From the NCBI GenBank assembly GCA_018335335.1, contig JAGXKG010000016.1:1-38337 (forward strand): a DNA stretch of 38,337 bases, in the 5' to 3' direction. Below, piece after piece: positions 1 through 38,337 of this stretch (the first letter of the stretch is position 1; each line of letters begins with the position of its first letter). The notes under the pieces were generated by a model. That model did not search any database. It saw only the letters and a list, made by a program, of their open reading frames with translations, and was not told the DNA's origin. A program made the translations under genes and the position numbers. The stretch comes from Candidatus Thorarchaeota archaeon (GTDB lineage: Archaea > Asgardarchaeota > Thorarchaeia > Thorarchaeales > Thorarchaeaceae).

Positions 1-24
1 GGGGAGAAAAATTTCTAACTCCAA

Positions 25-2880
25 TTAGGCATCCTCCTCTTCAAGTATGTTACTCAAGTCATCAGTTGGTTCTATTGGTTCTTTTTCCCCTTCGGGAAGT
101 GTAAGACCCAAATCTGAATCAGTACCAAGTTCAACACCGTCAAGATTGATTTCCATTTCTTCACCAGCCATTGATGCAAGATCAAAATCTTCGACAGCCC
201 GCTCACAATTTGGGCATACCTTCGCATTTTCTGGCAAAGCATACGAGCAGTAGACGCAGAATTCCTGTTCTTCGATTATCTTGTCAGCTAGAGCTTTATC
301 CCAATGTCCATACTCAAGAGCCTGAATGATATGCTCTCTAGTTATTACACCTTGGAAGAAATCATGCTCTGTCAATCTCTTGAAAACATTTACCAATATA
401 GAGGACAAATCGGGCTCTACAGGGATTGGAAGCCTTTTCGTCAGTAGCTTCTTAATCCATGGGGCGCCCCGTTTGAAGGCAAGGGCGGCTGTTCTGAGAA
501 ACTCGGGAACAAAGAAATTGCTGTAGGTTTCTTCGGAAAAGGCAATATTAGGTGCTAGGGTCATTCCTATTCCCGTCGAAAATAGCCAATAGTCCGGAGA
601 GATGATGATTCCATGAGCCTTATTCCCGGCATATGGAAGTTTTTCTGGTTCCATAAGGAATTCATTGAGTACACGCAGAGCTGGTAATGCAAATTTATGG
701 AATGTTGCTGGAAAATAGATAAATTGTGCCTGATTAATCGCTGACTTCAATAACGCTCCCGGATCAATAACTGCAGGAAAATCCAAGGGGAAATTGTCGA
801 GTCTGTCCTTCCAATCTTTTCTCCGAGCCTTGATTGTGACTCCCAGAATCTCATTCGCGATTTTGCGCATGGAATTCCGAGTTTCTTCTGTCAATTCAAG
901 GGTCTGATTATTGGCAACCATTCTCAGTTTGTAATAGCTATTCTTGACAGCTTTCAATCGTTTTCTTGCGTTTTCAACTCTGCGAGTGTACTTCCTCTCC
1001 AATTCTTCTGGAGAAGAAGCTTCAAGGTTATGTATTACTCTAACGCAACCTTCAAAATCTGAATCAATAAGAGAAAGTTGCTCTTGGGCAATATAGAGTG
1101 GCGGTACATCCACATCCGCAGCTGTTAGTACATCGAGAAGTCTGCTAGTGTAATCGTATTGATCTGTCGCATCTCGCGTTTGTTCGTTCACTGTACTCCA
1201 TAATTTGATCCATTTCCCTATTTGATTGACTTTCTTCTTGGGAGTTCCTGCATCTAACAATACGGATTGAAGACTAAGCAGAAATTCTTGGAAATCGCGA
1301 TTGTTTCCCTGGTCCAAAATTCTCCGATTTATGTTGACGCCAACAATATCGATAATGGAATCGAACGGAGGACCGTATAGCTTGAGCAAGGGCCCAATCT
1401 CATAGTTTTCGAACCCAAGATTTTCTGAGATTATATTGCCTATAGTATACCTTAGAATAGAATGGGCAGCAGTGTTCGAGGTGATTTTGGATACTGTCTC
1501 ATCATGCATGTTATCTATGAAGCTCAGAAGATTATCGCTTGGGATTTTTCTTTTTTGATAAAGATAGAAAATCTCCAAAACTGTTTGCTCATTGAATGCA
1601 ATACAAGGAAAAGAGGTTATGCCTTTTTTTCGGCAATACTCGAAAATATCCGGGGCTATGTCATACTCATAGAACGATTCATATTCGCCTTCCTTGATTT
1701 CCAGCAAAGATGAGATAATCTCTCCTTTTGCAGTATCATCAAGCCGATGCATGTTGATAAGAAACTCTACCATCTCGTATCGCTTCTCGAATGAAACCTC
1801 ATCCAGATTTTCCAAGGAAACAGGTATGGATTTATGTTTGTAGCCAAGTTCAATGAAATCCGAAAAGATGCTCTCCCATGTTTCAGGATCTTCTTCAAGC
1901 ACAAAAGACACGAATGAAACAGTTCGCATGATTGAATCTATAATAGGCTGATTTCCTACGCCTTGCAGCTCATACATGAATTTCTGTTTGTATTCATACG
2001 ACAATCCTTGGAAGATAGTTGTAATTTCTGAAAGTAAAGAGATTGATGAAACGTGGTTTCCTGGTTGCTCTTTCAAACCTTCAATGATTCTGCAAATAAA
2101 CGGAATTAATACATCGTGAAGGTACACGAGATTTTCGAGTTGTTGGATTATGTTTCCTAGCTTATCATAGTCATTTCGATTAATCTGGAGATTCCATTTC
2201 TCTTTCTCTATGATTCTTGAAAGGTTCCAACACTGTACCATGAAATCGTGGTTTACATGGTCCAAGCTAAAAGAATTAGATTCTATAGCATCTAGGACTA
2301 AAGATGTAAGTCTGGCAAGAAAAAGGGTGTGGTCGACATTTGCCAACAGCTGACAGAATCCTATTAGAAGCTGCTCTTCATCCTTCTCAAATTTTTCTGG
2401 AAAGACCTCATCTACTAGCTGCTCTAGTGCGTCAGCGGGATCATCTTTTCGTTTTGACTTCACATAGGATCGGTGAAGTGCGAAAAGGTTCCATAGAGGG
2501 GAACCTATTATCGGGGAGTACTCCTCAACCCCTTCTTGCTGGGCAACATGCTTGATAGTGTTCCTGATTTCAGCCTCCTTTCTTTTTTGCATCATAGGGA
2601 GATACACTTTCAGGTAGAAAACAACAGCAAACAAGGCCGCTATAAGTGAAATCAATGCGATAATCAGGTTGGAACCTATTCCATTTAGAAAGGGAATCTG
2701 AATCGTAAGTGGGAATCCAACAGCATATTTCCAGAGCAACGAAGTAGAAGCAATGAACCTGCCCATGAAATAGCTTGGTAAAATAGGAATGGAAATAATC
2801 GGTATCAACACCCTCCACCAGGACAAGAAATGTGAAACGTAAACAAAAAATGCCATGAATAGTAGAAAACCCCTCATCAT
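25..2880 (-). CDS. Large membrane protein with C-terminal zinc ribbon, unknown function
   Basis: I do not recognise the family. From the chosen ATG the protein is about 951 residues. The first ~95 residues hold about four hydrophobic segments, a basic stretch follows (KVYLPMMQKRKEAE), and a long, mostly helical soluble region with no familiar motif fills the middle. Near the C-terminus is a CX2C-X10-CX2C zinc ribbon (CVYC...CPNC, about plus-strand 208-260), then a very acidic tail. Topology suggests a membrane-tethered cytoplasmic protein. The ATG at 2880 is preceded by GGGAG with 8 nt spacing. The frame stays open to an ATG at 2991 (988 aa), but that would overlap the start region of divergent mutS and has no visible Shine-Dalgarno. 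The gene shares about 160 bp of upstream DNA with mutS. The reading frame is certain; function is unknown. Confidence 0.8.
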   Translation of the reverse strand: MMRGFLLFMAFFVYVSHFLSWWRVLIPIISIPILPSYFMGRFIASTSLLWKYAVGFPLTIQIPFLNGIGSNLIIALISLIAALFAVVFYLKVYLPMMQKRKEAEIRNTIKHVAQQEGVEEYSPIIGSPLWNLFALHRSYVKSKRKDDPADALEQLVDEVFPEKFEKDEEQLLIGFCQLLANVDHTLFLARLTSLVLDAIESNSFSLDHVNHDFMVQCWNLSRIIEKEKWNLQINRNDYDKLGNIIQQLENLVYLHDVLIPFICRIIEGLKEQPGNHVSSISLLSEITTIFQGLSYEYKQKFMYELQGVGNQPIIDSIMRTVSFVSFVLEEDPETWESIFSDFIELGYKHKSIPVSLENLDEVSFEKRYEMVEFLINMHRLDDTAKGEIISSLLEIKEGEYESFYEYDIAPDIFEYCRKKGITSFPCIAFNEQTVLEIFYLYQKRKIPSDNLLSFIDNMHDETVSKITSNTAAHSILRYTIGNIISENLGFENYEIGPLLKLYGPPFDSIIDIVGVNINRRILDQGNNRDFQEFLLSLQSVLLDAGTPKKKVNQIGKWIKLWSTVNEQTRDATDQYDYTSRLLDVLTAADVDVPPLYIAQEQLSLIDSDFEGCVRVIHNLEASSPEELERKYTRRVENARKRLKAVKNSYYKLRMVANNQTLELTEETRNSMRKIANEILGVTIKARRKDWKDRLDNFPLDFPAVIDPGALLKSAINQAQFIYFPATFHKFALPALRVLNEFLMEPEKLPYAGNKAHGIIISPDYWLFSTGIGMTLAPNIAFSEETYSNFFVPEFLRTAALAFKRGAPWIKKLLTKRLPIPVEPDLSSILVNVFKRLTEHDFFQGVITREHIIQALEYGHWDKALADKIIEEQEFCVYCSYALPENAKVCPNCERAVEDFDLASMAGEEMEINLDGVELGTDSDLGLTLPEGEKEPIEPTDDLSNILEEEDA

Positions 2881-3040
2881 AATGGGAACTCCCGCATCCG
2901 GATGTTGAATCTCGTTAGAGTTAATATTTCTTACTACACTTTGGCTTAGAATGGGGCATACCAACTTCAAGTCTGTCTCTCGAGCCTCCAAAACCTATTT
3001 CTTGGGAAACATCACCACTCTATTTCCTGAGAGGTCCAAT
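2881..3040. promoter_or_regulatory. Divergent promoter region between the zinc-ribbon membrane protein gene and mutS
   Basis: About 160 bp separate the two preferred starts. An AT-rich element (TTAATATTT, about 2921-2929) is the best TATA-like candidate and reads acceptably on both strands; it lies roughly 40-50 nt before the minus-strand ATG. The plus side ends in GAGGT at 3031-3035, the ribosome binding site of mutS. No clear operator was seen. The start sites are inferred from sequence only. Confidence 0.4.
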
Positions 3041-5638
3041 TTGAAGAAACTCACACCTATGCAGAGACAGTATCTGGAGCTCAAAAGACAACACCAAGAC
3101 TGTTTGCTATTATTCAGGCTGGGCGACTTTTACGAACTCTTCAACGCTGATGCCGAAATCGCCTCAGAAATCCTAGACATTGTCCTGACATCCCGAGGTG
3201 AAGGTGTAGATAGTTGGCCAATGTGTGGTGTCCCACATCACTCAGTAGAGCAGTACATAGCAGAGCTGCTTGAAGCCGGGCATACCGTCGCCCTAGCAGA
3301 TCAAGTAGAGGATTCTTCAGAAGCAAAAGGACTGGTCCGAAGAGAGGTGGTACGAGTAATCACTCCAGGTACCGTGCTGGAGAGCTCGATGCTTGAGAGT
3401 AGTGCAAACAACTACTTGACCGCCATGGTTGTCCACGAGGGAATGATAGGGCTTGCCGCAGTTGATATATCTACAGGAGAGTTCATAGCAACCGAGTTTG
3501 AAGCTGAACCTGATAGTGAGGAGGTCATGAGTGAGCTCGCTAGGTTGAATCCGTCTGAGCTTCTGTTGCCTGAGTCCATGGCCGGTGACAAGATTATCAA
3601 GGATTTGCGAGAGGACGTAAAGAAGGTAGATTTCAGAGAGGATTTGGAGTTCTCGGCCAGAACAGCAGAGCGGGCCGTCAAGGAGCAATTTGGTGTAACA
3701 ACTCTTGACGGATATGGCCTCGCTGACAAGCCCGTTGCACTCGGAGCTGCCGGTGCTATCCTGGCGTATCTCTCCGAGGTACATAGAGGACAGAAGGCGA
3801 CCTTGACCGGAATCAGCACATACTCTATTCAGGACCATATGACAATTGATGCGATTACCCAGCGCAATCTTGAACTAGTCAAGAATGCTAGAGATGGGTC
3901 TACCCGCGGCACCCTTCTTTCCGTCCTTTCTGAAACAAGTACTCCCATGGGTCGAAGAAAACTCAAACAGTGGATGCTTCAACCCCTCATGGACAGTAGC
4001 AGTATCAATGAGCGACTTGATGCGGTTGAAGAAATTGCGAGATCTGCACTGGTCAGAAAGAATATTGCTGAGAAGCTCGACAAGACTGGAGATTTCGAGC
4101 GTCTTGTGAGCAGGATTGCATTTGGTACAGCCAATGCCCGAGACTTGGTCTCTTTGAGAACTGTTCTTGCCAAGATTCCCGAAATACGGGAGATTCTCCA
4201 GAGCTGTGATTGTTCTATTCTGCAATCAGCTGCTGACTCCATTGATGCACTTGAGGATTTGAGAAACACGTTGAAAGAAGCAGTTGTTGATGATCCACCT
4301 GCCACTGTGAAAGAAGGAGGAATAATCAAAGAGGGCTACGATGAGCAACTAGACTCCATGAAATCAGAGATAGCGGCAGACAAGGAATGGATCAGATCTT
4401 TGCAGGGTAAGGAGCGAAAAAGAACCGGAATAAAATCGTTGAAAGTTGGTTACAATAAGGTGTTTGGATATTATTTGGAGGTTACCAATGCCAATACTGA
4501 CAAGGTTCCACCCGAGTATGAACGGAAACAAACACTAACCAATTCGGAGCGATATATCACTCCAGAGCTAAAAGAGAAGGAAGCCACTGTTCTTGCTGGA
4601 GAGGAGAAAATCAATCAGCTGGAATACGAGCTTTATGAGGATCTGAGAACAAAAGTGAAAAAACTGGTCGAGCCACTACGAAGGAATTCACAGGCTATTG
4701 CCCTTGCAGATGTCATTGTCTCATTAGCAGAAGTGGCAGTCAAGAGAGGATACAATCGACCGAAAATAGTGGAGGACAAAACCATCCGCGTGGTTGAAGG
4801 AAGACATCCTGCAATGGAAGTGGCTCTGGGTAGAAATGAATTTGTACCAAACAGCCTATCAATGGGCGAAGACGGAACTACGCTGTTGATTGTAACAGGG
4901 CCTAACATGGGAGGGAAGAGTACTTACATGAGACAGAATGCCCTTATTGTCCTTCTTGCTCAGATGGGGTCCTTTGTTCCTGCCAAGAGAGCCACAATAG
5001 GACTGGTCGATAGAATCTTCACAAGGGTGGGCGCTTTTGACGACTTAACAGCCAGCCAATCCACGTTCATGGTGGAGATGATCGAAACCGCGAATATCCT
5101 CAACAATGCCACCGAACGGAGCCTCGTTATTCTCGACGAAGTTGGTCGCGGTACAAGTACCTATGACGGTATGGCTCTTGCATGGGCAGTAGCTGAAGAG
5201 ATTGCCAAGATGAAGACACGAACACTCTTTGCCACTCATTATCATCATCTGACTCAGATGGCTGAAGACTATCATGGTATCAAAAACGTACATACCCTAG
5301 CAAAAGAAGCGGGCGACGATATTGTTTTTCTCTACAAGGTAGTTGGAGGGCCTACTGACGAAAGCTATGGTGTGCATGTGGCATCCTTGGCAGGAGTACC
5401 TGAGCCTGTAGTAAGCAGAGCAGCAGAAATGCTGGTAAGATTTGAGAATGAAAAACCCGTGGCAGTGACCGGAGAATCAAGCGAAGAACCTGTTGTGAAG
5501 CAGATGAGTCTCGAACCATTGACTGTGGAAGATCCGATTTTAGAAGAAATCAAGCATATGGATTTAGACAGAACAACACCCATAGATTCACTTCTTGCTC
5601 TAAGAGAATTTCAAGAAAGAATCCGTGATAGGGAATAA
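3041..5638 (+). CDS. mutS: DNA mismatch repair protein MutS (bacterial MutS1 type)
   Basis: Recognises mismatches and small loops and recruits MutL. I place the start at TTG 3041 (865 aa, usual length for MutS1), because GAGGT lies 5 nt upstream and MutS proteins normally begin just before the MQRQYLELK-like segment; the frame is open back to ATG 2951. The mismatch-reading F-Y-E motif is at residues 30-32 (GDFYELF). The ATPase has Walker A GPNMGGKST near residue 620, the DDLTASQSTF segment, Walker B LVILDEVGRGTS and FATHYHH. All of these are intact, so the enzyme should be functional. The C-terminal tail carries QMSLEPL (5501-5521), where bacterial MutS proteins have the sliding-clamp motif, followed by the usual short helical domain (PILEEIKHMDLDRTTP). 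A phosphodiesterase gene follows after 51 bp. Confidence 0.96.
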   Translation: MKKLTPMQRQYLELKRQHQDCLLLFRLGDFYELFNADAEIASEILDIVLTSRGEGVDSWPMCGVPHHSVEQYIAELLEAGHTVALADQVEDSSEAKGLVRREVVRVITPGTVLESSMLESSANNYLTAMVVHEGMIGLAAVDISTGEFIATEFEAEPDSEEVMSELARLNPSELLLPESMAGDKIIKDLREDVKKVDFREDLEFSARTAERAVKEQFGVTTLDGYGLADKPVALGAAGAILAYLSEVHRGQKATLTGISTYSIQDHMTIDAITQRNLELVKNARDGSTRGTLLSVLSETSTPMGRRKLKQWMLQPLMDSSSINERLDAVEEIARSALVRKNIAEKLDKTGDFERLVSRIAFGTANARDLVSLRTVLAKIPEIREILQSCDCSILQSAADSIDALEDLRNTLKEAVVDDPPATVKEGGIIKEGYDEQLDSMKSEIAADKEWIRSLQGKERKRTGIKSLKVGYNKVFGYYLEVTNANTDKVPPEYERKQTLTNSERYITPELKEKEATVLAGEEKINQLEYELYEDLRTKVKKLVEPLRRNSQAIALADVIVSLAEVAVKRGYNRPKIVEDKTIRVVEGRHPAMEVALGRNEFVPNSLSMGEDGTTLLIVTGPNMGGKSTYMRQNALIVLLAQMGSFVPAKRATIGLVDRIFTRVGAFDDLTASQSTFMVEMIETANILNNATERSLVILDEVGRGTSTYDGMALAWAVAEEIAKMKTRTLFATHYHHLTQMAEDYHGIKNVHTLAKEAGDDIVFLYKVVGGPTDESYGVHVASLAGVPEPVVSRAAEMLVRFENEKPVAVTGESSEEPVVKQMSLEPLTVEDPILEEIKHMDLDRTTPIDSLLALREFQERIRDRE

Positions 5639-5689
5639 ACCACCAACCGAGATTCTCTGTTGATTACGTGCTAAGGCTTTAATCATTCG

Positions 5690-7531
5690 ATGGGGGTTGA
5701 GACGAATATGGCACAAAGGCATAAATTGCTCCTTATGGGAGTGGATCAAGCGATACCCTGCTTCATCAATAGATTTGTTGAAGACGGAACAATGCCCAAC
5801 CTTGCAAGACTGATAGAGCGAGGAGTAAGGGGTAGAGCACTCTCGTGTTTCCCACCAGATACACCAACAAACTGGGTCACTGTGGCAACCGGTGCGAATG
5901 TCGAAAGACACGGTGCCACAAGTTTCTATCTTCACATGCCGGGAGAACCGTTTGAAGAGGGACTTAGAAAGCAAAACCGGTCAAGGAGCCAGCTGAGAAA
6001 ATACGCCACAGCAGAATTCCTTTGGGATGTTGTTGACCAAGCTGGAATCCGTTCATTTGTTGTCAACTATCCAGCTGGCTGGCCAAGTGTTCTTGAGAAT
6101 GGAATCATGAGTCGATTGGTATGGGAAATTCCAGATCCGCGTCCACGCATTCTATCTCCAGCCAAAATCAAGGAAGTACAGATTGAGTCAGCTCTATCGG
6201 GATTTGAAATAGTTGAAGGCGTATCTGCACGACTAATTGAAATCAATAATGAGAAGAAATATCGAATGGTCATACCCGAGAAGACAGAGAAACTGGAAGA
6301 AGGCGAATGGAGTTCATGGTTGGAATCTGAGATGAAAACAGATTCTGAAGCTATACCTTGCATTTGCAAGGCCAAATTAGAAGATATAGAAAAGGATACC
6401 GTATCAATCCTGATTGGAACCGTATACAGCCTTACCGGCTGGGCGAACCCTGATTCGTTTGGTCGGGAACTGATTCAAAACGTGATGGAGCCAGAACTCA
6501 TCGCTGGAATGGACAAGGATGTCGAATACTGGTTCCAAGGTTCAACCGCAGATTATCTAGAAGAGGCTGAACAAGAAGCAAGGCTGGTGGGACGCACAGT
6601 CAAGTATGCCAAACAAAAACATGATTGGCAAGTTTGTATGTTCCATATTCATTTTCTTGATAGTGTCAATCACAAGGAACTTGCGTATCTCCACGAGGGG
6701 TCGCCTTTGTATGAAGAAGAAGCCTCTGGAACTGCACTTGAGAACGTTCGAAAGGCGTATGAACTAATCGATGACTTGCTGGGTATGCTTCTTGATTCAG
6801 TAGTTGATGATGATACAGTTGTAGCATTTCTTTCCGATCATGGGGCAATACCTGCTTGGAAAATGGCAAATATTCCAAAGGCATTAGTCGATGCTGGATT
6901 GTTATCCTACAAAGATGAGAATGGTAAAACACTAAGTGTTGATTGGAGCAAGACGAAAGCGTTTGCATATCTCGAACCGCCGTATGTTTGGGTAAATAAA
7001 GTCGGACGTGATCCGCACGGCATTGTCGAAGACGAAGAATACGATAGCGTCAGAGAGAAGATAATTGAAGCACTTGAATCGATGCGCGACCCTGAAAGTG
7101 GAAAAAGGATTGTGAAGATTGCCTTGCGACGAGAGGAGGCCGATTTTCTAGGGCAGAACAGCGACCGTGTTGGTGATGTAGTTTTTGCTCTAAATCCGCC
7201 ATACGAGTTGTTCGATGGGAATGCTGAAGAACTCGATATCTCAGAAATCCAACCTGAATTCTTGGAGAGAAGTTTGGCATTTCCGGCTGCCGAATGTCTT
7301 GGTGCACATGCTTACTACTTGCCAACTACGCGCTTTGGGCCCTACAGCATAGATGTTCCACTCATATTAGCTGGTCCTGGAATCAAGAGCAATGTGGAAT
7401 TTGAGAATTCCTTCAATTTGGTTGATGTTGCACCCACCTTAGCATATCTCCTGGGAGTACGAAGGCCAAAAGATTCGCAGGGAAGGATTCTGCATGAAAT
7501 CCTCGAAAAATTCAACTGTAGAAGTCATTAG
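5690..7531 (+). CDS. Alkaline phosphatase superfamily phosphodiesterase / nucleotide pyrophosphatase-like protein
   Basis: A 613-residue member of the type I phosphodiesterase/nucleotide pyrophosphatase group, metal-dependent hydrolases of phosphate mono- and diesters. Visible active-site elements are the N-terminal metal Asp (LLLMGVDQA), the nucleophile region PPDTPTNWVTVATG with a Thr, a second metal site HFLDSVNHK, the SDHG motif (FLSDHGAIP) and a late His (GAHAYYL). The last ~70 residues (IDVPLILAGPGIK, VDVAPTLAYLLG) match the usual C-terminal strands of this superfamily. There is no signal peptide, so it should act in the cytoplasm. The substrate cannot be read from sequence. ATG 5690 gives the longest form; ATG 5708 (MAQRHK) is equally plausible. 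It lies 51 bp after mutS and 43 bp before the oxidoreductase gene. Confidence 0.85.
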   Translation: MGVETNMAQRHKLLLMGVDQAIPCFINRFVEDGTMPNLARLIERGVRGRALSCFPPDTPTNWVTVATGANVERHGATSFYLHMPGEPFEEGLRKQNRSRSQLRKYATAEFLWDVVDQAGIRSFVVNYPAGWPSVLENGIMSRLVWEIPDPRPRILSPAKIKEVQIESALSGFEIVEGVSARLIEINNEKKYRMVIPEKTEKLEEGEWSSWLESEMKTDSEAIPCICKAKLEDIEKDTVSILIGTVYSLTGWANPDSFGRELIQNVMEPELIAGMDKDVEYWFQGSTADYLEEAEQEARLVGRTVKYAKQKHDWQVCMFHIHFLDSVNHKELAYLHEGSPLYEEEASGTALENVRKAYELIDDLLGMLLDSVVDDDTVVAFLSDHGAIPAWKMANIPKALVDAGLLSYKDENGKTLSVDWSKTKAFAYLEPPYVWVNKVGRDPHGIVEDEEYDSVREKIIEALESMRDPESGKRIVKIALRREEADFLGQNSDRVGDVVFALNPPYELFDGNAEELDISEIQPEFLERSLAFPAAECLGAHAYYLPTTRFGPYSIDVPLILAGPGIKSNVEFENSFNLVDVAPTLAYLLGVRRPKDSQGRILHEILEKFNCRSH

Positions 7532-7574
7532 AAGCAAATCTTCGGGATAATTGGAAGTAGAAGGATGATACCTG

Positions 7575-8708
7575 ATGGAGAAACTCAAAGACATTCGGAT
7601 TGGCATCATCGGAGTTGGGCTGCTTGGAAACATACATAATCAAGCAATTCAGACAATCGTAAGAGGACCGTATTTCAGTGACGAGATTACTATCACATTA
7701 GAAGCTGTCTGCGATACACGGAAAGAGCATGTACTGGAATACGCAGAACAGTGGGATGTGCCCCACGCATTCACTGATTGGCATGACGTGATAGCAGCCG
7801 ACCAGATCAATACAGTGTACATTGCTACGCCTACTTATTCTCATAGGGATATTTTCGTGGGTGCAGCAAATACAGGAAAGCACATCTTCGTACAGAAGCC
7901 TCTGGCATTTACAGCAGCGGATATTCAAGACATGATCGAAGCCAGAAACAGAAATGATATTCTTGTTCAGGTTGGACATAGTCTCCGAAATCATCCAGGC
8001 TTCTGGGGAGTCCGTCGTATCTGTCGTAATGAGGAATATCAAGCAAAAATGGGGCGGCTCTTCAATGTGCATTTCAGATCTGACCAAGAGAAGCCGTACA
8101 CTGGTGCAGGGTTTCATCCGTCTACATGGCGACGCGACAAGAAGAAGGCACATGCAGGAACATTGTATGAGCATTCGATTCATGATTTCGACATGCTGAG
8201 ATACTGGTTCGGTGATAGATACCGATTTGGTGAGGTATTTGCCAAGGCCAAGTATTTCTTCGAAGTGGACGGTATCGAAGATTCAGTAGGCGTCCTAGCT
8301 CAGATGACACACAAAGAGGGGGATACTGGTGCAACTCTGGCACTCACCGCCGTATGGCATAACATACACCGCGATGCAAGGCACATTGAGGTCTTCTGGG
8401 AAAACGCTCATCTGGAAGTGAAGTATTCGTTACTAGACTTCACCGGATTCTTGGAAGTCAAAGGGAGTGAAACTATTAAATTCAACCAGGACAAGCTTGA
8501 TCAAGAATACCGAGTAGCGATTGGCTATGGGAATCCACCAGGGTTATGGTTGAAGAACTACGGCTACGAGACACTCCTCTTTCTCGAATCGCTTACCAAA
8601 GCGAGACCGCATCCACTAGTTGCGTCTCTTGAGGATTCTCAGCGTTCACATGAAATCGTTGAAGCCTGTTATGAGTCATCAAGAAGTCATCAGCCAATCA
8701 GTCTTTGA
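7575..8708 (+). CDS. Gfo/Idh/MocA family NAD(P)-dependent oxidoreductase
   Basis: A 377-residue dehydrogenase-type protein. The N-terminal Rossmann fold starts with GIIGVGLLGNIHN, giving the GxGxxG-like dinucleotide loop, followed by ATPTYSH and VQKPLAF, the family EKP motif with Gln in place of Glu. The C-terminal half has the usual alpha/beta substrate domain, with GTLYEHSIHDFDMLRYWFG matching the active-site helix that carries conserved H and D residues. Members oxidise or reduce sugars, inositols or related polyols; which one is not readable. The neighbours (phosphodiesterase, Rpe, transaldolase) fit sugar or polyol metabolism. The ATG has a weak AAGGATG upstream. Confidence 0.9.
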   Translation: MEKLKDIRIGIIGVGLLGNIHNQAIQTIVRGPYFSDEITITLEAVCDTRKEHVLEYAEQWDVPHAFTDWHDVIAADQINTVYIATPTYSHRDIFVGAANTGKHIFVQKPLAFTAADIQDMIEARNRNDILVQVGHSLRNHPGFWGVRRICRNEEYQAKMGRLFNVHFRSDQEKPYTGAGFHPSTWRRDKKKAHAGTLYEHSIHDFDMLRYWFGDRYRFGEVFAKAKYFFEVDGIEDSVGVLAQMTHKEGDTGATLALTAVWHNIHRDARHIEVFWENAHLEVKYSLLDFTGFLEVKGSETIKFNQDKLDQEYRVAIGYGNPPGLWLKNYGYETLLFLESLTKARPHPLVASLEDSQRSHEIVEACYESSRSHQPISL

Positions 8709-8805
8709 AGGTTCACTTGGCAATGCTATATCGACTCTAGTATCAGCAACGAATCATATATACGTAGGCAGGTGTGTAATTCCACCTAGAAAGGCTTGAC
8801 TCAAA

Positions 8806-9468
8806 ATGGAAGTAATAATATCCCCATCCATACTCTCAGCCGATTTCGCTCATCTTGAAGAAGACATAAGAAGAGCCGAAGCAGGGAATCCAGACTATTT
8901 CCACCTTGATATCATGGATGGTCATTTCGTGCCGAATATCTCGTATGGGCCGATTATGGCCAAAACAATGAAGAGAATAACAGATAAGCCACTAGATGCA
9001 CATTTGATGATTACGAACCCTGACAAGTATATTCCGGACTTCATCGATGCAGGGGTCGAAATTATCTACCCGCAGATTGAAGTCACCTATGACATATACA
9101 GAACAGTTCAGCTGATAGTCGACCTTGGTGCAAAAGCAGGAATCACATTAAATCCAGGAACGCCGGTAGATCAAGTTATTCCCTTGCTTGATCTTATCGA
9201 TTACATCATGATTATGAGCGTTTGTCCTGGCTTTAGCGGTCAAGAATTCATTGGCTCCTCCGTACCCCGAATTAGAGAACTTAGAAAGATTCTTGATGAG
9301 CATAAACCTCAGGTTAAGATAGCTGTCGACGGAGGCGTGGGGGTATCGAACATTGGTCAACTCCATGCCGCAGGAGCTGAATTCTTCATAGCTGGTTCAG
9401 CTATCTTCAAAGCAAAGCACATTGACCACGCAATCATTCAGCTTCGAGAAGCTGCAAAAACCACGTGA
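8806..9468 (+). CDS. rpe: Ribulose-phosphate 3-epimerase
   Basis: Interconverts ribulose 5-phosphate and xylulose 5-phosphate in the non-oxidative pentose phosphate route. The 220-residue TIM barrel has every family signature: ISPSILSADF, the metal and catalytic segment HLDIMDGHFVPN, DAHLMI, the phosphate loop CPGFSGQEF, AVDGGVG with the catalytic Asp, and GSAIF at the C-terminus. Length is typical. It is preceded by about 97 bp of spacer, so it may have its own promoter; AATCATATATACG about 45-60 nt before the ATG is TATA-like. Together with the short transaldolase further along it suggests a working, possibly partial, pentose phosphate pathway. Confidence 0.96.
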   Translation: MEVIISPSILSADFAHLEEDIRRAEAGNPDYFHLDIMDGHFVPNISYGPIMAKTMKRITDKPLDAHLMITNPDKYIPDFIDAGVEIIYPQIEVTYDIYRTVQLIVDLGAKAGITLNPGTPVDQVIPLLDLIDYIMIMSVCPGFSGQEFIGSSVPRIRELRKILDEHKPQVKIAVDGGVGVSNIGQLHAAGAEFFIAGSAIFKAKHIDHAIIQLREAAKTT

Positions 9469-9603
9469 ATTACAGCTTCCACATTTCAGAAGCTAAAATG
9501 ATACTCTCGGGTCGAATGAAAAGATTTCATATGGAACCAACATTCTCTTAAACCATCTTAGTCTGTCAGTTTTTTTAGACGCAAATCTTACTGTTATCAG
9601 GAA

Positions 9604-10479
9604 GTGAGTACAACGGATAGAATGCTATCGCAAGGAAGAAGTATAGTCATCGAAAATGAAGGGAACCCACAAGAAGTGATGGAGAATCTTGAACATAGGA
9701 ATCTTGAAGAGCTACGGATTATTGACTGTTATACGGATTCTCTAAGTCTGGATTCCTTAAGAGGTTGCGAGCAACTCATAGAGCTTGAGATAACCGGAAC
9801 TAATCTGCAAACAATCGATTTCGGAGCTCTGTCGGATTGCCCTAGACTACGCAATCTGATTGTCAGCAACAACCATCTGAAAACTGTTGATTTTTCACCA
9901 TTGTCGTTCTGCCAAGGCTTGGAGAAAGTTGATGTTTCTAATAATCAATTGAAAGATGTGAATCTATCCCCGTTGAAACACCCAGAGAAACTGGCAGATA
10001 TCGACTTGACCAACAATCCACTGAAATCAATTGATTTGGAGCCGCTTTCGGCTAATCACCAGCTTGAGAATCTGATGATTTCTCATTGTAAACTCAGTTC
10101 CATAGATTTAGGCCCACTGAAAGGGAAATCAGAACTGAGGACACTCTATCTCAACGACAACAACATCAAAGAGATTAATCTCCAACCGCTGAGTCACTCT
10201 ACTCAATTACACACACTGTCTCTTGGTAGAAATAAACTCGAAACCATAGATCTTGTGCCAATCAAACATTGTGTGAAGCTTCGAATCTTGAATCTGGCTC
10301 GAAACAGGCTCAAAAGGATAGATATTCGCCCGCTTAAGTACTGCAACTATCTTCATACACTGGCAGTAGACGAAGGAGTGGAAATCATATCTGGGAAAGT
10401 CAAGCCTCTCAAAACACGAAGAATAGATAGAGTCCATCACATAAATTCTATTGACCTGCGGTCTTCCGAATGGGTGTAA
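9604..10479 (+). CDS. Leucine-rich repeat protein
   Basis: A 291-residue protein with a short N-terminal part, eight leucine-rich repeats of exactly 24 residues (residues 58-249) and a short C-terminal cap. The repeat reads LxxLxLxxNxLxxIDLxPLxxCxx, so a conserved IDLxPL follows the usual LRR strand. No signal peptide or membrane segment is visible, so it should be cytoplasmic and act in protein binding; the partner is unknown. The longest frame starts at GTG 9604; ATG 9622 is an alternative. A TTTTTTTAGA element (about 9570-9579) about 30 nt upstream fits a leaderless start near 9604. A degenerate hairpin (AGCTTC/GAAGCT, 9474-9494) lies between rpe and this gene. Confidence 0.85.
   Translation: MSTTDRMLSQGRSIVIENEGNPQEVMENLEHRNLEELRIIDCYTDSLSLDSLRGCEQLIELEITGTNLQTIDFGALSDCPRLRNLIVSNNHLKTVDFSPLSFCQGLEKVDVSNNQLKDVNLSPLKHPEKLADIDLTNNPLKSIDLEPLSANHQLENLMISHCKLSSIDLGPLKGKSELRTLYLNDNNIKEINLQPLSHSTQLHTLSLGRNKLETIDLVPIKHCVKLRILNLARNRLKRIDIRPLKYCNYLHTLAVDEGVEIISGKVKPLKTRRIDRVHHINSIDLRSSEWV
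9775..10350 (+). repeat. Eight 72-bp coding repeats (24-residue LRR units)
   Basis: Eight consecutive units of 72 bp encode the LRRs without insertion or deletion, with unit starts at 9775, 9847, 9919, 9991, 10063, 10135, 10207 and 10279. The DNA copies have diverged considerably while the protein pattern (leucines, Asn at position 9, IDL at 14-16, P-L at 18-19) is kept, which points to selection on structure and not to a recent expansion. Confidence 0.8.
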
Positions 10480-10594
10480 CTACACACGCCTATAGCAATG
10501 CTTTTTATTGTCCGAGAGAAAAGTCGGTGCAGAAACAGCGACAGAATTCATTGTTGCTGAGATACTACCCAGACTGAAGACGGAGAGACAGCAT

Positions 10595-11239
10595 TTGAAG
10601 TTCTTTATTGATACAGCCGATACAGAAGCAATCAGAAAGGCCCATGAACGAGGCATGGTTGACGGAGTAACAACGAACCCAACGCTTGTAGCTAGAGAAG
10701 GAAGAGATTTTCGGGAGATTGTTGATGAGATAGCCTCCTTTGTTGAAGGCCCGATAAGCCTAGAAGTCATCAGTGAAGATGCTGATGGGATGATTGAAGA
10801 GGCGCGAGAACTTGATACGTGGATAGATAATGCTGCGATCAAGATACCTATGACATGGGAAGGGCTGAAAGCTGTTCGAGTGCTTTCTAAGGAAGGCATT
10901 CATACCAACGTGACGCTATGTTTCAGTCCTAACCAAGCCCTCCTTGCTGCAAAGGCCGGGGCAACATTCGTTTCGCCTTTCATAGGGCGATTGGATGATA
11001 TCGGTCACACGGGTATGGACATTGTAGTCGATATCAAGGACATCTACGATAACTATGCTTTCGATACCGAGATTATCGTGGCTAGCATTCGACATCCACA
11101 TCATGTATATCGAGCAGCCCTTAGCGGGGCGGACATAGCGACCATTCCTCCCTCAGTACTTGACAAGATGGTCAACCATCCGCTTACCGATGTTGGAATT
11201 GAGAGGTTCCTTGCTGACTGGGAAAGCATGGAAGAATAG
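10595..11239 (+). CDS. tal: Transaldolase (short TalC / fructose-6-phosphate aldolase-like type)
   Basis: Transfers a dihydroxyacetone unit between sugar phosphates, or cleaves fructose 6-phosphate in close relatives. It starts with the family signature [13 protein letters not shown], then DGVTTNPTL, the Schiff-base lysine in [33 protein letters not shown] and [12 protein letters not shown] set the start at TTG 10595 (214 aa), because GGAG lies about 9 nt upstream and family members begin right at this strand. The frame extends back to TTG 10508, which would add 29 unusual residues. The amidohydrolase gene follows after 8-17 bp, so the two are probably cotranscribed with mutL. Sequence alone does not separate transaldolase from aldolase activity. 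Confidence 0.92.
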
Positions 11240-11247
11240 CACAAGCC

Positions 11248-12816
11248 GTGATTGAGATGAAAATTAAAGCTGACCTTGTTGCCGTCAATGGTAACATCAT
11301 TACTATGGATCCTGAGCAACCTACTGCAACTGCCCTGGCAGTGAAGAGCTACAAGGTTCTGGCGGTAGGAAGCGATGAGATGGCGATGGATCTTGTATCC
11401 ACAGCCAAGAGAGTCATAGATCTTGGAGGCAAGACGGTCGTTCCAGGTTTCATCGATGCTCATTGTCATCTCACACAAAAGGGAATCCGGTCTTCGTATG
11501 TTCATCTCCACGACGCCAACTCACCACAGGAAGTCAAAAAACGACTGAAAGCGGAAGTTCCCAGACATAAGAAAGGCGAGTGGATAAGGGGCTTTGGTTG
11601 GGATGAAAGCAACTGGGATGAGAAACGCTACCTTACTAGAAATGACCTAGATGAAATATCTAAGGAGCATCCCATAGCCATAGATCGCGTCGATCTACAT
11701 CTTGCATCAGTGAATAGCATGGCACTTGAGGAACTCGATATCGATTTGGACCAAGATGGTGTCGAGAAAAACAAGAAAGGGAAACCCACGGGTGTTCTGA
11801 AGGACATAGAAGGACTCTATGATAACATCGAACCCAAGGAAGAGGATGTCTATGATGGGATTGTTGCTGGAAATAGACTTGCAAATGAAGTGGGCATTAC
11901 TACCGCAGTCGATAATGCCCCTGCGGGGTACCTTCGATCACTTCGGAGAGCGGAACGCGCAAATGAACTCACAGCAAGAATGATTGTGAACCCACCTGCG
12001 ACTCAAATAGATCACCTAACAGAACTAGGCATCACATCTGGTATGGGTGGAGCAATGGTTCGAATTGGTGGAGCCAAGATATTCACAGACGGATCCATAG
12101 GCGCAAGAACAGCTGCACTTTCTGAACCATATGCGGATGACAAGGACAACACCGGCAAAATGCTGATGAACAAGGAGAAATTTTCCAGCATTATTCGAAA
12201 AGCTATGGAGAATGACATTCAGACTGTTACACACGCAATCGGAGACCGAGCCATCGAGATGGTTATTTCGGCATTTGAAGAATCCAGTTATACAAGCAAA
12301 ATACGAAGCCAAAGGCATAGAATTGAACATGCTGAGATGATTAGCTTGGATCAGATTCGGCGAGCGGCAAGCTTAGGTCTGATTTTGTCAATGCAGCCCA
12401 ACTTCGTTGGCAGATGGCAGCAGAAGAAGGGATTGTATATGGACAGACTTGGTGAAGAACGAGTCGCGAACATGAACATGTTCAAAGCTGCCCTTGATAA
12501 TGGAGCGCGATTGTGTTTTGGTTCTGATGGAATGCCTTTAGGCCCAATATACGGGATATGGTCCGCAGTGTCACATTACAATCCTAAAGTGCGACTTGAT
12601 GTTGAAAAAGCACTAAGGTGTTACACAATGGAGGGAGCATATTCATCTTTTGTTGAAAACATAGTAGGTAGCCTAAAAGAGGGGAAAAGAGCAGATTTCG
12701 TAGTTCTCTCAGACAACATCCTTGAAGTACCACCCAACGAGATATGTGATATTGAAGTGGACAGGACAATACTAGGCGGAAACGTCGAATACAGTAACCC
12801 AAACACCGTTGGATGA
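11248..12816 (+). CDS. Amidohydrolase family protein (YtcJ-like, amidohydrolase 3)
   Basis: A 522-residue metal-dependent hydrolase. The N-terminal beta-sandwich is followed by VVPGFIDAHCHL with the HxH metal motif, DGSIGARTAAL, THAIGDRAIEM, RHRIEHAEM and FGSDGMPLGP, and a late return to the sandwich domain (GKRADFVVLSDN). This is the pattern of the YtcJ group, whose substrates are amides or N-acyl compounds and are often unknown. The longest form begins at GTG 11248 and the alternative is ATG 11257; neither has a strong Shine-Dalgarno, which fits translational coupling to the transaldolase stop at 11239. mutL follows after 19 bp. Confidence 0.9.
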   Translation: MIEMKIKADLVAVNGNIITMDPEQPTATALAVKSYKVLAVGSDEMAMDLVSTAKRVIDLGGKTVVPGFIDAHCHLTQKGIRSSYVHLHDANSPQEVKKRLKAEVPRHKKGEWIRGFGWDESNWDEKRYLTRNDLDEISKEHPIAIDRVDLHLASVNSMALEELDIDLDQDGVEKNKKGKPTGVLKDIEGLYDNIEPKEEDVYDGIVAGNRLANEVGITTAVDNAPAGYLRSLRRAERANELTARMIVNPPATQIDHLTELGITSGMGGAMVRIGGAKIFTDGSIGARTAALSEPYADDKDNTGKMLMNKEKFSSIIRKAMENDIQTVTHAIGDRAIEMVISAFEESSYTSKIRSQRHRIEHAEMISLDQIRRAASLGLILSMQPNFVGRWQQKKGLYMDRLGEERVANMNMFKAALDNGARLCFGSDGMPLGPIYGIWSAVSHYNPKVRLDVEKALRCYTMEGAYSSFVENIVGSLKEGKRADFVVLSDNILEVPPNEICDIEVDRTILGGNVEYSNPNTVG

Positions 12817-12835
12817 TCGGAGAAGGTGAATATCG

Positions 12836-14647
12836 ATGGGCGAAATTCGGGTCTTAAGCGAGGATACCATTTCGCTTATTGCCGCAGGAGAGGTTATCGA
12901 AAGCCCCGCTTCGGTTGTAAAAGAGCTAATCGAGAATTCACTTGATGCACGAGCTGATAGGATAACAGTAGAAATAGAGAGGGGTGGAGTTGATAGAATT
13001 CAGGTTTCTGATAATGGTATTGGCATTCTTAGAGAAGACCTGCCCCGTTGCTTGGAGCGATATTCTACGAGTAAAATACGGAATCAGGAAGACCTGGAAG
13101 CGATATCAACATACGGATTCAGAGGAGAAGCTCTTTCAAGCATTGTTGCCGTCGCGGATGTGAATATCAAAACAAAACGTTCTGGAGAGGAATTTGCCTA
13201 CGAGATTTCAGCGAATAAGAACAAAATCTCAGAAATAAAAACAACCAGTAGACCTGTTGGGACAACAGTAAATGTGAGCAATCTCTTTCAAAAAGTGCCA
13301 GCCAGGAGAAAGCATCTTGATGGAATCAGAGCCGAAAGTCGGAAAGTGACAGATGTTGTTAGACAGCACGCAATCATCAGAAATGATGTTGGATTCAAGC
13401 TGCTTAGGGATGGCAACACTATACTGGATTGTCCACCAAATCAAAGCACGAAAGATCGAGTATTATGTCTTCTCGGGTCAGATATAGCTGCAGCAAGTAC
13501 CGAAGTAGAGTTTTCGGAGAATAATATCCGAATAACTGGTTTTGTAGTTCATCCACCACATTCAAGGGGAAATAGGGGTAGAGAATACATATCAGTAAGG
13601 CGGAGACCAGTCAATAGCGAGAAACTTGCTTCTGCCATCGAATCTGCCTATGGAAACCTACTGATGAAAGGCAGATATCCAATTTGTAACATAAACATAG
13701 ACTTGGAACCGCATCAAGTAGACGAAAACATTCACCCAAACAAACGTGAAGTCAAAATCTGGAATGCTACGGCAGTTCTCAAAGTGGTTCGAAAGGCTGT
13801 AGAGATAGCTCTTGATAAGAAGGAGAGCACAACTGTTCCAACAGCACAAAAAGAGATACAGGTTACTGATTCTACTCGATCAAAGGTTATTTCTGATATT
13901 GATTCTAAAGGAGCTGAGAAACAGCAAAATTTCGCAAGAGCAGCGCCTCTTCTTGAACAGATGTCGTTGGAACCTCTTGATGATTCACCATCCGAAGCAA
14001 AGGAAGTAGTAGCTGGCGTGTTCAAAGTTCTTGGACAGATCCACCAACTCTACCTTCTCTTCGAGGTGGAAGATGGGCTTCTCATAATAGATCAACATGC
14101 CGCTCATGAACGAATCCTGTATGAGCAACTGCAAGAGGAAGTGAGAACAGGACCAAGTTCGGTACAACAACTTCTAGAACCCATTGTCTTGGAAATGAGC
14201 AAGGAAGATATCGGTGTCATGCTAGAACGGAAAGAGACTATTGAAACCCTAGGCTATAGCTTGGAACGCTTTGGTGAAAGGGAGATTCTTGTCTCAACCA
14301 TTCCTGATATCTTAGGGAAAAGAGCTTCGAAGGAAGAATTAGTATCCCTTGTTGATAGAATTCTTGATATCGATGAGAAATACGGAGCAGAAAACTTCGA
14401 GGATGCACTGCTTAAGGTTACGGCTTGTCATTCAGCAATTCGCGCAGGAGAGTATCTCAACAAGAAGGAAGCCAAGGATTTGCTCCTCAATCTTCTGAAT
14501 ACGAAAAACAAGTACAATTGTTGTCATGGAAGACCTTCCATGATGCTTCTCTCCAAAGCTACCCTTGACAAAGCGATTGGTAGAAAGGGGCCTGAAGCAA
14601 TTCTCAGATATATGGCACGACATGGTACGGAACCGGAGCGAACCTAG
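12836..14647 (+). CDS. mutL: DNA mismatch repair protein MutL with endonuclease motif
   Basis: Couples mismatch recognition by MutS to strand incision. The 603-residue protein has the GHKL ATPase at the N-terminus (ELIENSLDA, DNGIGI, YGFRGEALSSI), the transducer domain (VSVRRRPVN-like strand, NIHPNKREVK), a linker of about 70 residues, and the dimerisation/endonuclease domain. The metal motif DQHA(X)2E(X)4E is intact from Asp419 (DQHAAHERILYE), as are ACHSAIRAG and CCHGRP, so it should be a nicking MutL like those of bacteria lacking MutH. The linker contains QMSLEPL (13958-13978), the same heptapeptide as the MutS tail. ATG 12836 has GAAGGTG about 6 nt upstream. Probable operon with the amidohydrolase. 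Confidence 0.96.
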   Translation: MGEIRVLSEDTISLIAAGEVIESPASVVKELIENSLDARADRITVEIERGGVDRIQVSDNGIGILREDLPRCLERYSTSKIRNQEDLEAISTYGFRGEALSSIVAVADVNIKTKRSGEEFAYEISANKNKISEIKTTSRPVGTTVNVSNLFQKVPARRKHLDGIRAESRKVTDVVRQHAIIRNDVGFKLLRDGNTILDCPPNQSTKDRVLCLLGSDIAAASTEVEFSENNIRITGFVVHPPHSRGNRGREYISVRRRPVNSEKLASAIESAYGNLLMKGRYPICNINIDLEPHQVDENIHPNKREVKIWNATAVLKVVRKAVEIALDKKESTTVPTAQKEIQVTDSTRSKVISDIDSKGAEKQQNFARAAPLLEQMSLEPLDDSPSEAKEVVAGVFKVLGQIHQLYLLFEVEDGLLIIDQHAAHERILYEQLQEEVRTGPSSVQQLLEPIVLEMSKEDIGVMLERKETIETLGYSLERFGEREILVSTIPDILGKRASKEELVSLVDRILDIDEKYGAENFEDALLKVTACHSAIRAGEYLNKKEAKDLLLNLLNTKNKYNCCHGRPSMMLLSKATLDKAIGRKGPEAILRYMARHGTEPERT

Positions 14648-14679
14648 TTATCTTTCAAGTCATCTAATAAAAAGCGAAG

Positions 14680-14712
14680 ACTTTTACTAGACTTTTACTA
14701 GATTTTTGCTGA
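14680..14712. repeat. 11-bp tandem direct repeat (ACTTTTACTAG) with a degenerate third copy
   Basis: Two perfect head-to-tail copies occupy 14680-14690 and 14691-14701; 14702-14712 (ATTTTTGCTGA) resembles a third. It lies 33 bp after the mutL stop and 50 bp before the next gene. The T-rich repeats could be a multi-site transcription terminator for the mutL operon, or a binding site for a protein reading one helical face, since 11 bp is about one turn. Confidence 0.55.
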
Positions 14713-14762
14713 ACTAGACGTTTCTTGTTTGACATGTATCGGGTCAACGGAGACAGGATGAA

Positions 14763-15170
14763 ATGGCCGGCACAACTTGGTGGATAGCTAAGGAATACCT
14801 GAAGAGATTGGAAATCAACTTCGAAGAGCACGGTAAGAAGACCTTCAGTCTATTTCCAGCTGCTCGCACAGAAACACAAGAAATTGAGGTCTTCCCGGGC
14901 AAACAATGGATAACACTGACTACCAGATTAGCTGATTTATCAGGTCTCGACGAGAGCGAACGTCTCGTATTTTTTGAGCGGCTTCTCAAAGCAAACGCCA
15001 ACCTAGCAGAAGTGAATTTTGGCGTTGACAAGAAGGGCTACCTAATGATTCGTAACATAATCCCAGTTGCAGGCATAAGCTTCGGTTCTTTCAATTCCAC
15101 ATTCAAAGCACATCTTGTCGGTGTGGAGTTTTTCAAAGAGGATCTTTTACCAGATATAGAGAATCAGTGA
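14763..15170 (+). CDS. Small YbjN / type III secretion chaperone-like protein
   Basis: A 135-residue soluble protein. The order of elements (helix TTWWIAKEYLKRLEINFEE, strands FSLFPA, QEIEVFPGKQWITLTTRL, helix ESERLVFFERLLKANANLAEVNFGVDK, strands GYLMIRNIIP, then a long final helix) resembles the alpha/beta fold of the YbjN and CesT-like chaperone families, which bind other proteins. This is recognition by pattern only and no catalytic residue is expected. No partner is suggested by the context. The ATG at 14763 is preceded by ACAGGATGAA, a weak AGGA. It is convergent with the giant surface protein gene. Confidence 0.6.
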   Translation: MAGTTWWIAKEYLKRLEINFEEHGKKTFSLFPAARTETQEIEVFPGKQWITLTTRLADLSGLDESERLVFFERLLKANANLAEVNFGVDKKGYLMIRNIIPVAGISFGSFNSTFKAHLVGVEFFKEDLLPDIENQ

Positions 15171-15202
15171 AGCCCAATCCTTTCACAAGCACTTAGAAAA
15201 CC

Positions 15203-15237
15203 AAAAAAAAAAGAGAAAGAAGGGGGAGAATCCCCCT
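15203..15237 (-). terminator. Hairpin plus T-tract terminator of the giant surface protein gene
   Basis: On the minus strand, 9 nt after the stop of the surface protein gene, a perfect 7-bp stem (AGGGGGA at 15221-15227 with TCCCCCT at 15231-15237, 3-nt loop) is followed, after a pyrimidine stretch, by ten consecutive T (A-run at 15203-15212 on plus). This is the layout of a bacterial-style intrinsic terminator. In archaea the T-tract is normally the main signal, so the hairpin may help or may be an RNA processing site. The run of A on the plus strand makes it a poor terminator for the convergent gene. Confidence 0.75.
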
Positions 15238-15246
15238 GTATTTATT

Positions 15247-18200
15247 CTAGCTTCTTCGGCGCCTGATCAGCACGATAATGGCTATGAATGCCATTACAGC
15301 TCCACCCACAAGTAACAGCAACATAATAGGTGAACTAGGCTCTTCACCTACCACGTACGAATTAATGATAGACAGGACTTCTCCAGAGGGGGTGAAGACA
15401 TGGACCTGGTAATAGACTTCCGTGCCTTCTGGATAACCTGGAATCTCTCCAACGTAGTGGTTGTTTGAATCTTCAGACATTGGAGAAATCGAGTTCAACT
15501 CGGTTGAGCTCGTACCGTAATGAAGCTCAACCTTGTCAATTGGCACTTCATTTAATATGTCTACGCCTATAGTTACAGGTTCGTTGTGCTGCGGTACCCT
15601 GGGACTCACACTAAATGCACCAAATTCGATACCCTCCATACCGGAATTCGACACATAACTGACGAAAACAGGGTCTTGATAGACACTGTAGCCCTCCCAC
15701 TCGGGGAAGCCAATTGTCACATAGTACATATTGGAGCTGAATGTCCATGCTGTGGCTGAACGGCCCGAACTTGATTCAAATGCGGATCGGAATGTCCCGA
15801 GCGGAGTCGTATGGCTAACCACCTCGTATGGAGCTGTGGTATTCTTGCTCCAATCGTAAGTGACACCACCCATAATCATCTCTGCAAAACGAGCACCTGA
15901 AGTTTCGAACTCGAACGTCTCAGAGCTCACTGTCTGTTCGTTACCCGAAAGCGTTCCGTTCGCCTTGAATGCAAAATCGGACATCGACACTTCAGCGAGG
16001 TAATTCAAACCAAGAGACTTATTCTCCAGGTTATCACGACCGCCTATCATGTCTACTGACCAGTCACCTACAGTGTTGTCAACCTTGAGATCAGCCCAGT
16101 TGTTGGTTGCATCATCGGTCTCATTAACATGGCCTTGGAAGTGCACCAAGAAGGACAGTTCTTCAACCGTCACTTCGGTTGGCCGCTCATCGAAGGTTCT
16201 GAAATCTGAACCCTGTTGAACATCACTGTACCAACCCCAATAACCGCCCATGGTGTAGGGATAGACAGTTCCATTGATGTCCTCGAAGGTAACACCCCAT
16301 GTAACCTCATCTGTGAGATTCACACGCATGTGACCAGTGTCATTGAAGTTGCCGAATCTCTCGCCAGGCGTGACAAAGGATACATTGGCAACAGATTTGG
16401 GCATCAAATAGTGGCTGAGTTCACCGCTACCTGCATCAGTAAGATCGACATCCATCTCACTATTGTTGTTCACGTCCTCCCAGATTAGGAGACCACTGTA
16501 TTCGTAGTGCATGCCGATGTTTAGGTAGTGTTTTACATCATCTACAACTGTCGAGACGCCATAGTCTTGACCAACACCAAAGGATAACCAAGTCCATGTC
16601 TGCTCATTGGAATCAATCCAATCATAGCCTTTCTCTTCAGCCTCTGCAACGATGTCAGCCCATGTGACATTCTTCGCCATCCAGGCAATATCCCAGTAGC
16701 CCGGCTTTGGCTCACCTTCGTCTGTTCGAAGTGTACTATTGATGTTGTCCCACTCGGTCTGATTGACCAGTTCCATGGTGTCAGCATCATACCAGTAGAA
16801 CGTCTGGTTCCACTCGTAACTCCAAGTGAAGGTATCCAGACCCATCCAAGACTGCAGGTGCATCTCATCGCCATACTGGGTTGCATTAGGCTCCCAGTCA
16901 ACACCAACCCACATCTTCTCATATTCGTGAGTCCAAGAGTCGGTGGAGCAGTATTCCTCTCTGACGTAGTATTGATCATCAGAGGTGTCAAGGTTACCGT
17001 CTAAATCTACTGCACCATTCTCGGGGTTCGTTGTCCATTTCTTGACGCCCCACATACCCCATTCGGGTGTACCAATGACAATGTCGTAGATGTTCTTGTA
17101 GACAGCGCTTTCGATTGGCTGAGGACCATAAACTAGGTCGTAACCCCAGCGTTCTCGCATCCTGTAGATGTTCTCCTTGGAGGCATACGCTGTTACCTCT
17201 GAACCATCATAGGTGAAATTGTACATCTCATGTGCACTATTAATCTCTACATAGAGATCACTGCTGCATGTTGCATTATGGACATAGTAGACGTCTTTCC
17301 AGTACCCTTCCCACTCGAATAGATAGGTCTCACCCAAGAAATCGTAGTTATCTGTGCCTGTAGTCTCATTGTAGTAGACCATAACTAAGTGGGTATCTAG
17401 CACTGGTAGCTCCTCATAGTTGTCCAACACTATCTGTGAACCGTTCAGCATCTCATAGTAGTGATATGTTACGTTTTCATTTTCATACCACATGGGCCAC
17501 TCATTAAGCGAGTAGAATACGTCTCCATAGTAGTCATACTCGTATACTTGGAGAAGTGTGGTCCAGTTGAGAATCCAAGTGGTACCATTTGTCAGAATCA
17601 GCTCGTTGGAACTCCAGTAGGTATAGTTTACAAGACCCGTCTGCTCGAAAAGCAGACTGCCATTGTATGTGCCCATCGGAGCACTCCAACCTGCTGATGT
17701 CGGATTCCAGATGTGGGTACCGTTTGCAGTTGTATGCTGAGGAGTGGATTTCAGTAGCTGGTAAGTGTCACTACCTATGTCCACGAAGTGGTCGTAGGAC
17801 ACATTGTACACAGGATACCAGGTATTGTTGATTGATACCGATTTCGTAGTGGGTAAAACTCCACCAGTACTCACCTTCTCATTCAGTTGATATTCATAAT
17901 CAGCATTAGCACCAGGATATGGCATCTCATGCTTAACACCATCAAGTTCAGTAAACCAGAACTTGTGTGTCTCCCAAGTAAGGAGCTTGGCAGTTGAGCC
18001 GTCGTATTCCGCCTCAAAATAACGCTTAGGCCACGAGACTTTATACCACTGCCCATCTATTGTGGTGTAGTGATAGCCATCAGTATCATTATACTCGAGG
18101 CTGTACAGGTTTCCATCGATGTCAGTCATGTAGTAAGAGCTGGTTCTGCTGTCCCATCTCCAGTCCTCTGCTAGCTCAAGCACGTTGCTTTCACCATATC

Positions 18201-21024
18201 GGACTATCCAACCTCTGTTATCACGGTTGAATTCAACTTTGTCATAGTACTCAATCTGGACGTTGCTACTATAATCTGCATAATCGTCCCAGCTAGTACC
18301 TTGATGAAGTACACCATCGATATCTACCCAGCTGTAGTAGTACTCTCCTCCGTAGTTCCACCCATGATGATATTGCATTGCAGTCAGGAATGATTCACCG
18401 GTGCCAAGAGTGACATTATAGATGTGTATTGTTTCATCATATGTCACATAAACCATAGTTCCATTGACGAGTTCATATGCATATACATTCTTGTCGGTCT
18501 CAGGATCGTAGTGGTCATACAACAGGATGTTCTCGTATGTGTTTCCACTCCATGAATCATAGGTCTCATGAACCTCGATGGGTAGCTTCTGCCCATCAAT
18601 CATTATATACGGCGAGCTGCGTCCCAGTAGGAACTCATCGCCAGTCCGAGCACAGAGTGTGTCGTTCTTGAACGCAAGCTGAAGTTCGGGTTTGTCAATA
18701 TAGACTCGGTCGCCTCCGTGTTCAAACGAATAGACCCAGTCACGATCCCAACTCTTGACCTTGTGCTGGCCATAGTCGCTGGAATAGTCCTCATACCAGG
18801 TGTCATTCATGAATGCGAAGTTCCACCAGTAATTGGTTTCAGGAACATTCTCAGACATGTTTACCAACCATGACACATAGAGGTCGCCTCCATCAGTCCA
18901 TGTAGAGAAGTTTGAAGTCATACAGAAATCAGAGGTTACCTTGGTAGCAGAACTGCGATGGTTGATGTACTCTTCTTGCCACTGCCCGGTTTTCTGGTTG
19001 TAGTACCACCATGCCCAATGCCATCCTTCTATCTCCTTCCATTGCCACTCAGTGTAGTTTCCGTATACCCAGTCCCACGTGTTAGTGGTTGAATTGTAGA
19101 CGTAATGCCAACCAGTAACGTTAACCTTCACGTAGTCCTCGTAAGTTCCATATGTGTAATTCTGCTTCTCTGTGAAATTGAATGCACTAAATACGGGAGT
19201 ACCATTAATATCATAGTCGATTGTGTAAATCAACCGTGACCAGCGTGACTCATTCTGAGTCCAGTAGCCATCGCTTGCTTCGAGGCTGAATTGTGCGCCA
19301 TCTATGTCATCAGCTATAGAGCCACCACCCTGAAGTCGGCCTTTAACCATGAAGTCTTGGCCCTTCTCAACCGCAAACATCCAGTCGCTTGGTGAGCGAC
19401 CGTCAGCAGTCAAGATTTTTGCAAGTGTTACAGGGCTTTCAATGGTTATTTCTTTGGCCATCTCATATTCTTGCCAAGTTTGACGGGCTGTCTCTCCATA
19501 AGTGTCGGCCCAATACCGATTACCTTCAGGCCCCATAACCAAATCATTGAATCGGAAACCCGAATACTGATCCGTCTTGGGCATTTTCTCTGTAAAATGG
19601 CCTACAAAATCTACACTAAATGCTGTATCAGTCTGTCTTGTGGTGCATAATGATGTATTAAGTTCATACAGAATCGGCAAATCCGCGGGTATAGGTTCAT
19701 AGACAGTTATCTCTCGGTTGTATTCGCCTTCAACGTAGTGATCGTATGGATAACCCCAGTAGGTATAACCATAGTAGGTTTCCCAAGTGCCACCATTCGT
19801 TTCATTGTACACATAGAAAAGCTGTCTTTCTACCCAGCGGCTTTCATTAACTACTTCCCAAGTCTGGGTGTCTTCGTCCCATGTTTCATTGAGCCAAGTC
19901 ACATTAACCTGGTCAAACGTGCCAATATCAACCCACTTACGCTTCTTGTACTCGCCATAAACATCGTCGACATACGTCACCTCAAGACTCTCATTCCAGA
20001 CGTAGGTTCCCAATGATTCGTCATATGTCCAGCCGCCATAATCGGTAATGACCTCTCGATGCCAACCAGTAGCATTAACCCAGGTATCAATACTGCTGGG
20101 CATTCTGAAACCAAGCTGAACATAGCTTGGGGTATCGCCAGTAATGTTGAAACGCATGATGAAATCTGTCTCTCGGCTTACAGAGTACAGCGAATCGCCT
20201 TCTAGGTCGACCTTTTCTAAGGTATAAGAACCACCTTTAGACCAGCTCCAGGCTTCAGAAGCAGGCATACCTACAGCAATGCCGCGGAATTCATATCCAG
20301 AGGCATATCCATAGGAGCCGATACTGTTATAGTCGGTATCCATGACATTCATGTGGAGTTCGTAGAGTCCCAATGGGGCATCAGAAGTGAACTTCACAGC
20401 GAAATTGGCGTAGTATGCACTTGTGTCGCTGTGATTGGAGCAGTCATCAACAACTAAATCAATGAATGAGGGTAACATTCCTCCGTCTTCTTCACTCTGG
20501 TTATACTGGCTGCTGTATGCAGACCAAGGATCTCCCCAACCTTCAGCACGGAAAGTCATGCCAAAATCGGCTGAGAAATTCCAATCTGGTGTCATATACC
20601 AGCCATTAATCCTCACTTCGCTGAGATTTTGTCCCTCTGTGAATATATTTTTGGGAATTTTTGCCTGGAAGGTTAGAACCTCTCCCACCTCAGCATAGCT
20701 GTCCTCAGTAACTTCGCTTCCGTTTTCGTGGAAAACCTTGAATTCCGGACTTGGTCCGAAAAGCCAATTCTGATTTTCCCATGTCCATTCGTCGCTTGTG
20801 CTATTCTTGTCGCTATCCCAGTGGACATAAGTACCATTGTTAGGCTGTTCTGGATAACTCTCATTCTTCCCAGGATCATCCTGAGAGAATGTATAGGTTA
20901 CCGGAGAATCAGGTTGACCAGATGGAATTCTAGTCATACTTGAACCAGCATAAGCAAATGATACCATGAACAAGAGAATAGCAATCGTAGAAAGTAGCAT
21001 ATGTCGTCTATTCTTGTGTAGCAT
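15247..21024 (-). CDS. Giant Trp/Tyr-rich surface protein with signal peptide and C-terminal membrane anchor
   Basis: A 1925-residue extracellular protein of no family I recognise. A signal peptide covers residues 1-26 (cleavage probably after FAYA). The C-terminus has a single membrane helix followed by RRRRS, giving an outside body with a short cytoplasmic tail. Just before the helix is an Ig/FN3-like domain of about 90 residues (NEPVTIGVDILNEVPIDKVE to EVYYQVHVFTPSGE). The body is very rich in Trp (about 90 by hand count, near 4.7%), Tyr, Asp and Asn, with many N-glycosylation sequons (NVT, NYT, NGT, NET). DG-containing beta-hairpin-like segments recur. EDVNNNSEMDVD resembles a calcium loop. 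Cys are few. A surface-layer, adhesin or glycan-binding role is possible; none is demonstrated. ATG 21024 has AGGGG upstream. Confidence 0.88.
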   Translation of the reverse strand: MLHKNRRHMLLSTIAILLFMVSFAYAGSSMTRIPSGQPDSPVTYTFSQDDPGKNESYPEQPNNGTYVHWDSDKNSTSDEWTWENQNWLFGPSPEFKVFHENGSEVTEDSYAEVGEVLTFQAKIPKNIFTEGQNLSEVRINGWYMTPDWNFSADFGMTFRAEGWGDPWSAYSSQYNQSEEDGGMLPSFIDLVVDDCSNHSDTSAYYANFAVKFTSDAPLGLYELHMNVMDTDYNSIGSYGYASGYEFRGIAVGMPASEAWSWSKGGSYTLEKVDLEGDSLYSVSRETDFIMRFNITGDTPSYVQLGFRMPSSIDTWVNATGWHREVITDYGGWTYDESLGTYVWNESLEVTYVDDVYGEYKKRKWVDIGTFDQVNVTWLNETWDEDTQTWEVVNESRWVERQLFYVYNETNGGTWETYYGYTYWGYPYDHYVEGEYNREITVYEPIPADLPILYELNTSLCTTRQTDTAFSVDFVGHFTEKMPKTDQYSGFRFNDLVMGPEGNRYWADTYGETARQTWQEYEMAKEITIESPVTLAKILTADGRSPSDWMFAVEKGQDFMVKGRLQGGGSIADDIDGAQFSLEASDGYWTQNESRWSRLIYTIDYDINGTPVFSAFNFTEKQNYTYGTYEDYVKVNVTGWHYVYNSTTNTWDWVYGNYTEWQWKEIEGWHWAWWYYNQKTGQWQEEYINHRSSATKVTSDFCMTSNFSTWTDGGDLYVSWLVNMSENVPETNYWWNFAFMNDTWYEDYSSDYGQHKVKSWDRDWVYSFEHGGDRVYIDKPELQLAFKNDTLCARTGDEFLLGRSSPYIMIDGQKLPIEVHETYDSWSGNTYENILLYDHYDPETDKNVYAYELVNGTMVYVTYDETIHIYNVTLGTGESFLTAMQYHHGWNYGGEYYYSWVDIDGVLHQGTSWDDYADYSSNVQIEYYDKVEFNRDNRGWIVRYGESNVLELAEDWRWDSRTSSYYMTDIDGNLYSLEYNDTDGYHYTTIDGQWYKVSWPKRYFEAEYDGSTAKLLTWETHKFWFTELDGVKHEMPYPGANADYEYQLNEKVSTGGVLPTTKSVSINNTWYPVYNVSYDHFVDIGSDTYQLLKSTPQHTTANGTHIWNPTSAGWSAPMGTYNGSLLFEQTGLVNYTYWSSNELILTNGTTWILNWTTLLQVYEYDYYGDVFYSLNEWPMWYENENVTYHYYEMLNGSQIVLDNYEELPVLDTHLVMVYYNETTGTDNYDFLGETYLFEWEGYWKDVYYVHNATCSSDLYVEINSAHEMYNFTYDGSEVTAYASKENIYRMRERWGYDLVYGPQPIESAVYKNIYDIVIGTPEWGMWGVKKWTTNPENGAVDLDGNLDTSDDQYYVREEYCSTDSWTHEYEKMWVGVDWEPNATQYGDEMHLQSWMGLDTFTWSYEWNQTFYWYDADTMELVNQTEWDNINSTLRTDEGEPKPGYWDIAWMAKNVTWADIVAEAEEKGYDWIDSNEQTWTWLSFGVGQDYGVSTVVDDVKHYLNIGMHYEYSGLLIWEDVNNNSEMDVDLTDAGSGELSHYLMPKSVANVSFVTPGERFGNFNDTGHMRVNLTDEVTWGVTFEDINGTVYPYTMGGYWGWYSDVQQGSDFRTFDERPTEVTVEELSFLVHFQGHVNETDDATNNWADLKVDNTVGDWSVDMIGGRDNLENKSLGLNYLAEVSMSDFAFKANGTLSGNEQTVSSETFEFETSGARFAEMIMGGVTYDWSKNTTAPYEVVSHTTPLGTFRSAFESSSGRSATAWTFSSNMYYVTIGFPEWEGYSVYQDPVFVSYVSNSGMEGIEFGAFSVSPRVPQHNEPVTIGVDILNEVPIDKVELHYGTSSTELNSISPMSEDSNNHYVGEIPGYPEGTEVYYQVHVFTPSGEVLSIINSYVVGEEPSSPIMLLLLVGGAVMAFIAIIVLIRRRRS

Positions 21025-21240
21025 GTTAATCTAGATCCCCTACGCTTTCCCATGAACATTCAATCTGTGTAAGCTTGCGTACGTTCAAGCATAAGGCAAC
21101 AAAAGCCTAGATTGACGCATGGCGTAGCGCGGCATTGTTCATACTGTATTGAATTTCCTATTCATATAATATAAAACAAGCTTGCATAAATGCCGAAGAA
21201 AAGCAAGCATCTGTCAACCGCGTCTGCCAAAATCTGAGCT
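21025..21240 (-). promoter_or_regulatory. Promoter and long leader of the giant surface protein gene
   Basis: The best archaeal TATA box on the minus strand is TTTTATATTATATG (plus 21164-21177), placing the transcription start roughly 120 nt before the ATG, an unusually long leader for an archaeal gene. The leader contains AGGGGATC near the start codon and an imperfect hairpin around 21069-21092 (GCTTG/CAAGC). The octamer AAGCTTGC occurs at 21071-21078 and again at 21178-21185 next to the TATA box. Confidence 0.5.
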
Positions 21241-21241
21241 A

Positions 21242-21268
21242 AACCCCCTCTGATTGAGTGAGGGGGTT
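21242..21268 (-). terminator. Perfect 9-bp GC-rich hairpin downstream of the SpoIIM-domain gene
   Basis: AACCCCCTC (21242-21250) and GAGGGGGTT (21260-21268) are exact complements around a 9-nt loop. The hairpin begins 39 nt after the stop of the polytopic membrane protein gene on the minus strand. There is no strong T-run after it (ATTTT appears about 10 nt later), so it could be a terminator, an mRNA 3'-end stabiliser, or both. The G5/C5 stem core resembles the hairpin after the surface protein gene. Confidence 0.6.
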
Positions 21269-21307
21269 CTCTAGTAGTCTAAGGTGGAGAGTTACATCCA
21301 CACCAAT

Positions 21308-24034
21308 TCATAAAGTCCTAGCCATCATTACCACAATAGGTGTTACGTATGCTTCGATTACAGAAGCTAGAAGCAAGAAGAATACAATCAAAACATAGCT
21401 GCGCCATGTTCTCATATCTCCCAACAATTCACGTGTCTTAGAAGGAAACTCTTCCCAGTTCTCCTGCATAACTAGCGGGGACAAATTCCGAGCAATACGA
21501 ATAGATATTGCTGCAGCAAGCAAGAAGGCAGGAATTTCTATTATTGCATGAGGGAGGATGCTGGCGAGGAATATGATTAGACCACCATTTGGAGCATTCA
21601 GATAGATGGCACTGAGACCACCTAGAATGAGAGCTGTTGATAGCACCTCAGATATGGCTAGAGACATCAAGCTGAATCGTATGTAGTTCAGTAGCGGATC
21701 ACCAGGGTTCTTCGTCGCAACCATGTAGCCAGCTGTGAGTATGAGGGGGAGGACAATGAGTGCAATGAGTACGAACTGATCATCATAAACGAAGTACTCC
21801 ATTGCAATCAGGGTAGCAGTTAGTGGAACCCACCACACCGAACCTTCAGAACCATAGAAACCTCGGACCAAGAAGGCAAGCAAGTATATGGCCAATAGAA
21901 CAGCATAGATGATTGCTGCTCTCAGGCCGAGCTGTGCTGCAAAACCCCATGGCCAAGAATTTGGCTGGAATAATCCCAGAGAAGCATCTCTGAAGGTCCA
22001 GAGGTATGCCAGCCCCGCAGCAGCAAAGATACCAACTATGCTTGCAATACCAATCTTCCGTTGCTCGGATTCTTTCTGAAGGGCAACGAGCCATAGTATG
22101 GCGGACCAGAATACTGGACCAACTAGCAGCATGAGCAATGTCCGAATCACATTGTGTTCTGCAATTATTGGAAATATGCTGCCGCTACTACTTAAGACGA
22201 ATGCTTCTAGAACCGCTTCTAGTCCATCAGCGGCACCAATTTCGTTGAAGAGGGTAATGATGTAGCCTTCAAGCAATCCTGGATCCATTATAGCACCAAT
22301 GAAATACACTCCAATTAAGGAAGCAAAAACACCACCAAAGAACATCAGGACGGTATCTGTCACGTCCTTCTGATGGACACTCAGCAGAGGCCCGGTCTTC
22401 TCACCTTTGGAAACCTGCCACTTCTCGCGAAATTCGAAGAAGTATAAAATGAAAAGTACGGTTGCAATGTAGATGGGAACAAAAACAATGAATTGGTATG
22501 CAACCCGCAGGAGATAGTCAGCTTGTATCGGGGGAGATATTATTGGGCGTAATCGAAAGAATACGTGTGAAGCCACCCTTGCAGGAGTGGGGCCCACAAG
22601 CAGCAAGTAGTCCATTCCAGGTAACAAGAACCACACAGCAAATGCTACAGTAAGAGCAGAGAAGAAGGCAAAACCTTCCTTGCCATATCCGGTACGACGT
22701 AATATGTAACGCCCCAAAACGCCAAGGAGAATCATGCTAGCAAATGGAATAAGCAGCATCATCAAGGTCCAAATTATTGGAGCGATTAGTACACCGTTAT
22801 TCGGTGCATTGTTCAGCAGAGTCACTACAACACTATCAACCATCCTAGGAAGGAGAGCGAATACACCCATCTGAGTAAATGAGAAATGAAGACAGACCAT
22901 CATGACAGCGCCAACAAATGCACCTGTCACCAATCCGCCACTGGCAACAGCAGATATCACATTCTTTACAGCATCACTCCAATCAAATGCCTGTGCCTTC
23001 TCTCTGAAACGCCGTATCGAATCAAAAATCCGTTTGTAAAGAAGAACAGAGAAGTCCTCTGCCAACGGGAATATCAAAATAACAAACACAATGGGAGGGA
23101 AGGCAAAAGCCAATCCAATTGCATAATATCCAACCAGAGAGCCCAATGTACCAGTCTGAATGCCGCGGATAACATCAAGCCCAATAGTGAATAAAGACCA
23201 TAGCAGATTAAGTCGGAAGAACCATCCAAGCACCCCTTGCATCATCTCGTCACCTAGATTGCGGTCGCCAAGCCTCAGACCAGCGCCCTTGGCAATTCGA
23301 TTGGAACCGGGGTATCCGAATCTGTAAATCCATGTCAGGAAAATAAGAACACCTTGTACATAGGGACCAATACCGCCACTCATGTACACAGGAATAGAGG
23401 GAAGTATGGTAACAAGACCAATAATGAGATAGTCTTTCCATGATTCCCGCCAAGCTCTTTCCTGGACCTCAGGATCAAGAGGCTGAGGCTCGACACCTTC
23501 AAAATGAATATGATCTAGTCTATCACCAAGGCCGGAGTACTCATCTGTTTCGGGTTCTTTTCCTGTCAGCCGTTTGATGAGATTACTGAATTTTCGCTTC
23601 AGAGGGTCCTGTAATGCTAGCTTAGCAATTAGTACAAGCTGACCAAAAATGACAGCAACAAATGAAACCATAATCCACGTCAAGAAATCCTGCAATGCAT
23701 AGGTAAAATGGAATACGAAGTCAGTGATCAGTATCCAGTACAAATCTCCAGGATTTACCGCGGGAGTGAAATAGGAAGGAAGCCCTGAGGTGCCCGCAAG
23801 CCAGATGTTTAACAGAAAGAATGTGAACACCTTGACTGCCATCATTATGACAAAAGCTTCAATCAATCGATTTCGTCGTTCTCTGAAAAACACCAGATAG
23901 AAGAGGGCAACGATGAGCGCAGGAATGAATTCAATTAGTATTGTTAGCGGCGTGATGCTTACCATTGACAAACGGCTCCATTGACTACTAGGACGTGTCT
24001 TTAGTGATATCCTAGTGATAAAGGTTAGTTGCAT
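21308..24034 (-). CDS. Large polytopic membrane protein with C-terminal SpoIIM-like (DUF95) domain
   Basis: Up to 908 residues with many hydrophobic helices (close to twenty by eye). The last ~140 residues fit the SpoIIM/DUF95 integral membrane family: NYIRFSLMSLAISEV, the signature LPHAIIEIPAFLLAAAISIRIAR, a cytoplasmic helix, and the final helix with VIEAYVTP. The remaining ~760 residues have no family I recognise; one soluble loop of about 60 residues (LIKRLTGKEPETDEYS to PEVQERAW) interrupts the first third. SpoIIM-like proteins in prokaryotes take part in membrane or envelope remodelling, and the archaeal roles are not known. The longest form starts at ATG 24034; ATG 23965 (MVSITPL) has GGAG about 10 nt upstream and is a good alternative. 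It shares the TTTTAAA box with divergent ferritin. Confidence 0.8.
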   Translation of the reverse strand: MQLTFITRISLKTRPSSQWSRLSMVSITPLTILIEFIPALIVALFYLVFFRERRNRLIEAFVIMMAVKVFTFFLLNIWLAGTSGLPSYFTPAVNPGDLYWILITDFVFHFTYALQDFLTWIMVSFVAVIFGQLVLIAKLALQDPLKRKFSNLIKRLTGKEPETDEYSGLGDRLDHIHFEGVEPQPLDPEVQERAWRESWKDYLIIGLVTILPSIPVYMSGGIGPYVQGVLIFLTWIYRFGYPGSNRIAKGAGLRLGDRNLGDEMMQGVLGWFFRLNLLWSLFTIGLDVIRGIQTGTLGSLVGYYAIGLAFAFPPIVFVILIFPLAEDFSVLLYKRIFDSIRRFREKAQAFDWSDAVKNVISAVASGGLVTGAFVGAVMMVCLHFSFTQMGVFALLPRMVDSVVVTLLNNAPNNGVLIAPIIWTLMMLLIPFASMILLGVLGRYILRRTGYGKEGFAFFSALTVAFAVWFLLPGMDYLLLVGPTPARVASHVFFRLRPIISPPIQADYLLRVAYQFIVFVPIYIATVLFILYFFEFREKWQVSKGEKTGPLLSVHQKDVTDTVLMFFGGVFASLIGVYFIGAIMDPGLLEGYIITLFNEIGAADGLEAVLEAFVLSSSGSIFPIIAEHNVIRTLLMLLVGPVFWSAILWLVALQKESEQRKIGIASIVGIFAAAGLAYLWTFRDASLGLFQPNSWPWGFAAQLGLRAAIIYAVLLAIYLLAFLVRGFYGSEGSVWWVPLTATLIAMEYFVYDDQFVLIALIVLPLILTAGYMVATKNPGDPLLNYIRFSLMSLAISEVLSTALILGGLSAIYLNAPNGGLIIFLASILPHAIIEIPAFLLAAAISIRIARNLSPLVMQENWEEFPSKTRELLGDMRTWRSYVLIVFFLLLASVIEAYVTPIVVMMARTL

Positions 24035-24063
24035 TGACTCAAAGATACTCAGAGGGGTAGTAC

Positions 24064-24072
24064 TGTTTTAAA
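24064..24072. promoter_or_regulatory. Shared TATA-like box (TTTTAAA) between ferritin and the SpoIIM-domain gene
   Basis: TTTTAAA at 24066-24072 contains the palindrome TTTAAA and so can be read on both strands. It is about 30 nt before ATG 24100 on the plus strand and about 30 nt before ATG 24034 on the minus strand, the spacing expected for archaeal promoters with short or absent leaders. Confidence 0.45.
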
Positions 24073-24141
24073 CCAACAACCGTACCACAAGGCTTTAGAA
24101 TGTCGTTAATTATTGTTAACTCAAATCAATTGGTGAATCAG

Positions 24142-24636
24142 ATGGAAATTAGCCAAAAACTAACAGATGCGCTTAATGATCAAATCAACTACGAGTTGTA
24201 CAGTGGCTACATCTACCTAAGCATGGCCACATATATGGAAGAGCAGAACCTGAACGGTATGGCCAACTGGCTAAAGGTTCAAGCTGAAGAAGAATATGAA
24301 CACGCAATGAAGTTCTGGAACCATGTAGCTGACCGAGGCGGCAGAGTCACACTTGCAGCCATCGAAGAACCAAAGACAGAGTGGGAATCTCCCCTTGAAG
24401 TCTTTCAAGATGCATATGAACACGAAATGAAAGTGACAAAGCGAATTTTTGACATCGGAGAACTGGCTGATGAGTTAGGTGACCGAAGCGTTGAGCCTCT
24501 CTTGGCTTGGTTCTACGATGAGCAGGTAGAAGAAGAAGAACAAACCGCTAGAATCAGAGATTTTCTCGCGATGATTGGTGATTCTAAAAACGCACTATTC
24601 ATGCTCGACCAGAAACTCGGAGCTAGAGAAGACTAG
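24142..24636 (+). CDS. Ferritin (non-heme, ferroxidase-active type)
   Basis: Oxidises Fe(II) and stores iron in a 24-subunit cage. The 164-residue four-helix protein has a full ferroxidase centre: Glu18, Glu51 and His54 (EYEH), Glu95, Gln128 and Glu131, in the positions known from prokaryotic ferritins. The ATG at 24142 is preferred: GGTGA lies 5 nt upstream and the protein then begins MEISQKLTDALNDQIN, as in the family. An upstream in-frame ATG at 24100 would add 14 residues and could be used by a leaderless transcript. It is transcribed alone, with its own terminator, and divergent from the SpoIIM-domain gene. Confidence 0.95.
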   Translation: MEISQKLTDALNDQINYELYSGYIYLSMATYMEEQNLNGMANWLKVQAEEEYEHAMKFWNHVADRGGRVTLAAIEEPKTEWESPLEVFQDAYEHEMKVTKRIFDIGELADELGDRSVEPLLAWFYDEQVEEEEQTARIRDFLAMIGDSKNALFMLDQKLGARED

Positions 24637-24670
24637 AAATCTTTGGAAACCGCTCTGTATATTATATCAC

Positions 24671-24702
24671 GGTGCCTTCTTGGCACCCTCCAACTTTTTT
24701 TT
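24671..24702 (+). terminator. Hairpin plus T-tract terminator of ferritin
   Basis: GGTGCC (24671-24676) pairs exactly with GGCACC (24682-24687) across a 5-nt loop, and after CTCCAAC comes a run of eight T (24695-24702). It starts 34 nt after the ferritin stop. Layout is that of an intrinsic terminator; the T-run alone would suffice in archaea. Confidence 0.75.
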
Positions 24703-24787
24703 GGCATGAATTAGCAACAATGAAAAGGACCCATTTTAGCATATAGCAAGTCTGAAGTCCAGTTTGTATAAAGGTGGAGATACTCAG

Positions 24788-25582
24788 ATGAAAGTCCCAA
24801 AAGGTCTTTTACTTTCAGATTTCGCCAGAGCGAAAAACGGAATCACTCAATTCATCAGTGAATACATCAAGGAAGCGAGATTGGATGGTGCTGTACTTGG
24901 TTTGTCAGGTGGCATCGATTCAGCCCTGACAGCAGCTTTAGCTTGTGAAGCATTAGGTCCTACCTTCGTGCATGCAGTAATGATGCCAGTAGATGCAGAG
25001 AAGGATCAAGACAACATCAGTGATGCGAAGGCAGTTGCAAGCGACATTGGTTTGAAGCCCCGCCTTTTCGAGATTGGACCTGCTGTCGAGTTCTTCAAAT
25101 CCAAAATGTCTCTAGACAGGCTTGCCAGAGCCAATTTGACGGCAAGATTGCGGATGGTAGCGCTTTATGCAGAAGCAAATCAGAAGAACCTACTCGTCTT
25201 AGGAACAGGAAACAAATCTGAAATCATGGCGGGTTACTTCACGAAGTACGGTGACGGGGGAGCAGATATTCTCCCTATAGGTGATTTGTACAAAACAAAC
25301 GTATTCAATCTTACAGAATTCTTGGATCTCCCTGAATTCCTTCTTACCAAACCCCCATCTGCGGGTTTATGGCCTGAGCAAACAGACGAAGACGAACTTG
25401 GTGTCACATTCGATGTTTTGGACACTGTGCTATACATGCTATATGAGCAGTACAAAGACGAACAGGAAATCATTTCATATGGAGTTTCTGAAGAAGACCT
25501 AAATCGGGTCAAGCAACTAGTACGCCAATCAGAACACAAAAGAGCAAGTGTACCAGTCAAAAGCATCAAAAGAGGCAAATAG
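24788..25582 (+). CDS. nadE: NH3-dependent NAD(+) synthetase
   Basis: Amidates deamido-NAD with ammonia and ATP, the last step of NAD synthesis. The 264-residue protein has the PP-loop LSGGIDSAL, the segment GTGNKSEIMAGYFTKYGDGGADILPIGDLYKT with the binding-site residues of NadE, and the P2-like loop AGLWPEQTDEDELG. There is no glutaminase domain, so it must use free ammonia or a separate amidotransferase. ATG 24788 follows GGTGGAG with 8 nt spacing, a strong ribosome binding site; the frame extends to TTG 24764 without support. AGCATATAG about 24738-24746 is a TATA candidate. First gene of a four-gene operon. Confidence 0.96.
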   Translation: MKVPKGLLLSDFARAKNGITQFISEYIKEARLDGAVLGLSGGIDSALTAALACEALGPTFVHAVMMPVDAEKDQDNISDAKAVASDIGLKPRLFEIGPAVEFFKSKMSLDRLARANLTARLRMVALYAEANQKNLLVLGTGNKSEIMAGYFTKYGDGGADILPIGDLYKTNVFNLTEFLDLPEFLLTKPPSAGLWPEQTDEDELGVTFDVLDTVLYMLYEQYKDEQEIISYGVSEEDLNRVKQLVRQSEHKRASVPVKSIKRGK

Positions 25583-25628
25583 TGGTACAGCTATTTGTTG
25601 AACAGCGAGCAGCTGGAAGGTCAAATCA

Positions 25629-27623
25629 ATGCTACCAAAGGAAATTGTCAGAAACGTAAGAGAAGCCGTTTCCGGCTTTAGCGCGAAGGATTTTGTTACT
25701 GGAATTTCACAATTTCATAGAATTCAGGCAAGCCCTGGTTTCCATGAGGCTGTTGAATATCTAACGAAGCAGATAAACCGTATTTCTGATGCCAAAATCG
25801 AGGTCTATGAATATCCCGCGAATGGCAAGGGAAGTATCGGAACCTGGGAGACACCATATGGCTGGTCAGCAGAATCAGCCACCCTAGAAATGATAGAACC
25901 TGAAAAGAAGATGCTTGCGGATTTCCAAGCAGAGCCTATCTCCTTGGTAGCACATTCCACATCGGTAGATGACATGTTCGAAGTAGTTTTTGTGGGAGAA
26001 GGGCTGGAAGACTCTGATTATGAGGGGAAAGATATCGAGGGCAAACTAGTGCTTACGACAAACAAGGCCTCACGTGTACACAGAATCGCGTGCATAGAAA
26101 GAAATGCGGCGGGAGTCCTAACCTTCGTTCCGCCTGAAGGCAAGAATGAGATAGCGAGTATGAGAAGATACGAAGCCGCATGGCCTGCTCCAGGGGAGGA
26201 AACCAAAACCAAGTTCGGCTTTGCACTGACGCAAGCTGATGGGCTGAAGATAAAGAGCATGCTCGAAGAGGGCAAAAGGGTTCAAGTGAAAGCTCATGTT
26301 GAGGCTCAGATTGAAGAGAGAAACCTCGAGATAGTTTCAGCGCTGCTAGAGGGCGAAGAGCCAAATCAGGAGGTATGGCTCATTTCACATCTTTGCCATC
26401 CCCATCCCGGAGCCAACGACAATGCTTCCGGAAGTGGCGCACTTCTTGAGGTGTTGAGAACCATCGAGCGGCTTATTGAAATCGAGGTTATCAAACAACC
26501 AAGTTATTCAATAAGATTCCTTTGGGTGCCGGAATGGCATGGAACTATCAAATTCATCAACGACAAAAAGAAGATTCTCAAGAAAGTAAGAGCGGTGATT
26601 AACGTAGACATGGTTGGCTCAAATCCATGCAAGTCAGGATCCGTCACGAATCTTTTCAGAACGCCATATTCTCTGCCAACCACCCTGAACAATGTAACAC
26701 GGTATTGGTTCGAGCAAGAGGCCGGGGTTAAAAGAGAGCCAGAACAAGGGGGCATCAAGACTCCGTTCAAGGTCAACTACAGTACCTATTCAGCCGGTAG
26801 CGACCACTTCATGTTCACTGATTCTAATGTATCTACCCCTGCAGTGATGATAAATCAGTATCCTGACAAATTCTATCACACCAGTACTGATACGGTCAAT
26901 AAAATTGACCCGGCACAGATGGCCTTTGTGAGTCGAGCCTTGGTCCTATCAGCGATTTCGTTAGCCCACCCCAAATATGTCTCTAAGGAGACTCTACTTA
27001 CGCTTTGCAGAAATGAGTGTATAGAGATTATGCAAAGGATTACAAACAGAGGTGTAAATGAGCTTGCAAGGTGTCTCGGTGATCCAGAGGATATCTATCC
27101 AAGGATTCTCAGATGGCTTGATTACGCAAAGGCATTGGGTGTAGACACATTAGAGAAAGGAACAGAAGAATGGAAGCTCATAAGCGAACAAGATGCAGTA
27201 AGAAATGCTCTGAAAGCAAGTCTTGAGATGACATACACCACCGAGATGATGGTAGCACGGAAAGCATACGAAGGAGCCTGTGTTGAAATCGGCTTGGAAG
27301 CAAAGGATGAAGAACATCTAGATATAGACCTGGAGCAATTCAATGAAGAAATACGAAGAAAAACGGAACATGCTCTCCATCCTGGGCATATTGCCAGAAA
27401 TCTTAGAGAGAAACGAGCCAAGTACTACCGTATTCGAGAAGAAGACAAGCAGTTCTACAACAAGATAGACGAGCTATTGAACCTCTCTCATGAGTGGACC
27501 AATCTAAATAAAGTATACGACAGACTCTCTTTCGAGTTTGGTGATTGGGAATCGAAGGAATTATGGTCTCTTATCAAAGATCTTGAAAAGTTGGACTTGA
27601 TTGAAATCAGGGATGCAGCATAG
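25629..27623 (+). CDS. DUF4910 / M28-like zinc aminopeptidase family protein
   Basis: A 664-residue protein with a peptidase core like that of DUF4910 aminopeptidases. The first metal site is SHLCHPHPGANDNASGSG (about residues 254-271), then FLWVPEWHGTIKFI with the Glu/His region, NVDMVGSN, AGSDHFMFTDSNV and the late motif YHTSTDTV near residue 417. An inserted domain (VEFVGEGLEDSDYEGKD-like strands, residues ~100-230) looks like a PA-type domain. The last ~230 residues are helical and end in a winged-helix-like stretch (WSLIKDLEKLDLIEI). No signal peptide is present, so it should be cytoplasmic. Its substrates are unknown. GGAAGGTC lies before ATG 25629. It follows nadE by 46 bp and precedes coaD by 12 bp. 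Confidence 0.88.
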   Translation: MLPKEIVRNVREAVSGFSAKDFVTGISQFHRIQASPGFHEAVEYLTKQINRISDAKIEVYEYPANGKGSIGTWETPYGWSAESATLEMIEPEKKMLADFQAEPISLVAHSTSVDDMFEVVFVGEGLEDSDYEGKDIEGKLVLTTNKASRVHRIACIERNAAGVLTFVPPEGKNEIASMRRYEAAWPAPGEETKTKFGFALTQADGLKIKSMLEEGKRVQVKAHVEAQIEERNLEIVSALLEGEEPNQEVWLISHLCHPHPGANDNASGSGALLEVLRTIERLIEIEVIKQPSYSIRFLWVPEWHGTIKFINDKKKILKKVRAVINVDMVGSNPCKSGSVTNLFRTPYSLPTTLNNVTRYWFEQEAGVKREPEQGGIKTPFKVNYSTYSAGSDHFMFTDSNVSTPAVMINQYPDKFYHTSTDTVNKIDPAQMAFVSRALVLSAISLAHPKYVSKETLLTLCRNECIEIMQRITNRGVNELARCLGDPEDIYPRILRWLDYAKALGVDTLEKGTEEWKLISEQDAVRNALKASLEMTYTTEMMVARKAYEGACVEIGLEAKDEEHLDIDLEQFNEEIRRKTEHALHPGHIARNLREKRAKYYRIREEDKQFYNKIDELLNLSHEWTNLNKVYDRLSFEFGDWESKELWSLIKDLEKLDLIEIRDAA

Positions 27624-27635
27624 GAAGCGAAAAGC

Positions 27636-28112
27636 ATGCCTGCATTCAAGAAAGTAGTGTACGCCGGAACCTTCGATAGGCTTCATGAGGGGCATAAAAG
27701 GCTCATCCGGAAAGCATTCGAGCTTGGAAACCAAGTTGGAATCGGACTAAGCAGTGACGAAATGGCCACAAGAACCAGACCCGGAGAGAATATTCTACCG
27801 TACGAAGATAGAAAACAAGCTCTGATGAATTTCATCAGACAGGAAGGGGATGCAGAGCGATGCCAAATATTCAAAATCAAGACAGTCATCGGAGGGGGCG
27901 ACAGAATGGAGGATTTGGAAGCACTCCTGGTAAGTGACGAAATCAAGGTAGTTGAGAATGCATTCAGAATCAATAGAATGCGAATTGAAAATGGGCTCAA
28001 GAGATTTGCGATTATCATTATTCCAAGAGTTTTGACTAAAGACAAAGAACCAGTCTCCTCCTCGCGAAAACGTCTTGGCGAAAGCTTCGAAGACAAGGAG
28101 CTCATCTACTGA
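27636..28112 (+). CDS. coaD: Phosphopantetheine adenylyltransferase (archaeal type)
   Basis: Transfers AMP to 4'-phosphopantetheine to form dephospho-CoA. The 158-residue nucleotidyltransferase starts VVYAGTFDRLHEGHKRLI, with the HxGH-type motif as HEGH, then GLSSDEMATRTRPGE and the segment that in this family precedes the lysine-rich loop. The ISSTKI-like motif of bacterial CoaD is replaced by PVSSSRKRLGE. Length and sequence style are those of the archaeal/eukaryotic branch. ATG 27636 has AGGAAGCG upstream. Third gene of the nadE operon, so NAD and CoA synthesis are linked here. Confidence 0.93.
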   Translation: MPAFKKVVYAGTFDRLHEGHKRLIRKAFELGNQVGIGLSSDEMATRTRPGENILPYEDRKQALMNFIRQEGDAERCQIFKIKTVIGGGDRMEDLEALLVSDEIKVVENAFRINRMRIENGLKRFAIIIIPRVLTKDKEPVSSSRKRLGESFEDKELIY

Positions 28113-28127
28113 AAGGAGAGGTTCAGT

Positions 28128-29072
28128 TTGGGAAAGGATGAATTGCACTCAGCATATGGTGGAGAGGGTTGGTCACAAAGGGAGAAAACACATAGGGAAG
28201 AAATTGGTGAAATATGGGCGCAATGTGGCATCGATACAGAGTGGAGAAGGCTGAGAAGTGTTCTGTTTCATAAGCCAGGAGAAGAATTGAGGGTTGATGA
28301 ACCAGAATCATTCCAGATGCTCGATCATATAGATCTGAATCAGGCTCAACAGGAATATGAGAATCTGATTGATACTTATGAGGAACAACACGTCGAGGTG
28401 CATCTAGTCGAACCAAACTCAAAACCCCCACCTAATCTAATGTTTATGGCAGACCTATTTTTCATGACTCCCGAAGGAGCAATACTTGCAAGGCCTGCAA
28501 GCACTGTTAGGGCCGGAGAGGAACGGATAGTCCAGCAGAAGCTGGCCAATATGGGAGTTCCTGTAATTGGAAGCTTCCGTTCTAGTGGAACCTTCGAAGG
28601 AGCTGATGCGGCATGGCTGAATCAGACTACTGTGCTAGTGGCTGATGGCCTTCGAACCAATGTGGACGGTGCTGAACAGTTGAAGCGAGTTCTTGAGAGA
28701 ATGGATGTTGAGGTAATTAGAGTGGGGCTTCCTGTTGGCTCTATGCATCTCATGGGTGTCTTACGATTCCTCAATAAGGAGAAGACAGTTGTTTGGCCTG
28801 GTCGCACTCCATACCGTGCAGTTCAAGCTTTGCGAAACAACGGCTATGAGGTGTTGTTTGCACCGGACCTAGAGGAAGCGAAGAAGGGTTTAGCACTCAA
28901 TTTCGTTACACTTCATTCAGACAAGATTTTGATGCCGGGGGGAAATCCTGTAACTCAGGGATTCCTAGAAGAGGAGGGTGTAGAATGTATTACAGTAAGC
29001 ATACCCGAACTCAGCAAGGCTGCTGGTGGAATCGGTTGCATGTCAGGAATTGTTCAACGGAAAATGGAATGA
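28128..29072 (+). CDS. Guanidino-modifying hydrolase, arginine deiminase / DDAH superfamily
   Basis: Enzymes of this beta/alpha propeller fold hydrolyse or transfer the guanidino group of arginine or its derivatives through a Cys-His-acid triad. Here the nucleophile is probably Cys304 (GGIGCMSGIVQR) and the histidine His207 (GSMHLMGVLRF), with FEGADAAWL as the earlier conserved acid segment. The 314-residue size fits DDAH or related amidinohydrolases better than full arginine deiminase, which is longer. Citrulline and ammonia, or methylamine, are the expected products; the actual substrate is unclear. TTG 28128 is the start: GGAGAGG lies 6 nt upstream and there is no ATG near. It is the last gene of the operon, 15 bp after coaD. 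Confidence 0.88.
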   Translation: MGKDELHSAYGGEGWSQREKTHREEIGEIWAQCGIDTEWRRLRSVLFHKPGEELRVDEPESFQMLDHIDLNQAQQEYENLIDTYEEQHVEVHLVEPNSKPPPNLMFMADLFFMTPEGAILARPASTVRAGEERIVQQKLANMGVPVIGSFRSSGTFEGADAAWLNQTTVLVADGLRTNVDGAEQLKRVLERMDVEVIRVGLPVGSMHLMGVLRFLNKEKTVVWPGRTPYRAVQALRNNGYEVLFAPDLEEAKKGLALNFVTLHSDKILMPGGNPVTQGFLEEEGVECITVSIPELSKAAGGIGCMSGIVQRKME

Positions 29073-29301
29073 AGAGCGGAGGAAAAACCGTCATCTTTGA
29101 GAAATTCCTTGAGATATCGTTGGGGGTTCAGGGAAGAACCGATTGACGATTTCCTCCATTACGATTGACTGAATCGACGAAATAAATATCGGTGTATCAC
29201 CTGCGAAATGCTGGGTTTCGATTTCACCTTTCTACTATCTTGCGGTATCTCTAGTGTTAATAGACCGCGAAAGAATCGGTTATAAATCTGATAAGTGATT
29301 C
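29073..29301 (+). promoter_or_regulatory. Intergenic promoter region with inverted and direct repeats
   Basis: GATTGAC occurs at 29141-29147 and 29163-29169, 22 bp apart, and the second copy lies inside the inverted repeat CGATT-GACTG-AATCG (29162-29176). Further on, GCGGT...ACCGC (around 29243-29268) can form a hairpin. TTATAAATC at 29280-29288 is a good TATA box 14-22 nt before GTG 29302, so the next gene is probably leaderless or nearly so. A weak stem (GGTTC/GAACC, 29125-29140) could mark the 3' end of the upstream operon. Confidence 0.45.
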
Positions 29302-30441
29302 GTGGTGAGAAAAATCGATCGAAGTCTTGTAGTTCTGTGCAGCATCACCCTCGGTCTTGGCGTTGTCATTCCATGGATGTCTCTCAATATGTTATATTAT
29401 CATTCTGGGAGAAACCAAGTCGAGGAAAACACATTGGCCAATACACCTTTCGCCGATGTTGCCTCAAACGAATCCAAGGTTATTATTGAGGGCGAACTCG
29501 CCAGAGTGCTTGGAAGTCATTCATTATATCGAACGGAACATGGCCTTGGACTACCAGAGGAAGCCATAACTCAAGACTCTGCCTTCAACAAATCCGTGGA
29601 ATTTCTTAAAGAGACAAGACCAGGAATTCTTAATTGGTCGCTACAATCTACCGCTGAAGAAACCAGTTCATTTCGATTCACTTTCGTTCAGAGAGATTTC
29701 AGGGCATTCGTAGTCGTCAATAGATTCACCGGCAGAATCACAGACTATGAATGTAGATATCTGCAGATATTTGATCCGGTCAGGTTGTCGAAGGAGGAAG
29801 GTGAACAAATCGTATTGGATTTCCTGCAAAAGCAGCGCTATTACCTTCCACCAAATGCGAGTTACACGGGAGATATAGGGTACGACTGTGGGAGATACAA
29901 GCGCTTCATATTCCAGCAATACTTAGGCTCGATGAGAATAGAAAGCAGCAGAATCGTTATTGCAGTTTCTTCATTCTCGAAAAGAGTCTCTGATTTCGAA
30001 TACCACTGGTTTGAAACTAAGGAGGTTTCAATGTCTGGGATTCGTGACAAGAACTCAGTCATGGCTTCTACTGCCCTTTACTTCATTGGAGAGCCAAATA
30101 CTCTCCCAGAAGGGCAACTTGATTCAATCCATTTCACAAGTGCAGAACTCGCATTAGCAGAAGTAGAACGAAAAGACAACAGAACGATCTATAGACTTAC
30201 ATGGTTTCTTGGACTGTCTGTAGACTCAGATAACAGCAACGAAGAGATAGTCGCATCCGTTGATGCCCTTTCATCTGATCTCTATGCTCTCAGAAGTAGT
30301 CGCAGGGGGGGTATTACCATCAATAAACAGCTCACGCCGCTTTCAACAACATTCTTTGTTGGTTCGGCATGGTTGGTAGGTCTCTTATCTGCTTCCCTCA
30401 TCCTTGTACTTCTGTTATCTAGTGAACCAAGAAGGTCCTGA
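29302..30441 (+). CDS. Extracytoplasmic protein anchored at both ends, unknown function
   Basis: A 379-residue protein starting at GTG 29302. Residues ~9-28 are a signal anchor and residues ~350-372 a second membrane helix followed by SEPRRS, so the ~320 residues in between lie outside the cell. That part contains two related-looking alpha/beta segments (FVQRDFRAFVVVNRFTGRITD then LSKEEGEQIVLDFLQ, and later ESSRIVIAVSSFSKRVSDFE then a helix with SVMASTALYFIG). The strand-turn-strand VVNRFTGRITDYE followed by an EE..Q..LDF helix resembles PepSY-type domains; this is weak. I do not recognise the family. A TATA box at 29280 and the intergenic gaps suggest a single-gene unit. Confidence 0.75.
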   Translation: MVRKIDRSLVVLCSITLGLGVVIPWMSLNMLYYHSGRNQVEENTLANTPFADVASNESKVIIEGELARVLGSHSLYRTEHGLGLPEEAITQDSAFNKSVEFLKETRPGILNWSLQSTAEETSSFRFTFVQRDFRAFVVVNRFTGRITDYECRYLQIFDPVRLSKEEGEQIVLDFLQKQRYYLPPNASYTGDIGYDCGRYKRFIFQQYLGSMRIESSRIVIAVSSFSKRVSDFEYHWFETKEVSMSGIRDKNSVMASTALYFIGEPNTLPEGQLDSIHFTSAELALAEVERKDNRTIYRLTWFLGLSVDSDNSNEEIVASVDALSSDLYALRSSRRGGITINKQLTPLSTTFFVGSAWLVGLLSASLILVLLLSSEPRRS

Positions 30442-30603
30442 GGGACTAACCTAGCATGAACTGGCCAAATTAGTTCCGAAAAAGGCAATATAAACTCCTA
30501 ACCAATCGCAGCATGAGCTGATTGCCCAATACTTGTTTTCTACAGACAAGATCTTACAATATATCCACATAGAAGTTAGCGGGACAAGATAAACCCCGCA
30601 CGA

Positions 30604-30615
30604 CATGATATCATG
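30604..30615. repeat. Perfect 12-bp palindrome CATGATATCATG
   Basis: The sequence equals its own reverse complement and lies 16 nt before the Shine-Dalgarno of the micro-ORF. It could be a dimeric repressor site or part of an RNA fold. Confidence 0.5.
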
Positions 30616-30645
30616 AAAGTATCTCCTAAATGGAGGTGAGTATTC

Positions 30646-30681
30646 ATGGTTCCAGAATGGCCAATCCATCCACCATGGTAA
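30646..30681 (+). CDS. Putative 11-residue micro-ORF with perfect Shine-Dalgarno
   Basis: ATG to TAA encodes MVPEWPIHPPW. GGAGGTGA (30632-30639), an uninterrupted match to the anti-Shine-Dalgarno, lies 6 nt before the ATG, the best ribosome binding site in the window. The peptide is rich in Pro and Trp with no similarity I can name. No plus-strand gene follows within 2 kb, so it is not a simple leader peptide of a downstream gene. It may be a real microprotein, a signalling peptide, or a chance ORF behind a strong site. Confidence 0.4.
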   Translation: MVPEWPIHPPW

Positions 30682-30850
30682 GCGAATAATCACACGAACG
30701 AATCACGGGGTCATTGATTTGGGCCCATCTCTTTCTTAGAACATCATCTGTATCACTACTAGGGGTAAACAGAACCAAGCTGGGCGGTAACGTACTTTTA
30801 ACCAGATCTATCTCTAAATTCCTAGACAGAACCCCGAAGTGAGTTTTTTG

Positions 30851-31531
30851 CTACATATAATCCATGTCAGATGATTCGGGCAGATGAGCTTGGCTATTTC
30901 CGAACCATGGATTAGTCAAAGCCAGTGTTGCAACAAGGATTGCAACAACATTCAACACATCTGAAATGAAGCCAGCCCCAATATCCAACAACGGAATTCT
31001 GAAAAGCTGGCTAACCAGAGATAGTAGTAATGACAAAAGAAGCAGATCACTTCGAACCTCTTTCAGCTTCCCAGTTCTCCAGGTAATGAAAAAGGTAGCA
31101 ATAAGGCCGAGCATCAAGACAAGCAGAATCGGCATGTGCAGTAGCATAATCATGTTCTGTGATGGAGCAAACAGACTTATCGTAATCCAATACGCTACGA
31201 GAACAGCCATGATTTTGAGATGGTGGTCTTTAAATTTTGATAGCCAAATATTCAGTAAAGCACCAAGCAAAGGAAAAGTGGTAATACAAATCACGAGGGA
31301 ACGGATTCGAAATACCGTCATTGTGGAAGGTAGGAAACCACCAAGGGTAAGCCCTTGAATTAGGCTGTTCAAAGCTTGACCGATAAACGTAAAACCAAAC
31401 ATGAGGGGTAGGTCAGTATACAGTCTGCCAGGCTGGTCATGCCATACCTTGAATAGATAGGTAGAAAGAAGAAAAGAAACTACGGCTGCGATAATACTAG
31501 AAAGTGAGATTAAATCGAAAGGGATTTGCAT
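30851..31531 (-). CDS. Polytopic membrane protein, about seven helices, unknown function
   Basis: Starting from ATG 31531 the protein has 226 residues with roughly seven hydrophobic helices and short loops; the longer frame begins at TTG 31564. GGTGGTG lies about 9 nt before the ATG, which decides the start. Charged loop segments include FKVWHDQPGRLYTD after the first helix and WRTGKLKEVRSD before the last two helices. No catalytic motif is visible and the family is not recognised. TTATAAG (about 31581-31587) is a TATA box for it. Confidence 0.75.
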   Translation of the reverse strand: MQIPFDLISLSSIIAAVVSFLLSTYLFKVWHDQPGRLYTDLPLMFGFTFIGQALNSLIQGLTLGGFLPSTMTVFRIRSLVICITTFPLLGALLNIWLSKFKDHHLKIMAVLVAYWITISLFAPSQNMIMLLHMPILLVLMLGLIATFFITWRTGKLKEVRSDLLLLSLLLSLVSQLFRIPLLDIGAGFISDVLNVVAILVATLALTNPWFGNSQAHLPESSDMDYM

Positions 31532-31578
31532 TCGGTAGGACACCACCAAGCTATCTTCAATCAAGATATCTGGACTGT

Positions 31579-31588
31579 AACTTATAAG
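31579..31588 (-). promoter_or_regulatory. TATA box of the polytopic membrane protein gene
   Basis: AACTTATAAG on the plus strand (CTTATAAGTT on minus) lies about 50 nt before ATG 31531 on the minus strand. A transcription start near 31558 would leave a short leader that includes the GGTGGTG ribosome binding site. Confidence 0.45.
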
Positions 31589-31703
31589 CTCGTAAGGGTA
31601 CCAAGAAACAGAATTTCAGAGATATCGAATTCCCGATTCACTGGTTCCATTGTTTGCGTTTTCACTTGTGTTCGATCTGGCTAGAGAAATGACAGTCAAA
31701 TTC

Positions 31704-32606
31704 CTAAGCCAAATAATCCAGTAGTTTCCTCTTTACCATTTCAATATCAAAGGTCTTGACCATAAGAAAAAGAAGAGCAAAGATTATGCCAAACAGCAGG
31801 AAAGTAACTATCATTAGATTCGGATCTGCAAAGGAAAAATCCGGACCTTGAGCAGTAGGTTCAGGTCCCAGTTTGAATCCCTCATTGACAAAATTAAGCA
31901 TTGTATGTGCAGAAATGGTACCCAACAAGGTTTTCTCTTTGGAAAAGCTGTGATAATAGAGTCCGAAGAAAGCACCAATAACCGCGGAAAAGGCAACCAT
32001 CTTGGCAATCTCAGTAATCAAAGTGGTACCTTCAAGGCCATTCGCAAATGGCCAACAAGCATGCCATATACCAAAAATCAGTGAGGAAAGCAGAATTGCT
32101 CTACCTGGAGATAGGAATCTCATCAGTGAATTCTGTAGCAATCCTCTAAAGAGAACCTCCTCAAAAATGGCATTTATTGCAAAAAATCCGAACATATACA
32201 GGAGCAAGAGTGGCCCAACAATAGTGATGTTAAGTGGGTATGCGGGATTAAAGAAAATGGCGTATAGAACAACACTTAGCATATCTATTCCCATAACGAT
32301 AACGAGACCGATTAAAACGCCAATAGGTAGTTGAATCCGCCAGTCTCGAGTTGAGAGGCCAAGTACGGAATCGAATTCGGATTTCCGGAACACCCAGAAG
32401 TAACCTAGAATAATGAGTAGTGGTCCAAGCTTTGAGGGCATCACATTGAATTCACTGCCGCCAAGACCAAACACGAAAATATCCATCAATCTCCAGACTG
32501 TACCGATACTCAGCATCAACATAGCAACATGGGGAAGAGCAAGTTCAGAATGGGTAGTCGGTGTTCCTTCACTGACGTGAGGATTCTTAATGAGTTTCGA
32601 CTTCAT
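31704..32606 (-). CDS. CPBP family intramembrane metalloprotease (CAAX protease-like)
   Basis: Members of this family (ABI/Rce1-like) cleave substrates within the membrane using two Glu and two His residues. The 300-residue polytopic protein has all motifs: EEVLFRGLL (EExxxR, about residues 147-152), FGIWHACW (FxxxH) and HTMLNFVNE (HxxxN). It has about eight hydrophobic helices. The substrate is unknown; in archaea the role may be in processing prenylated or secreted peptides, but nothing in the context shows this. ATG 32606 is preceded by AGGTTG about 9 nt upstream, and the TATA-like CTTATATTGC (plus 32651-32660) is about 45-55 nt before it. The gene is separate from its neighbours. Confidence 0.9.
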   Translation of the reverse strand: MKSKLIKNPHVSEGTPTTHSELALPHVAMLMLSIGTVWRLMDIFVFGLGGSEFNVMPSKLGPLLIILGYFWVFRKSEFDSVLGLSTRDWRIQLPIGVLIGLVIVMGIDMLSVVLYAIFFNPAYPLNITIVGPLLLLYMFGFFAINAIFEEVLFRGLLQNSLMRFLSPGRAILLSSLIFGIWHACWPFANGLEGTTLITEIAKMVAFSAVIGAFFGLYYHSFSKEKTLLGTISAHTMLNFVNEGFKLGPEPTAQGPDFSFADPNLMIVTFLLFGIIFALLFLMVKTFDIEMVKRKLLDYLA

Positions 32607-32727
32607 AATTTCAGCAACCTAATTTCTATACAGTCTAACGTTGTTGAGATGCAATATAAGCCGCTACAAATCAAAAATCGTTCTTTTTTCCAACATTATT
32701 ACTATGAATAAGTTTTGCCGCATGTAT

Positions 32728-33912
32728 TCATTCGAAAATATCCGAAAAAGGTCTCTCAACCCTCTTGCCCGTGGAGACGAGTCTCTGCAGTTTCAGAGCG
32801 ACTTTACGATTGCCTAAAGCAATTCCTCCAACAACAGTATGATCCTTCAATACTGCTTTGAAATAGGTACCTTCCTTTTCATCAACCTGGACCACCGATT
32901 CAAATTTGGGTGACACAGGGTTGAATTCCCCAATAGATGTAAGATCAATTCCCGCGACTTTCAAGGTGTTTCTTGGAGTTGTGCTGTTGTAATGCGTACT
33001 TCCCAAATCCACCATGTTCCGTGCTGCTACTTTTCCTGTGTCCAAAGCTACAGGAATGATACCCCACGAGATTCCTTGCCATTCCGTGCAATCACCAGCT
33101 GCAAAACAACCTTTTTCTGATGTTTGCATATGTGCGTCGACGACAATACCTCGATTACACCTAAGACCTGCTGTTTTTGCTAATGCAATGTTGGGTCGCA
33201 CCCCAGTTGCAATTATCACCATATCGCCTTCTACTCGATCCCCTGTTGTAGATTCAAGAGCTTCAACTTCCTTATCTCCGAGAATCTTCTTACATTCAAA
33301 ATTCATCAAAATGTTGAGACCGAGCTGATTCAATCTCTTGAGTAGGACAGAGCTTGCGGCTGAATCTAGTTGCTTTGGAAGCAGAGTATCGATATGTGAA
33401 ATAGTAAGAGTATTGCCGCCATATTTTTCCAGAGCAGCAGCAATTTCAATGCCGAGAATCCCTCCACCGATGATTATCTGCCGATTGGTCGTTTCTATTC
33501 CTTTGCGGATCGTAGCTGCGTCCCTCAAAGTGCGAAGCGTATGAACATTTTCTTTGTCGGCACCATGAATCGGTGGAATCCATGGATGGCTTCCAACAGC
33601 AACAAGGATTCGATCATATCCATCATATCTTTTGGCGGTAGTCTTTAGGCTCATGGAGTCAACGTCAAGTTTTTTTACAGGTTCTTCCAAATAGAGATGA
33701 GCATTGTATTGCTCATGCCATTCAGGCGAGTACTGAATCAAATCCTGTATCGATACAGCTCCTGCGAGAAAGTCGATGATTCTTGGCCGAGGGTAGTAGG
33801 AGTAAGGCTCATCACTGAAAACATCCATAGCTATAGTTGCGTCCATTCTCCCCAGTTCACGGACCGCTGTTATCGCTGCAGTTCCATTCCCCACAATTGC
33901 CAATTTCTTCAT
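32728..33912 (-). CDS. FAD-dependent NAD(P)H oxidoreductase (pyridine nucleotide-disulfide family)
   Basis: A 394-residue flavoprotein of the group that contains rubredoxin reductases, NADH oxidases and the NirB N-terminal part. The FAD loop is VGNGTAAITAV (GxGxxA), the NAD(P) loop is IGGGILGIE, followed by ATGVRPN and the second FAD motif CFAAGDC. The C-terminal ~90 residues form the small alpha/beta domain seen in rubredoxin reductase-like members (FKAVLKDHTVVGGIALGN). No redox-active CxxxxC disulfide is present, so it is not a lipoamide or thioredoxin reductase. The electron acceptor is unknown. GGAG lies before ATG 33912. Stand-alone gene. Confidence 0.9.
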   Translation of the reverse strand: MKKLAIVGNGTAAITAVRELGRMDATIAMDVFSDEPYSYYPRPRIIDFLAGAVSIQDLIQYSPEWHEQYNAHLYLEEPVKKLDVDSMSLKTTAKRYDGYDRILVAVGSHPWIPPIHGADKENVHTLRTLRDAATIRKGIETTNRQIIIGGGILGIEIAAALEKYGGNTLTISHIDTLLPKQLDSAASSVLLKRLNQLGLNILMNFECKKILGDKEVEALESTTGDRVEGDMVIIATGVRPNIALAKTAGLRCNRGIVVDAHMQTSEKGCFAAGDCTEWQGISWGIIPVALDTGKVAARNMVDLGSTHYNSTTPRNTLKVAGIDLTSIGEFNPVSPKFESVVQVDEKEGTYFKAVLKDHTVVGGIALGNRKVALKLQRLVSTGKRVERPFSDIFE

Positions 33913-34143
33913 CTATGGAATTCTCCATCTTGAAACTTGAGCATGTGGAAACCGCCGTCTTCCCCTTATTGAGTGTGACGGCTAATCACTTCAAATTGCA
34001 ATCACGAATCGCAAGAAAATCCCTGATGCAATACAGGTCCCGCTAAGATAGACCGATGACAAAATCCATATTTTACATACCGCGACAAATGAAACACGGG
34101 ATAACAATTGTCAGAAAATGAGTTAAGCATTACCAGAGGCACG

Positions 34144-34908
34144 ATGTCAAAGGATTTGGACTCCAGAGAAAGGATTGAAAGAACAAAAGCAATCATATTC
34201 GACCTTCATCATACAATCACAAAAACGCGAGAGAGCCCTTCAGAACTCCTGCGCAACATTCTAGCGGAATTCAAAATAGAAGTAGCTAATATTTCCAATA
34301 ACACGCTCCAAGAAGCTTTCGAATACATGGATAGATGGATGGCTAGGTATCAAGTCGAGCAGAATGTTGGACCTCACTGGGGCGGTAAAGCAGAAGATTG
34401 GATTCAGGCAGACAGGATAATGCTGGAGAGACTTGGATATGAGTTTTCTGAACAGAAGATTCTCGAGATAGAGAAGAAATGGAAAAGAGAGACGAAAAGC
34501 GCTGATTTTGAATGGCTCATCGAAGAAGCAATTGAAACCATGCAGGTACTTCATTCGAGAGGATATATTCTGGCTATTGCCACTCGAAGGCATGATAATC
34601 CAACAGGCAAACTGAAACATGCTGAAGTGACCGACCTAATTTCCTGTATCGAATGGAGCGGTGTATCCGGATATGCGAAGCCCAATCCATATACCCTACT
34701 TTCTGTATCAAAACAAATAGAAGTCAACCCGCGATTATGCGCATATGTTGGCAACTACGTTGACTTAGATGTTATAGCTGCTAGGAGAGCAGAAATGGTG
34801 CCAGTACTTACCACCTGGGCGAATCCAGATGAAGAAGGCAAGGCGCCAGAAGATACGATAATTATTGATTCAGTAGATGAGCTTATTCATTTATTCTTAG
34901 GGAGCTGA
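34144..34908 (+). CDS. HAD superfamily protein with altered catalytic motifs
   Basis: From ATG 34144 (AGAGG about 5 nt upstream; the frame extends to TTG 34108) the protein has 254 residues. Motif I is IIFDLHHTITKT: the nucleophile Asp20 is present, but the second Asp of DxDxT is His22. Motif II is ATRR, motif III the Lys in YAKPNPY, and motif IV is VGNYVDLDVIAARRAE, where the usual GD reads GN. A helical cap domain lies between motifs I and II. The usual acid/base Asp is therefore missing, so ordinary phosphatase activity is doubtful; a different reaction or a binding role is possible. The 3' end overlaps the convergent gene by 12 bp. Confidence 0.85.
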   Translation: MSKDLDSRERIERTKAIIFDLHHTITKTRESPSELLRNILAEFKIEVANISNNTLQEAFEYMDRWMARYQVEQNVGPHWGGKAEDWIQADRIMLERLGYEFSEQKILEIEKKWKRETKSADFEWLIEEAIETMQVLHSRGYILAIATRRHDNPTGKLKHAEVTDLISCIEWSGVSGYAKPNPYTLLSVSKQIEVNPRLCAYVGNYVDLDVIAARRAEMVPVLTTWANPDEEGKAPEDTIIIDSVDELIHLFLGS

Positions 34909-36207
34909 TTTAGTCTCCTTCGTAGCTGTTTCATCACGACTTGATGAGCCTCGTATACGCGCACCTATCTTTTTCACAACGCCAAGAAGAGCCTCTTTGA
35001 ACGAAGTGAGCAATCGCGTTGGTAATACGATTACACCAAAAAGCTTACGCAGAATCTTATCCTTCATTGTTGCGCGTTCAGGATATGCAATATAAGCAAG
35101 TGTATGTTCTTTTAGTACATCCTCAAGAGCCACCGCAAAAGCTTGTTTGGCTAGGTTCGATAGATCTAATCCCCGAAAAATGCCAGAGCGAGCAAATTCC
35201 TTCTTATCGATTACACTTTTCCACTTGAGATATTCTGCCTTTTCAATCAGATCCTCGAGTGCGCTTTGAAGCTCCTCTAGGTATGGTAGAAGCGCTTTCT
35301 CTAAATCTGTAGGAGTTGGTTCGGTTTTGAGGTCTTCATAGACGGATCTTATGGCACTGCGCTGACGCCATGGTGGGGTGAACCACAGCTCATGCAATAA
35401 ACCCTCTACTTTTCTCAAAGTCTCTTCATTTCGTCTCTCAATGTGAGCTGGAATCCTGTCCAAAATGGCTTCTTGTGCAGTACCTGCGACGCCAGCACTT
35501 AGTTCATTCCATTTTCGCTCCAATTGAATGACTGCAGCTGCATATCTATTGAAGTCAAAATCGAGAACCTGTTCCAAGTCCTCCATTGTTAGCAGATCGA
35601 ATTCTTTCAGGCGGTATGTCTTGTGCCCAGCAGCAAGCCGCCACATGAATTGAGCTAAAGCCAGCATTTCATCGTCAGCGGGCGGGAGCTCAAGACGTAA
35701 GGCATGATCTCCTGGTTGGGCTACCAAATAGCATGATTCGAGAATATCAGTCAAGCTATCATAGCCGCCTAAATCCGTAGCAAATAGATCCACCATACCG
35801 TGCCCCGTAGTTGACCAGCACTTGAAATGATTAGTCTCAAGATTACGTTCTATTATTACTCGCTCTTTGTCCCCAAGATGGTCAAACTGATCTGTCAATC
35901 CCTTGCTATAAGCCATAATAGCATAGACTGCATACCGTTCTTTGTCCTCCTCCATTCCTGGAAGGCGCAGAACCAAACCTACAGCATCTAATGGTTCACC
36001 ACTTGAAAGCCACTCGCCAGTAGCCTGATCCCATTCCCATCTGTCACCAAGCTCATAGAAGACCTCTCGCAGTCGTGAGAGATCCTCAGCAGCTTTTGCC
36101 TTCTCGAGTGTACGTGTCGCCCATGTTTCATAGTCTCGCTTCATTTTTTCCATACTGCTTCGTTCAACGGACAACCACTTCTGTTCGATTTTGAGCTTGA
36201 CTTTCAT
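34897..36207 (-). CDS. Soluble helical protein of 436 residues, unknown function
   Basis: I do not recognise the family. The protein is predicted helical throughout, with W-rich stretches near the N-terminus (DRWEWDQATGEWLSSGE) and the middle (LLHELWFTPPWRQRS), and coiled-coil-like parts (EELQSALEDLIEKAEYLKWK). Near the C-terminus, a moderately hydrophobic amphipathic segment (LRKLFGVIVLPTRLLTSFKE) and a basic, then Ser/Thr-rich tail suggest membrane association. ATG 36207 has GGAGGTG 5-6 nt upstream, one of the strongest ribosome binding sites here, so translation is well supported. Its end overlaps the HAD gene tail-to-tail. Confidence 0.78.
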   Translation of the reverse strand: MKVKLKIEQKWLSVERSSMEKMKRDYETWATRTLEKAKAAEDLSRLREVFYELGDRWEWDQATGEWLSSGEPLDAVGLVLRLPGMEEDKERYAVYAIMAYSKGLTDQFDHLGDKERVIIERNLETNHFKCWSTTGHGMVDLFATDLGGYDSLTDILESCYLVAQPGDHALRLELPPADDEMLALAQFMWRLAAGHKTYRLKEFDLLTMEDLEQVLDFDFNRYAAAVIQLERKWNELSAGVAGTAQEAILDRIPAHIERRNEETLRKVEGLLHELWFTPPWRQRSAIRSVYEDLKTEPTPTDLEKALLPYLEELQSALEDLIEKAEYLKWKSVIDKKEFARSGIFRGLDLSNLAKQAFAVALEDVLKEHTLAYIAYPERATMKDKILRKLFGVIVLPTRLLTSFKEALLGVVKKIGARIRGSSSRDETATKETKSAP

Positions 36208-36326
36208 GGGTACACCTCCAAGTAGTAGATGATTAGGGATAAAGTTCGGGTTTCTGGGATTAGGGACATTCTTCGAATAGTGTAAGCTACCTCCCCATTA
36301 TATCTTCTACGTTACAAAATTCTGGG

Positions 36327-37382
36327 CTATTCAGATTTGCACTTAGATAGTAACTCGGAAATCGTACTACTAAGTAGTGAACGGTCAGCACGAATTCGCT
36401 CTGGATCAACACTGATTTTCCAAGGATATTCAAAATCAAAATGACTCTTTTCCCGATGCATGTAGACACGCTGATGGTCATCAAGAACCGTAATTTCTAG
36501 TTCCCACCCTGCGTGACACATTTCATTAGGCAAGCGATAGTCAGTCAAATTTTCAGACTTGACACACCGAAGCTCAAAGGTCTCATTTGCGTCCTTGGGA
36601 AATCCTAGACTGTATAGACCTAACAGTTTGTCTTCACTAGGTTCTTCAAAACTAAAGCCAAAATCGTATATCATCCAGTCATCATATTGTTGAACCCATG
36701 TGACACTGGGATTCCCGTCCTCTGAGTTTGATATTTCTTCAATCTTGTCAAGGGTGGCAGTCACGTAATATTCCAAACCAGCCAAGCCATCTATTAACTC
36801 CATTCGCGGATAGGTCAAATAGCTGTTAGTGTAAACTGTTACAAAAACTCCTCCAAAAACTACGGAGTTTATTGGTATTAGCCAGAATTCGATACGGAGC
36901 ATATAGCTAATCACTAAGAATAGCACTGAATACGTTATCACCAAAAACCAAGCTAAATCCCTGTAGTCATCTCTCTTACCGGAAGCCAATGAGTTTAGAT
37001 GGTGATTCGCCTCTTCGAAGATTACATGAATTTTTTTCAGTGTGGTTTTCTCAATTCTCAATTTCTCAACATCACTAGTTCTACCAGGATTTAGAATGTG
37101 GATAAGCTCACCTCCTACTTCACCAGCCAGATGATATACTCTTGCACCAATCAAACCAAATAGTAGATTTAAAGACAGCAGAAATAGGAATTGAAAGGCG
37201 TTTTGAAATATCGATGTAATCCACCAAAAGACAAGCCCATACGCGAACAATACTAAAAATGTGATAATGCCAATCTTAAGATGATACTTGCGCGCAGCCC
37301 AGAAATCGACTCGAATTGCCACCTTATACTCGAAGCGAGGCCGCTGAACCCATTTCACATGAAGCTCTGCCACTCTTACCAT
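36327..37382 (-). CDS. Membrane protein with two helical pairs and a soluble C-terminal domain, unknown function
   Basis: A 351-residue protein with two pairs of membrane helices (about residues 35-60 and 62-85, then 143-160 and 163-185) separated by a charged loop of about 60 residues (GRTSDVEKLRIEKTTLKKIHV), and a C-terminal soluble domain of about 160 residues rich in aromatic and acidic residues. I do not recognise the family and see no catalytic motif. ATG 37382 has only a weak GGCTGAG upstream. AATATTACTT (plus 37403-37412) about 25 nt before it fits a TATA box for a leaderless transcript. Confidence 0.72.
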   Translation of the reverse strand: MVRVAELHVKWVQRPRFEYKVAIRVDFWAARKYHLKIGIITFLVLFAYGLVFWWITSIFQNAFQFLFLLSLNLLFGLIGARVYHLAGEVGGELIHILNPGRTSDVEKLRIEKTTLKKIHVIFEEANHHLNSLASGKRDDYRDLAWFLVITYSVLFLVISYMLRIEFWLIPINSVVFGGVFVTVYTNSYLTYPRMELIDGLAGLEYYVTATLDKIEEISNSEDGNPSVTWVQQYDDWMIYDFGFSFEEPSEDKLLGLYSLGFPKDANETFELRCVKSENLTDYRLPNEMCHAGWELEITVLDDHQRVYMHREKSHFDFEYPWKISVDPERIRADRSLLSSTISELLSKCKSE

Positions 37383-37573
37383 CTCAGCCGACGATTAGGC
37401 TCAAGTAATATTCGAAATCATGCGACTATATCAAGTTGTTCCACCAGACATAAAGTGGATTACTTAGTTCAATAACTACGTGAAATCCGCATGTCCCCAA
37501 TAATCTAAGAGAACAACGTTCTCCTCAAGTTGCTAGCCTATCCAACAAATGCTACTTCATTCTCAGAACGAAA

Positions 37574-37972
37574 TCAGTCCACGAAGAATACTTCTGCAAG
37601 GTTCTCTCTTGCAACTATTCGGATTTCCATCCCATTCTCGAGTACTTCCGAGGCATCCTCTACCTTGACAGCAGCAATAGCGCCACGAGCATATCCACAA
37701 GCTGCAAATTCGCTTATTGGACTGCCAAATTCTGCAAGAACCGCACCAACCTGAGATAGAAGATTGTCTACGTCACCAGGGCAGTTTCGAAAATGACTAG
37801 ACAGGTTTGATGCTAGAACCGCTATTTCATCAGACTCCCATTGTCTTTCAAGCTGCTCCGGTTTTGTGGCAATTACCACGCGACCAGTTGTCATTCCATT
37901 TCTTCCTACATTGTTACCTTTGAGTATAGGGAACAATGTTCCTTCACGGTCGCTGCTTTTCTTTGCGGGCAA
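37574..37972 (-). CDS. Small protein resembling a PEP-utilising enzyme mobile (swivelling) domain, His lost
   Basis: The central pattern GRVVIATKPEQLERQWESDEIAVLASN... GAVLAEFGSPISEFAACGYARGAIAAVKVEDASEVLENGMEIRI follows the stand-alone phosphohistidine swivelling domain seen in pyruvate phosphate dikinase and PEP synthase relatives. In those the motif is GGxxSHxA; here it reads SPISEFA, with Glu where the phosphorylated His should be. The protein would thus not carry phosphate, and this reading is tentative. TTG 37972 (132 aa) has GAGGAG about 8 nt upstream; ATG 37894 (106 aa, AGGAAG upstream) gives only the domain. The interrupted palindrome at 37930-37942 lies between them. Confidence 0.6.
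   Translation of the reverse strand: MPAKKSSDREGTLFPILKGNNVGRNGMTTGRVVIATKPEQLERQWESDEIAVLASNLSSHFRNCPGDVDNLLSQVGAVLAEFGSPISEFAACGYARGAIAAVKVEDASEVLENGMEIRIVARENLAEVFFVD
37930..37942. repeat. Interrupted palindrome GGAACA-A-TGTTCC
   Basis: Two 6-bp arms around a single central base. It lies 36-48 nt upstream of ATG 37894 and inside the longer reading of that gene, so it would be an operator candidate only if the shorter start is right. Confidence 0.4.
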
Positions 37973-38103
37973 TGTGGCATCTCCTCAGATTCATGTAGTG
38001 TTTTGGGAATTGTTACGCTGAATGCCCTATAAGATTTGCTCGTTGAGGGTAACCTCCAAGCTAATAACATAGATGGGCCCAACCAGATAGTGAGGTTATT
38101 GCT

Positions 38104-38337
38104 TTGACCGTGTACCAGTTTGAAGACAGAAAACCCAAAGTCGGAAAAGACTCTTACATCAGCAAATCTGCATCAGTCATAGGCAAAGTAACACTTGGTT
38201 CAGAGTGCTATGTTGGTCCGGGAGCGGTTATCAAAGGAGACTATGGTGAAGTTGTAATAGGCTCAGGGTCAAGTGTTCAAGACAATGTGGTTGTCCATGC
38301 TAGACCAAATGAACTGACCACAATAGGCTCCCGGGTA
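38104..38337 (+). CDS. Gamma carbonic anhydrase-like hexapeptide-repeat protein (5' part, cut by window end)
   Basis: 78 codons are present and the frame runs off the window. The translation has left-handed beta-helix hexapeptides: VGKDSYISKSASVIGKVTLGS, then GAVIKGDYGEVVIGSGSS and VQDNVVVHA. This is the gamma carbonic anhydrase signature (GAVIRGD and QDNxxxH), with Lys instead of the usual Arg, and with the first zinc-ligand His in place. The other two His would lie beyond the window, so activity cannot be judged. TTG 38104 is the start: GAGGT at 38092-38096, 7 nt upstream. Divergent from the mobile-domain-like gene. Confidence 0.85.
   Translation, partial: MTVYQFEDRKPKVGKDSYISKSASVIGKVTLGSECYVGPGAVIKGDYGEVVIGSGSSVQDNVVVHARPNELTTIGSRV

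Follow-up and report, generated by a model that had tools for sequence, protein, structure and literature searches.

The closest described counterparts of the protein analysed here are the S-layer glycoproteins of other archaea. In Haloferax volcanii, csg is a single-protein coat that is attached directly to the membrane and has a Thr-rich spacer, and S-layer proteins of archaea commonly consist of Ig-like domain arrays held by a TM or lipid anchor (PMC8640222). The outer protein of the Sulfolobus SlaA/SlaB system, SlaA, has 1,424 aa and carries 27 confirmed glycans (PMC10903991). The S-layer families of Methanosarcina and Methanocaldococcus (PF07752 and TIGR01564) are archaeal envelope proteins with beta-sandwich domains. 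As for the Asgard archaea, thorarchaeal S-layers are sparsely characterised (PMC8559796), and one lokiarchaeal isolate may possess an S-layer (PMC7015854). A literature search found no description of an Asgard coat protein like the one presented below, although preprints were thinly covered and a recent account may have escaped it.

The protein concerned is a giant surface glycoprotein of Candidatus Thorarchaeota, which seems to work most like a csg-type anchored S-layer glycoprotein, yet lies outside every S-layer family tested. With csg it shares predicted secretion and N-glycosylation, stacked Ig-like beta domains, and a C-terminal TM helix followed by a basic tail (PMC8640222). In most of its orthologues the consensus also has a Thr-rich linker ahead of the TM helix, recalling the csg spacer, whereas the copy in the window lacks it. 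The two proteins differ in length (827 aa for csg vs 1,925 aa), share no detectable sequence homology, and differ in that the giant protein has no PGF motif; it has in addition a long-strand sandwich module, long hairpins, and DG/NGT repeats. Csg belongs to a lattice-forming class, and the giant protein is likened to it on the basis of sequence and models. The likeness to SlaA/SlaB is that of a large, beta-rich outer protein, rich in N-glycosylation and kept off the membrane (PMC10903991), but here canopy, Ig stem, and TM helix would all lie in one chain, with no coiled-coil anchor and no homology. The C-terminal anchor resembles that of the PF07752 family of Methanosarcina, but neither PF07752 nor TIGR01564 was found in this genome.

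Database searches agree with this picture. The giant protein matched nothing in Pfam or NCBIfam at E values up to 1, 27 of its orthologues gave only scattered chance matches, and no Pfam or NCBIfam model of a known S-layer family was matched by any of them. A profile search of the PDB with the giant family returned no matches; the best match to a PDB sequence, a hemerythrin (E 0.39), was rejected as chance. By Foldseek, no convincing S-layer structure was recovered: csg (7ptp, E 0.034) and SlaA (8qox, E 0.069, probability 0.02) both stayed below a probability of 0.1. The statement of the earlier note, made from the letters alone, that the protein has no recognisable family therefore holds for Pfam, NCBIfam, and PDB sequences, and what it had named as contrary evidence, a clear relationship of the body to some known S-layer or adhesin family, did not appear by sequence, profile, or Foldseek.

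Sequence features of the giant protein

The window, that is, the whole 38,337-nt stretch analysed, is contig C16 of a 2.94-Mb assembly of 176 contigs that is 97% complete. The giant gene lies at 15247-21024 on the minus strand and encodes 1,925 aa; orthologues are conserved. The coordinates first proposed were correct, but the coding strand is the minus one; the plus strand is full of stops over the same interval. The protein contains 91 Trp (4.7%), against the roughly 90 first estimated, 159 Tyr (8.3%), and 6 Cys. Acidic residues greatly outnumber basic ones (D+E 15.3% vs K+R 5.5%), and the mature ectodomain has a mass of 217 kDa and an acidic pI of 4.2.

Residues 1-26 (20947-21024, minus strand) read as a signal peptide, with an n-region containing KNRR, a hydrophobic core, and an AYA motif. 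At the other end, residues 1899-1925 (15250-15330, minus strand) form a single C-terminal TM helix with an RRRR tail, which leaves only about five residues in the cytoplasm. The type I anchor and outside location claimed earlier are thus supported, and secretion with surface retention, as in the S-layer class, is indicated by the same two elements. The residues preceding the TM helix read GEEPSSPI and contain no PGF motif. There is therefore no sign of archaeosortase processing, and assignment to the PGF-CTERM (Haloferax) type of S-layer protein was rejected.

The abundance of sequons noticed at first sight is real: 56 N-x-S/T sites were found, about three times the 18.9 +/- 3.8 expected from 2,000 shuffles (maximum 31). 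Many are almost universal across the orthologues, among them N175 (23/23), N616 (23/24), N622 (23/23), N870 (25/25), N1146 (25/25), N1380 (27/27), and N1668 (27/27). An STT3/AglB oligosaccharyltransferase is encoded in the same genome, so that the sites and the enzyme for N-glycosylation of the S-layer class are both present. Codon usage is uninformative on the abundance of the protein, since in this genome not even the genes for ribosomal proteins stand out from background.

Domain architecture and predicted structure

The body of the protein was modelled with AlphaFold2 as two overlapping halves, both of which are all-beta: residues 30-1110 (pLDDT 77.7, pTM 0.48) and residues 1040-1905 (pLDDT 80.9, pTM 0.53). 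At these pLDDT values the predicted domain folds can be trusted with fair confidence, but their mutual arrangement is uncertain, since the body was modelled as fragments and pTM is only about 0.5.

A search for hidden repeats by self-alignment, as had been advised, detected two kinds. First, an Ig-like unit is duplicated: residues 185-409 (19798-20472, minus strand) match residues 450-707 (18904-19677, minus strand) by hhalign with a probability of 98.3, both being all-beta in the model. Each copy contains a long beta hairpin, the first at residues 311-366 (19927-20094, minus strand; strands 282-306 and 311-337 of the fragment). Second, a region of DG/NGT repeats extends over residues 805-1290 (17155-18612, minus strand), within which residues 848-914 match 1140-1204 (hhalign probability 97.7). 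The 27 DG/NG turns of the protein are concentrated there, in agreement with the hairpin-like DG segments described in the earlier note. The model shows regular short strands in this region, with block pLDDT mostly 82-94 until about residue 1100, and the run of short hairpins spans some 500 residues, from about 770 to 1280.

Residues 1320-1800 (15625-17067, minus strand) form the module that defines the family, a predicted beta sandwich with strands of 16-27 residues (mean pLDDT of the fragment 80.9). It is the most conserved block of the protein and is common to all family members in the tree. It is followed by a membrane-proximal stem at residues 1800-1897 (15334-15627, minus strand), which is devoid of Trp and of sequons and which Foldseek aligns with FN3/Ig domains over 110-130 columns; the Ig/FN3-like stem postulated earlier is thus supported by both sequence and model. 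The top matches of the C half as a whole (ROS1, xanthanase, and viral Gc) were rejected as homologues, with TMq of about 0.1. The all-beta models, the duplicated unit, and the Ig/FN3 matches together give the serial beta-sandwich or Ig-like domains that mark the S-layer class.

A predicted aromatic-faced hairpin arm

The second long hairpin, at residues 610-676 (18997-19197, minus strand; strands 581-615 and 620-647 of the fragment), accounts for the nine Trp within about 34 residues that had drawn attention to this protein. This stretch was confirmed at residues 649-683 (18976-19080) on the minus strand, and corresponds to the second strand of the hairpin (649-676) plus the residues immediately beyond. 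Clusters of at least nine Trp were reached in 12 of 2,000 composition-preserving shuffles (0.6%). The clustering is thus modest by composition alone, and conservation is the stronger argument: Trp is among the most conserved residues of the giant protein (69% mean identity), and the positions of the stretch are kept in about 40 orthologues and paralogues (W682 in 36/36, W670 in 33/36, and W660 in 29/33).

With the register taken from the modelled turn (i+j=1293), aromatic residues occupy 16 of 28 positions on one face of the hairpin vs 4 of 28 on the opposite one (p=0.0018). Across 40 members of the family, their frequencies on the two faces are 0.53 vs 0.14. Predicted cross-strand aromatic pairs are Y643-W650, Y641-W652, W639-Y654, Y631-W662, Y625-W668, and Y623-W670. 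The sequons N616 and N622 lie on the face opposite the aromatics, but N635 does not. The one-sided Trp/Tyr ladder is conserved into the tandem paralogue described below. It is claimed for this hairpin only, since no such bias was found in the first one (p=0.74).

In having aromatic pairs across strands on one face, the arm resembles Trp-zipper-type beta hairpins. The latter are peptides of about 12 residues, whereas this predicted hairpin, an arm of a giant protein, has about 30 residues per strand. A one-sided ladder of this kind can pack on a partner surface, whether another domain or another subunit, or stack on sugars. The earlier note had suggested carbohydrate or lipid contacts, or a self-assembling beta-rich stalk. 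As modelled, one-faced cross-strand pairing suits a role in structural packing or assembly at least as well as carbohydrate or lipid binding. Of the stalk, the beta-rich nature stands, but its diffuse aromatic character does not, the Trp stretch being one face of a long hairpin arm.

Genomic locus and transcription signals

Gene order around the giant gene is conserved in Thorarchaeia: a gene for a SpoIIM-domain protein, in some loci a tandem paralogue, the giant gene, a convergent 135-aa gene, and then genes for MutL and an amidohydrolase. In the window, the upstream neighbour (21308-24034, minus strand) encodes a 908-aa polytopic membrane protein that is far longer than the domain model, the SpoIIM domain (PF01944, 1.6e-15) forming only its C-terminal 100 residues or so. 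Synteny of this gene with the giant gene was seen in L033, L036-L038, L040-L043, and L045. The 135-aa gene (14763-15170, plus strand), which adjoins the giant gene in most thorarchaeal loci, resembles CesT/Tir-type chaperones only at a level below threshold (E 0.014). The mutS and mutL genes (2951-5638 and 12836-14647, plus strand) lie close together, and are kept near the giant gene in Thorarchaeia.

Five loci carry the tandem paralogue, of 2,265-2,468 aa, after the SpoIIM gene and before the giant gene (L033:2954-9748, L036:1658-8968, L040:2440-9702, L041:2292-9695, and L045:2944-9741). It is a full-length homologue of the giant protein (28-30% identity) with additional C-terminal Ig-like copies related to the giant's stem, and it gives weak matches to CBM_56, GlgE N/S, and DUF7743. 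It is absent from the window and from L037, L038, L042, and L043, in which the SpoIIM gene lies directly beside the giant gene.

Immediately past the giant stop codon, the sequence contains an intrinsic-terminator-like element, GGGGGATTCTCCCCC, with a T-rich run (15203-15236, minus strand). On the other side, a TATA-like element, TTTTATATTAT, lies about 142 nt upstream of the ATG (21166-21176, minus strand) and is near-identical in the same-genus genome L004; its position would imply a leader of roughly 115 nt. A further terminator-like hairpin separates the SpoIIM gene from the giant gene (21241-21266, minus strand). Given its own TATA-like element and the flanking terminator-like hairpins, the giant gene probably forms a transcription unit by itself, with a long leader. 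The leader region (21025-21240) is near-identical in two species of the genus and could contain a regulatory element.

Distribution and phylogeny

Full-length orthologues of about 1,930-1,985 aa, with 39-88% identity, occur across Thorarchaeia. In named records, relatives come almost all from Candidatus Thorarchaeota, a few bearing the label Lokiarchaeota or simply archaeon. Among 227 Asgard genomes scanned, 47 belong to the thorarchaeal family, and about 40 of these gave matches to a long or a short form (E<1e-50); two fairly complete ones (G015 and G022) gave weak matches or none. This lineage-wide presence comes with low copy number, as in the S-layer class, the genome of the window having the giant gene and one split short paralogue. 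The latter, of about 1,200 aa, appears as an N-terminal part on C130 (L003 and L103) and the module with TM helix on C161 (L002), probably owing to an assembly break. Two orthologues (L073 and L074) have a single in-frame stop, TGA and TAG, respectively, in otherwise long frames, which could reflect pseudogenes, assembly errors, or recoding.

Beyond Thorarchaeia, long relatives with 28-31% identity over 1,740-1,830 residues were found in the Asgard families f28 and f12 and in one genome of f2. The short form (1,000-1,250 aa) has retained the N-terminal region (residues 58-350 or so), the 1320-1800 module, and the TM helix, the middle being missing; it occurs in Thorarchaeia and in families f3, f9, f12, and f4. 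A maximum-likelihood tree built on the module that both forms possess places long and short ones apart at 100/100, and in it thorarchaeal orthologues, tandem paralogues, and short forms each form a single clade. The simplest reading of this tree, whose root is only a midpoint, is an old duplication that preceded the split of several Asgard classes.

Membership in an Asgard family defined by the 1320-1800 module is supported by a significant profile match, and the giant protein is a member of a real, conserved, uncatalogued family of Asgard surface proteins. The new archaeal class proposed earlier is thus indeed uncatalogued, but it is no lone oddity: the family extends across Asgard archaea, keeps its length and synteny, and has paralogues. 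Separately, a family of thorarchaeal proteins of about 450 aa shares the C-terminal end of the module (of the type FPEWxGxxVxxDPVFV). Its members L080:478-1824, L081:1818-3179, and L082:507-1859 have a signal peptide, a TM helix, and the terminal motif FPEWNGxRVQQDPVY, and Pfam found no family in the L080 member.

Functional interpretation

We think it rather probable that the giant protein serves Thorarchaeia as an S-layer-like coat protein and is the main membrane-anchored glycoprotein of their envelope. This reading follows from the export signal, the TM anchor, the dozens of conserved glycosites, the near-fixed length, and the presence throughout Thorarchaeia, and from an all-beta model with Ig-like duplication, in line with the Ig arrays of archaeal S-layer proteins (PMC8640222). 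It is also favoured by the Thr-rich linker of most orthologues, the acidic ectodomain, the presence of STT3/AglB, the signals for single-gene transcription, the conserved locus with its tandem paralogue, and the absence from the genome of the two known archaeal S-layer families tested. Against it, no solved S-layer protein was matched by sequence, or convincingly by structure, G015 and G022 gave weak matches or none, and the arrangement of the modelled domains is uncertain. By analogy, an irregular coat is equally possible instead of a lattice, since cultured Lokiarchaeum ossiferum has no ordered S-layer and bears complex irregular surface proteins (PMC9834061).

In such a coat, the Ig stem and TM helix would raise the body off the membrane, with the long-strand sandwich module (1320-1800) and the N-terminal Ig-like pair forming a canopy. 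The aromatic hairpin arm (610-676) would pack on another domain or on a neighbouring subunit and link molecules laterally, and the exposed faces would be covered by glycans. The SpoIIM-domain neighbour may be a membrane partner, and the tandem paralogue, with its longer multi-Ig stem, may supply a second component of the coat in genomes that have it. A wider proposal, which we offer tentatively and would not yet expect to hold in full, is that the family of the 1320-1800 module represents an ancestral Asgard coat protein, an archaeal S-layer lineage of its own, with no relationship to csg, SlaA, or the types of methanogens, in which the long/short duplication came before several Asgard classes diverged and molecules are tied by Trp-ladder hairpin arms.

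A different function was considered, that of a large, membrane-anchored, non-lattice adhesin whose aromatic arms and hairpin repeats would recognise carbohydrate on partner cells or on organic particles, for instance in syntrophic attachment. Exposed surfaces rich in Trp and Tyr are typical of carbohydrate-binding sites. For the N half, Foldseek ranked highest the Ig-like domains of PrgB (8e-7) and antigen I/II (9e-5), Gram-positive adhesins anchored by LPXTG. The likeness is limited to serial Ig-like domains: the superpositions are poor (TMq 0.09, rmsd above 30 A), the anchor differs, and there is no sequence relationship, and an adhesin of this type was rejected. CBM_56 is matched by two of the five tandem paralogues (best 5.9e-6), but this match belongs to the paralogue and not to the giant protein. 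Moreover, a near-fixed length, a single locus, presence in most thorarchaeal genomes, and conserved glycosites point to a housekeeping coat, unlike a variable adhesin, and the Trp residues are highly conserved, not variable as at a ligand face. We therefore regard an adhesin as unlikely.

Still less probable is a two-part envelope, in which the tandem paralogue of 2.3-2.5 kaa would provide the canopy or a long stalk and the giant protein would be its partner, similar to SlaA/SlaB in division of labour only. The adjacency of the two genes and the extra C-terminal Ig domains of the paralogue, which suggest stems of unequal length, speak for it, but both proteins are full-length homologues, unlike SlaA and SlaB, and the arrangement is not general, since the window and four other loci lack the tandem copy. 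Finally, a surface receptor or scaffold acting in membrane remodelling with the SpoIIM-domain neighbour is very improbable, for although archaeal SpoIIM homologues have a predicted role in membrane remodelling, some being located near S-layer genes (PMC5898192), and the synteny is conserved, a terminator-like hairpin separates the two genes, the giant gene has its own TATA-like element, its product has a cytoplasmic tail of only about five residues, and no enzyme domain was found in it with Pfam or NCBIfam.

Implications for Asgard cell envelopes

If the predicted geometry is correct, an aromatic hairpin as long as this one would be structurally unusual. The reading of the giant protein as a coat is our inference, while the family itself is real, conserved, and uncatalogued. 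The cell covering of Asgard archaea bears on how the archaeal ancestor of eukaryotes might have formed protrusions and touched its partners. A conserved and glycosylatable coat candidate in Thorarchaeia, to which proteins of other Asgard families are related, makes the question of the thorarchaeal envelope directly testable.
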